64,000 bases of DNA from Acidimicrobiales bacterium (GTDB lineage Bacteria > Actinomycetota > Acidimicrobiia > Acidimicrobiales > SZUA-35). The notes beneath the pieces are model-generated. The model saw nothing but the letters and a program-made list of their open reading frames with translations, was not told the DNA's origin and made no database searches. The stretch covers positions 1-64,000 of the forward strand of contig JAHDCC010000003.1 in the NCBI GenBank assembly GCA_020630065.1, read 5' to 3'. The position numbers and the translations under genes were made by a program. The first letter of the stretch is position 1; each line of letters begins with the position of its first letter. Below, piece by piece: positions 1-64,000 of this stretch.

Positions 1-59
1 AGCCTGGTGATAGTACCCAGTCGTTAAACCTGCGCCGATAGACGACCGATAGTGCGGAC

Positions 60-662
60 ATGGCATTTTTGCGCAAAAAGGGTCGAAACGAGCGGGGAGC
101 CGCCCTCGTCGAGGCAGCGCTGATCACTCCCGTGTTCTTCCTACTTATTTTCGGCATTCTCGAAATGGGTCTGCTGTATCGAGATTCGCTGACTAACTCA
201 AACGCAGCAAAAGAGGGAGCGAGAGCGGCCAGTGTGAACGGTTCGAGTCCGTCCGCCGATTTCTTGATTCTCCGGTCGATCGAAAACGGTATCGAGCCGA
301 TCGGTCTTCAGAATCTCGAACATGTTGTCGTGTTTAAAGCATCAGGTCCGGGAGCCCCGGTTCCTGCGGCCTGCAAAGCAGGTTCACAGCCTGGCCTTTG
401 TAACCGGTACGATGCAGCATCGTTCTTTCGCCAACTAAATGTCACCGGCACCTCAACCCCGACCGGTCACTTTGGCTGCACTCCTGGTCTTTCCATCGAT
501 CGCTACTGGTGCCCGGGTACCCGAAATACCAAACTCGGCGAATCCGAGTATGTGGGGGTCCATATCGAAACGCGTCACGACTACATCACGGGGTTCTTCG
601 GCGCATCCACAAATCTTGAGGACACCACAATTATCCGCCTAGAACCAACGGAGTACTCATGA
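60..662 (+). CDS. TadE-like pilus assembly protein (first copy)
   Basis: A 200-residue TadE-family protein of the Flp/Tad pilus system. Residues about 10-45 hold the hallmark: a basic start, ERGAALVEAALITPVFFLLIF, then a glycine/glutamate after the membrane helix (GILEMGLLYRD), as in class III pre-pseudopilins. The rest should be extracytoplasmic and carries four cysteines (ACKAG..LCNRY, FGCTPG, YWCPG) that could form disulphides. The stop overlaps the ATG of the next TadE gene by four bases (ATGA), so the two are translationally coupled. The other tad genes (ATPase, TadB/C) are not in the window and may lie upstream. The family call is firm; the role as a minor pseudopilin is inferred. Confidence 0.85.
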   Translation: MAFLRKKGRNERGAALVEAALITPVFFLLIFGILEMGLLYRDSLTNSNAAKEGARAASVNGSSPSADFLILRSIENGIEPIGLQNLEHVVVFKASGPGAPVPAACKAGSQPGLCNRYDAASFFRQLNVTGTSTPTGHFGCTPGLSIDRYWCPGTRNTKLGESEYVGVHIETRHDYITGFFGASTNLEDTTIIRLEPTEYS

Positions 663-1276
663 AACACCGGATCTGGTTTAACAGAGCTACCAAGTCAGAG
701 TCCGAACGAGGGGCCGCGCTAGTCGAACTAGCGATGGTACTAACTTTCTTAATGTTGCTTGTCATGGGCATCTTCGAGATCGGAACGGCGTGGAACACCT
801 CTCAGGGCGTCACCCAAGCATCTCGTGATGGTGCCCGTGTCGGAAGTCAGCTAGCGGTTAGAGGCGAAGCAGACTACGAGATTCTCAAGTCTATTGAAGC
901 GTCGCTCGGAAGCGACTTCCCGCTTCTCACCAGGGTTGTGGTTTTCGAATCTGACGTTTCTGGTCAGATGCCGACAGCGTGTCAAACAGCTGCGCCCGGT
1001 TACTCAGGCGGAGCAAACTGCAACGTGTATGGGCCGACCCATTTCGCGGCGTTAGCCAGCCCAGCAGGACCACAGTGGGGGTCGGGCTCTACGTGTGGTT
1101 CCAGCGACCAGAACTGGTGCTCGGCTACTGAAAGAATCGACGGGCCTAGTATCACGAACCTGACGAACCTGGGCGTCCATGTTGAAGTCGGAAAGTCGTC
1201 GGTAACCCAACTCTTTGGATCAGGTCCGATCCAAATTTCTGAAACAACTGTCATGCGAGTCGAGCCAGGTAGCTAA
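659..1276 (+). CDS. TadE-like pilus assembly protein (second copy)
   Basis: A 205-residue paralogue of the preceding gene. It has the same N-terminal block (ERGAALVELAMVLTFLMLLVMGIFEIGTAW at about residues 17-46), one membrane helix and an exported remainder. The cysteine pattern of the first copy is repeated in order (TACQ..NCNVY..STCG..NWCSA), so the extracytoplasmic fold is probably shared and disulphide-bonded. It starts inside the last codon of its neighbour and ends three bases before the TadG-like gene, so the three form one operon. It may be a minor pilin or tip component of a Tad pilus; this is inferred from the family only. Confidence 0.83.
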   Translation: MKHRIWFNRATKSESERGAALVELAMVLTFLMLLVMGIFEIGTAWNTSQGVTQASRDGARVGSQLAVRGEADYEILKSIEASLGSDFPLLTRVVVFESDVSGQMPTACQTAAPGYSGGANCNVYGPTHFAALASPAGPQWGSGSTCGSSDQNWCSATERIDGPSITNLTNLGVHVEVGKSSVTQLFGSGPIQISETTVMRVEPGS

Positions 1277-1279
1277 CGA

Positions 1280-2944
1280 ATGGCCATCGGGGAACAAACA
1301 CGGAGCGTAATGTTTACAACTGCTATTGAGGACGATCTTGATGACCAAGTCGATGAGCTTGGCTCCACGGTCAACGAAGAACTTGTCGACCCTGATCTGT
1401 CAGAAGAAGAGTCGGGTTACGTATTGCCGATGACGGCGATGCTGCTAATCCCTCTCCTAATTTTCTCAGCGTTTGCTGTAGACGTTGGCGCTTGGTACCT
1501 CAAAGGTCAGCAAGTCCAGAGAGCCACAGACGCTGCCGCGTTAGCCGGGGTTGTCTATATGCCGAACCTGGCTTCAGCCGAGGATGCGGCGATTGATATC
1601 GCAGCTAAAAACGGAATGATTGACCAGCGTTGGATCGATGCCGGTAACCCTGGTGTGGCGAACGCTAACGTCGTAGTAACGGCAAAAGCCGATCAACTGC
1701 GGGTACGTATCGACACCGAGACGCCCGCATACCTGGGCCGGATCGTTCTCGATGATGTCGCAATCGAACGCTACAGCGTGGCTGATATAACGTCGGATGT
1801 TGGTTTCGGTAACCCCACCTCTGGTCTAGGTACCGGCAATCTAGATAGCACGGTGTTGGGGGCGCCTCCTGGCGGCGGATCGTACGCTCACGGGCTGTGG
1901 CTTTCGATTAACAGCCATTGTTTGGGTTATGCCCAAGGTGACCCGTTCAGTACTGCCTGGATCGGGACATCACAGCCATGGAATGGCTGCAACGACGGAA
2001 ACCGACAAGCAAACCCATCATTCAACTCAAACCAAGACATGTACGACTATGTGGTTGACATTCCGCAAGGAATCGCTGGCAACACCGATATTCAGGTCTT
2101 TGAACCTGGTGTATGCACGAGCGGCCGAGCGAGAGATATCGTGAGTAACGGCCCTCGTCTTCGGTTCCGAGTCTATGGAAGTGACGGGACGCCGGACTAT
2201 GACCTAGATAACTTGGCTCAAACCCCGGTGTTTGATCGGCTCTATTCTCGAGATGCCTGTACCGGAGGCCAAAATGGCTGGTACACGATGGCCACTGTTA
2301 CCCCGTCGCAGGCGGGCAAGTGGTATGTGAGGGCCAATAGTCGAGCCAATTTCAACAGCAACGACGCCGGTCTCAACAACTTCGCGCTTCGCGCTGTTCC
2401 CAGTGGCGGTAACGGTTTCTTATGTTCGAGGTCTGCAGCCAACCCGACTTGCCCAAGTTTGTACGCTCGAGAGTGGGCGTCGTTCTATCGGCCGGCTTGG
2501 GGTGCTGGTGGAACTACTACCGAGTTCTTCTTGGCCCAGATAGAGGAAGAGCACGCCGGTAAAACGGTTCAGATCCGTTTGTTTGACCCAGGCGAAGGTA
2601 TGGACAACATTCAGTTCTTCGCCGATGATAACGTCGCCGTGCCATTCAATTTCCGACGAAGTAACTGCTCGGTGGGCGGAATATGTTCCAACCCTGGTGT
2701 ATGGCCCGAAGATGCAAGTTTCCAGACATCGGCGAATTGTGGAGGAAACCCTTGTCTTCGAGTAACCAACCAACGTTACAACTCGCAGTGGGTGACCCTC
2801 GAATACCAGCTTCCGTCCGACTACGCGTGTGCGTCGAGCTGTTGGTGGAAAGTTCGGTATACCCCAGAAGGTACGAATACGCCGACTGACCGTACGACCT
2901 GGTCGGTCAAAGTTATCGGCGATCCGGCTCACCTTACCGAGTAG
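1280..2944 (+). CDS. TadG-like protein with large Cys-rich exported domain
   Basis: A 554-residue protein. Residues about 45-95 match the TadE/TadG start: SGYVLPMTAMLLIPLLIFSAFAVDVGAWYLKGQQVQRATDAAALAG, a membrane helix followed by the VDVGxWY and ATDAAALAG motifs. About 45 acidic residues precede it in the cytoplasm. The remaining ~450 residues are extracytoplasmic, contain twelve cysteines (an even number) and many aromatic and Gly/Asn residues. I see no von Willebrand motif (no DxSxS), which many TadG proteins carry. It is the last gene of the Tad-type operon; the next gene, obgE, starts 72 bases later. It probably works at the cell surface with the two TadE proteins. The function of the large domain is unknown. 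Confidence 0.8.
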   Translation: MAIGEQTRSVMFTTAIEDDLDDQVDELGSTVNEELVDPDLSEEESGYVLPMTAMLLIPLLIFSAFAVDVGAWYLKGQQVQRATDAAALAGVVYMPNLASAEDAAIDIAAKNGMIDQRWIDAGNPGVANANVVVTAKADQLRVRIDTETPAYLGRIVLDDVAIERYSVADITSDVGFGNPTSGLGTGNLDSTVLGAPPGGGSYAHGLWLSINSHCLGYAQGDPFSTAWIGTSQPWNGCNDGNRQANPSFNSNQDMYDYVVDIPQGIAGNTDIQVFEPGVCTSGRARDIVSNGPRLRFRVYGSDGTPDYDLDNLAQTPVFDRLYSRDACTGGQNGWYTMATVTPSQAGKWYVRANSRANFNSNDAGLNNFALRAVPSGGNGFLCSRSAANPTCPSLYAREWASFYRPAWGAGGTTTEFFLAQIEEEHAGKTVQIRLFDPGEGMDNIQFFADDNVAVPFNFRRSNCSVGGICSNPGVWPEDASFQTSANCGGNPCLRVTNQRYNSQWVTLEYQLPSDYACASSCWWKVRYTPEGTNTPTDRTTWSVKVIGDPAHLTE

Positions 2945-3016
2945 CACTTCTTTACAATCCAGGCGGCTGAGGGATTCACCAAGGCGGGCACCTATTGGAG
3001 GTCTATCCTCTAGTAG

Positions 3017-4273
3017 GTGTCCGTTTTTGTTGATGAGTGTAACTTTTGCGCACGAGCTGGAGATGGGGGAGCGGGCTCTGTTTCGTTTCGCCGAGAAGCC
3101 CACGTGCCCTATGGTGGCCCCGATGGTGGTGACGGCGGGGACGGCGGTTCGGTTTGGTTAGAAGCGGACCGTAACGTCGCGTCGCTTCTTTCGTTTCGCG
3201 ATCACCCGCATCGTATTGCTGAGAGTGGAACTCATGGTAGTGGGGCTAAGAAGCATGGGAAAAGTGGCGCCGATGTGATAGCGCGTGTGCCTGAGGGAAC
3301 CGTGGTCAGGGATCATGAAACCGGTGAGATCCTAGCTGACCTATCAACGGCCGGTGACCGCTGGCTAGCGTCACCTGGCGGTGTCGGGGGGAAAGGGAAC
3401 GCCCGATTCTTGTCGAACAAGCGTCGCGCCCCCGCTTTTGCCGAACAAGGCGAGAAATGTGAAGATACTTGGTACCGGCTTGAGCTAAAACTTTTAGCCG
3501 ACGTTGCCCTTGTCGGGTTTCCGAGTTCCGGGAAAAGCACGTTGATTTCGGTTATCTCTGAGGCGAAACCAAAAATCGCCGAATATCCGTTTACGACGCT
3601 TGAACCGAATCTTGGGGTCGTTCGGCTTGATCAGGAAAACGAATTTGTAGTAGCAGACCTGCCTGGTCTGATCGAAGGCGCCAGCGACGGTATTGGTCTT
3701 GGTCATCAGTTTCTGCGTCACATAGAACGAGCTCGAGTGCTTGTGTACCTCCTCGATTTGGCTTCGGTCGATGGTGCCTCACCCCAGGAGCAACTGGAGA
3801 TTCTCAAACGGGAACTGGCGGCATACCAGCCGGACCTGGTTAATCGACCACATATCATTGTTGGTTCGAAGTCAGATGTTCTTGATGCCGAAGACTGGGG
3901 CGACGATACCCAGGTCGAATTTTCTATCTCGTCGGTGACAAGAACAGGGCTAGACCCGGTGCTTTGGCGTTTGTCGGACTTGGTCAAACAGGACCGCGCT
4001 CAACAGCCGACAGGCGGGGGTCACGTCATTCATCGTCCGGAACCATCCGGGGTTCGTATCGAGCGCCTCGATGACGCGTCATGGCTGGTAGTGGGCCGTC
4101 AGGCTGAACGTGCGGTCGCTCTGTCTGACCTAACCGACATTGGGGCGTTGGACTACGCTCAGGCGCAATTGAAGAAAATCGGTGTGGACAAAGCACTTCG
4201 TAAAGCGGGGGTGCGAGAAGGTGACACCGTTAGAATCGGTGCGTTTGCGTTCGAATATAGGGACGACTTGTAG
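3017..4273 (+). CDS. obgE: GTPase Obg (ribosome assembly)
   Basis: Obg/CgtA GTPase acting in late 50S ribosome maturation. It has the Gly-rich Obg domain (residues ~1-158, with GGPDGGDGGDGG), then the G domain with G1 GFPSSGKST (167-175), switch I ending YPFTTLEPNLG, G3 DLPGLIEGA and G4-like GSKSD, and a C-terminal OCT domain (~330-418). The start is GTG (SVFVDE follows); an SD-like ggaggt lies about 13 bases upstream. The usual partners rplU and rpmA are not upstream; Tad genes are there instead. The stop overlaps the proB GTG by one base, so proB is translationally coupled. Confidence 0.97.
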   Translation: MSVFVDECNFCARAGDGGAGSVSFRREAHVPYGGPDGGDGGDGGSVWLEADRNVASLLSFRDHPHRIAESGTHGSGAKKHGKSGADVIARVPEGTVVRDHETGEILADLSTAGDRWLASPGGVGGKGNARFLSNKRRAPAFAEQGEKCEDTWYRLELKLLADVALVGFPSSGKSTLISVISEAKPKIAEYPFTTLEPNLGVVRLDQENEFVVADLPGLIEGASDGIGLGHQFLRHIERARVLVYLLDLASVDGASPQEQLEILKRELAAYQPDLVNRPHIIVGSKSDVLDAEDWGDDTQVEFSISSVTRTGLDPVLWRLSDLVKQDRAQQPTGGGHVIHRPEPSGVRIERLDDASWLVVGRQAERAVALSDLTDIGALDYAQAQLKKIGVDKALRKAGVREGDTVRIGAFAFEYRDDL

Positions 4274-5373
4274 TGAGAGTAATCGTAAAGATCGGTTCGT
4301 CATCGTTAACGAAATCTACCGGAGCGATCAACCATCAAGCAATAGCGAAGTTATGTGACGAGGTGGCGGAGCTTCACCGTCTTGGGCATTCTCCTATCAT
4401 CGTGACCAGTGGCGGGATTGCTGCCGGGTTAGATCCATTGGGGTTCGATCCGGCGACGCGACCTCGTCAGCAGGATGTTTTGCGGGCAGCCTCAGCGGTT
4501 GGGCAGATCTCGCTGATGGCGAGCTACAACCAGCTTTTGCGAAAGAGCGGCCTCGTGGCGGCACAGGTTCTTTTGGTTCCGACCGACATGTGGCAACGCC
4601 AACGATATGTAAATAGCCGGGGCACGCTTGAGGTGTTGCTGGCCCAGGGCGTCGTGCCGGTCGTGAACGAAAACGATGCGGTTGCCGATGACGAAATACG
4701 CTTTGGTGACAACGATCGACTCGCCGCGCTCGTAGCTCATCTGGTCGATGCTGATCGACTCGTTTTGTTGACCGATACGCCTGGTTTGTTTACCGCTGAT
4801 CCTCGGGTTGATGCCAATGCGTCGTTGATTGAAGAGATCGTTGAGTTCGATCATCAGTTGGAGTCGATGGCGTCTGGGCCGCGCAGCTCGGTTGGGAGCG
4901 GAGGGATGGCATCGAAATTGGCGGCCGCCAAGATGGCTACGTGGTCTGGAGTTGAGACCATTATCGCTCAATCCGACCGGGAGAACGTCGTTGTAGAGGC
5001 CGTAGCGGGCGTCCCTAGTGTCGGTACGGTCTTTCGGGCCCGCAACCAGCGTCTAAGCGCTCGAAAGCTCTGGATCGCCTTTGCGTCCCCCTCCGCGGGT
5101 GTGGTCACTGTCGATGCTGGTGCTCGAGCAGCGTTGGAGTCGAAACCCTGTTCGCTGTTGCCGGCAGGTGTCGTTAGCTGTGATGGATCGTTCGGACCAG
5201 ATCAAGCTGTCGAGGTCAAAGACGAGACGGGCGAAGTATTTGCCAAAGGATTAAGCCGTTGGTCATCTGAGAACCTGAATAGTTTTGCCGGTCGCCAGAC
5301 AGCCGACTTGCCAGAAACATTGGTTGATGAAGTTATTCATCGTGATGACCTGGTGTCCATACCGGCGCCGTAG
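4273..5373 (+). CDS. proB: Glutamate 5-kinase with PUA domain
   Basis: First enzyme of proline synthesis: it phosphorylates L-glutamate with ATP to glutamyl 5-phosphate in the cytoplasm. The amino-acid kinase domain (~1-255) shows VKIGSSSLT at the start, TSGGIAAG, the NENDAVADDEIRFGDND substrate loop and VLLTDTPGLF. A PUA domain follows (~265-366, with GLSRWSSENLNSFAGRQTADL), so this is the long bacterial form (366 residues). It starts with GTG sharing one base with the obgE stop. The expected next gene, proA, is absent from this window, although obgE-proB-proA-nadD is a common actinobacterial order. Confidence 0.96.
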   Translation: MRVIVKIGSSSLTKSTGAINHQAIAKLCDEVAELHRLGHSPIIVTSGGIAAGLDPLGFDPATRPRQQDVLRAASAVGQISLMASYNQLLRKSGLVAAQVLLVPTDMWQRQRYVNSRGTLEVLLAQGVVPVVNENDAVADDEIRFGDNDRLAALVAHLVDADRLVLLTDTPGLFTADPRVDANASLIEEIVEFDHQLESMASGPRSSVGSGGMASKLAAAKMATWSGVETIIAQSDRENVVVEAVAGVPSVGTVFRARNQRLSARKLWIAFASPSAGVVTVDAGARAALESKPCSLLPAGVVSCDGSFGPDQAVEVKDETGEVFAKGLSRWSSENLNSFAGRQTADLPETLVDEVIHRDDLVSIPAP

Positions 5374-5471
5374 CTTATACGTTTTAGTTGTCGGCAAACA
5401 AATACCGGCGTAGCGACAAGGCAGTTGCCTATATGGTGACGCTCGCCGGACACAGATGTAAGGTGGTGCCG

Positions 5472-6407
5472 ATGGATGTGCTTCTAATCGGTGGATCGGG
5501 GTTTGTTGGCAGCGCAGTGTTGCGGTTGTTGGTAGACCGAGACGACTTGAATGTGGTGGCGTTGACCCGTGGCTTTACGCCACAAAAATGGACCGGGGTT
5601 ACTCACATAGCCTGCGATAGACGAGATTCGGCGTCGTTGCAACGTAAGCTCGGCGATAGGGCATTTGACGTTGTCATCGACGTAACAGCCTATGAGGCGG
5701 TCGACGTTGAACCGGTGCGTGCTGTATTAGCAAACAGTCCGGCCCGGTATGTGATGGTTAGTTCAGCAGCCGTGTACGATCGACGGCTTTGCCGACCGCC
5801 GTTTGTTGAAGATGCCCCGGCTACCGGCGACGATATCTGGGGTTCCTATGGGGTTGGTAAACATAGAGCCGAGATGGCGCTTTCAGATCTTGTCGATACG
5901 TACATTCTGCGCCCTCCCTACATCTACGGTCCGGGAAATATCTTGCATCGAGAGCGTTTTCTCTGGTCGAGGATGCTCACCGGTGAGACGATCCTGGTAC
6001 CAGACAACGGTCAGACTAGGTTACAAATGTGCAGTGTCGGCGATTTGGCACGACTCCTTGTACAGGCCGTCGATGCGGTCTACCCGTCGGGTATTTACAA
6101 TGTGGGTGAACCGTCATTCCTTACGTTCAACAGGTACATCGAAGTTCTGGCCGAAGCAGCAAACCTATCGTTGTCGGACATTTCCATTTCCTACGTGAGC
6201 GATGATCGTTACCCGGCCCGAGAGTACTTTCCGTTCCGAGATTACGATCTGGTGTTGGACACCACCCGGTTCAGCACACGAAACCCCGGGTTTCGGTTTG
6301 TCGAGTTGCTGGATGGCCTACCGTCTACTCTCGAATGGCTTCAATTCACAGATCGGTTGTCGGTCGAACGTAACGACGTCGAACGAGAGCTTCTCGAAGG
6401 AGGCTGA
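5472..6407 (+). CDS. NAD-dependent epimerase/dehydratase family protein
   Basis: A 311-residue short-chain extended (SDR) Rossmann protein. The NAD(P)-binding GGSGFVGSAV motif lies within the first 20 residues when the ATG at 5472 is used. That ATG has a good ribosome site (aaggtgg, six bases away), so it is preferred over in-frame TTG/ATG codons further upstream. Later features are VMVSSAAVYDR, the SYGVGKHRAE segment (the catalytic YxxxK in modified form) and LRPPYIYGPGN. These resemble nucleotide-sugar epimerases and the chloroplast RNA-binding-type epimerases. The substrate cannot be told. It follows proB by about 100 bases and ends at a hairpin shared with the convergent pspA gene. Confidence 0.85.
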   Translation: MDVLLIGGSGFVGSAVLRLLVDRDDLNVVALTRGFTPQKWTGVTHIACDRRDSASLQRKLGDRAFDVVIDVTAYEAVDVEPVRAVLANSPARYVMVSSAAVYDRRLCRPPFVEDAPATGDDIWGSYGVGKHRAEMALSDLVDTYILRPPYIYGPGNILHRERFLWSRMLTGETILVPDNGQTRLQMCSVGDLARLLVQAVDAVYPSGIYNVGEPSFLTFNRYIEVLAEAANLSLSDISISYVSDDRYPAREYFPFRDYDLVLDTTRFSTRNPGFRFVELLDGLPSTLEWLQFTDRLSVERNDVERELLEGG

Positions 6408-6421
6408 CGGCGACAACCTAA

Positions 6422-6458
6422 AAACGTGCCGGCCGCTGTTAAGCGGATCGACACGTTT
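6422..6458. terminator. Interrupted hairpin between convergent genes
   Basis: Nested inverted repeats: outer arms AAACGTG (6422-6428) and CACGTTT (6452-6458), inner arms CCGCT (6433-6437) and AGCGG (6442-6446). It lies just after the epimerase stop and just after the 3' end of the minus-strand pspA. There is no clear T run, so it is a possible bidirectional terminator or 3'-end hairpin. Confidence 0.45.
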
Positions 6459-6483
6459 CCAAAGTTTGGTACGTCGTAGTTAA

Positions 6484-7275
6484 CTAGGCTGTTGGGCCGT
6501 CCTGAATTTCAGCTTGTTGGGCCTGAGCTACCTGGTCGGTTGGAGCTGATGCTTCTTCCAAGCCGAGTTGGGCTCGAATCTCGCTGAGACGAGCGTTCGC
6601 TTCAACGTTGCGGCTCGCTTCTTCGACCTCAAGCATGCGTCCTTCAACCGAAGCTTCGTTGAGTTCAGCCGAACCCTTAGCTTTGGCGTATCGGCCTTCG
6701 ATTTTGTTTCGAACTTCGTCCAACGAAGGAACATCGTCGCCAACGGTTTCGGACAGCGAAGCCATGGTCTTGTTGAGCTGTTCCTGCATTTTGGCTTGAT
6801 CGAGCTGGGAAAGAAGTTTCTGACGCTCGTTGAGTTTCTTTTGCAGAATGGCAGAGTTCGAGTTAACTGCCTGCTTAGCTTGATCGGCTGCTTGTGTGGT
6901 TTGAATATGAAGAGCTTTGAGGTCTTCGACTTCTTGTTCGATGCCGATCATACGGTTAGCGAAGGCTTCAGCAGCGGTCGTGTACTGGGCCACCTTAGCC
7001 TGGTTATTGTTCTTCTGCGCATCGTCAGCCATCATGACGGCTTGTTTAGCGTTGCCAGAAATCTTTTCTAGCTCATCCATCGCCCGGTTGAGTCGGATCT
7101 CGGTTTGTTTCTGGTTGGCGATCACGTTCGCTGCTTGTTCTTTCAAACGGCGATGCTGATCGTGAGCTTCCTGGATCGCCTGTTCCAATTGAATTTTGGG
7201 GTCGGCACGCTCGTTAAATTCTGAGTTTCCCTTAGCGGTTAAATAATTCCACCAACGTTTGACTAACTTGATCAT
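6484..7275 (-). CDS. pspA: PspA/IM30 (Vipp1) family membrane-stress protein
   Basis: A 263-residue, almost entirely helical, coiled-coil protein of the PspA/IM30 family, an ESCRT-III relative that coats and repairs the inner leaflet of the membrane. The N-terminal part has the family form (a short amphipathic helix, then DPKIQLEQAIQEAHDQHRRLKEQAANVIANQ). The middle has the long charged coiled coil and a C-terminal part rich in Ala/Glu. The start ATG overlaps the murJ stop by four bases, so it is the last gene of an AAA ATPase-murJ-pspA operon on the minus strand. Coupling to the lipid II flippase suggests a role in envelope stress during wall synthesis; that link is inferred. Confidence 0.9.
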   Translation of the reverse strand: MIKLVKRWWNYLTAKGNSEFNERADPKIQLEQAIQEAHDQHRRLKEQAANVIANQKQTEIRLNRAMDELEKISGNAKQAVMMADDAQKNNNQAKVAQYTTAAEAFANRMIGIEQEVEDLKALHIQTTQAADQAKQAVNSNSAILQKKLNERQKLLSQLDQAKMQEQLNKTMASLSETVGDDVPSLDEVRNKIEGRYAKAKGSAELNEASVEGRMLEVEEASRNVEANARLSEIRAQLGLEEASAPTDQVAQAQQAEIQDGPTA

Positions 7276-8909
7276 GGTCGTTTGCCTACCTTACCTACTG
7301 GTCTTATACCGACGGTCCATAAGACACCGCCATAGATGATTGCTCCGCTTGTTAGTACCACTACAACATCAAGCGGCGAAACTATTGATACTTTACCAAC
7401 CAAATACATCGTCACGCCGCTCGCCACACTTGCGAAAAAGATTTGTGCAAACCAGCCAGTCACGATTCGCTTACCTAGTCTCCTCGCTAGAAGGACTCTT
7501 AGGAGCACGAATTCGGCCCACGCAGCCGCAGCGGCACCTAATGCTAGACCGGCTGCTCCCAGATGCGATTGCCCGTCTTGGACTCGGTCTGCGGTGTAAG
7601 CCGACAACGAGGGCAGGTTTTCGGCTCCTACGATTTCCCGACCATCAACGCTCAACAAGTCGAGTTGGAACATAAAGAGCACTCCGAAAGCGATACCTAC
7701 GAGTAGACGGGCTACCGCTATTCTTGCTGGACCTTTCACTTCCCCTAAGGCGTATAAGGTGTTTTGAACGATGCGGGCAGATATTGCTGCGGGCAGTCCA
7801 AGGCCGAAGGCACCAACCACGATCGCGACAGTGGTCACGTCACCGTCGTCGAACTTAAGCTCATCTAATACTCCCAAGTGGAGTAACAGTCGGCTTGGCC
7901 ATCCGTAGAGGGCGTCGATGATTGGCCGTCCTGCTACTACGTATGCCATCGAGACAAATCCGGCCGGGATCGCTACCCGTCGTAGAGCATGGGTGACACG
8001 TTCGGTGACGATATCTAACGAGTCGGACTTGCGGGACATCTCTGTCAGTTCAGAGACAGCTATTGAGAACCCGAACAGCGATATCGGCAATAGATAGATT
8101 GTCAGCGCAAATGTGAAACTGCTGACCCCTCCGTCGAGAAGAAACGACGCCGCCAAGACAGTATCCATCAGGCTCGATATTTGAACGACACCTCGAGCCC
8201 CAACCGCAGGCAGAAAACGGGTCAACACGTCGGTTAGCGCATCCGTTTTGTGTAGGTTCGGGCGGAGTCCTCGGACGAGGCGCAAAACCTTTGGTACTTG
8301 GACCCCAAGTTGGAGCGCCGAACCAATGACCATAGCTACTGCGAGAGCGAGCGCCGTATCGAACTCGGTCCAGGCTGACAGGGTTGCAACCACCAACATC
8401 GAAACCTGAGCGATGTTCCAAATGACTGGTGATGCGTAGGAAAGAAAAAAGCTTCGATGGCTATTTAGGATGCCGAGACACCAAGCGGCGATGACGAGAA
8501 AGCCGATCCCGACAGAGGTGATTCGGGTTAGATCGACCGTCAGGTCATATTTGTCGCCCTCAAAATTGGTGAAAAGGCGAACGATCGGTCCGGCGAGAAG
8601 AACAAGCAGCAACACGATTACTGAAGTTGCGATCGCTAGTAACGAGACGACCGCACTTGCAAGTCCGTCCGCCTCTCGGGTTTTGCCTTTCTCGACTAGA
8701 CCTGCGTATACCGGGACAAACGACGCCGACAACGAACCCTCACCGAGAAGGTTCTGCAGAAAATTAGGGACCCTCATTGCGACACGAAATGCGTCAGCGG
8801 CTGCGGCGTTACCCAAGGCAACCGAAATAGCGATTTCTCGAACTATCCCGGCTACTCGTGACAGCAGAATTCCCGCCGCTACGAGTTGGGCGCCTCTTAT
8901 TTTTGGCAT
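7272..8909 (-). CDS. murJ: Lipid II flippase MurJ (MviN family)
   Basis: A 545-residue polytopic membrane protein of the MOP superfamily, with about 14 predicted helices. The N-terminus reads GILLSRVAGIVREIAISVALGNAAAADAFRVAMRVPNFLQNLLGEGSLSASFVPVY, the MurJ signature (SRxxGxxRE, ADAFxxAFRIPNxLRxLFxEGAxxxAFVP). MurJ moves lipid II across the cytoplasmic membrane for peptidoglycan synthesis. Unlike mycobacterial MviN it has no C-terminal pseudokinase; the protein ends after the membrane region. It starts 13 bases after the AAA ATPase gene and overlaps pspA, so the three are one transcription unit. Confidence 0.95.
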   Translation of the reverse strand: MPKIRGAQLVAAGILLSRVAGIVREIAISVALGNAAAADAFRVAMRVPNFLQNLLGEGSLSASFVPVYAGLVEKGKTREADGLASAVVSLLAIATSVIVLLLVLLAGPIVRLFTNFEGDKYDLTVDLTRITSVGIGFLVIAAWCLGILNSHRSFFLSYASPVIWNIAQVSMLVVATLSAWTEFDTALALAVAMVIGSALQLGVQVPKVLRLVRGLRPNLHKTDALTDVLTRFLPAVGARGVVQISSLMDTVLAASFLLDGGVSSFTFALTIYLLPISLFGFSIAVSELTEMSRKSDSLDIVTERVTHALRRVAIPAGFVSMAYVVAGRPIIDALYGWPSRLLLHLGVLDELKFDDGDVTTVAIVVGAFGLGLPAAISARIVQNTLYALGEVKGPARIAVARLLVGIAFGVLFMFQLDLLSVDGREIVGAENLPSLSAYTADRVQDGQSHLGAAGLALGAAAAAWAEFVLLRVLLARRLGKRIVTGWFAQIFFASVASGVTMYLVGKVSIVSPLDVVVVLTSGAIIYGGVLWTVGIRPVGKVGKRP

Positions 8910-8922
8910 CGGTGTTCTACTT

Positions 8923-10347
8923 TTAGGTATTCTCTGCTTCGGGAGTTGAGGCGGAGTCTTCGGTTAATGGGTTCTGAACCGGAACAGCGGCGATGTCTGC
9001 GGCTTCGAGAGTGGTGAGTGCTACGTCAGTCGGGTCGTCGATTTCGACGAGACGCGTGGCGTGTTGAGCCATGGCGGCTTCAAATAAATTTCGGGCGAGG
9101 CGCCCGTTGCCGAAACCGCGTCCTCGGTCGTGCGCCCCAAACCATGCTTCGGCGGCTTCGACGGCGTCATCACTGATTCGGTAGTGGCCCCCCTCAGCGA
9201 TGAGTTTAAGGATGGCGACCAGCTCATCGTCTGCGTAGTCCTCGAACGTTATGGTCTTAGGAAATCGGCTATGTAAGCCTGGGTTTGCTGATACGAGTTG
9301 GGCCATCTCTTTGGGGTACCCGGCGAGAATGACGACCATCGAGTCGCGTCGGTCTTCAACCTGTTTCACGATCGCGTCGATAGCTTCGCGGCCGAAGTCT
9401 TTGTTACCGCCCCGAACGAGTGAGTAAGCTTCGTCGACTAACAGGACTCCACCGTCGGCGTCGTCGAATATCTCCGCAACTCGGGGCGCCGTTTGCCCGA
9501 CAAACCCAACAACGAGGCCGCTTCGATCTGTTTCGGTGAGATGCCCAAGTTCTACAACGCCGAGACTTCGATAAATTCGGGCTAGGAGTCGGGCGACCGT
9601 TGTCTTGCCAGTACCGGGATTTCCGCTGAATACCAGGTGTTTGTTTGAGTCAACTGCAGGCAAACCACGTTCGACCCGAAGCCGTTGTACCTGAAGCATC
9701 GCCGTCAATAGACGGACCTCTTCTTTGACGGCGTCTAACCCAATGAGTTTATCTAACTCTGCTAGTACGTCTTCCAACGGCTCTTTAGGGAGTGGTTCAC
9801 GCTCTGGTTTGGTTGTCTCGGCGTCATCGTTTTGGCCAGACGAAGCCGTCGACTGTGCGGCTTTGGGCGATGGTAGGGAAGCGAGAAGGAGCCGTTGAAA
9901 GTTGGCGACGGCTTTAAGTTCATCTTCGGAAGGAAAGTTGTCGATCGATACAACGGTGTGGGCCAGCTTGGTGGCTTGCTCATAGTAGATACGGGATACT
10001 TGAGTACCTCGCTTCTCATCTACCTGAGATAGCGTCAGAAACATATCGGAAGGTGTTTTGAGCCAACTTCGTCTGCCAGAGACCAGTTCGTTCCGGCGAA
10101 GATCGGCGGGAGTGGCGTTGGCGGGAACGATGTCATGAGGCGCAAAAGCAACAATGATCGCCCACAGCTCGTCTTCGTTGTGGCGGCTGTCGGCATCGGC
10201 CACCGCAGCACAAATGTTGAATGCCTCGGTAAGAACGTCGCGCCGGAGGCTCTGGTTCGACAGCGTGGTCCCAGCGGCACTTGATACTAAAGCTTCGCCT
10301 ACCTGGTCAGCGAACTGTTTCACCGTGGCGGTTAATCCGGTATTCAT
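8923..10347 (-). CDS. CbxX/CfqX-type AAA+ ATPase
   Basis: A 474-residue AAA+ ATPase. The N-terminal ~195 residues are helical and end in a Glu/Lys/Pro-rich linker. The AAA module follows: Walker A GNPGTGKTT (242-250), the ESCC-like HLTETDRSGLVVGFVGQTA pore-loop segment, Walker B GGVLLVDEAYSL, and sensor region LAGYPKEM..NPGLHSRFPKTI. This is the CbxX/CbbX and EccA layout, in which the AAA domain remodels a protein partner. No RuBisCO or type VII secretion genes are present, so the client is unknown. It is the first gene of the murJ-pspA operon and is divergent from the MoxR gene, with about 125 bases of shared promoter region. Confidence 0.88.
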   Translation of the reverse strand: MNTGLTATVKQFADQVGEALVSSAAGTTLSNQSLRRDVLTEAFNICAAVADADSRHNEDELWAIIVAFAPHDIVPANATPADLRRNELVSGRRSWLKTPSDMFLTLSQVDEKRGTQVSRIYYEQATKLAHTVVSIDNFPSEDELKAVANFQRLLLASLPSPKAAQSTASSGQNDDAETTKPEREPLPKEPLEDVLAELDKLIGLDAVKEEVRLLTAMLQVQRLRVERGLPAVDSNKHLVFSGNPGTGKTTVARLLARIYRSLGVVELGHLTETDRSGLVVGFVGQTAPRVAEIFDDADGGVLLVDEAYSLVRGGNKDFGREAIDAIVKQVEDRRDSMVVILAGYPKEMAQLVSANPGLHSRFPKTITFEDYADDELVAILKLIAEGGHYRISDDAVEAAEAWFGAHDRGRGFGNGRLARNLFEAAMAQHATRLVEIDDPTDVALTTLEAADIAAVPVQNPLTEDSASTPEAENT

Positions 10348-10473
10348 TACGAACAGATAGTACTAGTTTCTTTTCGCAGGCGTACAGCATCGACCGCGGT
10401 TATAGGTGTATTTACATCGGCATAACATAAATCACCGCTCGTGAGAAGCCGTAGTGTGTACTGTGGAGTGGGT

Positions 10474-11373
10474 ATGACTAACCGTTTTGATTCAGTAGAT
10501 TCGGTCATAAAGCAGCTCGACTCAGTCGACTACTTGTCCGACAACGCAATAGCGAGCGCTACGTTCCTCGGTGACCGACTTCAGAAACCGATCTTAGTAG
10601 AAGGTCCAGCCGGTACAGGTAAGACTCAGCTCGCTAAGTCGGTAGCAGAAATGATTGATGCCCGTTTGATCCGGTTGCAGTGCTACGAAGGCCTCGATGA
10701 AAACAAGGCGCTTTATGAGTGGAACTACAAAAAGCAGCTGCTCCGTATTCAGGCATCTACCGATTCTGTTGAGTCTGGAGATAACTGGGCTGAGCTACAG
10801 GACGACATTTTTTCTGAAGAGTTTCTTCTCGCCCGTCCGTTGCTTGAAGCGATCACGGCAGACGAACCCGTGGTTCTTCTGATCGACGAGGTAGATCGAG
10901 TAGAACTCGAAACCGAAGCGTTACTGTTAGAAATTCTTTCGGACTATCAGGTCTCCATCCCTGAATTGGGCACGATCGAGGCGAAACAGATTCCGTTGGT
11001 GTTTCTGACGTCGAACAATTCGCGAGAACTCTCCGAAGCTCTCAAACGTCGTTGTCTGTTTCTCTACCTCGACTATCCGACGGCTGAGCGGGAGAAAGAA
11101 ATCGTTCTAACGAGAGTGCCCCAGATTAGTGACTCTTTGGCTAGTCAAGTGGCAGAGATCGTGGCTTCGATTCGTAAACTCGAACTGAAAAAACATCCCT
11201 CAGTGTCAGAGACCATCGACTGGGCTCGGACGCTGGTCCTTCTCGGAATCGAACGCGTCGACGAAGAAGTCGCCACCGAAACGTTGAACATTCTAGTGAA
11301 GTACCGTTCTGACATCGAAAAGGTAGCAAAAGAGTTCTCGTTGAATTCCGGCACCCATTTCGATGGCAGCTGA
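10474..11373 (+). CDS. MoxR-family AAA+ ATPase
   Basis: A 299-residue MoxR-type AAA+ ATPase with Walker A GPAGTGKTQLAKS (44-51), Walker B VVLLIDEVDR (~130-139), the TSNNSRELSEALKRRCLFLYLDYP sensor/arginine-finger segment and a C-terminal lid. The ATG at 10474 is chosen because GGAGTGGG lies just upstream; a GTG at 10441 is in frame but less likely. Its end overlaps the start of the CoxE-like VWA gene. MoxR-VWA pairs act as chaperones that help mature or insert cofactors into enzymes; in the cox cluster the CoxD/CoxE pair serves CO dehydrogenase. No such enzyme is nearby, so the target is open. Confidence 0.92.
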   Translation: MTNRFDSVDSVIKQLDSVDYLSDNAIASATFLGDRLQKPILVEGPAGTGKTQLAKSVAEMIDARLIRLQCYEGLDENKALYEWNYKKQLLRIQASTDSVESGDNWAELQDDIFSEEFLLARPLLEAITADEPVVLLIDEVDRVELETEALLLEILSDYQVSIPELGTIEAKQIPLVFLTSNNSRELSEALKRRCLFLYLDYPTAEREKEIVLTRVPQISDSLASQVAEIVASIRKLELKKHPSVSETIDWARTLVLLGIERVDEEVATETLNILVKYRSDIEKVAKEFSLNSGTHFDGS

Positions 11374-12838
11374 GCTAGCTCAGAACGCTTCGGCCGAAAT
11401 CGGAGCCCCGTACCGGGCGTTACTGGAGAGCTTTGTGCAGCAGCTGCGCGAAGCCGGCCTGCCAATATCGCTGTCTGAATATCTAGACGCATCCGAAGCG
11501 TTAGGACACGGGGTGTTGGGAAACCGCGACGTGCTGCGGAACACCTTGGCGACCACACTTATAAAACATCAGAACCATCTTCCCATCTTCTACACGATCT
11601 TTGACCTCTTTTTCACGACCCGGCTCCAACCGAATTCTGAAGAAGCGGACATTGGCGAACTGTTCGATTTTGATGACGAGCTAGAAGCGCCGTCGCCTCA
11701 GGACTCTTCGGCTTCAGGCGGAAGGCGCGAAGAACTTTCTGAAGAGGACCTACGGCGGCTCACACTCGAAGGCCTTCAAAGCGATGACCAGGATTTGTTG
11801 AAAACCCTCGCCAGACAGTCGGTGCGGCAGTTTGCCCACATCGAGCCGGGTCGTCCAGTCGGGGGAACCTACTATCTGTTTAAGACGATACGTGGCCTGA
11901 ACCTTGATGCTGCACTCGACACACTGGTAGAAATAGCAGAGGAAGAAGCCGATGGCCTCTCGCCGCTTGAACGTCGCTTAACAAAAGACGAAATGGAGCG
12001 ACGCATCAACCAGCTGAAGGAACAGATCGAATCAGAGATCCGTCGACAGCTCGTCGCCGATCGAGGATCTGAAACAATGTCACGATCTTTGAGAAGACCA
12101 TTGCCCGAAGACGTCGACTTCATGCACGCATCACGAGAGGAGTTAGCGGCGCTAAAGAAGGCGATGTATCCGCTTACCCGAAAGCTAGCGGCTCGACTCG
12201 CTCGAAAACGGAGGCACAAGAGACGAGGTCCCCTCGATTTCCGACGCACCGTCCGCCACTCCCTGAATTACGGGGGTGTCCCAGCGGAGCTGATCTTCAA
12301 ACACCCCAAGCCGTCGAAACCAGAAATATTCGTTCTTGCAGATATTTCTGGTTCGGTAGCAGCGTTTGCTCGGTTTACCCTTCATTTGACGTATGCGATT
12401 TCTGGTCAGTTCAGTCAGGTCCGTTCCTTTGTGTTCATAGACGGGGTCGATGAAGTGACCTCCTTTTTTGAAACGTCAGATGACATTACCGAAGCCATTC
12501 ATCGAGTAAACAGCGAAGCGGATGTTATTGCCGCCGATGGTCATTCAGATTATGGTCATGCGTTCAAAATGTTTTGGGATCGATTCGGTTCCCAAGTCAC
12601 CTCCAAGTCGACTGTGATCGTGCTTGGGGATGCCCGAAATAACTATCACACCTCTGAAGAATGGGTTCTCAAAGAACTTCAGAAGCGTTCTAGGAAACTG
12701 TTTTGGCTGAATCCTGAACCAAAGGCGTACTGGGATACAGGTGACTCTGTCATGAGTGACTACGGCGACCATTGTGATGGGGTGTTTGAAGCCCGAAACT
12801 TGAGGCAACTTGAACGTTTTGTAGACAACTTGGTCTGA
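11363..12838 (+). CDS. CoxE-like VWA domain protein
   Basis: A 491-residue CoxE-family protein with a C-terminal von Willebrand A domain (~320-491). The MIDAS motif is present as ADISGSV, with later VIVLGDARNNY. The N-terminal half is acidic and helical, with a basic stretch (RKLAARLARKRRHKRRGPLDFRRTVR) just before the VWA domain, as usual in CoxE proteins. It begins 11 bases inside the MoxR gene, so the two are coupled and should work as a MoxR-VWA chaperone pair in the cytoplasm. It ends immediately before two abutting palindromes. Confidence 0.92.
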   Translation: MAAELAQNASAEIGAPYRALLESFVQQLREAGLPISLSEYLDASEALGHGVLGNRDVLRNTLATTLIKHQNHLPIFYTIFDLFFTTRLQPNSEEADIGELFDFDDELEAPSPQDSSASGGRREELSEEDLRRLTLEGLQSDDQDLLKTLARQSVRQFAHIEPGRPVGGTYYLFKTIRGLNLDAALDTLVEIAEEEADGLSPLERRLTKDEMERRINQLKEQIESEIRRQLVADRGSETMSRSLRRPLPEDVDFMHASREELAALKKAMYPLTRKLAARLARKRRHKRRGPLDFRRTVRHSLNYGGVPAELIFKHPKPSKPEIFVLADISGSVAAFARFTLHLTYAISGQFSQVRSFVFIDGVDEVTSFFETSDDITEAIHRVNSEADVIAADGHSDYGHAFKMFWDRFGSQVTSKSTVIVLGDARNNYHTSEEWVLKELQKRSRKLFWLNPEPKAYWDTGDSVMSDYGDHCDGVFEARNLRQLERFVDNLV

Positions 12839-12839
12839 T

Positions 12840-12878
12840 GACTGGTTATTAACCAGTCTGTCGACATCGATGTCGACA
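12840..12878. repeat. Two abutting palindromes (8-bp stem hairpin plus 20-bp perfect palindrome)
   Basis: The first element (12840-12858) has arms GACTGGTT and AACCAGTC around a 3-base loop. The second (12859-12878) is a perfect 20-base palindrome centred on ATCGAT and flanked by two GTCGAC sites. They touch without a gap, start two bases after the CoxE-like stop, and lie before the ECF sigma gene. There is no T run of terminator length. They could end the MoxR-CoxE message or bind a dimeric regulator of the sigma operon. Confidence 0.75.
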
Positions 12879-13034
12879 ATAAATCTGTTAGCCCGCATCT
12901 AACGTCTGGTGGAAAGCGAAGAATGAGATGTGAGCGCAGTTTTGACAGACAAAGCCGCAAGGCCAAATGATAGTGCCAGCTTCCCATCCACTTTAGTGGT
13001 TGGTGCACACTTGCGTTATCATCAAGGGGTGTCC

Positions 13035-13553
13035 GTGCAAAGTCTTGAACAGCGTCTCGTTTTAGGAGACGAAGCCGCCCTTCGAGAGGTCTATGAAGAA
13101 TACGGCCCGATGGTGCTTGGTATGTGTAGAAAATTGGTTGGCGCAGACGCAGAAGACGTCGCCCAACAGGTGTTTGTTGATGCGTGGAAAGCCCGGGAAC
13201 GCTTTGATCCGTCTAGAGGAAGTCTCGGCGCTTGGCTAAGCGGTATTTCTCGGTTTAAGTCGATCGATCATCTTCGTGCCAAAGGGCGCCGCCCTTCGAT
13301 TCCATCCGAAAAAGTTGGCGAACAAGCCTGGGACGAAGCCAAGGTCGACGACGTCGTCAACCGAATGGTGTTGACGAATGCGTTGAAGTCGCTGCCTCCG
13401 GCCCGCCGGGAGGTGATCGAACTTGGTTTTTTCCAAGGTTTGAGTCACCCCGAAATTTCAGTAAAGCTCGATCTGCCGCTAGGAACAGTTAAGAGCCACA
13501 TGCGCAGAGGTTTAGAATCCCTTCAGAACGAACTGCGGGGTAGTCATGTCTAA
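13035..13553 (+). CDS. ECF RNA polymerase sigma factor
   Basis: An ECF (group 4) sigma factor of about 172 residues. Region 2 (EVYEEYGPMVLGMCRKLVGADAEDVAQQVFVDAWKARERFDPSRGSLGAWLSGISRFKSIDHLR) and region 4 (LPPARREVIELGFFQGLSHPEISVKLDLPLGTVKSHMRRGLESLQ) are both complete, separated by a short linker; region 3 is absent as expected. I place the start at the GTG at 13035, five bases after AAGGGG, because family members begin just before region 2. The frame is open back to a GTG at 12930, so a longer protein (207 residues) is possible. The 3' end overlaps the anti-sigma gene by eight bases. Confidence 0.9.
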   Translation: MQSLEQRLVLGDEAALREVYEEYGPMVLGMCRKLVGADAEDVAQQVFVDAWKARERFDPSRGSLGAWLSGISRFKSIDHLRAKGRRPSIPSEKVGEQAWDEAKVDDVVNRMVLTNALKSLPPARREVIELGFFQGLSHPEISVKLDLPLGTVKSHMRRGLESLQNELRGSHV

Positions 13554-14265
13554 CCACGACTACCGATCCGACCCTGAACTTCAATCATTTGGTGACGTAA
13601 TGGATGTCTTGAACCAAGGTCCATCCGAAGTCGTTCCCGAACCTCTACCCGAAGACCTTTGGAGCCGTATCTCCGCTGACATTGCGGACGTGCCATCTCG
13701 TGATCACTTGATCCCGCCCACGCACATCACGGCACCAACTCCGATCGTGGATCCAGCACTAAATGGCCAGAGCCACGACATGTCGGGGGTTAACTCTCAG
13801 CCGAATAATGTTACGCAGCTGGCTTCCCGCCGTTCGTCGAAGTTAACATATTCGGCAATGGGAATTGCGGCCGCAATAGCGCTGCTCGTTATGGTTCCTC
13901 TGGCTTTTGCATGGCAAACAAGTCGGACCGCTCCGATCGACTCAGTAGCCCAGCTAGACCAGCTAGAGGGCTTTACCGGGGGAGAGGCAACGGCAACTCT
14001 TCGTGGGACTTCTCTTGAATTGGAAGTGGCGGAGTTGCCCGAAGAAGACGACTCTTTCTATGAGGTTTGGGCTATTGATCTTGAAGGTGAAGATATCCAG
14101 GCGTTAACCTCGCTCGGCAAGGTCGAGGGTTCAGCGGAATTTGATTGGCCTGAGGGTATCGATCCAGAGGAATACTCGGTTATCGACATCTCTATCGAAC
14201 CTAATGACGGTAACCCAGACCACAGTGGAGTTAGCGTCTTGCAGGGTGAACTAGCTGAACAATAA
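13546..14265 (+). CDS. RskA-type membrane anti-sigma factor
   Basis: A 239-residue predicted anti-sigma factor with a cytoplasmic N-terminal part (~1-105), one membrane helix (YSAMGIAAAIALLVMVPLAFAW, ~107-125) and an extracytoplasmic RskA C-terminal domain (GGEATATLRG..LELEVAELPEEDDSFYEVWAIDLEGED..LGKVEGSAEFDWPEGIDPEEYSVIDISIEPNDG). The N-terminal part has no HxxxCxxC zinc motif. It overlaps the sigma gene, so the pair is co-translated; the sigma factor is presumably held at the membrane until regulated proteolysis. The signal sensed is unknown. A bidirectional terminator follows. Confidence 0.87.
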   Translation: MSNHDYRSDPELQSFGDVMDVLNQGPSEVVPEPLPEDLWSRISADIADVPSRDHLIPPTHITAPTPIVDPALNGQSHDMSGVNSQPNNVTQLASRRSSKLTYSAMGIAAAIALLVMVPLAFAWQTSRTAPIDSVAQLDQLEGFTGGEATATLRGTSLELEVAELPEEDDSFYEVWAIDLEGEDIQALTSLGKVEGSAEFDWPEGIDPEEYSVIDISIEPNDGNPDHSGVSVLQGELAEQ

Positions 14266-14281
14266 GGCCGTAACGTAAAAG

Positions 14282-14316
14282 GCTCCCGCACACCGAGCAG
14301 GTGGCGGGAGCTTTTT
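14282..14316. terminator. Rho-independent terminator, probably bidirectional
   Basis: Stem GCTCCCGC (14282-14289) and GCGGGAGC (14304-14311), followed by TTTTT on the plus strand. On the minus strand the same stem is followed by CTTTTA. It lies between the anti-sigma gene and the convergent DAHP synthase gene. Confidence 0.88.
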
Positions 14317-14326
14317 AGTTGACGTT

Positions 14327-15676
14327 CTACGGCGTGTTGGGTGCGCTTCGCATAAGTTCGGCTACCTCGAAGGCTAGGTCGAGGCTTTGCTGTCCGTTTA
14401 GTCGAGGGTCACACACTGTTTCGTATCGTTTGCCTAAGTCGTTAGTTTCCACCGGGTTGGTTCCACCGAGGCATTCGGTTACGTCTTCTCCGGTGAGTTC
14501 AACGTGGACGCCTCCAGGCCAGGTGCCAAGGCTGTGATGCACATCGAAGAAACCTTTGACCTCGCTCATGACTTGGTCAAAGCTTCTGGTCTTGTGACCG
14601 GTTTCTGACGTAAAGGTGTTGCCGTGCATGGGGTCAGATATCCAGGCGACAGGGTGCCCAGATTCTTTTACGTCTTCGATAATGCCGGGCAAGATGTCAG
14701 TTATTTTTTCTGCGCCCATTCGAGAGATCAATGTCAAACGGCCAGGGTCGCGATTCGGGTCGAGTTTCTCAAGCAGCGGAAGGAGCTCTTCTTTTGTTGC
14801 CGTGGGCCCTACTTTGCAAGCGATCGGGTTGTGGACGCCGCTTAGGAACTCTGCATGAGCCTCATCGACCGAGCGGGTTCGTTCCCCAATCCAAATCAGG
14901 TGGGCGGAACAGTCATACCAGTTACCGGAAACACTGTCTTGTCGAGTTAATGCTTCTTCGTATTCGAGAATCAGTCCCTCATGGCTGGTGTAGAAGTCGG
15001 TACGGTTTAGCTGAGATTTCGAGCTCGAGATACCGGCCGCTTCCATAAATCGGAGCGCTCGTTCGATTTCGGTCGCAAGCTGCTCGTATCGTTTGCCTTC
15101 TGGAGAGTTAGCAACAAATTCCTGAGTCCAGTCATGAACTCGGCGTAGGCGGGCAAAACCGCCTTGGGTAAACGCACGAAGTAAGTTAAGTGTTGAAGCT
15201 GACTGGTGGTACACCTGCAGTAGTCGTTGAGCGTCAGGAATCCGGCTCTCCTCGGTGAACGCCGGGTCGTTGACCATATGCCCAAGGAACGAAGGCAACT
15301 CTACGCCGTCCTTGGTTTCGGTTGGCGATGATCGGGGTTTAGCGAACTGCCCGGCGATCCGTCCGAGCTTAACGATCGGGACTCCGGATGAGTAAGTAAG
15401 TACAACCGCCATTTGGAGGATTACTTGAAGCTTGTTGCGAATCGAGTCTGCGTTGAAATCCACAAACGATTCTGCGCAATCTCCAGCTTGAAGAATGAAT
15501 GCTTTGCCCTCAGCGACCTCGGCTATTTCTCGCCGCAGTTGTCTAGCTTCGCCTGCGAACACCAGAGGTGGGAGCAGGCTGAGCTGGTTCTCTATCTGCT
15601 TCAACTCTTCTTTGTCGGGCCAGTCAGGCTGATGTTTCGCTGGTTTTGGCCGCCAAGATCCAGGGTTCCAAGTCAC
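14327..15676 (-). CDS. aroG: Class II 3-deoxy-7-phosphoheptulonate (DAHP) synthase
   Basis: A 449-residue class II (plant-like) DAHP synthase, the first step of the shikimate pathway: PEP plus erythrose 4-phosphate gives DAHP. Clear blocks are FILQAGDCAESF (metal-binding Cys), GVPIVKLGRIAGQFAKPRSSPTE, DFYTSHEGLILEYEEALTR, HLIWIGERTR, NPIACKVGP, LTLISRMGAEKI, WISDPMHGNT (metal-binding) and GGVHVELTGEDVTECLGG. Length and order match the class II enzymes of actinobacteria. It starts at a GTG (TWNPGSW follows). It stands alone on the minus strand between two terminators, divergent from a small membrane-protein gene. Confidence 0.97.
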   Translation of the reverse strand: MTWNPGSWRPKPAKHQPDWPDKEELKQIENQLSLLPPLVFAGEARQLRREIAEVAEGKAFILQAGDCAESFVDFNADSIRNKLQVILQMAVVLTYSSGVPIVKLGRIAGQFAKPRSSPTETKDGVELPSFLGHMVNDPAFTEESRIPDAQRLLQVYHQSASTLNLLRAFTQGGFARLRRVHDWTQEFVANSPEGKRYEQLATEIERALRFMEAAGISSSKSQLNRTDFYTSHEGLILEYEEALTRQDSVSGNWYDCSAHLIWIGERTRSVDEAHAEFLSGVHNPIACKVGPTATKEELLPLLEKLDPNRDPGRLTLISRMGAEKITDILPGIIEDVKESGHPVAWISDPMHGNTFTSETGHKTRSFDQVMSEVKGFFDVHHSLGTWPGGVHVELTGEDVTECLGGTNPVETNDLGKRYETVCDPRLNGQQSLDLAFEVAELMRSAPNTP

Positions 15677-15857
15677 ACAGTCAGTGTCTCTGATCAGGGG
15701 GCAAGACGCAACTTAATTTCTACAAAATGGGCATTGAATTGTCGGCCATGGGTCAACAGCGTAATACTGGTGTTAACTTAGCTCGGCTACCCTGAGGTGG
15801 TGTGCTCGCAAGTCGGTTGATTTGGGGCTCTAACTGCTAAGGAGGAGGCGCAGAATC

Positions 15858-16283
15858 GTGTCGTATAACCCACCGGGGCCTAATTGGGGGCAACAGCAAG
15901 GGGCTCAGCCGCAAGGCTGGGGGACGCAACCACCGCAAGATAACCAGTTCGCTAATCAACAAGCGAATGTTCCGTTCGCTTCGCAATACGGTGGGTTCCG
16001 ACCTCAATACCAGGAGCAAAGCCAGGCAGGGCTAGCGTTAGGTTTAGGTATTGGAGCGTTGCTGTCGCTTTTCTTGTGTGCGATAATAATGCCGTTTCTT
16101 GGCGGTGCCGCTTGGTTTTTCGGGCAGAAAGAGAAGAAGGCTATCCAAGCCGGTTTGCGTGACCCCTCAGGAGCCGGTCAAGCACAGGCAGGAATGGTAA
16201 TGGGAATCATCGCACTGGTTCTGTTCTTTTTGTTTGTGATCGGATACATCTTGTTATTTGTTGTCCTGGCGGCCTCTGCGTAG
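15858..16283 (+). CDS. DUF4190-type small membrane protein
   Basis: A 141-residue protein. The first ~55 residues are low-complexity Gln/Pro/Gly/Asn (PPGPNWGQQQGAQPQG...), and the rest has two membrane helices (LALGLGIGALLSLFLCAIIMPFLGGAAWFFG and AGMVMGIIALVLFFLFVIGYILLFVV) joined by a charged loop with GQKEKKAIQAG. This is the DUF4190 layout common in actinobacteria. The start is GTG with a strong AGGAGG site about 12 bases upstream. The function is unknown; the repeated Pro/Gln tail suggests a cytoplasmic protein-binding segment. A strong hairpin follows the stop. Confidence 0.8.
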   Translation: MSYNPPGPNWGQQQGAQPQGWGTQPPQDNQFANQQANVPFASQYGGFRPQYQEQSQAGLALGLGIGALLSLFLCAIIMPFLGGAAWFFGQKEKKAIQAGLRDPSGAGQAQAGMVMGIIALVLFFLFVIGYILLFVVLAASA

Positions 16284-16290
16284 AAAACTA

Positions 16291-16328
16291 TTGAGGCCTT
16301 GGTTCAGAGTTCTAAACCAAGGCCTCAA
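16291..16328. terminator. Bidirectional terminator hairpin
   Basis: A perfect 14-base stem (TTGAGGCCTTGGTT at 16291-16304 and its complement at 16315-16328) with a 10-base loop. It sits between the DUF4190 gene and the convergent sigma factor gene. A T-rich tail follows on the minus strand (TAGTTTT). Confidence 0.85.
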
Positions 16329-16354
16329 GTAACTATTCAGTTAGTTAGCAGAAA

Positions 16355-17194
16355 TTATGCGGCGTCGAAGTCGGCGATAACGTCGCCAGCTTGGTCACGA
16401 ACGGCACTCACAGCTCGTTTGACCAGTCGTCGAGCGGCTTCGGCAGTAACACCGAGCTCTTCGCCCACTTCGCGGTAGCTGCGCTTACGGCCATCGTTTA
16501 GACCGAAACGCTGCTCGACTGCATAGCGGGCACGAGGGTCAAGAACTTCGAGGAGCCCGGTCACCATGGTCTCTTCAGCCTTAGCCATTACTTCAAACTC
16601 GGGCCCTGGGGTTGAGTCAGGTAGTAGATCGACTAGCTCGTTCGAGTCATCGTCACCGATTGTCCGATCGAGTGAAGTTGGGGTAGTAAGACGATGAAGT
16701 CGTGCGTGCTCGTCATCGAGTTCGTCTCCGTCACCGGAAACCTGTCGCAACGCTGCGCGGAGGCTGGCAGACCGATCGCCTGGAAGACGAACGAGGCTGG
16801 CTTTTTGGTCGAGGGCACGGCCAATTGCTTGGCGGATCCAGAACGTAGCGTATGTGGAGAATTTAAATCCCTTACGCCAGTCGAACTTGTCCACTGCGTG
16901 TTCTAGGCCAAGGTTTCCTTCTTGGATCAGATCCAGAAGTTCCATGGATGGAGGTAGTGGGTATCGACGGGCGACGCTGACAACAAGCCGAAGGTTTGCT
17001 CGGATGAACCGATCTTTCGCTCGGGCTGCAGCTCGTATTGAGCGACGGTTTCCAGCGGTATTCTCGCCGTTGTCAATCGCCTCTTGAGCTTTTGTTCCTT
17101 TTTCAATAATTTGGCTTAGTTCTCGCTCTTCTTCTGCTGTCAGAAGGGGAACGAGCCCAATTTCGTTTAAATACTGTCCTACGGAGTCACTCAT
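16355..17194 (-). CDS. Sigma-70 family RNA polymerase sigma factor (group 2 type)
   Basis: A 279-residue sigma factor resembling the primary family: region 1.2 (DSVGQYLNEIGLVPLLTAEEERELSQIIEKG), region 2 (RANLRLVVSVARRYPLPPSMELLDLIQEGNLGLEHAVDKFDWRKGFKFSTYATFWIRQAIGRAL), a region 3 that looks shortened, and region 4 (LEVLDPRARYAVEQRFGLNDGRKRSYREVGEELGVTAEAARRLVKRAVSAVR). The rpoD-type region 1.1 is missing, so this is a nonessential-type group 2 factor rather than the housekeeping one. TFWIRQAIGRAL replaces the usual TWWIRQAITRA, which may change -10 recognition or melting. Its leader contains a C10 run and a hairpin. Confidence 0.92.
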   Translation of the reverse strand: MSDSVGQYLNEIGLVPLLTAEEERELSQIIEKGTKAQEAIDNGENTAGNRRSIRAAARAKDRFIRANLRLVVSVARRYPLPPSMELLDLIQEGNLGLEHAVDKFDWRKGFKFSTYATFWIRQAIGRALDQKASLVRLPGDRSASLRAALRQVSGDGDELDDEHARLHRLTTPTSLDRTIGDDDSNELVDLLPDSTPGPEFEVMAKAEETMVTGLLEVLDPRARYAVEQRFGLNDGRKRSYREVGEELGVTAEAARRLVKRAVSAVRDQAGDVIADFDAA

Positions 17195-17229
17195 GTATTG
17201 TTGCTTCTTTGCTCAGTTAGATTAGCGGT

Positions 17230-17262
17230 GGGGGGGGGGACCAATGAGGAGCGCCTCATTGG
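17230..17262 (-). promoter_or_regulatory. Leader of the sigma gene: C10 run plus 9-bp hairpin
   Basis: In the 283-base gap between the sigma gene (minus) and nadD (plus) there is a run of ten G on the plus strand (17230-17239), read as C10 in the sigma leader. Right beside it is a perfect inverted repeat CCAATGAGG (17241-17249) / CCTCATTGG (17254-17262). The element ends about 35 bases from the sigma ATG, so it is probably transcribed. The rest of the gap holds only AT-rich, promoter-like sequence and no gene. Confidence 0.6.
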
Positions 17263-17477
17263 GGGACTTGTTAGGCTTGGCCTTGCCGGACGAGTGTTTA
17301 CGTTAAGTAGGAGTTTCTCCGGGGTTAAGCACAGTAGGCCCAATCACACGTTTTAGTATAGATCACGGTGGAAAGATAGTGATATGGGTCACTTTGCGTT
17401 TGTTTTTGCAGTAATCACTATTAGCCGCAATGGTTTTGTAACGATGTCAAACCACCAACAAGAAGACTGGTAGGTAA

Positions 17478-18071
17478 ATGTACTCTAGGAGGGTTGGCCT
17501 ACTCGGTGGCACCTTTGATCCGCCACATATCGGTCATTTGGTTGCTGCTATTCATGTTCAAACCTCGCTCGAACTAGACGAGGTGCGGCTAGTCGTCGCC
17601 AACCATCCTTGGCAAAAAGAGGGCAGCCGAGAGATCACTGAAGCGGAACAACGCTTAGCTATGGCGACCGCGGCAGCTGAAGCTTGTGAAGTTGAGGCGA
17701 TAGTGGCGTCCGACATCGAACTACGCATCGGTGGTCCCAGCTACATGGTGAACACGCTCGAACGGTTGCAGGTCGACGAGCCACATACCAGCTTTCTGAC
17801 CATTGTTGGTGCTGATGCCGCCAACGATCTCGATACCTGGCACAAGACTGATCGCCTGAAAGAAAGCGCCGAGTTCGTGGTCGTGAACCGTCCCGGATAT
17901 TCAGCGCCCGATATTGAGGGCTGGGCGCATCAAACTGTAGAGATCCCGGCTATAGATTTGTCGAGTTCTGATATTCGAAAGATGGTTTTTGAGCAGAAAC
18001 CGATCTCGTTTCTAACGCCCCCTCAGGTCATGCAACACATCGAGGCTCAGGGGCTCTATCGTCTAGGGTAG
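17478..18071 (+). CDS. nadD: Nicotinate-nucleotide adenylyltransferase
   Basis: A 197-residue NadD, which joins nicotinate mononucleotide and ATP to deamido-NAD in NAD synthesis. The nucleotidyltransferase motif GLLGGTFDPPHIGHL (7-21) is at the N-terminus. PxWQK (NHPWQKE), the GADAANDLDTWHK segment and the C-terminal IDLSSSDIRKMV (the ISSTxIR motif) follow. The ATG at 17478 places the motif at the usual distance. The stop shares a base with the next gene, and nadD, the LCP-like gene and rsfS run together as in many actinobacteria. Confidence 0.96.
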   Translation: MYSRRVGLLGGTFDPPHIGHLVAAIHVQTSLELDEVRLVVANHPWQKEGSREITEAEQRLAMATAAAEACEVEAIVASDIELRIGGPSYMVNTLERLQVDEPHTSFLTIVGADAANDLDTWHKTDRLKESAEFVVVNRPGYSAPDIEGWAHQTVEIPAIDLSSSDIRKMVFEQKPISFLTPPQVMQHIEAQGLYRLG

Positions 18072-19150
18072 TGAACTGGCCCGCCGTACTCCAGACAAAG
18101 ACTCGTCGCGTGTTTGCGCTTTTCGCGTTGGCAGAACTCTCGCTTGTATTAGCTATCCCTTTCTTGGCGGTGGCTGGGGTTCACGCGGTGCTCGAAAGCC
18201 GGACCGGGGCCTTTGTGCAGCAGGTTGGTCCGACCGAGCCTGGCTGGCGGGCACTGGTCGAGCCCAGCTCGGTAGTAGCGATCGTTGAGCGATATGAAGG
18301 GCAGACAACCGGTGTCACGTTGATTGTGCACGAACAGGGTGTGCAAGGTGGCGCCATTGTTGTTGTGCCAGGGAACGTGATGCTGGGGGACACCAAGATA
18401 GAAGACTTACCTCTAGAGGTTGTGATACCGGCTATGTCCGAAACTCTTAAACTCCGTATCGACCAGACCGGTGTCGTTGATGAAACAATGTGGCCTGAAA
18501 TCGTAGGTACACAGACATACACCGTCGACAACACAGATCTGGTGGATGGCGGTACTGGTCAATCGTTCACGGTCGGCGAAGTAACCTTGAGCGGAGAAAA
18601 TGTCGGGGACTTTATTGGTAGTAGGGAATCGTCGGCTAATTCAGCAGTACTTCTCTCTCGCAGGCTTACGTTCTGGTCTGCGGTAATCGAATCTCCACCC
18701 GCGTCGAACCATCTAGTCGCTTCGGTCGCTCGCTCGTTGACACAAGGCAATGTCGACATCTTTGAATTTCCTGCACAGCGTGACCAGAAAAGCCTTGTCC
18801 TGGATGAACAAAACGTGCCGGAACTGGTGTCGCGCGCCGTTCCGTTCCCAGCTGGAGCCGAACCTCATCATCGAATCCGGCTTCGTGTCCTTGACCGGAC
18901 AGGAGATGCAGACCTGCCAGCTATCGCCTCCCAGCTAGGGGCTGGTGGGTTTGAGGTTGTTGAAATGGGGAATGCCTCTGAATTTGACGATGGCCCGTCT
19001 GAACTGTTGGTTCCGTCGCAGTGGACGGGCCCAGACCCAGCCGCCCTCGTCGAATTTGTCGACGTCAGCTCAAAGGTCGAGTCGGTTGATATGGCCGAGT
19101 CGATAGCAACTCTGATAATCGGAGATGACTTCTCTTTGATTTCGGCCTAA
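18071..19150 (+). CDS. Degenerate LytR-CpsA-Psr-like membrane protein with LytR_C domain
   Basis: A 359-residue protein with one N-terminal membrane helix (VFALFALAELSLVLAIPFLAVAGVHAV). A middle region is weakly similar in layout to LCP wall-polymer ligases (VVAIVERYEG..GGAIVVVPGNVML at the first strands, GEVTLSGENVGDFIGSRES where LCP proteins have LDGEQALAYVRSR, then LLSRRLTFWSAV). A LytR C-terminal-like domain follows (HHRIRLRVLDRTGDADLPAIASQLGAGGFEVVEMGNASEF..IATLIIGDDFS). The catalytic Arg/Asp residues of active LCP enzymes are not apparent. The position between nadD and rsfS is where actinobacteria keep an LCP gene, which supports the call. It is probably an inactive relative; family membership is inferred. 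Confidence 0.6.
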   Translation: MNWPAVLQTKTRRVFALFALAELSLVLAIPFLAVAGVHAVLESRTGAFVQQVGPTEPGWRALVEPSSVVAIVERYEGQTTGVTLIVHEQGVQGGAIVVVPGNVMLGDTKIEDLPLEVVIPAMSETLKLRIDQTGVVDETMWPEIVGTQTYTVDNTDLVDGGTGQSFTVGEVTLSGENVGDFIGSRESSANSAVLLSRRLTFWSAVIESPPASNHLVASVARSLTQGNVDIFEFPAQRDQKSLVLDEQNVPELVSRAVPFPAGAEPHHRIRLRVLDRTGDADLPAIASQLGAGGFEVVEMGNASEFDDGPSELLVPSQWTGPDPAALVEFVDVSSKVESVDMAESIATLIIGDDFSLISA

Positions 19151-19186
19151 CGTGGAACCACGGCGAATCACGTCTGGCAGTAAAAG

Positions 19187-19627
19187 TTGGAGCGGAAACT
19201 GAGCAACGAAGAAGACCAGCAGGCTAAAACAGAGAAACCGGGTGACGAGTTGCAAACCTGGGTTCGAGTTTGCAAGGAAGCGGCCGAAGAGAAACTTGCT
19301 AAAGACACGCGTGCCTTCTATGTGGGTGATGTCCTAGGTATCAGTGACTGGTTTGTGGTCGCCTCAGGATCGAGCGATCGGCAGGTTCGAGCGATCGTCG
19401 ACGAGGTCGAAGAGAAGCTAGCGCTAGCTGGGGGTCCGAAACCAATTCGGATCGAAGGTAAATCGCAACTTAGTTGGGTTTTGATGGACTACGGCATGAT
19501 TGTGGTTCACGTATTCACAGAAGAAGCGCGCGCCTATTACGACCTGGATCGCCTGTGGAGTGACGTACCTCAACTCGACACGGAATCTTCGGCTGTTGCG
19601 AAGACCCCGGCCTCAACCAAGGTGTAA
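19187..19627 (+). CDS. rsfS: Ribosomal silencing factor RsfS
   Basis: A RsfS/Iojap-family protein that binds L14 on the 50S subunit and blocks subunit joining when nutrients are scarce. The conserved core is CKEAAEEKLAKDTRAFYVGDVLGISDWFVVASGSSDRQVRAIVDEVEEKL followed by EGKSQLSWVLMDYGMIVVHVFTEEARAYYDLDRLWSD, which is the full domain. The start is uncertain: TTG at 19187 gives 146 residues with about 24 residues before the domain. It is the last gene of the nadD unit and converges on leuS with only 13 bases between stops. Confidence 0.94.
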   Translation: MERKLSNEEDQQAKTEKPGDELQTWVRVCKEAAEEKLAKDTRAFYVGDVLGISDWFVVASGSSDRQVRAIVDEVEEKLALAGGPKPIRIEGKSQLSWVLMDYGMIVVHVFTEEARAYYDLDRLWSDVPQLDTESSAVAKTPASTKV

Positions 19628-19640
19628 TTCGTTTCGCTCG

Positions 19641-22181
19641 TTATGAGACTATGTTGACGATCTTTGGTGCACGTACGATTGTCTTCTTTGGAGTGCCTCC
19701 AGCAAGTTGACGAATGACGGGCTCCGATGCCAATGCCAACGCTTCTGCATCCTGTTCTGAAATATCTACGCTCACTTCGATCTTGTCTCGGAGTTTGCCG
19801 TTCACCTGAACAATCATTGTGACCGTCTCGGACTTCAACTTGTCTGGATCAGCGACCGGCCACTGCTGCTGATGAATGTGGGCACCGTCGTGACGGTGGG
19901 TCCATAACTCTGCGGTAATATGCGGCACTGCAGGTGCCATTGTCAGTAACAGGGAATCGACCGCAAAAGCCGTTGTGTGATCGTGAGGGCCGTCTTCGGA
20001 CTGTACATACTTGTACAGCAGATTTGTGAACTCCATAAATGCCGCGACTGCGGTGTTGTATGACCAGCGCTCGTAGTCGGATGTGACCTTGTCGATAAAA
20101 CGATGAGTTGCAGCTTCGATCTCGTTGTCGGCTTTGGTTGCAGCTCCAGTGCGAACCTTTGGTAGTTGGTCCGTTTCAGTTCGCGCTAAGCGCCACACTC
20201 GGTTTAGGAAACGATGGCAGCCGTCAAGTCCAAAGTCCTCCCAGTCGACATCTTCGGCCGGTGGTTTGACTTGCATGTGGGCTAATCGAAGGGTGTCTGA
20301 ACCTTGACTGTCGATTATTGCTTCAGGGGCAATGACGTTACCTTTTGACTTCGACATTTTTGTGCCGCCCAGCTTGACCATCCCTTGAGTGAAAAGTCGT
20401 TTGAACGGTTCTCTCAAATCTTTAGGTGCGATGCCGAGATCGGCTAACGCCTTCGTGAAGAACCGGGCGTACATCAAATGCAGAATGGCGTGTTCAACGC
20501 CACCGATGTATTGATCCACCGGCAACCAATCACCGACCGCATTCATATCGAACGCGGCATCGGTGTTTGTTGGGTCGGCAAACCTCAGGAAGTACCACGA
20601 CGAATCGACGAAGGTATCCATCGTGTCTGTCTCGCGTCGAGCTGGACCTTCGCAGGTCGGGCATTCAGTTACTAAGAACTCGTCACTGTTGAGAAGCGGT
20701 GACTGGCCGGTCGGGGTGAATTCGACCTCGTCCGGTGCCAGTACAGGCAGCGAAGTTTCTGCGACGGGTTGGACCCCGCAGTTGTCGCAGTACACCATCG
20801 GAATCGGGCATCCCCAGAACCGTTGGCGAGAAAGTAGCCAGTCACGAAGTCGGTAGTTGACTTTCTGTTCGCCGAGTTGTTGCTCTTCTAGCCACGCGAT
20901 CGCTTTCTTTTTGGCGTCAGTGATTTCCAAGCCGTCTAGCCACTCGCTGTTGACCGAAGGCCCGTCACCGGTATATGCCTTTCCTTCAAAGTCGGCTGGA
21001 GGTTCGATGGTTCGAATAATTTCTAGTCCGTGTGCTTCGGCGAAATCCCAGTCCCGTTGGTCCTGTCCGGGAACAGCCATAATGGCGCCAGTTCCGTAGG
21101 TGGTAAGGACATAGTCTGCTAGATACAGTGGCACAGTTTTGCCGGTGAATGGGTTGACGAGGTGGGTGCCGGTGAAAACCCCTCGTTTGGTGATTTCGCC
21201 GTCGTTGGAAAGGCGGTCGATTTCGGATTTGCCGGCTACGTCGGCTTGGAACGCGGCTACGGCGTCTTTGTTTTCAGGAGTGGTTACTGCGTCGACCATC
21301 GAATGTTCGGGAGCCATGACCGCGAACGTCATGCCGAAGCTGGTATCAGGTCGTGTGGTGAAGACTCGGACCGGTTCAATATCGGTTCTTGGTTTACCGT
21401 TGGCGTCTGCGACTGGCAGTCCGAATTCGGCGCCCTCTGAGCGCCCAATCCAGTTTTGCTGCATGGTCTTGACTTTGTTTGGCCATTCCAGGCCCTCGAT
21501 GTCGTCCAGTAGTTCCTGGGCGTAGTCAGTGATCTTGTAAAACCATTGTTCCATGTCTCGGCGTTCGACAATGTCGCCAGAACGGTCACATGTTCCGTCA
21601 GCGTTGACTTGTTCGTTGGCGAGAACGGTTTGGCATCCCGGACACCAGTTCACGGGCGAATTACCTCGGTAAACCAGCCCTGCTTCGTAGAACTTCAAAA
21701 ATATCCATTGGGTCCAACGGATGTACTCGGGGTCGTGGCTTGTGACCATTCTGCGCCAGTCGTAGCTGGCACCGATTCGTTTCAGTGAGCTTGATAGCTC
21801 TTCGATTCTCTCATCGGTGAAAACGCGGGGATGGATACCACTTTTGATGGCGGCATTCTCTGCTGGTAAACCGAACGAATCAAAACCGATTGGGGATAGG
21901 ACGGCGTCGCCTTGCATCGTCCGGTATCGGGTTAGAAGATCACCGAAGGTGTAGTTGCGTACGTGGCCTTGATGGGCTGGCCCGCTGGGGTAGGGGTACA
22001 TACATAACACGTAGTACCGGGGCCTTGGGTCATCATTGTTGACTTCGTAGGTGCCGTTATCGACCCAGTATTGTTGCCAGCGTGGTTCGATATCGGTCGG
22101 AACGTAGCCAAGTCGGTCATGAGCTGGGGTTTCATGAGTCGAGTGGTTGTCTGGTTGGTCGGTTTGAGAACTTTCGGCCAT
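19641..22181 (-). CDS. leuS: Leucyl-tRNA synthetase
   Basis: An 846-residue class I leucyl-tRNA synthetase. The HIGH motif appears as PSGPAHQGH (65-73) and KMSKS at 608-612. The editing (CP1) domain carries TTRPDTSFG and the [19 protein letters not shown] segment. The zinc/cysteine segments [14 protein letters not shown] and CDNCG are present, as is the C-terminal anticodon-binding and LeuRS-C region ([14 protein letters not shown]). The length is typical of bacterial LeuRS. It is monocistronic and convergent with rsfS. I see no T-box-like leader in the short upstream region. Confidence 0.98.
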
Positions 22182-22336
22182 GGCGACAGGTTAACGAGAT
22201 TCGGCGTTGCTCGGCGAGATATTTCACCTATAGGGCGTCGGTGTAACGAGTCTGTCGTGGCGTCTACCAAGAATGAAAGTCCAAACTAAAATGACAGTGA
22301 CTTGCAAAACTGAAGTTGGTTTCGTACGATGTTGGT

Positions 22337-23206
22337 ATGGACACCGAACTCGTCACACTGGCATCTGTCACCGAGCTATTAGAAATTACGTTGGCCCCCA
22401 TTCTCGTAATCGAGCTTGTTATTCTTTGGCGTCGAGGAATGTTTCGCTGGAACCAGCGGACAAAGGAAATGCTCACTAACGTCTTCTCAATAGTCTTTCT
22501 CTACGCAGGTGCCCTGTCGACCTACTTGCTGTGGGAACGACTTTTTGCATCCATCAACGTCGTTCTCCCATACCGGATACCCGTCAACTGGTTAACAATT
22601 GTGCTAGCGATCCTGATCGCCGACTTTATCTATTACTGGGAACACCGACTTGAACACGAAAAACGTGGATTATGGGCGATGTGGCATTCAGTCCACCACA
22701 GCTCGCCCGTCTACGACATCACTACAAGTCTGCGGCTCGGGTTTTTCGACGGCATGTTAACCACCGTGTTCTATATCCCCATGATTTTGCTGGGATTTGA
22801 ACCCATCGTGGTGGCCGCAGCCAGTGCTTTTGTCATCGGCTATCAAACTTGGATACACACCGAGCTAATTCAACGGATGCCCCGATGGTTTGAGGCGGTA
22901 TTTAATACGCCATCTCACCATCGAGCCCACCACGGGGCAGACGAACTTTACCTCGACAAAAACTATGGGGCAGTGCTCATCGTATGGGACCGGCTCTTTG
23001 GGACGTTCCAACGAGAAGAGTTTCGAGCAACCTACGGCCTGACCAAACAGATCGAATCCTCCAACCCGCTAGACGTCCAGTTTTACGAACTCCGATCCCT
23101 CGTTTCAGATCTCCGACAAGATAGTTCCTGGTCGGTTCGCTGGCAGCGATTTTGGAGTCGCCCGGGTTGGCAGCCCAAGCCGTCGCCCATCGACACGCTG
23201 GTATAA
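22337..23206 (+). CDS. Fatty acid hydroxylase / sterol desaturase family protein
   Basis: An integral membrane di-iron enzyme of the fatty acid hydroxylase superfamily. All histidine clusters are visible: EHRLEH (102-107), HSVHHSS (117-123), HTELIQ (~176) and PSHHRAHHGAD (~197-206). Four or five hydrophobic segments place the active site at the cytoplasmic face. The ATG at 22337 (MDTELV) is chosen over an upstream TTG at 22316. Members hydroxylate or desaturate sterols, carotenoids or alkyl lipids; the substrate here cannot be told. It is divergent from leuS and is followed by a VOC gene about 100 bases on. Confidence 0.88.
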   Translation: MDTELVTLASVTELLEITLAPILVIELVILWRRGMFRWNQRTKEMLTNVFSIVFLYAGALSTYLLWERLFASINVVLPYRIPVNWLTIVLAILIADFIYYWEHRLEHEKRGLWAMWHSVHHSSPVYDITTSLRLGFFDGMLTTVFYIPMILLGFEPIVVAAASAFVIGYQTWIHTELIQRMPRWFEAVFNTPSHHRAHHGADELYLDKNYGAVLIVWDRLFGTFQREEFRATYGLTKQIESSNPLDVQFYELRSLVSDLRQDSSWSVRWQRFWSRPGWQPKPSPIDTLV

Positions 23207-23310
23207 GTTCGCTTAGATGTGACCACGTTGTCGAAACGGGCAACTCGCCAAACGCGTCTCTGGCATCCATCAAGCCTAGGATGTGTGGGCCAGCTAGTTA
23301 GGGGAGCGAC

Positions 23311-24081
23311 ATGCCAATACGTGACGGTTACAAACAGGGAACACCCTGCTGGGTCGACATGACCACAGACGATCTCGAACAATCGAAAGAGTTCTACACC
23401 GCGGTATTCGGTTGGGAGTACACCGAACAGTCGTTTGGGGGAAGTGCGGTCTACACCTCTGCGCTCAAGAATGGCAAGAAAGTCGCCGGTCTGATGCAAC
23501 AAAGCCCTGAACAGATTGACCACGGTCCGCCACCTGCATGGAACACTTACATCGCCGTCGATGACGCGGGCGTGATCACAGGTCGGGTCGACGGTTTAGG
23601 AGGCCAAGTTCTGATGCCTCCAGTCGAACTGCCATCGATGGGAAAGATGGCCGCGGTAGCAGATCCAGCAAACGCCATAGTCGGACTATGGCAGCCCAAA
23701 GACCATATTGGAGCTGAGCTGGTGAACGAGCCCGGTTCGCTGATCTGGAACGAACTAATCACCGACGACGTGGCCAAAGTTTCAGATTACTTCGAAAGCC
23801 TGTTCGGATGGGCAACAAACGAAATAGAAACGCCGACCGGACCGTACACCCTAGTTGAGGTTGATGGCGAAACCGTTGGCGGTATTGTCGCAAAACGAAG
23901 TCCCGGAGAGAATCACTGGGAAACCTACTTCGCAGTCGAAAACCTAGAAGAGATGCTAGCGATCGTTGGCGGAGCAGGCGGAATAATTGACGAACCAACC
24001 GACATTGGGTTCGGTCTGATCGCTCCCGTCGAAGATCCCCAAGGCGCAATATTTCACGTAATGCAGCCATCTTCTAGTTAA
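23311..24081 (+). CDS. VOC (glyoxalase/dioxygenase superfamily) two-domain protein
   Basis: A 256-residue protein with two vicinal-oxygen-chelate domains. Domain 1 (~8-125) begins PCWVDMTTDDLEQSKEFYTAVFGWEY. Domain 2 (~133-256) begins LIWNELITDDVAKVSDYFESLFGWAT and ends DPQGAIFHVMQP. The pattern matches the CFP32-like VOC proteins of actinobacteria (glyoxalase/bleomycin resistance type). A good GGGGAG site precedes the ATG. The reaction is unknown; the family includes metal-dependent and non-metal members. It converges on the anti-sigma gene, with two bases between the stops. Confidence 0.87.
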   Translation: MPIRDGYKQGTPCWVDMTTDDLEQSKEFYTAVFGWEYTEQSFGGSAVYTSALKNGKKVAGLMQQSPEQIDHGPPPAWNTYIAVDDAGVITGRVDGLGGQVLMPPVELPSMGKMAAVADPANAIVGLWQPKDHIGAELVNEPGSLIWNELITDDVAKVSDYFESLFGWATNEIETPTGPYTLVEVDGETVGGIVAKRSPGENHWETYFAVENLEEMLAIVGGAGGIIDEPTDIGFGLIAPVEDPQGAIFHVMQPSSS

Positions 24082-24083
24082 GT

Positions 24084-24776
24084 CTACTCTCCGAGAATTT
24101 CTCCGAGTAGGACCACGGTCCCTGGGGCCAAAGGGTCGGACTCTTCCTGGAGTGTCACCGAAAGCGTTGGATACGTGGACGGTGATACCCCAGACCACAA
24201 CTCAATTTGAGTGTCACCGCCTCCTCGTAGGTGAAACGTGCCTGCGCTAATCCGGCTCTTGGGGCTTGGACGAACGAGCCATGCCTGATAGTAAGATCCT
24301 TCGGGCGCTGGCGGCAAATTTGTGACATCGAGAAGGATACGTAGACCATCATCGGTTCGGTCAAGTTTCGCGACCCCGGAAGCATCAGCGGCGTCTGGGG
24401 TTCCCGCCATAGCGACAACTTCGAACGAAGGCTGCGTAAGAGTTTGGGTGGCGAAAAACCCTCCGATAAGAAGAATCGAAGCAGCAACTGCACCCATCAC
24501 CGCGGCACCAAACGGCCTCGAGCGGCGGCTAGGGGCGTCAACGATCGAGGTCACGTTGTCTACACGTTGCTCTGGCTGGTTGCTGACTGAACGGTGTTGG
24601 GGTCGTTCTGGCGGGATTGTGGCCGCCGTAGCGCTGCCGGCCTCGGCTTGGATAGCCGCCAATATGTTGTCTTCGACTTCTGGTGATGCTTCAGCCCAAA
24701 CGGCATCATTAGACAACAGCGCCGATAGTTGTTCTAACTCTTCTGGAGTCGGTTCGTCTTCGTAGAAATCACTCAT
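24084..24776 (-). CDS. RskA-type membrane anti-sigma factor (second pair)
   Basis: A 230-residue anti-sigma factor with the same plan as the one at 13.5 kb: an acidic N-terminal part (SDFYEDEPTPEELEQLSALLSNDAVWAEASPEVEDNILAAIQ), one membrane helix (GAAVMGAVAASILLIGGFFA) and an extracytoplasmic RskA domain (DRTDDGLRILLDVTNLPPAPEGSYYQAWLVRPSPKSRISAGTFHLRGGGDTQIELWSG...). There is no zinc-binding HxxxCxxC motif. The frame is open much further upstream, but the ATG at 24776 overlaps the sigma stop by four bases, as expected for a coupled pair. The stimulus is unknown. Confidence 0.87.
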   Translation of the reverse strand: MSDFYEDEPTPEELEQLSALLSNDAVWAEASPEVEDNILAAIQAEAGSATAATIPPERPQHRSVSNQPEQRVDNVTSIVDAPSRRSRPFGAAVMGAVAASILLIGGFFATQTLTQPSFEVVAMAGTPDAADASGVAKLDRTDDGLRILLDVTNLPPAPEGSYYQAWLVRPSPKSRISAGTFHLRGGGDTQIELWSGVSPSTYPTLSVTLQEESDPLAPGTVVLLGEILGE

Positions 24777-25366
24777 TGTGGTCGCCCTTGTTGCTGAGTG
24801 GATGATGGTTGACTCGGGTCGTCCTGTAGGTGCTGAAGCATTGGTAGTAGTTTCCGGTGCGCACGGTGAGAGCGGGATTTCACCGTACCTAACGGAATGC
24901 CAAGTCGTTCCGAGATTTGACCGTGGGTGTACCCCATCATGTGGCCAAGCTTGATTACTTCTTGTTCCTCGACCGGTAGCCGTTGGATCGCCAAACGAAC
25001 TTCGTAGGCCTCCCACGCTGATTCCATCGTGCTGGATTCGACTGCGATGTCAATAATTTCGTCGTGATCACCTTTGGTAGGCCGCCGTTCCGCCCGAACT
25101 GCGTCGATCGCGGTTCGTCGAGCGATCGTATACAGCCATGGAGCGAAACTGCGGTTGGAATCAAACGTCTTAGCGGCCCGCCACGCTTTGGTGAATGTCT
25201 GTTGAACAATGTCATCAATGAGCGCTTGATCCGGGCCAACTACCGAACGGGCGACTGTGGCGACTGGGCGAGAAAACAGTTGGTAGATGTATCTGACTGA
25301 GCTTGTGTCACCGGCACGAAATCCTTCAAGCACATGCTCGGGGAGGGTTTTGGAGTCGGACGTCAT
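24773..25366 (-). CDS. ECF RNA polymerase sigma factor (second pair)
   Basis: An ECF sigma factor with region 2 (YIYQLFSRPVATVARSVVGPDQALIDDIVQQTFTKAWRAAKTFDSNRSFAPWLYTIARRTAIDAVR) and region 4 (LPVEEQEVIKLGHMMGYTHGQISERLGIPLGTVKSRSHRAHRKLLPML). With the ATG at 25366, preceded by GAGG ten bases away, it has 197 residues. In-frame alternatives upstream are a GTG at 25465 (with GGAG) and codons up to 25516. It is coupled to the anti-sigma gene and divergent from a secreted-repeat lipoprotein gene, which may be a target. Confidence 0.88.
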   Translation of the reverse strand: MTSDSKTLPEHVLEGFRAGDTSSVRYIYQLFSRPVATVARSVVGPDQALIDDIVQQTFTKAWRAAKTFDSNRSFAPWLYTIARRTAIDAVRAERRPTKGDHDEIIDIAVESSTMESAWEAYEVRLAIQRLPVEEQEVIKLGHMMGYTHGQISERLGIPLGTVKSRSHRAHRKLLPMLQHLQDDPSQPSSTQQQGRPQ

Positions 25367-25668
25367 CGACGTTAAGCCTCGCACATTTCGGCTGTGTTTA
25401 CTACAGCGCGAAGTCATATCTTCATCCGGTGCCACGCTGCTTTGGTTGGTGTACATGATCGTCACGGTGCTGTCTCCATGCGGTTTGTACCTTTCTATAC
25501 GCCGCCTGGGGTGCAAACGGTTCGAAGAATTTTGAGGAATTTCTTAGAGATATTTGCGTTATTCGCGAACCGGTAAGGCTGCGGGCCCGTAGTGGCTACT
25601 GAAACGTAACCAAGGTATACGGGACCCCGAAACGCTTGCGGAACTATTGCCACAAACTCAGGAGAGAA
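25367..25668. promoter_or_regulatory. Divergent promoter region between ECF sigma operon and lipoprotein gene
   Basis: About 300 bases without a convincing gene. On the minus strand CGAAC (complement at 25520-25524) and CGTATAG (complement at 25495-25501) are spaced roughly like an ECF promoter (GAAC then CGT). On the plus strand, GAAACGTAACC lies close to the lipoprotein start, near 25600. Both are weak matches and are proposed only as candidate autoregulated sites. Nothing else was seen. Confidence 0.35.
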
Positions 25669-26283
25669 ATGACTATGTTGAAGCGAACTAGGTTGATCGG
25701 ATTAGCAGCCGCAGCAGCGGTAGCCCTCGCCGCTTGTGGAGGATACGGCGATGATGACACCAACGCCGGTGTTTCGACGATTGATGCCGAATCAAACGGA
25801 TCTACCGCCGAGAGTGCAGCGACTTCCGAAGACACGTCTACCGTCGTCGCAACAGGCTCCTCCGAATTTGGTGACATTCTGGTCGGAGAAGGAGGCCTTT
25901 CGCTTTACGGGTTTACCGACGATGTCGATGGTCAGCCCACCTGTAGCGGCGGATGCGCTGACGCCTGGCCTGCGTTGATCGTTGAAGGTGACGATCTCCC
26001 GGCGGGTCTTGACCCTGAAATCTTCTCCATTGTGGAGGGAGCCGATGGGGCTAGCCAGCTCAAGGCTGGAAAGTGGCCGCTGTATTTCTTTGCTGGCGAC
26101 TCCGAAGCGGGCCAGGTGAACGGACAGAACTCTGGCGGCGTTTGGTTTGTCGTCTCCCCAGACGGATCACTGATCAAAGAGGCTGAGGTAGCTGACACCG
26201 CCATCGAGGATTCCAATCAGGCGGCAGAAACTGCCACTGACGGTTCCGCCGACGATAAACCTGCAGGAACGGCTGGCTACTAG
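25669..26283 (+). CDS. Lipoprotein with COG4315-type secreted repeats
   Basis: A lipoprotein of about 204 residues. The signal peptide MLKRTRLIGLAAAAAVALAAC ends in a lipobox (ALAAC). A Ser/Thr/Asp-rich linker (~25-65) follows, then a PF03640-type domain: LVGEGGLSLYGFTDDVDGQPTCSGGCADAWPALIVEGDDLPAG, and the second half QLKAGKWPLYFFAGDSEAGQVNGQNSGGVWFVVSPDG. The CxxxCxxxWP motif is typical of this uncharacterised family. Two ATGs (25669, 25675) fit the GGAGAG site. A Thr/Ser/Asp tail ends in GTAGY. It is anchored to the outer membrane face; the function is unknown. The gene is divergent from the ECF operon and ends at a terminator. Confidence 0.87.
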   Translation: MTMLKRTRLIGLAAAAAVALAACGGYGDDDTNAGVSTIDAESNGSTAESAATSEDTSTVVATGSSEFGDILVGEGGLSLYGFTDDVDGQPTCSGGCADAWPALIVEGDDLPAGLDPEIFSIVEGADGASQLKAGKWPLYFFAGDSEAGQVNGQNSGGVWFVVSPDGSLIKEAEVADTAIEDSNQAAETATDGSADDKPAGTAGY

Positions 26284-26299
26284 GTTTATCGTTGAAGGC

Positions 26300-26344
26300 A
26301 AGGAAGGCAGCTGGCGGCTAGGTCTTTGGCTAGCTGCCTTCCTT
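26300..26344. terminator. Hairpin between convergent genes
   Basis: A 13-base stem (AAGGAAGGCAGCT at 26300-26312 with its complement at 26332-26344) and a 19-base loop. It separates the lipoprotein gene from the convergent FtsX-type permease gene, so it can serve both strands. Confidence 0.8.
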
Positions 26345-26348
26345 CGTG

Positions 26349-29195
26349 TTATCCGGGAAGTCTAAGGGCTTCGGCGGGGACGGTCCGTCCGGCACGTATC
26401 GCCGGGAAAAGGCCTGCCAGCAACGACGCCGCCAACGCTACAACTCCTAGCGCCAACAGCCAGCCGACGGGTACTGAGAACTCGAGGTCTTCAGCGAAGG
26501 CAGTCGATTTGGTGAGCACCTGCCATGAACTGAGGATCCCCAAACCGATACCTAGTAACACTCCCTGAGAGCCTATGAAACTCGCTTCGATCAGAAAAGA
26601 GTTTCGAAGTAGCGTCGGTCCGAACCCGATCGCCCGAAGCATCCCTAACTGTTGACGACGTTCTCGAACCCCACGAATCAATACGACGCTCAGACCAGCG
26701 ATGCCGATCAGCAGGCCCAAACCTAAGAAACCCTGCAGGATCTGGATAAATGCCTCAGTCTCTGCGGCTTCGGCCTGAATGTCGTCTTCGAACGAATTGG
26801 CGTCAGCCCCGTTCTGGGCGAAGTCGGTTTCAAGCCGTTCGACAAGGTCGGTTGCGTCGAATCCGGGCGCAGCAACAATATGGTGGCGTCGTGTTGGCTG
26901 GAATTCATCGACTAAAACGTCACGTTGCTCGACCGAAAAGTACATTCCTAAGTTGGTGAGCCAATTCCAGCCGCTCAACCCGACAACGGTAACCTCTGAA
27001 CGGTTTCCATCTGCGTCCACGACCTGCATCGAATCGCCCACTTCAAAACTTAGATAGCGGGGAACGATTGCGACCGACGGGTCGGTGGCGACCTGCGCCC
27101 AAGCTTCATCATCCGAAGCGAACTCTGACGATCGGTCGGTGAGCGTGGGTGCACCATTGGCCACAAACTCAGGAGACACAAGAGTAATGAATCGTAGTTC
27201 TGAATCGGCATCATCATCGTTGGTAGCGAGCCCCGATGTCGAGTCGTCGGAGAATTCGGCATTATCGCGATCAAGAATATGAGACGCTATCAACGCAGGT
27301 CCGCTTTGTACTTCGACCGCAGCAGCGACATCAGCGCGAGAAGTGAGCTGCTCGGTATCTAACGGAGAGAGCTGGCTGGAAAGCAAGTAGAGGTCGTAGG
27401 AGCCTCCCGCCAGTGCCGTGTTTTTAGGGCCTTCCTGTTCCAAAACCGTATTTAGGACAGCCATAAATGTGACCGTGAAAATGACGAGCGCATACATCGA
27501 TACAAGCAGGGCAGTTCGTACTGGACGAGCCAGCGGGTTAGATAACCCGAGTCGCGAAGAGACCGAACCTCTGGTGACGGTCCGAATTCCTGCGATTAGC
27601 CACCGGTCGAACACAGCCATGATGCTGACAGCGAGGCCGACTAACGCAATGCCTTGGGCGAGAAAGATTTCAATGGCGGTGTCGTCGAAGGTTTCAGTCA
27701 AGATTCCGAAGACGGCTGACGCCCAAAACAGACCAAAACCGCATCCCGCTACCATCGCCAGTTTCTGTCCTACAACTCTGGTTAGAAGCGGAATAAGGCC
27801 CAAAGCAAAAAGTATCGGAGCTGCGAAGGCCACGAATTGTTGATCCGATGCGACAGCCCATCCTGCGACCGCCAGCACGGTCACTACCAGGCCGAAGATA
27901 ATGCCTCGTCGGGAGTCACCTTTAGAACGGGGGAGCACCGCATCTTTTAGGGCGGCGACAATGTTTAACTGGACGACTCTCATCGTTGTCGCCAGCACGG
28001 TAAGTTGGGAAATCGCCAGCCCGATAACGGCTCCAGAGAAAAGACTCGTGGCCTTGATCCCTAAACGAAGCTCGAAATCATCGCTGGCCCCGAACTTGCC
28101 GTCGGCAAATGAAACGATAATTGCCGCTACGGCAACGCCGACTGCTAAGCCGAGTATGGTCGCTATCAATCCGTAGATCAGCCCCTCGACCGAGAACGCT
28201 CTACGGGTGTGGCTTTTTTGAACTCCGATGGCGCGCATTGTCCCAAGGTCGACTTTGCGTTCCGCTGCTAGCATCACAAAAAGGTTGACGACTAGGAGAA
28301 CTCCAGCGGCGACACTAAAACCGCCTACGGTCGAGAATTGACTTGTCGTGTTGCTGCCGATGCGGTCGGCGCGATCGATTGTGAAACCTTTAATCCCAGA
28401 GATAGTTGCGTCTTCGCCTAAAACCGACTTTAGGAAGGTTTCGGATTGGTCGATCGTTTCAGCGCCTTCGTAGGTGCCGCCAATATTCGAAACCGCGATG
28501 GTGTCTCTAAAAGCTTCTTCAGCGTTAGGTAACGATTCGCTTAACGCATCGGTGGACACAATAATTGGAGCGAACCCGGCTATCCCGCGGCGGGGTAGCA
28601 CGGTCACTATGTTCATTTCGACGATGCTGGTTCCGGCGACCAGATTGATGGTTTGGCCACGCTCAAGGTTCAGTTCGTCAGCAAGTTCTTGGTTAATGGC
28701 GACTTCATCTTTCGCCAACGAGGTCGGGAGGTCGGCTAGACCTGACGCTGCAGGGTCATTGCCGAACTCCTTAGCGTCGGTTGGGTCGACTTCCCAGAGT
28801 AAGACTCGAGGTTCTATTTTGCCCTGTGGGTTAGCGGCATTAATTTCACCCTCACGTACCGGTAAAAGTGATTCGATCGTCTCCCCACCGTCAACGAGAG
28901 AGGTGTTTAGTAGTTCCATATCCGCGTCGATATCGTCGCTGCGGATGAGCATGTCGATGGGGCCGAGCGTGTTCTCTGCCCGGATCCGAAACGATGTCCC
29001 AAACGAGTCGCCTACCATAAACGACGCCACGATTAAAGCTGTTGCGAGCATAGAGCCAACAATGACAAGGGCGGCTTCGCCCGGTCTGCGAGCTACGTTT
29101 CGTAGCCCGATACGTCGAATACTTGGACGCAGTAACAGGTCAAACAGGATTGGGGGTATGAGCAGAGTCAGTACAACGATGGCTGCGTAGGTCAT
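26349..29195 (-). CDS. FtsX-like ABC transporter permease (duplicated, MacB type)
   Basis: A 948-residue permease with two FtsX domains. The first part has a helix (IGLRNVARRPGEAALVIVGSMLATALIVASFMVGDSFGTSF), a large exported domain of ~200 residues and a three-helix bundle (STVGGFSVAAGVLLVVNLFVMLAAERKVDLGTMRAIGVQKSHTRRAFSVEGLIYGL). The second repeats this plan (NPLARPVRTALLVSMYALVIFTVTFM ... ILQGFLGLGLLIGIAGLSVVLIRGVRERRQQLGMLRAIGFGPTLLRNSFLIEASFIG). The GMLRAIG motif in each half is diagnostic. It starts three bases after the ATPase gene, so they form one exporter, probably for lipids or peptides; the cargo is unknown. Confidence 0.92.
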   Translation of the reverse strand: MTYAAIVVLTLLIPPILFDLLLRPSIRRIGLRNVARRPGEAALVIVGSMLATALIVASFMVGDSFGTSFRIRAENTLGPIDMLIRSDDIDADMELLNTSLVDGGETIESLLPVREGEINAANPQGKIEPRVLLWEVDPTDAKEFGNDPAASGLADLPTSLAKDEVAINQELADELNLERGQTINLVAGTSIVEMNIVTVLPRRGIAGFAPIIVSTDALSESLPNAEEAFRDTIAVSNIGGTYEGAETIDQSETFLKSVLGEDATISGIKGFTIDRADRIGSNTTSQFSTVGGFSVAAGVLLVVNLFVMLAAERKVDLGTMRAIGVQKSHTRRAFSVEGLIYGLIATILGLAVGVAVAAIIVSFADGKFGASDDFELRLGIKATSLFSGAVIGLAISQLTVLATTMRVVQLNIVAALKDAVLPRSKGDSRRGIIFGLVVTVLAVAGWAVASDQQFVAFAAPILFALGLIPLLTRVVGQKLAMVAGCGFGLFWASAVFGILTETFDDTAIEIFLAQGIALVGLAVSIMAVFDRWLIAGIRTVTRGSVSSRLGLSNPLARPVRTALLVSMYALVIFTVTFMAVLNTVLEQEGPKNTALAGGSYDLYLLSSQLSPLDTEQLTSRADVAAAVEVQSGPALIASHILDRDNAEFSDDSTSGLATNDDDADSELRFITLVSPEFVANGAPTLTDRSSEFASDDEAWAQVATDPSVAIVPRYLSFEVGDSMQVVDADGNRSEVTVVGLSGWNWLTNLGMYFSVEQRDVLVDEFQPTRRHHIVAAPGFDATDLVERLETDFAQNGADANSFEDDIQAEAAETEAFIQILQGFLGLGLLIGIAGLSVVLIRGVRERRQQLGMLRAIGFGPTLLRNSFLIEASFIGSQGVLLGIGLGILSSWQVLTKSTAFAEDLEFSVPVGWLLALGVVALAASLLAGLFPAIRAGRTVPAEALRLPG

Positions 29196-29198
29196 CGA

Positions 29199-29969
29199 CT
29201 ACGACTCGGTTTCTGCACCGGTTTGGACACCTGAGGGGTCGCGTTGTTCCCCTTTGGAAGAGTCGGAACCGTCGGATGCGACTCTGCCATCTAGAACTTC
29301 TACGATGCGGTCAGCCCGATCTCCTAACGATGGGTCGTGGGTGACGATGACAACAGTCTGCCCGAACTTGTGTAAGTCGGCGAACAGGTCGACTACTGAC
29401 GCTGCGGTTGAACTGTCGAGGTTCCCGGTAGGTTCGTCCGCCCAAATCACAGCTGGGTCAGAAACTAATGCCCGGGCTATGGCGACCCGTTGTTGTTGAC
29501 CGCCTGATAGTTCACCTGGCCGGTGGTTAGCACGGTCAGCCAGATCTACTTTTTCTAGAATTTCTGTCGCTCGTTTCCGGGCCTCGCCTGGTTTGACTGC
29601 GGCTGCCAGTAACGGCAGTTCGACATTTTCTACTGCGCTCAATACGGGAATAAGGTTGAAACTTTGGAAAACGAAACCCATTCGTTTAGCCCGATGAGCT
29701 GTTCGTTTCCGATCGGATAGGGCGTGTATGTCGAGTCCGTCGACATACACGTTTCCTGAATCGATAGTGTCAATGCCCGACAGACAGTTGAGCAAAGTGG
29801 ATTTACCGTTTCCTGAGGGGCCGACGATTGCCATAAACTCACCGGCGTAAATATCGAGATTGACTCCCCGTAACGCATCGACCGTGTGATCACCGGTGCT
29901 GTAGGTCTTGGAAACGTTTCTGGCTTTGACGATCGGTTCGTTTTGCTCCCGTGTTGCCGAGCTTGACAT
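29199..29969 (-). CDS. ABC transporter ATPase (MacB/LolD type)
   Basis: An ATP-binding subunit of about 256 residues for the adjacent FtsX-like permease. Walker A is GPSGNGKST, with Asn where most relatives have Ser. The Q loop is VFQSFNLIPVLSAVENVELPLL, the signature LSGGQQQRVAIARAL, Walker B VIWADEPTGNLDS and the H loop VIVTHD. The FNLIPxLSxxENVxLP block marks the MacB/LolD family. The ATG at 29969 has a GAGGA site; a GTG at 29987 is possible. The C-terminal 25 residues are acidic and Ser-rich. Cytoplasmic; function as an exporter is inferred. Confidence 0.93.
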   Translation of the reverse strand: MSSSATREQNEPIVKARNVSKTYSTGDHTVDALRGVNLDIYAGEFMAIVGPSGNGKSTLLNCLSGIDTIDSGNVYVDGLDIHALSDRKRTAHRAKRMGFVFQSFNLIPVLSAVENVELPLLAAAVKPGEARKRATEILEKVDLADRANHRPGELSGGQQQRVAIARALVSDPAVIWADEPTGNLDSSTAASVVDLFADLHKFGQTVVIVTHDPSLGDRADRIVEVLDGRVASDGSDSSKGEQRDPSGVQTGAETES

Positions 29970-30149
29970 GTTCGAGCAGTTCCTCACTGTTTATGTTGGT
30001 AGGCATGAAAGCTACCTGCGATTTGATTTACGATGAACTCGTCTAAGGGTGGAGCATCTTCGTAGTCTGGTTGACAGGTTCATCACCGGGGCGATGTAAC
30101 AGCAATGCTGCGGTACCTGCGCTCATTCGCCGATGTTAGTCTAGGTGCG

Positions 30150-30602
30150 ATGGCCAAATTTGTCGCTTTGATTTTTGCCGCTTCGGCGATTCTGATGGTT
30201 GCGTGTACCGACGGCGGAGTTGAATCCGGCGATGGGTGGATGCTCAGCAGTGTTGAGGTCGTCCAATCCGCCGAGCGGCCAGAGGTACAAACCAACGTGT
30301 CCGACAGTGGCGTTGGGGTTTCGATTTCAGTCGAGTCAGGCAGCGGCGGGTCTGCCGAATGTGGCCTTCCAGTAATTGAGAGCTTTGGTCGAGCAGGTGG
30401 GAATTCGTCGCTTATGATGCGTCATCGTTGGCCAAGAAGAGGCTGCGCCGATGTCGGGTTTGCGGTTTTTCATCTCGTGATTTCCGATGTGGCTGAAGAG
30501 GGTACGATCGTGTCGTTTCAGCCGGAGCCTGAGGGCGTGTGCGAGCGGGCTCGGGTGTTTCCGGACGGGGTAGTAGAGCAGATGGAACCGATCGGCTGCT
30601 AG
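30150..30602 (+). CDS. Hypothetical lipoprotein
   Basis: About 150 residues with a short lipoprotein signal (MAKFVALIFAASAILMVAC, lipobox LMVAC). The exported part has four further cysteines (AECGLP, RGCAD, GVCER, PIGC-end) and ends in a Cys. I recognise no family. The ATG at 30150 is preferred because the lipobox then sits at the normal distance; the frame is open to 30105. It is 180 bases from the divergent ABC gene, and tRNA-Ala follows 81 bases later. Signal peptide and base use support a real gene, but the function is unknown. Confidence 0.65.
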   Translation: MAKFVALIFAASAILMVACTDGGVESGDGWMLSSVEVVQSAERPEVQTNVSDSGVGVSISVESGSGGSAECGLPVIESFGRAGGNSSLMMRHRWPRRGCADVGFAVFHLVISDVAEEGTIVSFQPEPEGVCERARVFPDGVVEQMEPIGC

Positions 30603-30683
30603 ACACTTGTTTGTTGATGACGTTGTCATATCAACGGTGCCGCAATCGGTAGATCTTGGTACGATCAAGTTTCCTAATTGTTA

Positions 30684-30756
30684 GGGGCTATAGCTCAGTT
30701 GGTAGAGCGCTTCCATGGCATGGAAGAGGTCAGGAGTTCAATTCTCCTTAGCTCCA
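30684..30756 (+). tRNA. tRNA-Ala (anticodon GGC)
   Basis: A 73-base cloverleaf. The acceptor stem is GGGGCTA paired with TAGCTCC (one G-T pair), D arm GCTC..GAGC, anticodon arm CTTCC-ATGGCAT-GGAAG giving anticodon GGC, and T arm AGGAG-TTCAATT-CTCCT. The discriminator base is A. CCA is not encoded (ACAAC follows). Confidence 0.96.
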
Positions 30757-30995
30757 CAACAAATCTCAAGGCCGCAGGGTTGGAATGACCTTCTTCTGCT
30801 CGATGCGGGTCCTCCAACGATGTGTAAGTCTCGTGTGCCTGCGACCCCGATAGATGTGTGGTTCCGGTTCATAGTTGACAGTGTGGCTCCGGTAGACGTG
30901 GCGTCGTTGGGTCACAGATCATGGAGTCGGATAGGTAGGGTTTTGTCGGGAAGACCCTTTGGCTGTCGTTGCTTCTGGTTAGTGTGAACGTTCCA

Positions 30996-31382
30996 ATGAC
31001 TGTCGAACAGCGCCTGCAAACTGAACGTAATATCTGGTTGACGACGGTCCGACCCGATGGACGCCCACACATTGTGCCGGTTTGGTTCGTTCATGTCCGT
31101 TCCCTGTTCTGGGTGGGGACAGGTGCTACGAGTGTCAAGACTCGAAACGTTTTGGCTAATCCTGCTGTTTCGGTTGCCTTAGAGGACGGAAACCGCCCGG
31201 TCGTAGTCGAAGGAACGGCAAAAGTCTATTTTCATGAACGTCCCGATGATGTTGCCAGAGCATTCGCCAACAAGTATGACTGGGATATTACCGTCTCGGA
31301 AGATCCAGATGTTGGTTCGGTTGTTCTATGGCAGATCGAACCAACGAAGTGGCTGTTTGGTCGCCCAGAAGAAGCAACATGA
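30996..31382 (+). CDS. PPOX-fold (pyridoxamine-phosphate-oxidase-like) flavoprotein
   Basis: A single split-barrel domain protein of about 128 residues. The sequence ERNIWLTTVRPDGRPHIVPVWFVHVRSLFWVGTGATSVKTRNVLANPAVSVALEDGNRPVVVEGTAKV is the PPOX class F420/flavin-binding fold (PDGRPHxxPVWF and KxRNLxANPxVxL). The C-terminal KWLFGRP is the usual end block. In actinobacteria such proteins bind F420, FMN or heme; the cofactor cannot be decided here. The ATG at 30996 is chosen; TTG/GTG codons upstream (30969, 30981) are in frame and no clear ribosome site decides between them. It stands alone. Confidence 0.82.
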   Translation: MTVEQRLQTERNIWLTTVRPDGRPHIVPVWFVHVRSLFWVGTGATSVKTRNVLANPAVSVALEDGNRPVVVEGTAKVYFHERPDDVARAFANKYDWDITVSEDPDVGSVVLWQIEPTKWLFGRPEEAT

Positions 31383-31573
31383 GCCTCCGGTTAACTGATG
31401 CACCTCGATTGAGGTGACGACTCCATCATTTGGGCAGCATTCTGATCTGGCTTAACCGATGGCGAGAAATGAGGTGGTTGGTGCATCGGAGGGTAGTGTC
31501 CTAATATTGCGGTCCATTGCCGCATGCTCGGTTTGTGAAGTAAACGCAGTTCACAGTCGGCAAACTTAGAGCA

Positions 31574-31843
31574 ATGAGACTTCTCGTCACAAAGCTCGCT
31601 CGTTCAACTACCGAGGCCGATCTGCAAGAACTTTTTGAATCCTGTGGACGGGTTCAGTCTTGTACCATCGTTGCCGACACCGAAACCGGTCGGTCGAAAG
31701 GGTTCGGATTTGTCGAGATGCCGAAGGTTGGCGAAGCAAAGGTAGCGGTGCGGAATTTGAATGGCGTCGAGTTAGACGGCGCTCGTATCCGGGTCAAGAA
31801 GGCGCAAGCAAAGCAGCAGGTTTCCGACTCACCTTCACTATAG
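31574..31843 (+). CDS. RRM-domain RNA-binding protein
   Basis: An 89-residue protein that is a single RNA recognition motif. RNP2 is RLLVTKL at the start and RNP1 KGFGFVEM at ~41-48; the ARSTTEADLQELFESCGRV segment and LNGVELDGARIRVKKAQ are typical. It lacks the C-terminal glycine-rich tail seen in cyanobacterial Rbp proteins. Bacterial RRM proteins are small RNA-binders, often cold- or stress-linked, but the function is mostly unknown. It is separated by ~190 bases from its neighbours on each side and is probably monocistronic. Confidence 0.87.
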   Translation: MRLLVTKLARSTTEADLQELFESCGRVQSCTIVADTETGRSKGFGFVEMPKVGEAKVAVRNLNGVELDGARIRVKKAQAKQQVSDSPSL

Positions 31844-32094
31844 ATCTCTCCGTTCTCTGCTGTTTTTTGGTGTTGTGTTCAGTTGGGTACTCTTGCCGAT
31901 AGCCCGATTGTTCCGAAATGTGGATAGATCGCCATTATTCTGGATTCCTTGATTTGGGGGGAATGCCGGAATGCCCGACTTTGGTGTATTAGAGTCTGCT
32001 GTTGCTGCGCATCAGAACCCAACTTTGGTTGCGTTGGCGCCACATAGATCGGGGTAGGCCTCAAACGCCGAACCCCTTGACCAGGAGGGGAAGA

Positions 32095-33159
32095 TTGAAT
32101 AGAAAACGTGTAGCAGTGACGTTGGCGGTGTTTGGTTTGGTGGCTTCGGCCTGTGGAGGTTCGTCTACAGCGGATGGGGGAACAGATTCCACGAGTGGAG
32201 ACAAAGTTGCCTTCTCGGATGAGAATCCGTACGGCACGGATTTTGACCCGAGTCTCAGAGCTGACAGCGAATACCAGATAGGGGTGTCGCTGCAGCAGGA
32301 AAAGGCAAACTTTTGGAAGGCAGTCAAAGAAGGTTCTGTTGACGCCGGAACTCGTACCGGAGCGCTTGAACCGGTGTTTGCTGACGGAAATAAAGACGCC
32401 GAAAAGCAGGCCGACGATGTTCGCAAGATGATCGAGGAAGGTTACGACGGGATAGTTCTCGGTGCAACTGATTCGACGGCAGCCGAGAACATTGTGACCG
32501 AGACGGCGGCAGCCGGCGTCCCGGTCATTGCGGTTGCTCTTCAGGTTGGAGACCCAGACTCCTACGGCGCTAACGCTGTTCACCCTGACACGATCGGTCT
32601 AGTTACAAATGACGACGTCGCTTTAGGGGCGACGGCGGCTGAGTTTGTTGTGCCGGTTGCGGCGCAGAAGGGGGCTCAGCTCAACATCGTGATTCTTGAA
32701 GGCACTCCCGGTGCCGCAAACACTACCTTGCGGTCGCAGGGGTTTATCGATGCGTTGGACGATAAGCAGATCGACTATCTTGTCACCGCTAGCCAGCCTG
32801 GTAACTTCGCTCGTGAGGATGGTGAAACGGCTTGTGCTGAGATGCTTTCCAGTGACGACACTATTGATTTGATCTTCTCTCAGTCGGATGAGATGACGGT
32901 TGGCTGTGTGAAGGCGCTGGAGGCCGATGGGCGAGAGTTGCCGATTGCCTCGATCGGCGGCAACGAGGAAGGTATAGCAATGGTGGCTGACGGGAGCGTT
33001 CTTGGAACGGTATGTCAGAAGCCTGCGACGATGGGGGCAGTTGCCACCCAGTTGATGGTCCGGCATCTCAACGGCGAAAATCTGGCCGGTGAAGTGTTCT
33101 TCTATCAAACCCCGGCGGTGACCGCTGACAATCTGGAAGACTGTGTGCCCGAATGGTAG
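32095..33159 (+). CDS. Sugar-type ABC transporter binding lipoprotein (copy 1)
   Basis: A 354-residue periplasmic-binding-protein-like lipoprotein (RbsB/FrcB type). The start is TTG at 32095 with a strong AGGAGGGG site; the frame is open to 32002 but that form has no signal. The signal is RKRVAVTLAVFGLVASAC, followed by a Ser/Thr/Gly linker. The two-lobe domain includes YQIGVSLQQEKANFWKAVKEG, IEEGYDGIVLGATDS, VPVIAVALQVG, IVILEGTPGAANTTLRSQGF, DLIFSQSDEMTVGCVKALE and ASIGGNEEGIAMV, like xylose/fructose/ribose binders. A close paralogue follows at 33495. It feeds the permease and ATPase at 34.7-36.8 kb. The sugar is unknown. Confidence 0.92.
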   Translation: MNRKRVAVTLAVFGLVASACGGSSTADGGTDSTSGDKVAFSDENPYGTDFDPSLRADSEYQIGVSLQQEKANFWKAVKEGSVDAGTRTGALEPVFADGNKDAEKQADDVRKMIEEGYDGIVLGATDSTAAENIVTETAAAGVPVIAVALQVGDPDSYGANAVHPDTIGLVTNDDVALGATAAEFVVPVAAQKGAQLNIVILEGTPGAANTTLRSQGFIDALDDKQIDYLVTASQPGNFAREDGETACAEMLSSDDTIDLIFSQSDEMTVGCVKALEADGRELPIASIGGNEEGIAMVADGSVLGTVCQKPATMGAVATQLMVRHLNGENLAGEVFFYQTPAVTADNLEDCVPEW

Positions 33160-33190
33160 AAGTTGGCCGTCCAGGAATTGATGTAGCTAC

Positions 33191-33227
33191 AAACCCCGCG
33201 GCGTGCATATTGCGCTGCGGGGTTTTT
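33191..33227 (+). terminator. Rho-independent terminator after binding protein copy 1
   Basis: A 13-base stem with one G-T pair (33191-33203 with 33213-33225), a 9-base loop and a TTTTT run at its end. It lies 31 bases after the stop, so the two binding-protein genes are probably transcribed separately or with read-through. Confidence 0.88.
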
Positions 33228-33239
33228 GCTTAGGTTTCC

Positions 33240-33494
33240 GAATCGGGTGGCTCAGTGTCAATATGGGCCGCAAGACACGCTGTATTTAGAAGTATTTATA
33301 GCAATATATAACTGTTTTGTTGTAGTGGATATCAATTTAATGGTGCGCAGGTAAGGGCCAGACGGCAAGCTAAAGTGTCAATATGCTGACATCCAGTCAA
33401 TATCTTGACTATTCGCCTGTGACCGTGGCAACATGAGTTCAGTCAAGACTCGTGATTTCGGTCTCGGGTCCTACCCAAACCTGGGAGGGGAAAA
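33240..33494 (+). promoter_or_regulatory. Promoter and paired operator-like sites before copy 2
   Basis: The intergenic tract from 33160 to 33494 has no gene. After the terminator it becomes AT-rich. Two related inverted repeats lie at 33377-33390 (GTCAATATGCTGAC) and 33396-33409 (GTCAATATCTTGAC), and a half-like copy GTCAATATGG at 33257. The second repeat overlaps a TTGACT hexamer (33405-33410) that fits a -35 box, with CAACAT (33429-33434) 18 bases later as a possible -10. The leader would be about 55 bases, ending in GGGAGGGG before the TTG start. A dimeric repressor or activator is likely. Confidence 0.6.
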
Positions 33495-34598
33495 TTGAGT
33501 ATGAAACGTTTAGGAGTACTGGTTGCAGTGCTCGGTCTCGTTGCTTCTGCTTGCGGAGGCTCAACAACCGACACCGATACCACCGAAGGTGAAAGCTCTG
33601 AAACCACAGCAGCAGGAACCGAAGAAACAACAACCGAAGGTGACGAAGCCGCAGCAGGCGACAGCCCATATGGTGAGGACTTCGATCCTGCACTTAAAGC
33701 TGACGACAACTACCAGATCGGTGTAGCTCTACAACAAGAGAAAGCTGCATTCTGGGGATCTGTCAAAGAAGGTTCTGTAGATGCTGGTGTTCGCGCCGCA
33801 GTCGATGAGCCATTCTTCGCAGACGGCAACGCCGACTCAACGATCCAAGAAAACCAGATCAAGAACATGATCGTCGAAGGTTACGACGGAATCGTCCTTG
33901 GTGCTACCAACTCTGAAGCGGCTGAAGCAATCGTTGCCGAAACTTCTGAGGCTGACATTCCCGTCGTAGCGGTAGCGCTGCAGGTTGGAGATCCAGCTGA
34001 ATACGGAGCAAACGCTGTTCACCCAGACACCGTTGGTCTTGTAACCAACGACGATGTGTCAATGGGTCGAGTCGCAGCTGAATTCGTTGTTCCGATTGCT
34101 GAAGAGAAGGGCGAAGCGCTTAATATCGTCATCCTCGAGGGAACCGCTGGTGCGGCTAACACTGAACTTCGTGGTCAGGGTTTCCAAGAAGGCCTAGATG
34201 AGTCTGGTGTTGAGTACGAAATCACCAACCGACAAAACGGTGATTTCAAGCGTGAATTCGCCCAGAACGCATGTCAGTCAATGCTCGCAGCAGACGACGA
34301 GATCGATCTGATCTACTCCCAGTCTGACGAAATGACCATTGGTTGTGTTGTGGCGATGAAAGACGCCGGGCGGGAAATTCCAATCGCCTCTATCGGAGGT
34401 AACGAAGAAGGAATCGCCTTGGTAGCTGACGGAAGCGTTCTTGGAACGGTATGTCAGAAGCCAGCAACCATGGGAGCTGTTGCCACCCAGTTGTTGATTC
34501 GCCATCTAAATGGAGAAGAACTCGGAACTGATCCGTTCTTCTACGCCACTCCAGCAATCACCAAAGACAACTTGGACGATTGCATCCCTGAGTGGTAA
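33495..34598 (+). CDS. Sugar-type ABC transporter binding lipoprotein (copy 2)
   Basis: A 367-residue paralogue of the previous gene, close along its whole length. It has a lipobox signal (MKRLGVLVAVLGLVASAC), a longer Glu/Thr-rich linker (~25-60) and the same two-lobe domain (YQIGVALQQEKAAFWGSVKEG, NMIVEGYDGIVLGATNS, AANTELRGQGFQEGL, DLIYSQSDEMTIGC, ASIGGNEEGIALVADGSVLG). The start is TTG at 33495 (or ATG at 33501) behind GGGAGGGG. Codon use leans to A/C-ending forms compared with copy 1, consistent with high expression; a 29-base stretch near the 3' part (34434-34462) is identical to copy 1. A strong hairpin lies between this gene and the permease. Confidence 0.93.
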   Translation: MSMKRLGVLVAVLGLVASACGGSTTDTDTTEGESSETTAAGTEETTTEGDEAAAGDSPYGEDFDPALKADDNYQIGVALQQEKAAFWGSVKEGSVDAGVRAAVDEPFFADGNADSTIQENQIKNMIVEGYDGIVLGATNSEAAEAIVAETSEADIPVVAVALQVGDPAEYGANAVHPDTVGLVTNDDVSMGRVAAEFVVPIAEEKGEALNIVILEGTAGAANTELRGQGFQEGLDESGVEYEITNRQNGDFKREFAQNACQSMLAADDEIDLIYSQSDEMTIGCVVAMKDAGREIPIASIGGNEEGIALVADGSVLGTVCQKPATMGAVATQLLIRHLNGEELGTDPFFYATPAITKDNLDDCIPEW

Positions 34599-34657
34599 AC
34601 ACCGGCTCTTCCATACGGAAGGTCTTGCACAAATAGGCTGCGCCTAGTCGCAGTTCA

Positions 34658-34693
34658 TTAGTCCGCCTCGGCCCTGTAGCCGAGGCGGACTAA
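34658..34693 (+). other. Intercistronic 15-bp hairpin
   Basis: A perfect 15-base stem (34658-34672 with 34679-34693) and a 6-base loop lie between binding protein copy 2 and the permease gene. No T run follows. Such hairpins often lift the amount of binding-protein mRNA over the membrane-protein part by blocking 3' exonuclease, or terminate some transcripts; both are inferences. Confidence 0.75.
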
Positions 34694-34740
34694 CGCCCAA
34701 ACAAACCTCGCACAAACTATCCCCAATCTGGAGGACCACT

Positions 34741-35961
34741 ATGAGTAGTAGCGGCGGCGCTACGGGATTTAAAGACACAGGCGTCGAAGCCTCACGTCTT
34801 TCAAATCTTTCTGATGTATTATCGTTTCGCAACGCTGGTGTCTTTTACGCACTAGTCACAATTCTTCTGATCTTCACCGTTTGGGTCCAGCTGATCGGAA
34901 AGAACTTCTATCTAGGAGCAGCAAACGTCGAGAATATTCTCGAACAAGCCGCTTCCCCCGTAGGCATGATGGCAGTCGGAATGACCGTACTGCTTATCAG
35001 CGGGAACTTCGACCTTTCGGTCGCCTCCAACGGTGCCTTCTCCGCCATGTTCATAGCTGTCTCGGTCGAGCACGACTTGTTCGGCTTTATCGGTAACGTG
35101 GAAGTGGAAGTAATCGTAATCCTGATCATCGCCATCCTGCTGGCTTGTGTCGGCGGTTTGATCAACGGGCTAGTTCACTGGTTTGTCGGTTTGAACTCCT
35201 TCATCGTTACGTTGGGGACGCTGTCCGCCTTTCGTGGAATGGCTCTCTTAATTTCAGGTCGTCAGTCGATTACCTTCCGTAACACAGAGCACGGCGAATT
35301 CATGGAACGGTTCATCGGTGGAGACATCGGCGAATTTAACTTATTCCTACTCGTCGGTGGCGTCCTCATCGTTGTTGCCGCTCTCACATTTCTCACCGGT
35401 CGTCAAATGGCTGCTGGTGTATGCGCGGCATCTGGCCTAGCGCTTATCGTGTTGTCATTCCTAGTCGACTACTCGACTGAGATATCACACAAACTCGTAG
35501 TCCTCGTCACGCTCGTGGTTGCAACATGGGCAGTAATGACCTACACGTCGTATGGCCGCAGAGTCTACGCAGTAGGCGGAAACCTTGAGGCAGCTAAAGC
35601 CGCAGGTATCAACGTTGGCCTCTATCGGGTAATGTGCTTCGTCTTTCTAGGTTTCTGCTGCGGTCTAGCGGCGGTAACCATGATCTCTAAACTCCAGAGT
35701 GTCGAGCCAAACCTTTGGCTAACACAAGAACTCTTCGTGATCGCCTCCGCCATTATTGGTGGGGTATCGCTCCTCGGTGGAGCGGGAAGTGTGCTCAAAA
35801 CCATGGCTGGTGCGATTCTTCTGACCGTGTTGACCAACGGGTTCTCATTCCTAGCGTTCCCATCAGAAGTTCAGCTCATCGCAGTCGGCCTGTTGGTAAT
35901 CCTGTCAGCTTCAGCTTATGTAGTCGCTGGTCGTCGAGCCATTGCGAAAGGAAAGATCTAA
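34741..35961 (+). CDS. Sugar-type ABC transporter permease (RbsC/FrcC family)
   Basis: A 406-residue permease with about 10 membrane helices, of the ribose/fructose importer family. Key blocks are the EAA-related AMTVLLISGNFDLSVASNGAFSAMF (the DLS motif), GGLINGLVHWFVGLNSFIVTLGTLSAFRGMALLISG, GRRVYAVGGNLEAAKAAGINV and ASAIIGGVSLLGGAGSVLKTMAGAI. A clear GGAGGA site precedes the ATG. It ends in TAATG, sharing one base with the ATPase. It forms a homodimeric channel partner for the two binding proteins upstream. Confidence 0.94.
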   Translation: MSSSGGATGFKDTGVEASRLSNLSDVLSFRNAGVFYALVTILLIFTVWVQLIGKNFYLGAANVENILEQAASPVGMMAVGMTVLLISGNFDLSVASNGAFSAMFIAVSVEHDLFGFIGNVEVEVIVILIIAILLACVGGLINGLVHWFVGLNSFIVTLGTLSAFRGMALLISGRQSITFRNTEHGEFMERFIGGDIGEFNLFLLVGGVLIVVAALTFLTGRQMAAGVCAASGLALIVLSFLVDYSTEISHKLVVLVTLVVATWAVMTYTSYGRRVYAVGGNLEAAKAAGINVGLYRVMCFVFLGFCCGLAAVTMISKLQSVEPNLWLTQELFVIASAIIGGVSLLGGAGSVLKTMAGAILLTVLTNGFSFLAFPSEVQLIAVGLLVILSASAYVVAGRRAIAKGKI

Positions 35962-36767
35962 TGAACACATCTTCTACAGTAGACAAAGTCAACGACACCG
36001 AGGGAAGCGCGGAACCTATTCTTCAGATCCGCGACGTAAGCAAAAACTTTGGTGCGGTGCAAGCGCTGAAGTCTGTCTCGTTTGATGTGACTCCAGGTTC
36101 AATCACTGGACTTATCGGTGACAACGGTGCCGGTAAATCGACGATGGTGAAAATCATCTCTGGGGTCCACAAACCATCTTCGGGCAGCCTCATGCTCGAA
36201 GGCAAGCCAACCAACTTCAGTAACCCAGGTGAAGCTCGAGCCTCGAACATCGAAACAGTGTTCCAAACGTTGGAACTGGTAGAAGAGTTCGACGTTGCCG
36301 AGAACTTTTATATGGGACGAGATATAACTTTCCTCGGTCCGCTCAAAGTAAATCGAACTAGCCTGATGCGTTCTAGGGCAGCCGAAGCAGTCGGACAACT
36401 AGGGATCAACATTCCCGGTGGTGTGACCCGGAAAGTTCGTACGATGTCGGGTGGTCAGCGACAAGCTGTTGCCATCGCCAGAGCGGCATTTTGGAACTCG
36501 AAAGTTCTGCTGCTCGACGAGCCGACCGCAGCCTTAGGTGTGCGAGAAACCGAACAGGTACTTCAACTTGTTGAGAAACTGCGCGACAACGGCGCAGCGA
36601 TTCTTCTCATCAGCCACAACATGCGCGATGTGCAACGCTTGTGCGACCAAGTTGTTGTACTACGTCAAGGACGTCGAACCGGTTTCCTCGAAGGTGAATT
36701 CACCGGAGAGGATTGTGTCTCCTACATCACGGGTGCACGATCGGACATTGCAGAAGAAGAACTGTAA
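35961..36767 (+). CDS. Single-domain sugar-type ABC ATPase (FrcA-like)
   Basis: A 268-residue ATPase with one nucleotide-binding domain: Walker A GDNGAGKSTMVKI, Q loop FQTLELVEEFDVAENFYMG, signature MSGGQRQAVAIARAA, Walker B VLLLDEPTAALGVRE and H loop LLISHN. Ribose/xylose importers usually have a fused double ATPase of ~500 residues; a single-domain one is the FrcA (fructose) arrangement. The ATG at 35961 overlaps the permease stop. The frame is open back to 35715 but that part lies in the permease. A terminator follows. It completes a binding protein-permease-ATPase set. Confidence 0.94.
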   Translation: MNTSSTVDKVNDTEGSAEPILQIRDVSKNFGAVQALKSVSFDVTPGSITGLIGDNGAGKSTMVKIISGVHKPSSGSLMLEGKPTNFSNPGEARASNIETVFQTLELVEEFDVAENFYMGRDITFLGPLKVNRTSLMRSRAAEAVGQLGINIPGGVTRKVRTMSGGQRQAVAIARAAFWNSKVLLLDEPTAALGVRETEQVLQLVEKLRDNGAAILLISHNMRDVQRLCDQVVVLRQGRRTGFLEGEFTGEDCVSYITGARSDIAEEEL

Positions 36768-36794
36768 GACAAAAAGCGTAACTCATGATGTTGT

Positions 36795-36830
36795 TGTGGT
36801 CCGGCCTCTTGGTCGGGCCACAGCCATTTT
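36795..36830 (+). terminator. Terminator of the sugar ABC operon
   Basis: A stem TGTGGTCCG (36795-36803) and CGGGCCACA (36814-36822) with one wobble pair, followed by CCATTTTTA. It is 27 bases after the ATPase stop. Confidence 0.8.
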
Positions 36831-36859
36831 TAGCCAAACGCTGGCAGACACAGCGCCGA

Positions 36860-37120
36860 CTATCGGGAAGCGAGCTCGCTTTGACGGGGCCCAACCTTTG
36901 TCACCTGGACGTACGTCCCGTAGGCAAAAAAGAAGGCGGCAAAAAACGCTGTCTGAATAGATGCCGAACGTTCATCCGACCACAAGACAAGTGCGATTCC
37001 CAAATTTGCCACCGCAATTACGCCAAGAACGATCGCCATTATCTTGTAGGAGCGAAGCGTTTTTCGTAACTCGGGCGTCTTGGTTTCGGTGATGTCTTCG
37101 CTGTCTTTTTTACCGATCAT
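36860..37120 (-). CDS. Small two-helix membrane protein
   Basis: An 86-residue protein with a charged N-terminal part (~1-25), two membrane helices (MAIVLGVIAVANLGIALVLW and TAFFAAFFFAYGTYVQV) separated by a short charged loop, and a short basic end. An AGGA site precedes the ATG. It has no recognised family. Hydrophobic pattern, the intact start and the gap in which it lies (no larger plus-strand gene) support a real gene. The function is unknown. Confidence 0.6.
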   Translation of the reverse strand: MIGKKDSEDITETKTPELRKTLRSYKIMAIVLGVIAVANLGIALVLWSDERSASIQTAFFAAFFFAYGTYVQVTKVGPRQSELASR

Positions 37121-37376
37121 TGTCCTAACAGTGTACTGCTATCGGGATGCCTAACACGGGTCCGTCGAGCTATAACGACACCTGATTCGTCGAACGAAAC
37201 AAGAAAGTTCAGCGAATATCAGAACAACAACTCACCAACTATTGGGACTGACTTTGGGAAATAGATAAGGTACACCCTTGATAGTGGATTGCGTAAAAAT
37301 TTTGTGGCATTGAGGAAAGGCCGCAGCATAGGTGGTTCGTTACTTCGACGGGCCAAGGGTATCGAGGGAGAGCTTG

Positions 37377-38123
37377 ATGGAAGATGTAACATCACAACGT
37401 GTCGCTGCAGCAAGAGCAGTGGGCGCCCAGAAGGTCTACGGTGCGGGGGACACCCAAGTGCACGCGCTACGCGATGTCTCCGTCGAGTTTGCCGAGGGGC
37501 AGTTCTCATCAATTATGGGTCCGTCAGGTTCTGGCAAATCGACCCTGATGCAATGTATGGCCGGACTTGACCGACTATCAGCGGGCGAAGCTTTTGTGGG
37601 CGAGGTACCTCTTTCAGGTTTAGGTGATAACGCTCTGACCCAACTGCGGCGCGACAAAATCGGATTCATCTTCCAAGCGTTCAACCTCATCCCGACCCTA
37701 AGCGCCGAAGAGAACATTGTTCTTCCTATGAGTCTCGCGGGACGAAAGCCAGATTCGGATTGGCTGACTGAAGTCATTAGCGCTACCGGCTTAGGCGACA
37801 GGATGGGGCACCGTCCAGGCGAACTATCCGGTGGGCAACAACAGCGTGTTGCTGTAGCCCGAGCGTTGGCGAGCAGACCCGACATTATCTTTGGTGACGA
37901 ACCAACAGGAAACCTCGACTCCAAAACCGGTTCGGAAATCCTCGAATTCATGCGAAAGGCCGTGGACCAGCTTGGACAAACCATCGTGATGGTAACGCAC
38001 GACCCGATCTCAGCGTCATATTCCGATCGAGTTTTGTTCCTCGCTGACGGGTCAATCGTCGACGAAATGGCCGACCCGACCACCGACGCAGTGTTCGACA
38101 CTATCCGGTCTTTAGGAGACTGA
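37377..38123 (+). CDS. ABC transporter ATPase (MacB/LolD type, second exporter)
   Basis: An ATPase subunit of 248 residues: Walker A GPSGSGKSTLMQCMAGLD, Q loop IFQAFNLIPTLSAEENIVLPMSLAG, signature LSGGQQQRVAVARALA, Walker B IIFGDEPTGNLDS and H loop VMVTHD. The ATG at 37377 (GGGAGAG site) is used; GTG codons further up are in frame. About 250 bases upstream are without a recognised gene. It is followed by its permease after two bases and is the paralogue of the exporter at 26-30 kb. Confidence 0.93.
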   Translation: MEDVTSQRVAAARAVGAQKVYGAGDTQVHALRDVSVEFAEGQFSSIMGPSGSGKSTLMQCMAGLDRLSAGEAFVGEVPLSGLGDNALTQLRRDKIGFIFQAFNLIPTLSAEENIVLPMSLAGRKPDSDWLTEVISATGLGDRMGHRPGELSGGQQQRVAVARALASRPDIIFGDEPTGNLDSKTGSEILEFMRKAVDQLGQTIVMVTHDPISASYSDRVLFLADGSIVDEMADPTTDAVFDTIRSLGD

Positions 38124-38125
38124 GC

Positions 38126-40900
38126 ATGATCATCTTCAAACTGGTTTGGCGGCGAATACGCGCCAGCTTAGGCTCTCTGCTTTTAACCCTGATCGCTATC
38201 GTCGCCGGAGTCGGGTTTGTATCTGGCTCCTTTATTCTCTCTGACAGCTTGGCTGCCACCTTCAACTCGATATTCGAGGATGCAGCCTCTACCGTTGACG
38301 GACAGGTTCAGCCCAAAGAAGCCGAGTTCGGATTCGAACCTCGAACCATTCCCGACACGTTGGCCACAGAACTCCAAGAGTTACCTGAGGTTAGAAAAGC
38401 CACACCTCAAGTTGTGTACAGCAACGATTCAGTCAACAACTTCATTGCCACCGACACCGACGGGCAAGAGGTGTATCCGCAAGGGTCAGAACAGGGTCCG
38501 CCCGTTCTAACGGCTTCTTGGGACGGAGAAGAAGGCGGCGGACTACTCATCGCTGATGGTGTGGTCCCGAACGGAATCGACGAAGTAGCGTTGAACCAGG
38601 GATACGCCGACCTTATTCCGGCTGCTGTAGGCGACGAAATAGAGTTCGTTACACCGGATGGACGGAAGACGTTTACGGTAACCGCCACCGTCGAGCTGAC
38701 CACCGGGGGAGCGGCCTTTGTACTGTTCGACTTTGAGAGTGCCCAAACTCTTTACGGTAAAGAAGGTTTAGTAGACACCGTCAGCCTTTCGACCGAACCG
38801 GGAACCACCGTCGAAGAGATGCTGGCCGCGGTAGAAGCCGCCCTGCCAGAAGATGCCGAGGTAATCGACCAGGCAGACGTTGTCGCCGAGAACGTAGCCG
38901 ACTTCAATCAGGTGATCGGCATCATACGAAACGTCCTATTGGGCTTCGCGGGCGTAGCGCTGTTTGTAAGCCTGTTCATTATCTACAACACATTCGCAGT
39001 TCTGATCACCCAACGCATGCGCCAGATAGGCATGTTGCGGGCAATAGGTGCCACCCGGGCCCAAATCCGAAACTCGATCGTGATCGAAGCGTTCGCGGTC
39101 GGCCTCATCGGTTCGATCATTGGCCTCGCTGCAGGATTCTTGTTTGCTTTGTTAATCAAAGCAGGTTTCCAGGCGGCTGGCGGATTCCCAGAAACCAAGA
39201 ACGTATTACTTCCACGAACGATAATCGCCGCCTTCTCGGTCGGCATCCTGGCCGCTGTTTTATCATCACTGCTCCCAGCAGTTCTAGCCGGGCGGGTCTC
39301 ACCAATCGCCGCCATGCGAAACGAACGCAGCCAGGAAGGAGTGTTCAGCTCACGGGTCGTGGCCGGCGCTATCGTGCTGGTACTAGGAATGGTTCTGCTA
39401 GGCCTCGGTTTGGCTGGACAGTCGACGGCAATCGGATCGCTCGGCGAGACAACGGTATTGCTAATCGAACTAGGGGTTGGCGCCATCGCCATCTTCCTAG
39501 GAGTAGCCATGCTCAGTATCATCTTTGCTGGACCGCTCGCCGATCTACTCGGCAAAGGCGGATTCCTTGGCGCCACAATGCTGGGTCTTGGAGTAGGACT
39601 GTTGCTTCTTATCTTCGGTATCGGTGACGGCGTTCCAGATTCGGTGTTGCGATTCATCAGTTTCGCCTTCAAAGTTATCTTCGCTGCCCTCGGTATTATT
39701 CTCGGAACATCGATCATCGTGTCGGTACTTCGAGGCGGAAAGGCGACGGGAATTGGCGGCTCGGCCGGAGCGTTGGAAGGCCACCTTGCCCGCCGTAACG
39801 CATCTCGTTCGCCTCAACGAACATCGGCGACCGCGATGGCGTTGACTATCGGTATCACGCTGGTAACCACTGTCGGGATTATCGGGCAGTCGCTCAAAGA
39901 GAGCGTGTCAGGGGCACTCGAGCGTGGTGTCCAAGCCGATCTCTTCATCTACGACAATTCGTTTGGATCATTTGAGAGCGCTGTGACCACAGCGATCGAA
40001 GAAGTAGACGGCATTGAACAAGCGACCGGTATCCGTCAGAACGAAGTCAAAATAGGAACCGGCGATGGCGGGGTCGTTGGGGTAACCGCCTACGACACTA
40101 CAAGTGGAACCGACCTTATCGACCCAGCAGTCGACCAAGGACAGCTCGGCGACGTTGCCCCCAACGGCTTGTTAGTCTCAGCCGAATATGCAGACGAACA
40201 GGGCTACGAGATCGGCGACGTAGTACCCGTTGAGTTTCCGAACGGGAACTCGCAGGATTTCACAGTCGCAGCAACGTTCACTGACACTGCCATCATCGAC
40301 AGTCAGCTAGCGATAGATATCACAACTTACGATGACAACTTTAGTGACGATAAAGACCTTTTCGTCGCAGCATCGCTAGCAGAGGGTTCCGACGAGGATC
40401 GAGTGCGATCGGACGTCGAAGCAATAACCGACGAAGCCGGGACTTTCACCGTACAAAACACAGGTGAATATTTAGATTCACTAAGCGGTCAAGTCGATGG
40501 GTTGACATCGCTGATCAACTACATGCTTGGATTCGCACTATTCGTAGCATTCATTGGTGTGGTCAACACTATTGTTCTATCGGTAGTTGAACGTACAAGA
40601 GAGATCGGACTGCTGCGTGCGGTTGGCGGCACCCGACGTCAGATCCGGTCAATGGTTCGATGGGAATCGGTGATGGTTTGCCTATTGGGTGCCCTCGTGG
40701 GTGTAGGGCTGGGTGTGCTTTTCGCCCAAGCCACAGTTGCGGCGATACCCGATTCGTTCATCGACCGACTCTCACTGCCATGGGAGACCTTGGTTTTCAC
40801 GCTTCTGATAGCGAGTCTCGCAGGTATGGTCGCGGCGGTAATCCCCGCATTTATGGCCTCTCGTCGAAGCCCGCTAGAAGCTATATCGTCGGCTGAGTAG
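38126..40900 (+). CDS. FtsX-like ABC transporter permease (duplicated, second exporter)
   Basis: A 924-residue permease with two FtsX units. The N-terminus is a helix (LGSLLLTLIAIVAGVGFVSGSFILSDSLAATFNSIF) and a MacB-type exported domain. The first helix bundle is FAGVALFVSLFIIYNTFAVLITQRMRQIGMLRAIGATRAQIRNSIVIEAFAVGL. The middle has four more helices, then a second exported domain (~600-760) and a last bundle MLGFALFVAFIGVVNTIVLSVVERTREIGLLRAVGGTRRQIRSMVRWESVMV. Cargo is unknown; it may export a lipid, a peptide or a wall part. A 14-base stem hairpin follows the gene. Confidence 0.93.
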   Translation: MIIFKLVWRRIRASLGSLLLTLIAIVAGVGFVSGSFILSDSLAATFNSIFEDAASTVDGQVQPKEAEFGFEPRTIPDTLATELQELPEVRKATPQVVYSNDSVNNFIATDTDGQEVYPQGSEQGPPVLTASWDGEEGGGLLIADGVVPNGIDEVALNQGYADLIPAAVGDEIEFVTPDGRKTFTVTATVELTTGGAAFVLFDFESAQTLYGKEGLVDTVSLSTEPGTTVEEMLAAVEAALPEDAEVIDQADVVAENVADFNQVIGIIRNVLLGFAGVALFVSLFIIYNTFAVLITQRMRQIGMLRAIGATRAQIRNSIVIEAFAVGLIGSIIGLAAGFLFALLIKAGFQAAGGFPETKNVLLPRTIIAAFSVGILAAVLSSLLPAVLAGRVSPIAAMRNERSQEGVFSSRVVAGAIVLVLGMVLLGLGLAGQSTAIGSLGETTVLLIELGVGAIAIFLGVAMLSIIFAGPLADLLGKGGFLGATMLGLGVGLLLLIFGIGDGVPDSVLRFISFAFKVIFAALGIILGTSIIVSVLRGGKATGIGGSAGALEGHLARRNASRSPQRTSATAMALTIGITLVTTVGIIGQSLKESVSGALERGVQADLFIYDNSFGSFESAVTTAIEEVDGIEQATGIRQNEVKIGTGDGGVVGVTAYDTTSGTDLIDPAVDQGQLGDVAPNGLLVSAEYADEQGYEIGDVVPVEFPNGNSQDFTVAATFTDTAIIDSQLAIDITTYDDNFSDDKDLFVAASLAEGSDEDRVRSDVEAITDEAGTFTVQNTGEYLDSLSGQVDGLTSLINYMLGFALFVAFIGVVNTIVLSVVERTREIGLLRAVGGTRRQIRSMVRWESVMVCLLGALVGVGLGVLFAQATVAAIPDSFIDRLSLPWETLVFTLLIASLAGMVAAVIPAFMASRRSPLEAISSAE

Positions 40901-40906
40901 TTCTAA

Positions 40907-40948
40907 CGTGAGGCTTGAGATGAACGATGTTTCTTCTCAAGCCTCACG
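40907..40948 (+). terminator. Hairpin after the second exporter operon
   Basis: A perfect 14-base stem (40907-40920 with 40935-40948) and a 14-base loop, seven bases after the permease stop. A poly-T tail is lacking, so termination strength is uncertain. Confidence 0.65.
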
Positions 40949-41022
40949 GCGTACCCACGGCGCCACAACATTCGATAACATAGTGATCACAGCTCATAAC
41001 ATTCGAGACAAGGCGGAAACGA

Positions 41023-41484
41023 ATGCGAAGAAACCATCACCCGGCACAACGCGCCCGTTGGGTCGCAGGGGCAGTCGGAACAGCTAGCTACGTTTCTATC
41101 GCCGCGGTTGTGGCGTTACAGACCAGTGTGAGCGCGAGCGAAGACACAGGAACCGACGTAAACCCCGAGAGCGAGGCTTCTCCTGTCGCCGACCCTGAGC
41201 TTGCCTTAGGTGGGGAAGCGACACCGCCTGTGTCGCCGGAAGCCGAATCGGAAACCCCTGCAGACGATGGACAACAAGAAGTCGCCCCGGTAGAGCAAAC
41301 CCCGGACCCGGTTGAGGAAAACGAAGATCCTGTGGAACAGCCAGATCCAGTTGACTCAACCACAACGACGGTGCCACCCGAACAGACAACAACGCCGCCG
41401 ACCACCACACCTCCAACCACCGCGCCCCCAACAACTACACCGCCGACCACGGTCGCTCCTACGACCACATCCGGCGCAAGCTGA
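41023..41484 (+). CDS. Exported Pro/Thr-rich low-complexity protein
   Basis: A 153-residue protein with a basic N-terminus, a hydrophobic helix (VAGAVGTASYVSIAAVVALQ) and an exported remainder without fold. The middle is Glu/Asp/Pro-rich (ESETPADDGQQEVAPVEQTPDPVEENEDPVEQPD). The end is Thr/Pro repeats (TTTPPTTTPPTTAPPTTTPPTT). Such tails act as wall-spanning spacers and may be O-mannosylated in actinobacteria. A good AAGGCGG site precedes the ATG. It sits five bases from the convergent SanA-like stop. No family is recognised. Confidence 0.7.
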   Translation: MRRNHHPAQRARWVAGAVGTASYVSIAAVVALQTSVSASEDTGTDVNPESEASPVADPELALGGEATPPVSPEAESETPADDGQQEVAPVEQTPDPVEENEDPVEQPDPVDSTTTTVPPEQTTTPPTTTPPTTAPPTTTPPTTVAPTTTSGAS

Positions 41485-41489
41485 TCGGG

Positions 41490-42161
41490 TTACGGCGTTT
41501 CTGAACCGACCAAACCGACGTAGTCGCCGCCGTGATGAGCGTCAGGTTCCCGGACAATATCACCCCACGCTTTCACGTTCGCTAACCGTTCTCTGATCAT
41601 CGAACGCAGTCGCGGTTTAGGCCCCTCAACCGGGGTCGGCAAAGCCAAGATTTGGGTATCGATTCCGGCCGCCAAACATAGAGCAGCCGTTCTGTTGGCA
41701 AACCGTTCCTGAGTAACCACCACTGCTTTGGTGACACCAAATTGTTCGTTGGCTCGAATGCAAGTGTCCCACGTATCAAACCCGGCGAAGTCCATAGTCA
41801 CGTCGCTCGGGGCAACGCCGTCGTCCACGATGTATTGCTGCATTGCCTCTGGCTCGTTGTAATGACTTTTTCTATTGTCTCCAGAGACCAGAATATGTTC
41901 AACGATTCCCTCATCGTGAAGAAGTTGTGCTGCGTCGAGACGTTGCCGTAAGAACTGTGAAGGCCGCCCGTCAGCGTAGACGCGTGCTCCGGGAACGATC
42001 ACGGCTGTCGATGTCTCTACGTCGCTGACAGAGTCCACCACAGCGCCATCCGCTGCTTGAGCGACGACAACGTGTGCTGCCGCCACATACGCCGAAGTTC
42101 CGACTACGCCCAGTCCCAACAACAACAAAAAGCGGTGTAACGAAAACGTTCGTAGCCTCAC
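41490..42161 (-). CDS. SanA-like (ElyC/SanA/YdcF, DUF218) membrane protein
   Basis: A 223-residue protein with an N-terminal membrane helix (RFLLLLGLGVVGTSAYVAAAHVVVA) and one DUF218 domain. Diagnostic blocks are TAVIVPGARVYADGRPSQFLRQRLDAAQLLHDEGIVEHILVSGDNRKSHYNEPEAMQQYIVDDGV, MDFAGFDTWDTCIRANEQFGVTKAVVVTQERFANRTAALCLAAGID. These match SanA, linked to envelope barrier function and vancomycin tolerance at high temperature in E. coli. The biochemical activity is not settled. It faces the Pro/Thr-rich gene and is divergent from the MFS gene. Confidence 0.9.
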   Translation of the reverse strand: MRLRTFSLHRFLLLLGLGVVGTSAYVAAAHVVVAQAADGAVVDSVSDVETSTAVIVPGARVYADGRPSQFLRQRLDAAQLLHDEGIVEHILVSGDNRKSHYNEPEAMQQYIVDDGVAPSDVTMDFAGFDTWDTCIRANEQFGVTKAVVVTQERFANRTAALCLAAGIDTQILALPTPVEGPKPRLRSMIRERLANVKAWGDIVREPDAHHGGDYVGLVGSETP

Positions 42162-42294
42162 GCCTTCCTTTCAAACGGATACATAGATCTAGGGTAGGAT
42201 CGTTACCCACAAGCGCCGACTAGCGGCTACAAGTTTTTACTAGCCTCTGACGTAATTAAAAGACGAAGACGAACAGGCAAGCTACCATCACCTG

Positions 42295-43569
42295 GTGGAC
42301 CGACTTCTACAGGCCGCTCGCAAACCCAAATTTGTCTTTACCTGGACTGGGGCCACCAGCGATGCCATCGACTGGGCTTTCTATCTCGTCGCTGGTGTTT
42401 GGTGGATCAAAGAGTTATCGTTCGCCCCGTTCCAGCTTCTCTCACTCGGTGTAGCCGTTCAGGCAACGATTCTGATTATGGAAGTGCCTACTGGAGTGAT
42501 CTCAGATCTGCTGGGGCGAAAACGGGCGATCGTTTTGAGCCGTGTCCTGATGGGAGCAAGTTTCTTCTTAATGGCCGCATCCCGGAACTACTGGCTACTG
42601 CTTCCAGTCCAGGTTCTCGGGGGAGTGGCATGGACATTTCGATCGGGGTCTGACGTTGCATGGCTAAGCGACGAACTACAAGCCCAACAGAACACCGATG
42701 ATTCGGCTGACGACGACGAAGAGCTAGATTTCAGGGTTGAGCGCATACTGCTCAGAAAACATCGTCTGGGTATGGCCCTGGGAAGTGTTGCTATCGTCAC
42801 CGCAATACTGTCGGGACTTCGATCGCTTGAAGACACGATGCGGCTGACCGGTATTGCGTACATAATTTTGGCGTTTGTTACCTGGCTGCTGATGACCGAA
42901 AACGGCTTTAAAAGCGGCATCACACGAGGCAAGACATTTTGGGCGATTTTTCGTGAAGGCAGTCAGGTGGTCCGTTCTCGACCTCGACTTCGCCGAATAG
43001 TGTTTGTGGCCGCTGGGATAGCCTTCGCCGGAGACTCGTTGGACTATCTGGGTTTGAAACGGTTTCTCGATGCCACCGGAACGGTCGAATCGAGCATCGT
43101 AGCGATGGGCGCCTTTTTTCTTGTAGCCGTTGTCGGTGGGTTTGTCGTGAATGCGATCGTCACTCGCCAAATCGGCCGTTCAGCCGAATTGAGCCGAGTC
43201 ACCGCCATCATGTTTCTGATAGCGGCGGTAGGTGTCGGCATTGCGGCGTTATCCAACCTGTGGGTAGTGATCGGCTTTGGACTGATCATCCAAGACAGCA
43301 TGCGCGAAACATTCGACCCAGTTCTGGAAGGCTGGGTGAACCGTGATGCCCCGTCAGATGTGCGAGCAACCGTCCATTCCATGGTCGGCCAGGCCGAGTC
43401 GGTCGCCGACCTCGCAGGTGGGTTGGTTTGGGGAATGGTGGCCCAGTTTCTTTCTGTCCCAACCGCACTTATCGGTGTTGCCTTTGTTGTTGCCGGAGTC
43501 GCCTGGTTGGCGGAACGGGTGCCACCTTCGGTTACCGCCGCCCCCGAAACTGAGACCGTGGGTTCTTAG
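42295..43569 (+). CDS. MFS transporter
   Basis: A 424-residue major facilitator with about 12 membrane helices. The loop 2-3 motif GVISDLLGRKRAIVLSRVLMG (DxxGRK) and the symmetrical second half are visible, and an acidic cytoplasmic loop (LQAQQNTDDSADDDEELDF) lies in the N-terminal half. It starts at GTG 42295. The family exports drugs or metabolites; the substrate is unknown. It is followed co-directionally, 93 bases on, by the selenocysteine ArsC gene, so a role in arsenic or related detoxification is possible but not shown. Confidence 0.87.
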   Translation: MDRLLQAARKPKFVFTWTGATSDAIDWAFYLVAGVWWIKELSFAPFQLLSLGVAVQATILIMEVPTGVISDLLGRKRAIVLSRVLMGASFFLMAASRNYWLLLPVQVLGGVAWTFRSGSDVAWLSDELQAQQNTDDSADDDEELDFRVERILLRKHRLGMALGSVAIVTAILSGLRSLEDTMRLTGIAYIILAFVTWLLMTENGFKSGITRGKTFWAIFREGSQVVRSRPRLRRIVFVAAGIAFAGDSLDYLGLKRFLDATGTVESSIVAMGAFFLVAVVGGFVVNAIVTRQIGRSAELSRVTAIMFLIAAVGVGIAALSNLWVVIGFGLIIQDSMRETFDPVLEGWVNRDAPSDVRATVHSMVGQAESVADLAGGLVWGMVAQFLSVPTALIGVAFVVAGVAWLAERVPPSVTAAPETETVGS

Positions 43570-43593
43570 TGCACGCTTGAATGAACAAGTCAG

Positions 43594-43631
43594 TTCGGTC
43601 CGAATCGAAACCCAACGACCCTGGTAGGGTC
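43594..43631. promoter_or_regulatory. Two small inverted repeats upstream of the selenocysteine ArsC gene
   Basis: TTCGG-T-CCGAA (43594-43604) and GACCCT-GGT-AGGGTC (43617-43631) lie between the MFS stop and the ArsC ribosome site. Either could be an operator for a dimeric regulator, or the 3'-end hairpin of the MFS transcript. They are short, so this is tentative. Confidence 0.3.
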
Positions 43632-43662
43632 AGTGAACAATCACAGAATTAAGGGAGGCACT

Positions 43663-44019
43663 GTGTCTGATGTAGTCATTTACCATAACCCTCATTGAGG
43701 TTCGTCTCGAAACGCCTTGGCGGTCGCCGAGGAATTAGGAGTAGAACACAAAACCGTTCTTTACATGAAAGAACCGCCTGACCGGGCCCAGCTCGAGAAA
43801 ATCGTGGCCGGTCTTGAAGATCCAGTTGAGGACTTAGTCCGAAAGGACTCAAAATTCAAGAAACTCGAACTTGACCCCGATACCTATGTCGGTAATCCCG
43901 AAGCGGTTGTAGAACTTCTGGTAGAACAGAAAGCACTGCTTCAGCGGCCGGTTGTTGTCAAAGGCGACAAAGCCATTATTGGTCGACCAAAAACTCGTAT
44001 AGCAGACTTTCTTAGTTAA
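43663..44019 (+). CDS. arsC: ArsC-family protein, predicted selenoprotein (UGA at catalytic Cys)
   Basis: An ArsC (thioredoxin-fold arsenate reductase) family protein of 118 residues if UGA at 43696-43698 is read as selenocysteine. It starts at GTG behind a GGGAGG site. Residues 4-16 read VVIYHNPHUGSSR, matching ITIYHNPACGTSR of R773 ArsC, so the UGA stands at the catalytic Cys12. Arg60, Arg95 and Arg108 match the arsenate-binding arginines (60, 94, 107). Downstream reading stays open to a normal TAA and keeps the family pattern (LLQRPVVV, IGRPKTRI), so decay is unlikely. A hairpin suitable as a bacterial SECIS follows the UGA. Other genes here stop at TGA, so recoding is local. Arsenate as substrate is inferred. 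Confidence 0.85.
43715..43732 (+). other. Candidate bacterial SECIS hairpin
   Basis: CCTTGGC (43715-43721) pairs with GCCGAGG (43726-43732), seven pairs with one G-U, closing a GGUC loop. The stem starts 16 bases and the loop 23 bases after the UGA. Two G at the start of the apical loop and this distance fit the known rules for bacterial SECIS elements recognised by SelB. A possible lower pairing GTTC (43700-43703) with GAAC (43744-43747) would enclose it. The element is inside the coding region, as expected in bacteria. Confidence 0.7.
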
Positions 44020-44026
44020 CGCACTA

Positions 44027-44060
44027 GACAAGTAGGCCTACTCCGGTAGGCCTACTTGTC
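44027..44060 (+). terminator. Terminator after the selenocysteine ArsC gene
   Basis: A perfect 14-base stem (44027-44040 with 44047-44060), a 6-base loop and a GTGTTTTC tail, seven bases after the stop. Confidence 0.85.
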
Positions 44061-44171
44061 GGTGTTTTCGCAGGTAGAGCTGTCGGTTTACCGGTAATGC
44101 TTGCTTTGGTTCAATGAGATGTGGGACGGTGTTTGGCGTTCCCTCCACGGTCGCATTGAAGAGGAAAAAGC

Positions 44172-45101
44172 TTGGTTCTGCATCGACGCAGTTCGCTGAA
44201 CTTGGTTGGGTCAGCGAGAAAATTGTTTTTGGTTTTTGTGGTAGTTGGAAGCTCGATGGGTTGGGTCACACCAGCAGCCGGGCAGCCTTCGCAACAACGT
44301 CTGCCGATCAATATCGAACTCATCGATGAACAAACCCAGGCGGGGCTATTAATTGGGGAAACGTTGTGGGACCAAACCGCCGACGACAGATTTGCAGCCT
44401 TTGTAGAAACACACGCGTCCGGACCCGTTCATTGGGTAGGTGACGGCCTCGTTCATTTCTCGATTCAGGAACCGAATCAGAAGATTAACGTTGCTCTCGT
44501 GAATCTAACCGCCAGCCGCGGCGTTGCCGTTTCACCGGCAGATCGGCGAAACGTAGTGGGTTCCTATGCCAGCGAGATCGGTGCCCAGGTTGCCATCAAC
44601 GGCAACTGGTTTGCTCCGTTCGACGGGCCAGCGGTGTCGAACGGTCAGGTTTACGGCGGCCCGGACCACGCCTATACGGCTCTGATTGGATTCACTGAGG
44701 GAAACGATGTGATTCTGCAAAACCATCGGGTCGTGAACAACACTATCGATCCCCGTATTAGCAACGGGGTCTCTGGCCACCCGACCTTGATCCAGAACCG
44801 CCAGATCCAGTCGATCAATCCCGATCCGACGTTTCTGAACCGTCACCCTCGAACGATTGTGGGAGTGGCGGATGCCGGTGGAATTTTGCTGCTTGTCACG
44901 GTCGACGGTCGCCAGCCGGGAGCGGCAGGAATGACCGGAGACGAATCGGCCAGTTTAATGTTTCGGCTAGGAGCCGAACAAGCGTTGATGCTCGATGGGG
45001 GCGGCTCATCTACCATGTGGATTGAGGGTTTGGGAATTGTGAACTCTCCTCCAGGTCCCGCTCGGCCGGTTGCCAACGAGCTGGTGGCGTTCTCAGGGTA
45101 G
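44172..45101 (+). CDS. Exported phosphodiester glycosidase (NAGPA/DUF2233) protein
   Basis: A 309-residue exported protein with a signal peptide (LFLVFVVVGSSMGWVTPAAGQ, cut near residue 38). The NAGPA domain follows: VALVNLTASRG near the start, AINGNWFAP, the RHPRTIVGVADAGGILLLVTVDGRQPGAAGMT core and LGAEQALMLDGGGSSTMW. These blocks match phosphodiester alpha-N-acetylglucosaminidase-like enzymes, which in bacteria act on sugar phosphodiester bonds of wall polymers. The TTG start at 44172 has a GAGG site. The real substrate is unknown. It stands between the ArsC terminator and the AMP-ligase gene. Confidence 0.88.
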   Translation: MVLHRRSSLNLVGSARKLFLVFVVVGSSMGWVTPAAGQPSQQRLPINIELIDEQTQAGLLIGETLWDQTADDRFAAFVETHASGPVHWVGDGLVHFSIQEPNQKINVALVNLTASRGVAVSPADRRNVVGSYASEIGAQVAINGNWFAPFDGPAVSNGQVYGGPDHAYTALIGFTEGNDVILQNHRVVNNTIDPRISNGVSGHPTLIQNRQIQSINPDPTFLNRHPRTIVGVADAGGILLLVTVDGRQPGAAGMTGDESASLMFRLGAEQALMLDGGGSSTMWIEGLGIVNSPPGPARPVANELVAFSG

Positions 45102-45173
45102 ATCTCGTTCGGCTAACACAGTTTTTGTGTATGTGTCGTCGGTAACAGTCATGAACTCCGATGTAATGATGGG

Positions 45174-46826
45174 GTGGACATTCTTATAGAACGGATCGAA
45201 AAGGCAGCTGCAGAGGATCGTTCGGTCACATTCGTGGTCGGCGGTCAAGAAACAGTCGTTTCTTGGGCAGAGATGAACCGACGAGCCCAGTCGATGGCGG
45301 CTGAACTTCAAAGTCGCGGGGTTAGTCCGGGCGATAGGGTAGCGATCTTATCGACTACCTCGTTTGAGCTTGTGGTAGCGCTTCAAGCTATTTGGCTGAC
45401 TGGTGCCACTGTCGTAGTCCTCCCGCTTCCTATGCGGATGGGGTCGTTGCCCGACTTTATAGCGGCCACCAAGAACCGGGTCGAACTCGCCGAATGTTCA
45501 ACGGTGTTGGTGTCGCCTCAGATGGCGGCGTTTGCTGGCCGAGGAGATGACCAAGTTGCCCATCTGGATCTCGTCGAGTTGGCAGGTACTGACCGTGATC
45601 CGGAGGAACTGGTTCGCCCTGAGTACCGGCCTGAGGATCTTGCGATTTTGCAGTTCACCAGCGGCTCGACGTCTGCTCCTAAGGGAGTGATGTTGCCGAA
45701 CCACGTGATTTCAGCCAACTTGTCTGCGATGGTTGAGACCGTAGAGATCGACCTCGAAACCGACGTGTTAGTTTCCTGGCTTCCGCTGTACCACGACATG
45801 GGTCTGATCGGCTGCTGTGTGTTGCCGATGGCGGAGGGCATGAATCTAGTTCTTGGATCGCCACAAGATTTTCTTGGATCTCCCCAATGCTGGATGGAGT
45901 GGATCTCGACCTACTCGGGGACTCTGACCGCAGGGCCGAACTTCAGTTACGTCTTGGCGGCACGCGGACTTCGTCGTCCCGGCACTTCGCTGGACTTATC
46001 GAGCCTCCGGTTGGCCCTGAATGGGGCTGAGCCGGTCGATCCACAATGTGTGCGAGATTTCATCTCTGCAGGGCAACCCCATCAGCTGAACCCGGCAGCC
46101 GTTTTCCCTGCGTTCGGCATGGCAGAACTCGCTATAGCGGGATCGTTTCCGAGACCACTGTCAGGTTTAGTTGTTGACGTCGTTGACGGAGAAACCTTAG
46201 AGATGAAGGGTCAGGCGGTTCCCGCCAAACCGGATGCTTCGGGAGCCAGGGAAATGGTCATGCTTGGGTCTGCGGTTCCCGGGTTGCGGTTTAGGATCGT
46301 TGATCCCGTTACTGGTGAACACTGTCCGGACCGCAGTGTAGGTGAACTGCAAATTAGTGGAACATCGGTGACTTCTGGCTACTACAACCGGGCCGACGCA
46401 ACCGAGGAATTGTTTGATGGGGAATGGTTGCTAACCGGAGATCTGGGTTATCTCGTTGATGGCCAGCTCGTACTGTGTGGCCGAATCAAAGACCTGATCA
46501 TTGTTGGTGGACGTAACATCTACCCGCAAGATATTGAACGTTCAGTCGGTCAACTCGACGGGGTGCGGGCCGGTAATGTAGCGGCGTTCGCCACCACAGA
46601 TAGCAAAGGCAAAGAGGGGATCGTGGTTGTGGCTGAGACCCGTGTCCCCGTCACCGATGAGCTCGCAGCGTCGGTGAAACAAACCGTGCTTGCGTCGGTT
46701 GGTGCACCGTGTCGCGAAGTGGTGTTTGTTAAGCCAGGCAGTCTCCCCAAGACCAGTTCGGGTAAGTTGCAGCGTTCACAGTGTGCATCGATGTATCAAC
46801 AAGAGAGCCTTCAACTTGCCGGTTGA
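45174..46826 (+). CDS. Fatty-acyl-AMP ligase (FAAL-like, AMP-binding)
   Basis: A 550-residue adenylate-forming enzyme. Motifs are LQFTSGSTSAPKGVMLPNHV (P loop), WLPLYHDMGLIG (typical of FAAL-type enzymes), FPAFGMAELAIAG, LLTGDLGYLVDGQLVLCGRIKDLIIVGGRNIYPQDIE and the C-terminal catalytic lysine in LPKTSSGKLQR. FAALs activate fatty acids as acyl-AMP for loading on polyketide or other carriers, but some relatives make acyl-CoA. The GTG start at 45174 is used. No PKS genes lie nearby, so the pathway is open. Confidence 0.88.
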   Translation: MDILIERIEKAAAEDRSVTFVVGGQETVVSWAEMNRRAQSMAAELQSRGVSPGDRVAILSTTSFELVVALQAIWLTGATVVVLPLPMRMGSLPDFIAATKNRVELAECSTVLVSPQMAAFAGRGDDQVAHLDLVELAGTDRDPEELVRPEYRPEDLAILQFTSGSTSAPKGVMLPNHVISANLSAMVETVEIDLETDVLVSWLPLYHDMGLIGCCVLPMAEGMNLVLGSPQDFLGSPQCWMEWISTYSGTLTAGPNFSYVLAARGLRRPGTSLDLSSLRLALNGAEPVDPQCVRDFISAGQPHQLNPAAVFPAFGMAELAIAGSFPRPLSGLVVDVVDGETLEMKGQAVPAKPDASGAREMVMLGSAVPGLRFRIVDPVTGEHCPDRSVGELQISGTSVTSGYYNRADATEELFDGEWLLTGDLGYLVDGQLVLCGRIKDLIIVGGRNIYPQDIERSVGQLDGVRAGNVAAFATTDSKGKEGIVVVAETRVPVTDELAASVKQTVLASVGAPCREVVFVKPGSLPKTSSGKLQRSQCASMYQQESLQLAG

Positions 46827-46906
46827 TATTGCCGCTGTGTGACTGAAGCTGCTGGATCTCTGTCCGAGAGGTCGACTTCGTCGATTCGTCAAGTACCTTG
46901 GTTCCT

Positions 46907-47635
46907 ATGATCATCGATGTAACCGACGCTACGTTTGAGTCAGAAGTTCTTGTTCGCTCTCAAACCACTCCTGTTGTAGTCGACTTTTGGGCGTCTTGGT
47001 GCGGCCCTTGTAAAACCTTGACCCCGATTCTTGAGAAGGTGGTTACGGAGGCAAACGGCTCGGTTGTTCTGGCCAAAGTGAATACCGAGGAGAACACCCA
47101 AGTTCCTGCAGCGTTTCGGGTTCAGTCGATTCCGTCAGTTTTTGCGTTGTTCGGTGGCCAGATTGTCGACAACTTCACCGGCGCTCAGCCGGAACCCCAA
47201 ATTCGTCAGTTCATTTCGAAGTTGACCGAGCTTGGTGGCGGAGTTGACGGTAGCGCGGTTCTCGATCAGCTTGTGGCCGCCGGCGACGAGCCATCTCTTC
47301 GTAAAGCGTTGGAGATGCAGCCTGACTATAAACCAGCCGTTCTGGCCTTAGCTCACCTCTTGGTCACTCAAGGTGATGGGGCCGCCGCCATCGACATTCT
47401 TGGTAATGTGCCGGCGGAAGAGGATACAGAACTGGTGGCGGCTGCCGCTAGGGAGCTAGCTATGCCAGCTGATGAAGTATCCAAAATCGAGGCAACTTTA
47501 GCTGAGCTTCTTCCGACGGTTAAGGTCGATGACGAGGCGAGAAAACAGTTTGTCGAGTTGTTAGAACAGCTGTCCGTTGGTTCACCTGATAGTGCTGCTG
47601 AGTGGCGTCGCAAACTCTCTACCGCACTGTTCTAG
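46907..47635 (+). CDS. Thioredoxin-TPR protein (CnoX/YbbN-like)
   Basis: A 242-residue protein. The thioredoxin domain (~1-110) has an active WCGPC (31-35) in VVVDFWASWCGPCKTLTPILEKV, the cis-Pro in VQSIPSVFALF and a C-terminal FISKL helix. About 130 residues of helical TPR-like repeats follow (KALEMQPDYKPAVLALAHLLVTQGDGAAAIDIL...). This is the CnoX/YbbN plan, a chaperone holdase-redox protein that works with GroEL or DnaK. Its intact CxxC suggests it is also redox-active, unlike E. coli CnoX. The ATG at 46907 is chosen over a TTG at 46898. Confidence 0.9.
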   Translation: MIIDVTDATFESEVLVRSQTTPVVVDFWASWCGPCKTLTPILEKVVTEANGSVVLAKVNTEENTQVPAAFRVQSIPSVFALFGGQIVDNFTGAQPEPQIRQFISKLTELGGGVDGSAVLDQLVAAGDEPSLRKALEMQPDYKPAVLALAHLLVTQGDGAAAIDILGNVPAEEDTELVAAAARELAMPADEVSKIEATLAELLPTVKVDDEARKQFVELLEQLSVGSPDSAAEWRRKLSTALF

Positions 47636-47748
47636 TCTTTTCTTCTTGTAATCAATAAGACATAGTTTACTTTAAAATACACCTGTATTGTTAGTTAAAA
47701 TACTTCTAGGCTTAGGCCTGGCCAAATGGCTATGTAAAGGTGTGTTCC
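47636..47748 (+). promoter_or_regulatory. AT-rich promoter region of the comEA-comEC operon
   Basis: The 113 bases before comEA are markedly AT-rich (tttactttaaaatacacctg..., repeated AAAATAC) in contrast to the neighbouring genes. The 12-mer TGGCCAAATGGC (47719-47730), part of a short inverted repeat (GGCC..GGCC), recurs just after comEC at 50353-50364. A promoter for the competence operon is likely; the exact boxes are not clear. Confidence 0.4.
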
Positions 47749-48531
47749 ATGGTGGTGAACCCATCTCCCGGACTCCCTCCTGAGTCGAACCGTGTCTTGT
47801 CATCAGAGCCGATCGGGGCCGCTCATATCAGACAAGACTCTGGGCATGAAAGTAATCTCTTTGCGCTCATAGGCGAATCTAGTGTGATGAAGAATAGTTG
47901 GATTACCGGCTCGAATCTTCGTGCCTTACTCGTGTTGGCCGTCGGAGTGGGCTCGGTGTTGATCACCGCTAACTGGTGGTCAAACCAGGGCGAGACTCTC
48001 GATGAGGCTGCTATCCCGACAGTGACCGCACCAGCAACTACCGAGCAACCTCGAAGTCACGAGCCGCCGACGACTGAAGTGAATGAAATCGTCGTGCATG
48101 TTGCTGGGGCTGTAAAGAGCCCTGGGGTGATGTCGATCGTCGTTGGAAGCCGAGTTTCTGATGCCGTCGACAAAGCGGGCGGCCCGACAGCTGACGCTGA
48201 TCTTCATAGCCTAAATTTGGCTCAAGTTCTTCAAGATGGGACATCGATTGTTGTTCCCACTATGGGCCAAGAACCTAAGATACCGGCGATTCGTTCTCCG
48301 TCCGTCGGTGGCGTAGACGCAGCAGAGCCCGGATCGGCTGCCGAAGTCAACATCAATACAGCCTCAGTCGAGGTTCTTCAACAGCTGAACGGTGTCGGCC
48401 CGGCGACGGCAGAAGCGATAGTCAAATGGAGAAATACCAATGGAGCGTTTGAATCAGTCGACGATCTTTTGAACGTTCCAGGAATTGGACCTTCCAAATT
48501 GGACGCCATCCGTGAAGATGTTGTTCTCTGA
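47749..48531 (+). CDS. comEA: ComEA competence DNA receptor
   Basis: A 260-residue ComEA with a cytoplasmic N-terminal part, one membrane helix (RALLVLAVGVGSVLI), a Pro/Thr linker, a SLBB domain (VHVAGAVKSPGVMSIVVGSRVSDAVDKAGGPTADADLHSLNLAQVLQDGTSIVVP) and a C-terminal helix-hairpin-helix DNA-binding pair (VNINTASVEVLQQLNGVGPATAEAIVKWRNTNGAFESVDDLLNVPGIGPSKLDAIREDV). It binds incoming DNA outside the membrane. I use the ATG at 47749; an ATG at 47887 just before the helix is an alternative. It overlaps comEC by 14 bases. Confidence 0.92.
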   Translation: MVVNPSPGLPPESNRVLSSEPIGAAHIRQDSGHESNLFALIGESSVMKNSWITGSNLRALLVLAVGVGSVLITANWWSNQGETLDEAAIPTVTAPATTEQPRSHEPPTTEVNEIVVHVAGAVKSPGVMSIVVGSRVSDAVDKAGGPTADADLHSLNLAQVLQDGTSIVVPTMGQEPKIPAIRSPSVGGVDAAEPGSAAEVNINTASVEVLQQLNGVGPATAEAIVKWRNTNGAFESVDDLLNVPGIGPSKLDAIREDVVL

Positions 48532-50344
48532 ACCTAAGGCATCTAGTAAAGGTCAATTGGATAGTCGTCTCAACTCGGGGCAGGTATTCACCGAAATCGA
48601 ATTGATTGGTGTCACAGCAGGTGTTTGGGCGGGCGCCTGGTTTGCTCTGGACATCCCTCTTCCGGTTGGTCTGGTGGGTGTTATCTTGGCGGTGGTTGTT
48701 CGTCAAAAACCTCTGATGGCGATTGCCCTCGTAGTGCTTGCTTCCTCCCTCGGGGCACAAGCCGAACATGACTATCATCGGGCGCTCGAATCAGGCTATG
48801 TCGAGGGAACGGTTGTTATCGTATCTGATACCCGGCCACTCAGATTTGGGTCTAGTGTCGAAGCGACGTTGGAAGATGGAAGACGTGTCGAACTTCTCGG
48901 ATTTGGAGCCCTGGCTTTCGAGCTGGAAAAGGCGACGGTCGGCTCCTCGCTCGTAGTCAGTGGAACGTTGCGGTCAGTTGAGGATCGTCCATGGTTGAAG
49001 GCTCGACATATCGTCGGTCGAGTTGCCGTCGACTCAGCCCAACCGGGTCAACCAGCAAGTGTTTGGAAGCGGCCTCCTGAATGGATACGGGCAGTAGTGT
49101 TCAACGGATCCGATGTGTTATCAGAGAGTGACCAAGCTCTATATACCGGCCTAGTTGTGGGAGACGACCGGTTCCAAACCGCGGACCAAAAGGCGCAGTT
49201 TCAGGCCGCTGGACTCACACACTTACTAGCGGTATCGGGACAAAATGTGGCGTTTGTTTTGGCTGTTCTTTCGCCTCTGCTGCTGCGATTGAGGCGATGG
49301 ATGAGATGGTTCGTCGTGGTGGTGGCTCTTGTTCTGTTCGCGTTCGTGACCAGGGCCGAACCGTCGGTATTGCGAGCCACGGTCTCTGTCGGCTTTGCCA
49401 CGTCGTTGACGATACTAGGACTAAAGGCTTCAGGTATTAGGATTCTGGCGTTGGCCACGATGTCGTTGATGCTGGTAGACCCGTTCTTAGCCCATTCGGT
49501 CGGATTTCAACTGTCGGTTGCTGCATCGGCTGGAATATTGGTCATCGGGCCAGCGCTGCAAGATATGCAGCGGATGCCCGCAATTATCTGGACGCCACTA
49601 GCGATAACGGTGGCAGCCCAGCTGGGTGTAGCGCCACTGCTGCTCACCAATTTTGGACGGTTGGGTTTAGTCAGCATCCCAGCCAATCTCTTAGTGGGTT
49701 GGGCTGCCGGACTTGTAATGATGTGGGGCTTAACTGTAGGAGTCATAGCTGGGTTAGTTCCCGACGTCATTGCTGAGGTAATACAATTTCCCGTTGTCGT
49801 GCTTTTGTGGTGGTTAAAGTTGGTGGCCGCTCACTCGGCGCGTTGGCCAGTTCCGGTCCTGACACTAACTCCAGGCCTTTGGGTTCTCGGCTCCATCGGG
49901 ACTATTTTCGCGTTCAGCAAAAACCTCGTTTTTCGGGTCTTCCTGGTTGGGTTGTGTATCGGGCAGTTGATGCTTTTAATCCCTCATCCACCAGCCGCCG
50001 AAACCGATATTGGCCATGCCGTGTATTTGCCAGCCAAAGGTGATGACCCTTCGGTCCTTATTGTTCGCTCGGATGCTACGGATCGAGTTGTTTCATGGGT
50101 TGTTCAGAGCCGAATAGTTGAAATCGATATCGTCATATTCGAGCAGGGTGATCGCGGAGCTAGTAGCTTGTCGCAAGCATTGCAAAATGTGGTTCAGGTC
50201 GACACGATTTTGGCCCCTTCTCAGCATCGGGTGGTCGGCGCACACCGAATAGTTACCGCAACCAGCATTCAGAGAACCGAGCCGATCGAGATCATCATGA
50301 AAGAACAAAGACTCGAGATCATGGTTGACGGGCGTCTGATCTGA
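48518..50344 (+). CDS. comEC: ComEC/Rec2 DNA-uptake channel (C-terminal hydrolase domain degenerate)
   Basis: About 608 residues. An N-terminal membrane part and OB-like domain (~70-190, GYVEGTVVIVSDTRPLRFG..VSGTLRSVEDRPWLKARHIVG) are followed by the competence channel (~190-500), marked by LYTGLVVGDDRFQTADQKAQFQAAGLTHLLAVSGQNVAFVLAVL and SVGFQLSVAASAGILVIGPAL. The last ~110 residues are positioned as the metallo-hydrolase domain but lack HxHxDH: IDIVIFEQGDRGASSLSQALQ occupies the usual place. The ATG at 48518 overlaps comEA. It imports single-stranded DNA across the membrane. Confidence 0.92.
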   Translation: MLFSEPKASSKGQLDSRLNSGQVFTEIELIGVTAGVWAGAWFALDIPLPVGLVGVILAVVVRQKPLMAIALVVLASSLGAQAEHDYHRALESGYVEGTVVIVSDTRPLRFGSSVEATLEDGRRVELLGFGALAFELEKATVGSSLVVSGTLRSVEDRPWLKARHIVGRVAVDSAQPGQPASVWKRPPEWIRAVVFNGSDVLSESDQALYTGLVVGDDRFQTADQKAQFQAAGLTHLLAVSGQNVAFVLAVLSPLLLRLRRWMRWFVVVVALVLFAFVTRAEPSVLRATVSVGFATSLTILGLKASGIRILALATMSLMLVDPFLAHSVGFQLSVAASAGILVIGPALQDMQRMPAIIWTPLAITVAAQLGVAPLLLTNFGRLGLVSIPANLLVGWAAGLVMMWGLTVGVIAGLVPDVIAEVIQFPVVVLLWWLKLVAAHSARWPVPVLTLTPGLWVLGSIGTIFAFSKNLVFRVFLVGLCIGQLMLLIPHPPAAETDIGHAVYLPAKGDDPSVLIVRSDATDRVVSWVVQSRIVEIDIVIFEQGDRGASSLSQALQNVVQVDTILAPSQHRVVGAHRIVTATSIQRTEPIEIIMKEQRLEIMVDGRLI

Positions 50345-50454
50345 GAAGTATTTGGCCAAATGGCCGTCGATTTACTAGGTATTTGAACTTATACGTACCG
50401 AGTGCGTTTTGTGACAAGTGTTGAGCCGAACCTCTCATCGGCTACCTTTGCAGA

Positions 50455-51318
50455 GTGCTATTACTAATGGGTCCCCACAGCTTTGATGTAACGTATAGAG
50501 CTTTGGTAATGGGCATCCTAAATCGGACACCCGACAGCTTCTATGACGCAGGCGAATATTGGAACTTTGACGACTTTCTCCGCAAGGCTGAAAAGCTCGT
50601 CGATGACGGCGCCGATTTCCTCGACGTTGGTGGCGTTAAGGCCGGACCCGGCGACGAGGTTGATGAGGCCGAAGAGCTAGAACGGGTGATACCCGCCGTT
50701 GAGGCTTTACGCAAACGCTTTGACATTCCACTTTCGGTTGACACCTGGCGATCGGGTGTTTTGCGTCAAGCCATCGAAGCCGGAGCGAATATCGGCAACG
50801 ACATTAGCGGATTCGCCGATCCCGACTATCTGCCGGTCGCGGCGGACGCCAATGCGACGGTTGTTGCCACCCATATTCGGCTCGCTCCTCGAGTCCCTGA
50901 CCCAGAGCCGCAGTACAGCGATCTAGTTGCCGACGTTAAATCGTTTCTAGAGAACTGTGTGGCCCAGGCCCTCGCCGCTGGCGTATCACGCCAACGAATT
51001 ATCGTCGACGCTGGACTAGATCTGGGCAAGACACCTCGTATGTCGTGGGAGCTTCTGCACGCTTCTGATGAGCTTGCGACGCTTGAGTTTCCGTTGCTTC
51101 TTTCGGCTTCAAATAAGCGGTTCCTATTTGAGCTGTTGAACACGACCAGATATGACGTAGAGTCGGGAACATTCGCAGCTCACGCATTAGGAATTGCGAA
51201 AGGGTGCAGAGTGATCCGGGCCCATGATGTTCGAGCAGCTCGACGTTTGTGCGACATCATGTCTGATATTTTGCATGTACAGGACCGGCAGCGGTCAGCT
51301 CGTTCAACTCAGGATTAG
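50455..51318 (+). CDS. folP: Dihydropteroate-synthase-like protein (FolP2 type)
   Basis: A 287-residue TIM-barrel protein of the DHPS family. MGILNRTPDSFYDAG and DVGGVKAGPGDEV replace the catalytic DHPS blocks MGIVNVTPDSFSDGG and GGESTRPG. SVDTWRSGV, GNDISGFADPDY, ATHIRLAPRVPDPEP and LDLGKTPRMSWELL follow. These substitutions are typical of actinobacterial FolP2; the mycobacterial paralogue is reported to lack DHPS activity. It may therefore not make dihydropteroate. It starts at GTG 50455 (or ATG 50467), after comEC and before holA, so it may share their operon. Its true role is unknown. Confidence 0.85.
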   Translation: MLLLMGPHSFDVTYRALVMGILNRTPDSFYDAGEYWNFDDFLRKAEKLVDDGADFLDVGGVKAGPGDEVDEAEELERVIPAVEALRKRFDIPLSVDTWRSGVLRQAIEAGANIGNDISGFADPDYLPVAADANATVVATHIRLAPRVPDPEPQYSDLVADVKSFLENCVAQALAAGVSRQRIIVDAGLDLGKTPRMSWELLHASDELATLEFPLLLSASNKRFLFELLNTTRYDVESGTFAAHALGIAKGCRVIRAHDVRAARRLCDIMSDILHVQDRQRSARSTQD

Positions 51319-51321
51319 GTA

Positions 51322-52326
51322 ATGGCGGTAGTAGTTCTTAAAGGCGACGATCAAACACTAATCAGTCAAGGCCTGTCCAAGGTCGTGGCCTGCCTGTTAG
51401 GCGATGGTGACCGGTCACTCATGACCGAAGAGGTCACCGAAGCCGAATTCTTACTAAACGGCTCTGAGCCTGATATCGGGCCACTCGTAATCTCGGTTTC
51501 CACGCCGCCGTTTCTCACCGAGCGACGAATCGTTATCGGACGTAACTTGGGTTTGTTCTCGAAAGCGGCCCAAGTCGCTCCTTTGATAGAGGCATTGAAC
51601 GAATTGATGGACACGATCGATGTTGTTCTGGTCTGGGAGAAAGGTTCTGGGTCGGCTCGGCTGTCGACTATCCCAAAGTCGTTAAACGAATGCCTCAAAT
51701 CTGTTGGAGCGGAAATTATCCAAGTCGCCCCGTCAGGTAGAGGGCGCAAAGCAGTTCTCGAGGAGCGTCTCGACTCGGCTCCTGTGCAGCTTGAGAATCA
51801 GGCGCGCCGACTCATCGCCAACCAGATCGGTGATGATATTGGTCGTCTAGACGCCATTTTCGAGACGCTGGTTTCGACGTTTGGTCCCGACAGCGTCGTA
51901 GGCGCCGATGACGTCAAGCCGTTTCTTGGGGAAGCCTCTGATGTCCCGCCTTGGGATCTGACCGACGCAATTGACGGCGGGAACATCGCATTAGCTTTGG
52001 AGAACCTCCACCGAATGTTTGTGGGAGGAGAAAAGCACAGTATTCAAGTGCTCTCCAATTTGAACTATCACTACCAGCGGGCTTTTGCTTTAGACGGTGC
52101 AGGTATCAGCGACGAGAAGGCGGCTGCACAGTTGCTTGGCATGAAGGGTTCGACTTTTCCGGCTAAGAAGGCCATGCAGCTATCTAGGCGCCTTGGCCCC
52201 CAAAAGCTGTCAACCATCATTGGGCTCCTAGCCGAAGCCGACCTGGATGTCCGAGGCCGAACTGCTGCGCCACCAGAGATGGTGGTCGAAGTACTGGTCG
52301 CTCGTTTGGCCCACATGAGCCGATAA
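51322..52326 (+). CDS. holA: DNA polymerase III subunit delta
   Basis: A 334-residue HolA, the clamp-loader subunit that opens the sliding clamp. The N-terminal AAA-like domain (VVVLKGDDQTLISQGLSKVVACLLG at 2-27, PPFLTERRIVIGRNLG) and the helical C-terminal collar domain (PWDLTDAIDGGNIALALENLHRMFVGGEKHSIQVLSNLNYHYQRAFAL) match the family. Three bases separate it from the FolP2-like stop. A hairpin follows before the convergent rpsT. The comEC-holA-rpsT order is widely conserved, here with a FolP2-like gene between. Confidence 0.94.
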   Translation: MAVVVLKGDDQTLISQGLSKVVACLLGDGDRSLMTEEVTEAEFLLNGSEPDIGPLVISVSTPPFLTERRIVIGRNLGLFSKAAQVAPLIEALNELMDTIDVVLVWEKGSGSARLSTIPKSLNECLKSVGAEIIQVAPSGRGRKAVLEERLDSAPVQLENQARRLIANQIGDDIGRLDAIFETLVSTFGPDSVVGADDVKPFLGEASDVPPWDLTDAIDGGNIALALENLHRMFVGGEKHSIQVLSNLNYHYQRAFALDGAGISDEKAAAQLLGMKGSTFPAKKAMQLSRRLGPQKLSTIIGLLAEADLDVRGRTAAPPEMVVEVLVARLAHMSR

Positions 52327-52340
52327 CGTAGCAAAACCCG

Positions 52341-52369
52341 ACGTAGCCCCACCAAAGGTGGAGCTACGT
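52341..52369. terminator. Hairpin between holA and rpsT
   Basis: ACGTAGC (52341-52347) pairs with GCTACGT (52363-52369); after one mismatch CCACC pairs with GGTGG around AAA. It sits between convergent genes and lacks a long T run on the plus strand. Confidence 0.7.
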
Positions 52370-52413
52370 AAACGACACAGTATGTACTAAAAACTTGTGA
52401 CTATTCGGGCGGT

Positions 52414-52671
52414 TTAGCTAGCTGTGCTACGTACCCGAGCAATCAGGCGGCTCTTTTTGCGAGCGGCAGCATTCTTATGAATAACACCCTTAGCAGCCGC
52501 TTTATCGATTCCTCGAAGGCTGGCTCGTAGTGCTTCGTCTTCGTTGTCTGTGCCTGCGGCGGCTAGTGCAGCCTTCTCGCGGGTCAGAAGCTCAGAACGT
52601 ACAGCCTTGTTACGAAGACGGCGTTTCTCGTTCTGGCGGTTACGTTTAATTTGGCTCTTTATGTTTGCCAC
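52414..52671 (-). CDS. rpsT: 30S ribosomal protein S20
   Basis: An 85-residue basic S20 with the typical start [29 protein letters not shown] and the end [20 protein letters not shown]. Three helices bind 16S rRNA. It is convergent with holA and divergent from lepA, with 80 bases between the starts, the common holA-rpsT-lepA arrangement. Confidence 0.98.
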
Positions 52672-52751
52672 TTAAATATCCTCGTTGCTATGTCGACCGA
52701 GAAATGATACCGGTTTCATAGTTCGGCCCAACGCTTCCAGCCGGTAGCGTC

Positions 52752-54554
52752 ATGTATCTGATGTCATCTGCACAATCTTCCAACATACGAAATATCGCAA
52801 TTATCGCCCACATCGACCATGGAAAGTCCACGCTAGCGGACCGCATGCTCGAGATGTGTGGCACCGTCGAGGCCAGAGATATGCGCGCCCAGTATCTAGA
52901 TTCGATGGATTTAGAGCGCGAGCGTGGCATAACTATCAAGCTTCAGAGCGTAAAACTAACCTGGAAAGGGCACACGATCAATCTGATCGATACCCCAGGA
53001 CACGTCGACTTCGGTTACGAAGTGAGCCGGTCCCTGGCGGCGTGTGAAGGCGTCGTCTTGGTGGTTGACGCGGCGCAAGGTATTGAAGCTCAGACATTGG
53101 CTAACACCTATTTGGCGTTGGACAATGATCTCGAAATCGTGCCGGTGTTGAACAAATTGGACCTACCCGCCGCCGACCCTGACCGCTACGCCGCTGAGAT
53201 GGAACAGATTTTGGCGACTCCGGCTGAAGACGTGTTAGGAATTTCGGCCAAAACAGGGATGGGGGTCGAAGATCTACTCGACGCGATTATCGAACGCATT
53301 CCGCCTCCTGAAGGCGACCCAGAAGAGCCACTCCAAGCTCTGATTTTCGACAGCCATTTCGACAACTATCGTGGCGTTGTCTCCAGCATCCGTGTGGTTA
53401 ACGGAACGATGAAGTCGCGTCAGAAGCTTAAATTTATACAAGCAGGTACAACCCATGAGGCTGACGAGATTGGTGTTCGTAGCCCCGATAATCAGCCGGT
53501 TGATCAATTGGGCCCCGGTGAAGTCGGCTACCTGATAGCGGGAATCAAAGATGTTCGTGAAGCTCGCTCGGGTGAAACGATCACGTCGGCCTCTAACCCG
53601 GCTGACGTTGCCTTGGACGGGTATCGAGAGCCTCAGCCGATGGTTTTTTGTGGTCTGTACCCGGTAGACGGTGACGACTACGAAGATTTCCGTGACGCTC
53701 TAGACAAACTACGACTCGACGATGGAAGTTTTACGTTCGAACCTGAAACCTCAACTGCTCTTGGGTTTGGTTTCCGTTGTGGTTTCCTTGGCCTGCTCCA
53801 CATGGAGATCGTGCGTGAACGTCTCCAACGAGAATTCAACCTGAACCTGATTGCGACGTCTCCGTCGGTGTCGTACGAAATCGTTTTGAATAACGGCGAA
53901 GACATGGTGGTAGATAATCCTTCGGCTTTGCCCCCGGCCGGGGACTGGTCGGTAATCAAAGAGCCGTACCTGAAGGCGTCTATGATCAGCCCTTCGGATT
54001 ACACGGGAACATTGATGGACTTGTGTCAGACCAGACGTGGTCAGTTAGAGAAAATGGAGTACCTCTCACCTGAACGTCTTGAGTTGGTGTATCGACTGCC
54101 GCTTGCCGAAGTGGTAGTAGATTTCTTTGACCAGCTGAAGAGTCGGAGCCAAGGGTACGCCAGTCTCGACTATGAGGTCGTCGGATACGAACCCGGCGAT
54201 TTGGTTCGAGTTGACATTCTTTTCAACGGAGAACAAGTTGATGCGTTCTCATCGATCGTGCACCGAGACAACGCGTACGACTACGGCCGGCGAACCGCGG
54301 AGAAGCTGCGAGAGATCATCCCTCGTCAACAGTTCGAGGTTCCTATCCAGGCAGCTATCGGTGGCCAAATAATCGCCCGAGAAACCGTGAGAGCGTTCCG
54401 TAAAGACGTAACCGAAAAGCTCTACGGCGGAGATATCACCCGTAAAAACAAACTCCTCAAGAAACAAAAAGAGGGTAAGAAAAAGATGAAGAGTATCGGC
54501 CGGGTCCAGATCCCGCCAGACACCTTCATCAAGGCTCTTCGTCTCGACGACTAG
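52752..54554 (+). CDS. lepA: Elongation factor 4 (LepA)
   Basis: A 600-residue translational GTPase. G motifs are [31 protein letters not shown] and [10 protein letters not shown]; the EF-G-like domains II, III and V are complete and the LepA C-terminal domain ends [62 protein letters not shown]. It helps ribosome assembly or back-translocation under ionic stress. The ATG at 52752 is used; a second ATG at 52761 is possible. The length is normal. Confidence 0.98.
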
Positions 54555-54710
54555 AACGGTGTTGAGCCGCTTGTAGAGCCGCCGAACCGGGTGTCGGGAT
54601 GTGTCGCCGGACATTGTCCGATGACACCGGTATCAGCGGTCACAAAGTCTTCCATTCGATGGTGCGTGGATTGTAGAATTGGTGTTGAGATAAACCAAGG
54701 AGATTCCAAA

Positions 54711-55124
54711 ATGTTTGGACTTTTATCCCGCAAACCAAAAACCAATAGCGAAGTAACCGAGGCTCTCGGAGACGCATACTTTGCTGAAGAGATTGCGTCG
54801 ATTGACAGCCTGGGAACCCGAGCGGCGATCCCTGCAGGTACTCGTGTAATCACTGAAGGAACACTAGGCAAACAAGCTCTAGTTATTCTCGATGGTGAAG
54901 CTTCTGTGGTCCGATCAGGATCGAAAGTTGCTTCTGTTGGCCGAGCCGACCTAGTCGGAGAGCTCGCCGTATTAACTGGAAAGCCACGCAACGCATCTTT
55001 GGTGGCTGAAACTGATCTTGACGCAGTGGTGTTTACTCCTCGCGAGTTCGACGCTCTGCTCGATGACTGCCCTCGTCTTAACACCCAAATGGAAACATTG
55101 ATTTCTCGACGTGTGCCGGCCTAA
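54711..55124 (+). CDS. Small cyclic-nucleotide-binding domain protein
   Basis: A 137-residue protein that is one cNMP-binding domain without an attached DNA-binding or enzyme domain. After a short basic N-terminus, the core reads SLGTRAAIPAGTRVITEGTLGKQALVILDGEASVVRSGSKVASVGRADLVGELAVLTGKPRNASLVAETD. GELAVLTGKPRNAS is the phosphate-binding cassette, with the conserved Glu and Arg, so nucleotide binding is plausible. The AAGGAG site 8 bases before the ATG decides the start; the frame is open to 54591. A terminator follows. It may be a partner of another protein. Confidence 0.83.
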   Translation: MFGLLSRKPKTNSEVTEALGDAYFAEEIASIDSLGTRAAIPAGTRVITEGTLGKQALVILDGEASVVRSGSKVASVGRADLVGELAVLTGKPRNASLVAETDLDAVVFTPREFDALLDDCPRLNTQMETLISRRVPA

Positions 55125-55150
55125 TTTGGTGACACAAAAAATAGTTTGGT

Positions 55151-55185
55151 GAAACCCGACGGTTACTGGCCGTCGGGTTTCTTTG
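55151..55185 (+). terminator. Rho-independent terminator
   Basis: A 12-base stem (GAAACCCGACGG at 55151-55162 with its complement at 55170-55181), a 7-base loop and TTTCTTTG at the end, after the cNMP-binding protein gene. Confidence 0.88.
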
Positions 55186-55215
55186 TGCCCATAGCAAGTA
55201 ACCTAAGGTTTGCCT

Positions 55216-56577
55216 ATGTCTACTCCGTCTGTTTTTTGGTTCCGAAGAGATCTTAGATTGGGGGACAATCCTGCGCTTTGTGCTGCCGCCGAAAACGGCC
55301 CAGTGATCGGTGTGTTCATCAACGATAAGAAGTTGCGAAACCCGTCGGGTTCTCCTCGTCTAGCTTTCTTGTCCCATTCACTGCGCGACCTGCAACGAGC
55401 TACCGATGACACCTTGGTCATTGGTACAGGTAAGCCAGCAGACGTTCTGCTCGACATTTGCGAACGGGCGGGCGCGTCGCAGGTTTATGCCACGGCAGAC
55501 TTCGGGCCTTACGGCACTCAGCGAGACGTCGCCGTTCAAGCTTCGTTGGCTGACCACGGTGTCTCGGTCGACTACCTCGACGCTCCCTACGCCGTTAAAC
55601 CGGGAGTCATTGTCTCGGGTGCCGGAACGTTCTACAAAGTTTTCACCCCTTACTTTCGGGCTTGGAAACGTTATGGCTGGCAGGCACCCGTTCAGAAGCC
55701 GACGATCGACTGGATGGGGTTACCTGGCACCGAGCCCTTACCTGCTGCACCGGATACACCGATTGAGTTACCGCCTGCAGGAGAGGCTGCGGCTCACGAT
55801 GCACTTGAAAGGTTCTTAGACGGGCCGGTGCATTCATATGACGTCGCACGCGATTTGCCAGCGAAGACGGGAACCTCGCATCTGTCCGTCTACTTAAAGT
55901 GGGGAGCGATACATCCTCGACAGATACTCGACCACCTCGGTGACTCCGGAGCGGAAGATGTCTTTCGATCAGAACTTTGTTGGCGTGAGTTCTATGCCGA
56001 TATTTTGTTTCAGCGCCCCGACTCAGCTCGACACGCCTTTGTCGAGAAGATGAGTGCTATGCAGACCGACTCAGGCCCAGAAGCTGATCGCAGGTTTGAA
56101 GCGTGGTGCTACGGGAAAACCGGTTTCCCCATCGTTGATGCCGGAATGCGCCAACTCCTTGCGACTGGCTGGATGCACAACCGGGTCCGTATGATCACGG
56201 CAAGTTTTTTGGTTAAAGACCTGCACCTTGACTGGCAGCGGGGGGCTGCGTGGTTTATGAAACATTTGATTGACGGCGACCTTGCATCAAACAGCCACGG
56301 ATGGCAGTGGGTTGCTGGTACCGGAACGGACGCGTCCCCATATTTTCGGGTCTTTAATCCCACTACACAATCGAAAAAATTTGATGCCGAGGGGGACTAC
56401 ATACGACGTTGGATACCGGAACTGGCTCATATCTTCACAAAGCACATACACGACCCGGCGGGTGATCCACATGGAGCGCCAGCTGGCTATCCGGTTCCAA
56501 TAGTCGATCATAAGAGTGAGCGGATTGAGTCGCTGGCTCGATATGAACAGCTGAAACAGATGTGGGCGGGTTCCTAG
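55216..56577 (+). CDS. phr: Deoxyribodipyrimidine photolyase
   Basis: A 453-residue class I photolyase that repairs UV pyrimidine dimers with light. The antenna-binding domain begins PSVFWFRRDLRLGDNPAL; the FAD domain contains TSHLSVYLKWGAIHPRQ, ELCWREFYADIL, YGKTGFPIVDAGMRQLLATGWMHNRVRMITASFLVKDLHLDWQRGAAWFMKHLIDGDLASNSHGWQWVAGTGTDASPYFRVFNPTTQSKKFD. All the flavin-binding and lesion-binding blocks are complete. The ATG at 55216, seven bases after AAGG, is chosen. It suggests a sunlit habitat; this is inference. Confidence 0.96.
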   Translation: MSTPSVFWFRRDLRLGDNPALCAAAENGPVIGVFINDKKLRNPSGSPRLAFLSHSLRDLQRATDDTLVIGTGKPADVLLDICERAGASQVYATADFGPYGTQRDVAVQASLADHGVSVDYLDAPYAVKPGVIVSGAGTFYKVFTPYFRAWKRYGWQAPVQKPTIDWMGLPGTEPLPAAPDTPIELPPAGEAAAHDALERFLDGPVHSYDVARDLPAKTGTSHLSVYLKWGAIHPRQILDHLGDSGAEDVFRSELCWREFYADILFQRPDSARHAFVEKMSAMQTDSGPEADRRFEAWCYGKTGFPIVDAGMRQLLATGWMHNRVRMITASFLVKDLHLDWQRGAAWFMKHLIDGDLASNSHGWQWVAGTGTDASPYFRVFNPTTQSKKFDAEGDYIRRWIPELAHIFTKHIHDPAGDPHGAPAGYPVPIVDHKSERIESLARYEQLKQMWAGS

Positions 56578-56613
56578 CGGGTAGAGTAGGCCAGCAGGGT
56601 TACGAGGATGTAG

Positions 56614-57609
56614 ATGTTAGACGAACGAAAATCTGCAATTTTGCAGGCAGTAATCGAGGAATACACCGAGACGGCCCAACCAGTGGGTTCTTCTGCGGTT
56701 GTTTCCTCCGCTGCGGTCACGGTTTCTCCTGCGACTGTTCGTAACGACATGGCTGCGCTCGAATCCGACGGATACCTCGAACAGCCCCATACAAGTGCTG
56801 GTCGTGTCCCAACCGAAAAGGGTTACCGGTATTTCGTCGACAACCTAAACCAGGCTCGTCTTAGCGGCGCCCAGAAGTTCCAGGTATCGCAGTTCTTCGA
56901 TCACCTTCGAGGTGAAATCGAACAAGTTATGCAAGATACCGCCGGACTGTTAGCGACTATGACAGACTATGCAGCCGTTGTCGTCGACGGTACCGACGAT
57001 GCCGCTGCGGTCGTGTCAGTCCAGCTGGTTCGCCTTGGCGACAGAAACGCGTTGTGTGTGGTCGTGTTGGGTAATGGTCAAATCGTTAAGCAGAGCCTCG
57101 AGTTCCCGGATTCGATCAACGACGTCGATCTGGCGCGAGCGCAGGGTGTGCTAGCTGCGGCTTTGGTTGGAAGAACGCTGACCAATCCTGGTGTGCCGCT
57201 TCCGTCCGGAACCGACGAGGTCGACGACTTAGTTTCCAACGTCGTTGGGGCAATTACCAAGGTCGATAACGAAAGTGGTCGAGTTTACGTCGACGGCGCA
57301 TCGCGTGTAGCCAACGCCTTTCAAGCGGTTGACTCGGTGAGTCGGGTTCTGACCATTTTGGAGCAACAACTTGTTGTTGTAAACGTACTGGCCGATGTGG
57401 TAGACCGGGGTCTGACTGTGGCAATTGGTACAGAGACGGGCGTTGACCCACTTTCTGAATGTAGCCTTGTTGTTTCTCCTTACGAAGTTGACGGCGAACA
57501 TGCTGGCTCAATAGCGGTTTTGGGACCTACCCGAATGAACTATCCGCAGGCGATGTCAGCCGTTGCCGCCATAAGTACACAGCTTGGATACCGCTTAAGC
57601 GAGGGCTAG
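56614..57609 (+). CDS. hrcA: Heat-inducible transcription repressor HrcA
   Basis: A 331-residue HrcA. The winged-helix domain is at the N-terminus ([69 protein letters not shown], ~1-80), followed by the GAF-like dimer domain and the C-terminal [14 protein letters not shown] block. It normally binds CIRCE elements upstream of groE and dnaK. No CIRCE palindrome is seen before this gene, so self-control is not evident. dnaJ follows two bases later. Confidence 0.97.
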
Positions 57610-57611
57610 TT

Positions 57612-58712
57612 TTGGATTACTACGAATTACTCGAGGTCGATCGGTCGGCTTCTCAGGAAGAAATTAAGAAGGCGTACCGGCGGCTGGCACGGGAGTTGCA
57701 TCCAGACGCAAACCCAGGTGACGAGCGTGCTGAGGCTAGGTTTAAGCAGGTAGCTGAGGCGTATGAAGCGTTAGGCGACCCCGACAAACGAGCTCAATAC
57801 GACCGATTTGGAACGTCGGGCACGCGGGGCGGCGGAGGAGACCCGTTCGCCGGTGGCGGCCTGGGTGATCTTTTTGATGCGTTCTTTTCTGGTGGCGCCG
57901 CTGGCGCTGGTGGTGGCGGCCCGGCCCGTGGAGCCGATCTTGAGTCTGTGGTTACCCTGGATCTCGCCGACACGATTACGGGTGCGGCTAAGGAAGTCAC
58001 AGTCCGGACTGCAGTCCCGTGTGACACGTGTGAAGCGACAGGGGCTACTGCCGGTTCGGCCGTGACTCGTTGTGAGCAATGTGGCGGCACTGGCCAGGTC
58101 CGAAAGCTTCGGCAGTCGATCTTAGGGCAGATGGTGACCACGTCGGCTTGTGGTCGTTGTGCTGGCGAAGGCAAAGTTATCGAATCGCCTTGTTCAGACT
58201 GTTCTGGGGAGGGTCGTAAGGTCGAAGATAAGACCTACACGGTCGAGATTCCGGCAGGCATCGATCACGGTTCAACCCTTCGGCTGACCGGCAAAGGGGC
58301 GGTAGGTCCACGAGGCGCCGGAGCTGGCGACCTGTACGTCCGGGTCGAGGTGAAAGAGCACTCTACGTTTGAGCGTGAAGGCAGCGACTTATTTGCGGAA
58401 CTGCACGTCTCGATGACACAGGCGGCTTTGGGTGCTCACGTGACTTTTGAAACGATCGATAGTTCAGTTGATATCGACGTTGCTGCGGGTACCCAGGCAG
58501 GGAAAGTTTATAGACTCCGCGAACAAGGTATTCCTCGACTCCGTGGCCGTGGCAGGGGAGATTTGCTCCTCAAACTGGTTGTTGACGTGCCAAAGGACGT
58601 GACAGAACAGCAAGAATTGTTGCTTCGAGAGTTGGCTGCTGCGAGGAACGAATCGGTCAAGGAGCCGGGCGAAGAGGGTCTGTTTAACCGTTTGAAATCA
58701 AAACTGTCGTAG
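57612..58712 (+). CDS. dnaJ: Chaperone DnaJ
   Basis: A 366-residue DnaJ with a J domain with HPD ([42 protein letters not shown]), a Gly-rich linker, the zinc-finger domain with four CxxC pairs ([32 protein letters not shown]) and the C-terminal substrate-binding domains. The first zinc repeat deviates from CxxCxGxG (CDTCEATG). It starts at TTG ([10 protein letters not shown] follows). It is coupled with hrcA and precedes rsmE by seven bases. dnaK and grpE are elsewhere, so this is the hrcA-linked DnaJ2 type of actinobacteria. Confidence 0.97.
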
Positions 58713-58719
58713 GCACATT

Positions 58720-59403
58720 GTGGTTCCGGAGGAGTTACGAAAACTTCGGCTTGCATTTGTTGATAGCCTCGACGTGCCGTCGCTCGGCGTTGATGATATC
58801 AGTCACTTTCGACGGGTTCTGAGAATGGTGCCCGGGGATGCTTTGAACGTCTCAGACGGTAACGGTGCCTGGCGGCGTGTTCGGTTGGGTAATGACGGAT
58901 CAGAACTGGTGCCTGACGGTGGCATTCACCGAACGGTCGCTCAACCGACACAAGTTACGGTGGCGTTCGCTCCGACCAAAGGTGACAGGCCTGAGTGGAC
59001 TATACAGAAGCTGTCGGAGCTTGGAGTAGGTCGTATTGTGGCGATCCAGACCCAACGCTCTGTTGTACGTTGGAACGCAGAGCGCGGACACAAACAACTT
59101 AGAAAGTGGCAAAAAGTGGCTAGAGAAGCGGCGATGCAAAGTCGCCGCTTGTTTTTGCCTCAGATCGAGCCACAGATTTCTATCGAAGATTTTGTTCAAC
59201 AGACGCCGTCGGCTGTGCTTTGTGAACCCGGTGGGCGTCGGTTTGATGCTGTAGCCGACCATACGGTTGTGATCGGTCCCGAAGGCGGATTTACCGACGA
59301 AGAGCTGATTTTGGCGGATCATGTTGACCTTCGGGTTGGGACAATTATGCGGACAGAAACCGCAGCGCTAGTGGCCGCCACATTACTTTTGACCGGTCGT
59401 TGA
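58720..59403 (+). CDS. rsmE: 16S rRNA m3U1498 methyltransferase
   Basis: A 227-residue SPOUT methyltransferase that methylates U1498 of 16S rRNA. The PUA-like N-terminal part has ISHFRRVLRMVPGDALNVSDGNGAWRRV. The SPOUT domain has ALAFAPTKGDRPEWTIQKLSELGVGRIVAIQTQRSVVRW-like blocks, REAAMQSRRLFLPQI and the SAM-binding knot IGPEGGFTDEEL..LRVGTIMRTETAALVAATLLL. The start is GTG at 58720. It follows dnaJ in the same unit, a frequent arrangement. Confidence 0.95.
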   Translation: MVPEELRKLRLAFVDSLDVPSLGVDDISHFRRVLRMVPGDALNVSDGNGAWRRVRLGNDGSELVPDGGIHRTVAQPTQVTVAFAPTKGDRPEWTIQKLSELGVGRIVAIQTQRSVVRWNAERGHKQLRKWQKVAREAAMQSRRLFLPQIEPQISIEDFVQQTPSAVLCEPGGRRFDAVADHTVVIGPEGGFTDEELILADHVDLRVGTIMRTETAALVAATLLLTGR

Positions 59404-59535
59404 GGGCTGTGCTTCGCCACTTTATTACTGCTTAAACGCATAGGGTGGTTGATCTTGCTGTGCGTGGCGTCTACCGTAGATTAGTGGGTGTACGGAGGTG
59501 TTAGCCTCGCTGCTAGGACGTGCCCCAGGAGACAC

Positions 59536-60072
59536 ATGGGTGAATCGGTGCATCAAAGTGAATCAGACTCGGCATACAGTCACCGGGTAGGCGAACGGCT
59601 TCGAGCGATACGACGACAAAAAAGGCTGTCGTTGCAAGATGTTGAGGCCCAGTCGGATTCTGAATTCAAAGCGTCAGTTCTTGGTGCCTACGAACGAGGG
59701 GAGCGAGCGATTTCAGTTCCCCGGCTAGAACGTTTAGCTAGCTATTACAGCGTCCCCATAGACCAACTTTTGCCCCGATCCATTGGTTCGCGAACGTCAA
59801 AGGGCGAAGTAGTGGACCTTACTGTTGCCGCCGACGTCAATAAAGTGACGATTGACCTGACCCAGCTATCTAGCATCGCTGGACCAGAGGGCGAAATGTT
59901 GACTCGCTATCTCACGATGATTCAAGTTCAGCGCCAGGACTTCAACGGACGGGTATTAACCGTCAGAAACGACGACCTGCGGGCGGTTGCTTGCATCCTT
60001 GGGGTAGAAATCGATGAAGCCATCGACCGACTGGTCGGTCTTGGCGTGACTAAGCTCGCAGCGCATTCCTAG
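59536..60072 (+). CDS. bldD: BldD-like transcriptional regulator with c-di-GMP motif
   Basis: A 178-residue XRE-type regulator. The helix-turn-helix (GERLRAIRRQKRLSLQDVEAQSDSEFKASVLGAYERGERAISVPRLERLASYYSVPIDQLLP, ~19-80) is BldD-like. The C-terminal domain keeps the c-di-GMP signature: RQD (133-135), eight residues, then RNDD (144-147), matching RxD-x8-RxxD of BldD. BldD binds tetrameric c-di-GMP and then represses developmental genes in Streptomyces. The ATG at 59536 has an AGGAG site. No developmental genes are near; phoH follows 57 bases later. Confidence 0.88.
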   Translation: MGESVHQSESDSAYSHRVGERLRAIRRQKRLSLQDVEAQSDSEFKASVLGAYERGERAISVPRLERLASYYSVPIDQLLPRSIGSRTSKGEVVDLTVAADVNKVTIDLTQLSSIAGPEGEMLTRYLTMIQVQRQDFNGRVLTVRNDDLRAVACILGVEIDEAIDRLVGLGVTKLAAHS

Positions 60073-60129
60073 CGTGCGTTAGAAATTTGTTTCTAAGCTT
60101 GGCCACATAGGTGTACTATTGGACCACCA

Positions 60130-61065
60130 ATGCCAGTAGCTGAGAACATATCTGTAGACCGAAACGACCTGATGGTTGGTTTGGTCGGTCATCGTGACGA
60201 ATATTTGAAACTAATTGAGTCGGCGTTCGGCTGCTCCGTCCATGTACGTGGTAACGAAGTATCTATCGAAGGTGGCCAGACTAGCGAAGCCAAGAAAGTT
60301 CTAGAAGAGCTTCTGCTTGTGCTCGAACGAGGGCAGAACATCGAATTGTCAACCGTCAGACGGGCCATTGACATGGTCCAAGCTGATGAACGCCCCTCGG
60401 TAGTTCTGACCGACCGGATCATCTCGACCTTCAAGGGTGCGCCTGTTCGGCCTAAAACCGCCGGCCAGAAACGTTACGTTGACGCTATTCGCAAAAACAT
60501 CGTGACCTTTGGTGTCGGCCCAGCCGGTACTGGTAAGAGTTGGTTGGCGGTCGCATGCGCAGTCGCTGCGCTACAAGACAAACAGGTCGACCGAATACTG
60601 CTGACTCGTCCAGCGGTCGAAGCAGGTGAACGTCTCGGCTACCTTCCCGGCGACCTTATGTCAAAGGTCGACCCATATCTACGTCCGCTCTATGACGCTC
60701 TGCATGACATGGTTGGCGCCGACGGCCTGAACAAGCTGTTTGAACGCAACGCGGTTGAAGTGGCGCCGCTGGCTTTCATGCGCGGTCGTACTTTGAATGA
60801 CAGCTTTATAATTCTCGACGAAGCACAGAACACGACGCCTGCACAGATGAAGATGTTTCTTACCCGTATCGGGTTTAACTCTCGGGTCGTGGTCACCGGC
60901 GACCAGACCCAGACCGATGTCGGGGGTAGCAGAAGCGGGCTAGGCGGACTCGAAAAGATCTTGGGAACAATCGAAGGCGTCTCGTTTCAGAAGCTGGGTT
61001 CCAAAGATGTAGTACGTCACCGGATTGTGCAAGATATTGTTGACGCTTACTCCCACCATGAATAA
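60130..61065 (+). CDS. phoH: PhoH-like ATPase
   Basis: A 311-residue PhoH-family protein. The N-terminal RNA-binding-like part (~1-100) precedes the PhoH P-loop domain: GVGPAGTGKSWLAVACAVAAL (Walker A 130-137), LTRPAVEAGERLGYLPGDLMSKVDPYLRPLYDALHDM, FIILDEAQNTTPAQMKMFLTRIGFNSRVVVTGDQTQTD. It is a predicted ATPase/RNA helicase-like protein linked to rRNA processing. It heads the conserved phoH-ybeY-CNNM-era unit. A 7-base inverted repeat TTAGAAA/TTTCTAA lies just upstream (~60079-60096). Confidence 0.95.
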   Translation: MPVAENISVDRNDLMVGLVGHRDEYLKLIESAFGCSVHVRGNEVSIEGGQTSEAKKVLEELLLVLERGQNIELSTVRRAIDMVQADERPSVVLTDRIISTFKGAPVRPKTAGQKRYVDAIRKNIVTFGVGPAGTGKSWLAVACAVAALQDKQVDRILLTRPAVEAGERLGYLPGDLMSKVDPYLRPLYDALHDMVGADGLNKLFERNAVEVAPLAFMRGRTLNDSFIILDEAQNTTPAQMKMFLTRIGFNSRVVVTGDQTQTDVGGSRSGLGGLEKILGTIEGVSFQKLGSKDVVRHRIVQDIVDAYSHHE

Positions 61066-61071
61066 CCGTGG

Positions 61072-61587
61072 GTGCACGCGGTGATCGTAAACGATTCGAG
61101 GATCACCGTTTCGGTAGATCCACAATGTGACAACGCTCCCGAAAATCCTAACTTCTGGGGGGATGTCGCCGTCACGACACTCGATGGTGAGGGTGTCACA
61201 ACCGGCCATATCGATGTGGTTTTTGTCGACGTTGCCACGATGACTCAGCTAAACGAACAACATATGGGCGCGTCAGGTCCTACCGATGTTTTAGCTTTTC
61301 CGATGGATGCGCCGCAGATAACTGACCTTCAAGATGCCGAAACTGGCTTAAACGGCTTGCCGGTTCATCTCGGTGACATCGTAATTTGCCCTCAAGTTTG
61401 TGCTGAACAAGCCGCAAGTCATGTCGGTACACTCGACGGTGAATATTGTCTGCTCACGATTCATGCCGCACTACATCTTGTTGGCTACGACCATGTGACA
61501 GATGAAGAACGCGTCGAGATGCAGGCCCGGGAACGTACCTACCTCGCGTCGTTCGGGTACCAACATCCAGTAGATACGTCGAGCTAA
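61072..61587 (+). CDS. ybeY: Endoribonuclease YbeY (16S rRNA maturation)
   Basis: A 171-residue YbeY, a zinc endonuclease of 16S rRNA 3'-end maturation and 70S quality control. The catalytic HxxxHxxxxxH appears as IHAALHLVGYDH. Earlier conserved blocks are MTQLNEQHMGASGPTDVLAFPMD and LGDIVICPQ. It starts at GTG 61072, six bases after the phoH stop, and its stop overlaps the next ATG by one base. Confidence 0.95.
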   Translation: MHAVIVNDSRITVSVDPQCDNAPENPNFWGDVAVTTLDGEGVTTGHIDVVFVDVATMTQLNEQHMGASGPTDVLAFPMDAPQITDLQDAETGLNGLPVHLGDIVICPQVCAEQAASHVGTLDGEYCLLTIHAALHLVGYDHVTDEERVEMQARERTYLASFGYQHPVDTSS

Positions 61588-62849
61588 TGGGTTCGCTCGA
61601 TCTAATCGAAGCTGTCGCGTTAGTACTTACGTTCCTTTTTGTATTCGTTTCTGTGGCCGCAGTAGCGACGGAAGAGGCTTTTAGGCTTGTCAGCCAAAAC
61701 CGTTCTGATATCGACGACTCCGGGCAACCTAAACGAGAACGAAGCCTACGTCGACTTCGAAGTGATCCTCGGGCCGCCAGCACGTTCCTTCGACTTTTGG
61801 CGATGGTTTCTCAAACCGGGCAGACGACAACCGTTGCATTGCTGGCAGTTCGATGGTTGTCTTGGCCGTGGATACTGGTTGTGTTGGCCATCAATATTTG
61901 CCTCGTCTTTGTTTTGGCCGAAGCCGTTCCACGGACGTTAGCAATTTTGAATCCACAACGATGGGCGCTGCTGATGGCGGGTCCCGTCATTTTGTTGTTG
62001 CGTCTTTGGCCTGTACGCCCTGTAGTTCGGGGTTTGATCGGTTTGGCGAATATGATCGTTCCGGGTCGCGGTCTCGGTATGGGACCGTTTTCTCCCGCCG
62101 AGGAACTCATTGCGCTCGCTGACGCCGCGGTTGAGGAATCGGTGCTCGAAAAAGATGAGCGTGACCTGATCCAATCGGCAATCAAGTTTCGTGACACTAT
62201 CGTCCGTGAAGTTATGGTGCCACGTCCGGACATGCTCGCCGTTGATCAGTCGGTGTCGGTAGGGTCTGCGCTTGAGACATCTTCGTCGGCCGGGTACTCT
62301 CGTCTTCCCGCTTTGGGAGCGGTAACCGACGAAGTGACGGGGCTGGTATACGTGAAAGACCTGATTCGGGCCGAGCTTGACGGGAAAGCGGCCGAATCGG
62401 TGGAGCAGCTTCTTCGCCCCGCCCACCATGTGCCAGAAACAAAGCGGGTATCTGAGCTGCTTCGTGAAATGCAGGAGCAGAAGTTCCACATGGCGATCGC
62501 CATCGATGAATATGGCGGTGTAGCTGGGTTGGTGACGTTGGAGGACTTGATAGAGGAACTCGTCGGTGAGATCGTCGACGAGTACGATGTCGAAGAACCT
62601 TTGGTTGAGCTTCAGCCGGACGGAACCCTACGAGTGGACGGAAGAATCGCCATCGACGAGCTGAACGAGCTGGCAGGTTTGGCGTTACCTGAAGGTGACT
62701 GGGACACGGTCGCCGGGTTAGTTTTCGATCGGTTCGGTCGAGTGCCAAAGACTGGTGAATCATGCAACGTGGACGGATACCGACTACGGGTCGAACGTCT
62801 CCAGGGGCGTCGAATAACCCGGGTTTTAGTAGTTAAAGCAAATGTGTAG
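61587..62849 (+). CDS. CNNM/CorC-type CBS-domain membrane protein
   Basis: A 420-residue protein with an N-terminal DUF21 membrane domain (three to four helices, ~1-170, with EEAFRLVSQNRSD), a CBS pair (REVMVPRPDMLAVDQSVSV..YSRLPALGAVTDEVTGLVYVKDLIRAEL, then VSELLREMQEQKFHMAIAIDEYGGVAGLVTLEDLIEELVGEIVDEYD) and a CorC_HlyC C-terminal domain (GRIAIDELNELAGLALPEGDWDTVAGLVFDRFGRVPKTGE). Such proteins are Mg2+/Co2+ exporters, often called hemolysin C by mistake. It lies in the ybeY-era unit, where this gene is commonly found in actinobacteria. Confidence 0.94.
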   Translation: MGSLDLIEAVALVLTFLFVFVSVAAVATEEAFRLVSQNRSDIDDSGQPKRERSLRRLRSDPRAASTFLRLLAMVSQTGQTTTVALLAVRWLSWPWILVVLAINICLVFVLAEAVPRTLAILNPQRWALLMAGPVILLLRLWPVRPVVRGLIGLANMIVPGRGLGMGPFSPAEELIALADAAVEESVLEKDERDLIQSAIKFRDTIVREVMVPRPDMLAVDQSVSVGSALETSSSAGYSRLPALGAVTDEVTGLVYVKDLIRAELDGKAAESVEQLLRPAHHVPETKRVSELLREMQEQKFHMAIAIDEYGGVAGLVTLEDLIEELVGEIVDEYDVEEPLVELQPDGTLRVDGRIAIDELNELAGLALPEGDWDTVAGLVFDRFGRVPKTGESCNVDGYRLRVERLQGRRITRVLVVKANV

Positions 62850-62866
62850 AGATCGGAATAACTGAT

Positions 62867-63736
62867 ATGACGGATGAATTAACGCCCGATGAGGGGTTCC
62901 GGTCAGGCTTTGTGTCGTTCACTGGTCGACCCAACGTCGGCAAATCGACGCTTTTGAATAAGATCGTCGATTCTAAAGTGAGTATTGTCTCGAACAAGGC
63001 CCAAACGACCCGGCACAAAATACGTGGGGTGCTGCATCAACCCGGCTTACAAATCGTGTTCGTAGATACACCGGGAATTTCAAAACCAAGATCTGCGTTG
63101 GGGGAGAGCCTAAACGACACGGCTCGATCCGTTTACTCAGATGTCGATATCAACTGCTTGGTAGTTGACGCTGCGTCGGGTTTCGGTAAAGGGGACTCGT
63201 TTCTAGCTGAACGAATAGACGTCGAAAATACGATTCTCATTTTAAACAAAGTTGACGGCATGAAGCCGGAAGCGGTCGCTTCGGAACTCAAAAAAGTTTC
63301 GACCATGGGATTCGCCGAGTACTTTCCGCTCTCGGCATGGACAGGAAAAGGGGTGAAAGCGTTGGTCGACCATCTGGCGAAGCGAATGCCAGAAGGTCCC
63401 CGTTGGTACCCCGACGAAATGACGTCCGATTTACCGGAATCTCAATGGGTCGCTGAACTCGTTCGTGAGCAACTGTTCCATGAGATGCGAGAAGAGCTTC
63501 CCCATTCGATCGCGACCCGAGTAACCGAATGGGATTTGCCTCGAATTCGGGTTGAAATTCTGGTCGAACGCGACTCTCAAAAAGGTATCGTCATCGGAAA
63601 ACGGGGCGAGATGCTAAAAAATGTTGGCACGCGTGTACGAAAGCAACTTCCAAAAGGGACTTTTCTTGAGCTAGTAGTTTCGGTCGCTCAGAATTGGCAA
63701 CAAGACCGTACCTCGGTAGAAGACTTCGGGTATTAG
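62867..63736 (+). CDS. era: GTPase Era
   Basis: A 289-residue Era: G domain with GRPNVGKSTLLNKIV (G1), QTTRHKIRG (G2), VDTPGI (G3) and LNKVDG (G4), followed by a KH domain (ILVERDSQKGIVIGKRGEMLKNVGTRVRKQL) that binds the 3' end of 16S rRNA. It acts in 30S assembly together with YbeY, whose gene lies two genes upstream. The ATG at 62867 is 17 bases after the CBS gene. Confidence 0.97.
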   Translation: MTDELTPDEGFRSGFVSFTGRPNVGKSTLLNKIVDSKVSIVSNKAQTTRHKIRGVLHQPGLQIVFVDTPGISKPRSALGESLNDTARSVYSDVDINCLVVDAASGFGKGDSFLAERIDVENTILILNKVDGMKPEAVASELKKVSTMGFAEYFPLSAWTGKGVKALVDHLAKRMPEGPRWYPDEMTSDLPESQWVAELVREQLFHEMREELPHSIATRVTEWDLPRIRVEILVERDSQKGIVIGKRGEMLKNVGTRVRKQLPKGTFLELVVSVAQNWQQDRTSVEDFGY

Positions 63737-63834
63737 CAGGCCAGCGAATCGCGGGAACTGAAATTGACCCTGAGGGTCGAACTAGCCTGCTGCTTGGACT
63801 CACAGATGGTTGCAGCTATATCTTTTCGTAGCGC

Positions 63835-63865
63835 TTGACACCTTGTGAACGGCATGAATTAGGAT
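63835..63865 (+). promoter_or_regulatory. Promoter-like sequence before the last gene
   Basis: TTGACA (63835-63840) and TAGGAT (63860-63865) with a 19-base spacer, a little long for a vegetative promoter. It lies 36 bases before the ATG of the partial gene. A small inverted repeat GACCC-TGA-GGGTC is at 63766-63778, after era. Confidence 0.45.
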
Positions 63866-63900
63866 GCTGTTTTCGCCCCAACAAAATTGGATGGTTGTCC

Positions 63901-64000
63901 ATGACAAGCTTGCCGCCGCACGCCGATGAACCTGCCATACCTCACTTCCTCGATGAGGATGAGGCCGCTTCGTTGACCGAAGCGCTACTTCACTTGGTAG
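63901..64000 (+). CDS. Unidentified gene, cut by the window end
   Basis: An open frame from ATG 63901 to the end of the window (33 codons seen: TSLPPHADEPAIPHFLDEDEAASLTEALLHLV). It is acidic, with a promoter-like sequence upstream. No family can be named from this fragment. Confidence 0.5.
   Translation, partial: MTSLPPHADEPAIPHFLDEDEAASLTEALLHLV

Follow-up and report, generated by a model that had tools for sequence, protein, structure and literature searches.

A predicted tandem operator upstream of a sugar transporter operon

The window, that is, the whole stretch of 64,000 nucleotides analysed here, is part of contig 7 of the 3.70-Mb assembly of an Acidimicrobiales bacterium. A pair of inverted repeats at 33376-33410 is probably a tandem IclR operator through which an IclR protein, likely one encoded on contig 8 (C8), would repress the second copy of a sugar-binding-protein gene together with a permease and an ATPase gene, in step with catabolism. 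The pair lies in the gap of about 340 bp between two tandem binding-protein genes on the forward strand. Copy 1 (32095-33159; TTG start picked by eye) is 68% identical to copy 2 (33501-34598; Peripla_BP_4, E 2.4e-40), which is the first gene after the operator; an ATG start was assigned to copy 2, and its reading frame holds a further TTG at 33495. Genes for a sugar ABC permease (34741-35961; BPD_transp_2) and a sugar ABC ATPase (35961-36767; ABC_tran) follow on the same strand, the start of the latter having been set within a longer ORF from 35715. The binding protein shows a distant likeness to ribose- and allose-type proteins, and the nearest named loci by this protein belong to uncultured Acidimicrobiales MAGs.

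Terminator-like hairpins on the forward strand border this gene set. The first lies between copy 1 and the operator (33191-33225; inverted repeat I1; -27.9 kcal/mol); none of 200 shuffles was as stable, and the terminator scan did not list it. The second, 3' of the ATPase gene (36793-36824; 14 pairs), was found by the terminator scan and had the longest stem among the eight such sites called in the region, compared with 5.6 in shuffles. Since a hairpin follows copy 1 and the pair is succeeded by copy 2, the permease, the ATPase and a second hairpin, the pair appears to serve these three genes and not copy 1. Upstream of copy 1 (31910-31945), GTTCCGAAATGTGGAT (31910) and CGCCATTATTCTGGAT (31930) form a weak pair with a 20-bp step; its score of 10.6 was at background level, and it is perhaps a relic or decayed copy of the operator. 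Within 600 bases of the two paralogues in the same genome (C64 and C68; 38 and 37% identical), no pair scored above 11.2 (11.2 and 9.7, respectively).

The two sites, predicted without strand assignment, are TGTCAATATGCTGACA (site 1, 33376-33391; palindromic at 6/8) and AGTCAATATCTTGACT (site 2, 33395-33410; 7/8), which scored 8.8 and 12.3 with a matrix derived from three loci elsewhere in the genome. They are joined by TCC, their centres are 19 bp apart, and as centred 16-mers they agree with each other at 12 of 16 positions. The initial annotation had claimed paired inverted repeats at 33377-33409, 19 bases apart, and this was confirmed: the cores GTCAATATGCTGAC (33377-33390) and GTCAATATCTTGAC (33396-33409) are in place with a start-to-start distance of 19 bases. 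Exact matches to GTCAATATNNTGAC occurred three times in the 3.70-Mb assembly and the reversed control pattern not at all. Two of the three are the window pair, and the third (C14:4706) is single, within an ORF and without a partner at 19 bp.

The single motif was unremarkable in the window (9 matches at up to two mismatches, both strands counted, against 3.96 expected; 5 of 100 shuffles equalled this), and thus the evidence sits in the pair. Palindromy alone was as good in 6 of 300 shuffles of the 341-bp gap; palindromy combined with mutual likeness, at spacings of 16-30, was reached by none of 1000. With a matrix made without the window, the pair scored 21.0 and ranked first among 63,966 window positions (next 10.3), this matrix being not wholly independent of the window in that its C75 member was found with the window motif and its C8 and C14 members came from scanning loci picked for their IclR genes. 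One of 3000 gap shuffles was as good when spacings of 18-22 were allowed, and at a spacing of 19 none of 5000 was, the top shuffle (20.3) coming close to the window's own score. A chance occurrence is hence unlikely. The view that these are functionless palindromes can draw on the near-expected number of single-site matches at two mismatches, on the shuffle result for palindromy alone and on the patchy conservation in relatives; against the pair statistics and the recurrence described below, we give it very little credence.

Recurrence of the 19-bp arrangement in the genome

A genome search for the repeats, which the initial annotation had proposed as a check, bore out its reading. With up to three mismatches allowed, the paired pattern with its 19-bp step was found at seven places in the whole genome, namely the window, C75:22801, C8:155299, C14:62638, C29:19732, C81:16430 and C64:101834, whereas the reversed control gave none. 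Another paired pattern, in which the arms read TYC/GRA, matched C8, C75, C14 and a fourth place, and its control matched none; the window pair has four mismatches to this pattern, which is beyond its limit. With leave-one-locus-out matrices, the pairs at C75 (32.6; next 9.6), C8 (23.7; 11.5) and C14 (21.4; 13.1) each ranked first in their stretches, as the window pair did in its own. When the best partner was sought 12-44 bp downstream of site 1, it lay at 19 bp in all four pairs of this genome, and for C75, C8 and C14 none of 3000 gap shuffles each was as good with spacings of 18-22 allowed. Across about 244,000 positions of the genome, a matrix from the same four pairs gave them 36.2, 31.9, 30.3 and 26.6, against 17.1 for the runner-up. 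This runner-up (L038:4959) lies within an ORF and was taken as chance, as were the paired-pattern matches at C81 (12.9) and C64 (11.2), likewise within ORFs; C16 (12.3) was dropped as an operator pair. Stretches L059-L063 entered the score census only, and L057 entered the census and one reading of gene neighbourhoods only.

The gene content near these pairs is partly that of sugar-acid breakdown. The C8 pair precedes gnd (6-phosphogluconate dehydrogenase, above the NCBIfam cut-off), which is followed by an SDR gene like gluconate 5-dehydrogenase and a dehydrogenase gene like L-idonate 5-dehydrogenase (both below cut-off), a SKI-family kinase gene and two IclR genes. A 16-mer, ATCCAATTGGCTCACT, occurs twice in this cluster (L055:8880 and 9035, 155 bases apart), 3' of gnd and around the SDR start. 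The C14 pair precedes a 2-hydroxyacid dehydrogenase gene, with another ORF starting on its other side; the cluster includes an IclR gene, a 2-hydroxy-3-oxopropionate-reductase-like gene (below cut-off) and an SMP-30/gluconolactonase-like gene. Between the IclR and reductase-like genes there is also a single good site (L056:6913-6928; score 12.0). The top-scoring tandem pair, at C75 (G000:C75:22799-22833; L058:9300-9334), precedes a DoxX gene, for which no connection to sugar acids is apparent. The C29 pair (G000:C29:19732-19762; L067:1499-1533) scored 22.6 though it was outside the matrix; it lies outside any ORF of at least 80 aa and ends one base 5' of the chosen ATG of an alpha-amylase-family gene, making it a possible fifth site and further member of the regulon.

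Conservation in related genomes

Orthologous transporter loci were found in two Acidimicrobiales relatives, L034 and L035 (which appear to be G509:C7 and G028:C1). In both, the operon reads IclR, binding protein, permease, ATPase, gnd, idonate-dehydrogenase-like gene, SDR and kinase, where the L035 IclR and the L034 permease, dehydrogenase and kinase were tested against profiles and the others were read from translations. Upstream of the L034 binding-protein gene, the gap contains GTACATAGTATTGGTC and GCCCAGAATATTGGAC with a 19-bp step (score 14.7, ranked first of 8375; matched by 9 of 3000 shuffles). L035 has one good palindrome, GTCCAATATGTGGGAC (12/3000 shuffles), whose partner, 20 bp away, is weak; the resulting pair score of 9.4 (42/3000) is not above some of those at loci taken as operator-less (9.7, 9.7 and 11.2). 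Among distant homologues (35-41% identical), no pair was present in the 600 bases upstream (L036 2.8, G023 5.4, G034 9.7, G015 2.7). By these scores, the operator is well conserved in one of the two close relatives and partly so in the other, and it is missing from the more distant homologues. The initial annotation had staked its reading on conservation of the repeats before orthologous genes. The L034 pair supports it, while the single palindrome with a background-level partner in L035 and the four distant homologues do not; the reading is not refuted.

The first paired pattern, at up to two mismatches, matched 18 of 395 genomes of the class: five places in our genome and one in each of the other 17, of which 12 fall in one genus (g109). 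The reversed control matched in 5 genomes. The binding protein was found at E ≤1e-40 in 5 of 39 family genomes, our own included; at E ≤1e-60 it was found in our own genome only among the 395 class genomes, with at most five candidates per genome scored and in a set evidently without G028. IclR searches matched 2 of 39 family genomes at E ≤1e-25 and, by alignment at E ≤1e-45, 3 of 397 genomes of the order.

Candidate regulator

Protein and neighbourhood comparisons point to the IclR product of G000:C8:159474-160253 as the most likely regulator of the window pair; it passes the Pfam cut-off for both HTH_IclR (1.5e-10) and IclR_C (1.1e-21). An IclR search of the genome gave four matches, none of them on contig 7. 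IclR genes are linked to the C8 and C14 clusters and the L034 and L035 operons, but not to the window transporter. In one and the same search, identity to the L035 IclR was 55% for the C8 protein, 50% for C14 (C14:59953-60696) and 40% for the second C8 protein, C8b (C8:160328-161023). The C8 protein is thus the closest in this genome to the IclR encoded directly 5' of the orthologous operon in two relatives, and on this ground it was preferred. It is possible, with a rather low probability, that one of the other two paralogues binds the window pair instead, or that several share the sites. They are related to the C8 protein (C14 42%, C8b 35% identical), so that the binder need not be unique, and one operator grammar is found throughout; in addition, the window and C75 pairs have GTCAATATCTTGA in common, whereas C8 and C14 are richer in GTTC-type arms. 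However, the C8 protein has 54-55% identity to the two IclR proteins encoded next to the orthologous transporters, and all three have the RAKST stretch in the helix-turn-helix, which we take to be the recognition helix, where C14 has LPKSS and C8b has APRST.

Could the site belong to a regulator of another family? LacI and ROK proteins are frequent controllers of sugar ABC operons, and the window sites deviate from the IclR consensus in their outer bases. Binding by a LacI, ROK or GntR protein, with the IclR-site likeness arising by convergence, is nevertheless quite improbable in view of the IclR gene linkage in four clusters (C8, C14, L034 and L035) and the 19-bp step.

Comparison with published IclR systems

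For many IclR-family regulators, Suvorova and Gelfand (2021; PMC8222616) predict operators made of palindromes in tandem, spaced 18-22 nt apart. The distance between centres falls within this range, at 19 bp, in the window and at three other loci of the genome. The initial annotation had taken the repeats for two operators through which copy 2 is regulated, and had named no regulator family; its proposal was right in outline, being supported by the recurrence at three more loci, by the similar pair that precedes the orthologue in one relative and by this published prediction. Features in common with the NGT-12-ACN subgroup of group 1 are a palindrome of even length around a TCAAWAT-like core, tandem centres about 19 nt apart, and sugar-acid and SDR-type genes nearby. 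The window pair differs from the subgroup in that the outer GT/AC bases are shifted (TGTC, AGTC) and in that the operator and the best regulator candidate are on separate contigs. Compared with the core GTYCRAW4TYGRAC, the window sites match at 10 and 11 of 16 positions, and the other sites of the genome and those of the relatives at 12-14. The window sites are thus the poorest fit to the published consensus, with TG/AG instead of GT as outer bases.

Two described regulators bear some likeness. For NpdR of Rhodococcus opacus, Table 1 of the same paper gives the motif GTTCMRYATMRTGAWS, which is much like the C8, C14 and C75 sites (GTTCACTATCATGAAC, GGTCAGTATATTGAAC). However, NpdR is tied to trinitrophenol use. 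LgnR of Paracoccus sp. 43P, going by a reference title in PMC12632266, is an IclR-family regulator of L-gluconate catabolism; control of gluconate-type catabolic genes is also the role predicted for the candidate here, but LgnR is from another phylum. Among the papers listed by literature searches on IclR with idonate and on IclR with Acidimicrobi, none showed a description of the present regulon. Overall, spacing, symmetry, gene content and the linkage in relatives fit an IclR tandem operator; the window sites can be assigned to the exact consensus tentatively at most.

Promoter context and direction of control

The right arm of site 2 contains TTGACT (33405-33410, forward strand), a possible -35 hexamer picked by eye. 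The overlap claimed earlier between the repeats and a -35 box holds as far as the hexamer goes, with five of six positions matching TTGACA. However, its possible -10 partner is poor (CAACAT at 33429-33434, spacer 18, also picked by eye), and the promoter scan called neither TTGACT nor any promoter at the operator site. We treat it as a candidate -35 box of the copy 2 promoter. A further partial copy had been claimed at 33257. Here, a 12-nt exact repeat of the site 1 left arm, AGTGTCAATATG, does stand at 33254-33265 on the forward strand (second copy at 33374-33385, 120 bp downstream), but it is a half-site without a right arm, with a matrix score of 2.1 against 13.8 and 16.5 for sites 1 and 2, and was ruled out as a third operator. 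A stretch similar to this repeat, GTCAATATGGG, was observed at L035:1318-1333, shortly 5' of the IclR gene there.

Activators occur within the IclR family, and the C75 pair stands well upstream of a better -10-like hexamer, TAGAAT (by eye). It is unlikely, though, that the regulator acts as an activator from the window sites. TATAAT lies inside one C8 site and one C14 site, the C14 pair is just 5' of a start codon, and window site 2 overlaps TTGACT; repression is favoured by these positions.

Proposed mechanism

In the mechanism that we propose, the IclR protein would bind the pair as two dimers, possibly as one tetramer, with both sites facing the same side of the helix at a distance of two turns. 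Cooperative binding, which the initial annotation had read from the spacing, is one possibility. Bound to the pair, the protein would block the promoter of copy 2, permease and ATPase, and a sugar acid or its metabolite, as effector, would free it from the DNA. The same regulator may also control the matching breakdown genes elsewhere in the genome.

The L034 and L035 operon equals the window operon plus the C8 cluster, which suggests that the cluster may have been split in our genome, with transport on contig 7, the gnd, SDR, idonate-dehydrogenase-like, kinase and IclR genes on contig 8, and a like tandem operator before each half; the opposite direction, a fusion in L034 and L035, could give the same picture. 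We also consider, tentatively and as less than an even chance, a wider scheme in which one sugar-acid operon with one IclR was split into two distant units that kept or regained the tandem operator, and in which IclR paralogues, the DoxX gene and perhaps the C29 alpha-amylase-family gene share the 19-bp grammar. Under this scheme there may be cross-talk, with more than one IclR protein acting at a common set of sites.

Significance

From its sequence features, the window pair can be regarded as an ordinary but well-supported new example of the known IclR tandem-operator switch, and the general understanding of IclR regulation is unchanged by it. What is gained concerns an uncultured Acidimicrobiales lineage, for which a candidate regulon can now be put forward, together with a motif and the family of its likely regulator. 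An orphan transporter would thereby be tied to a cluster of catabolic genes of the gluconate/idonate type that lies on a different contig, and through this link the substrate of the transporter can be guessed.
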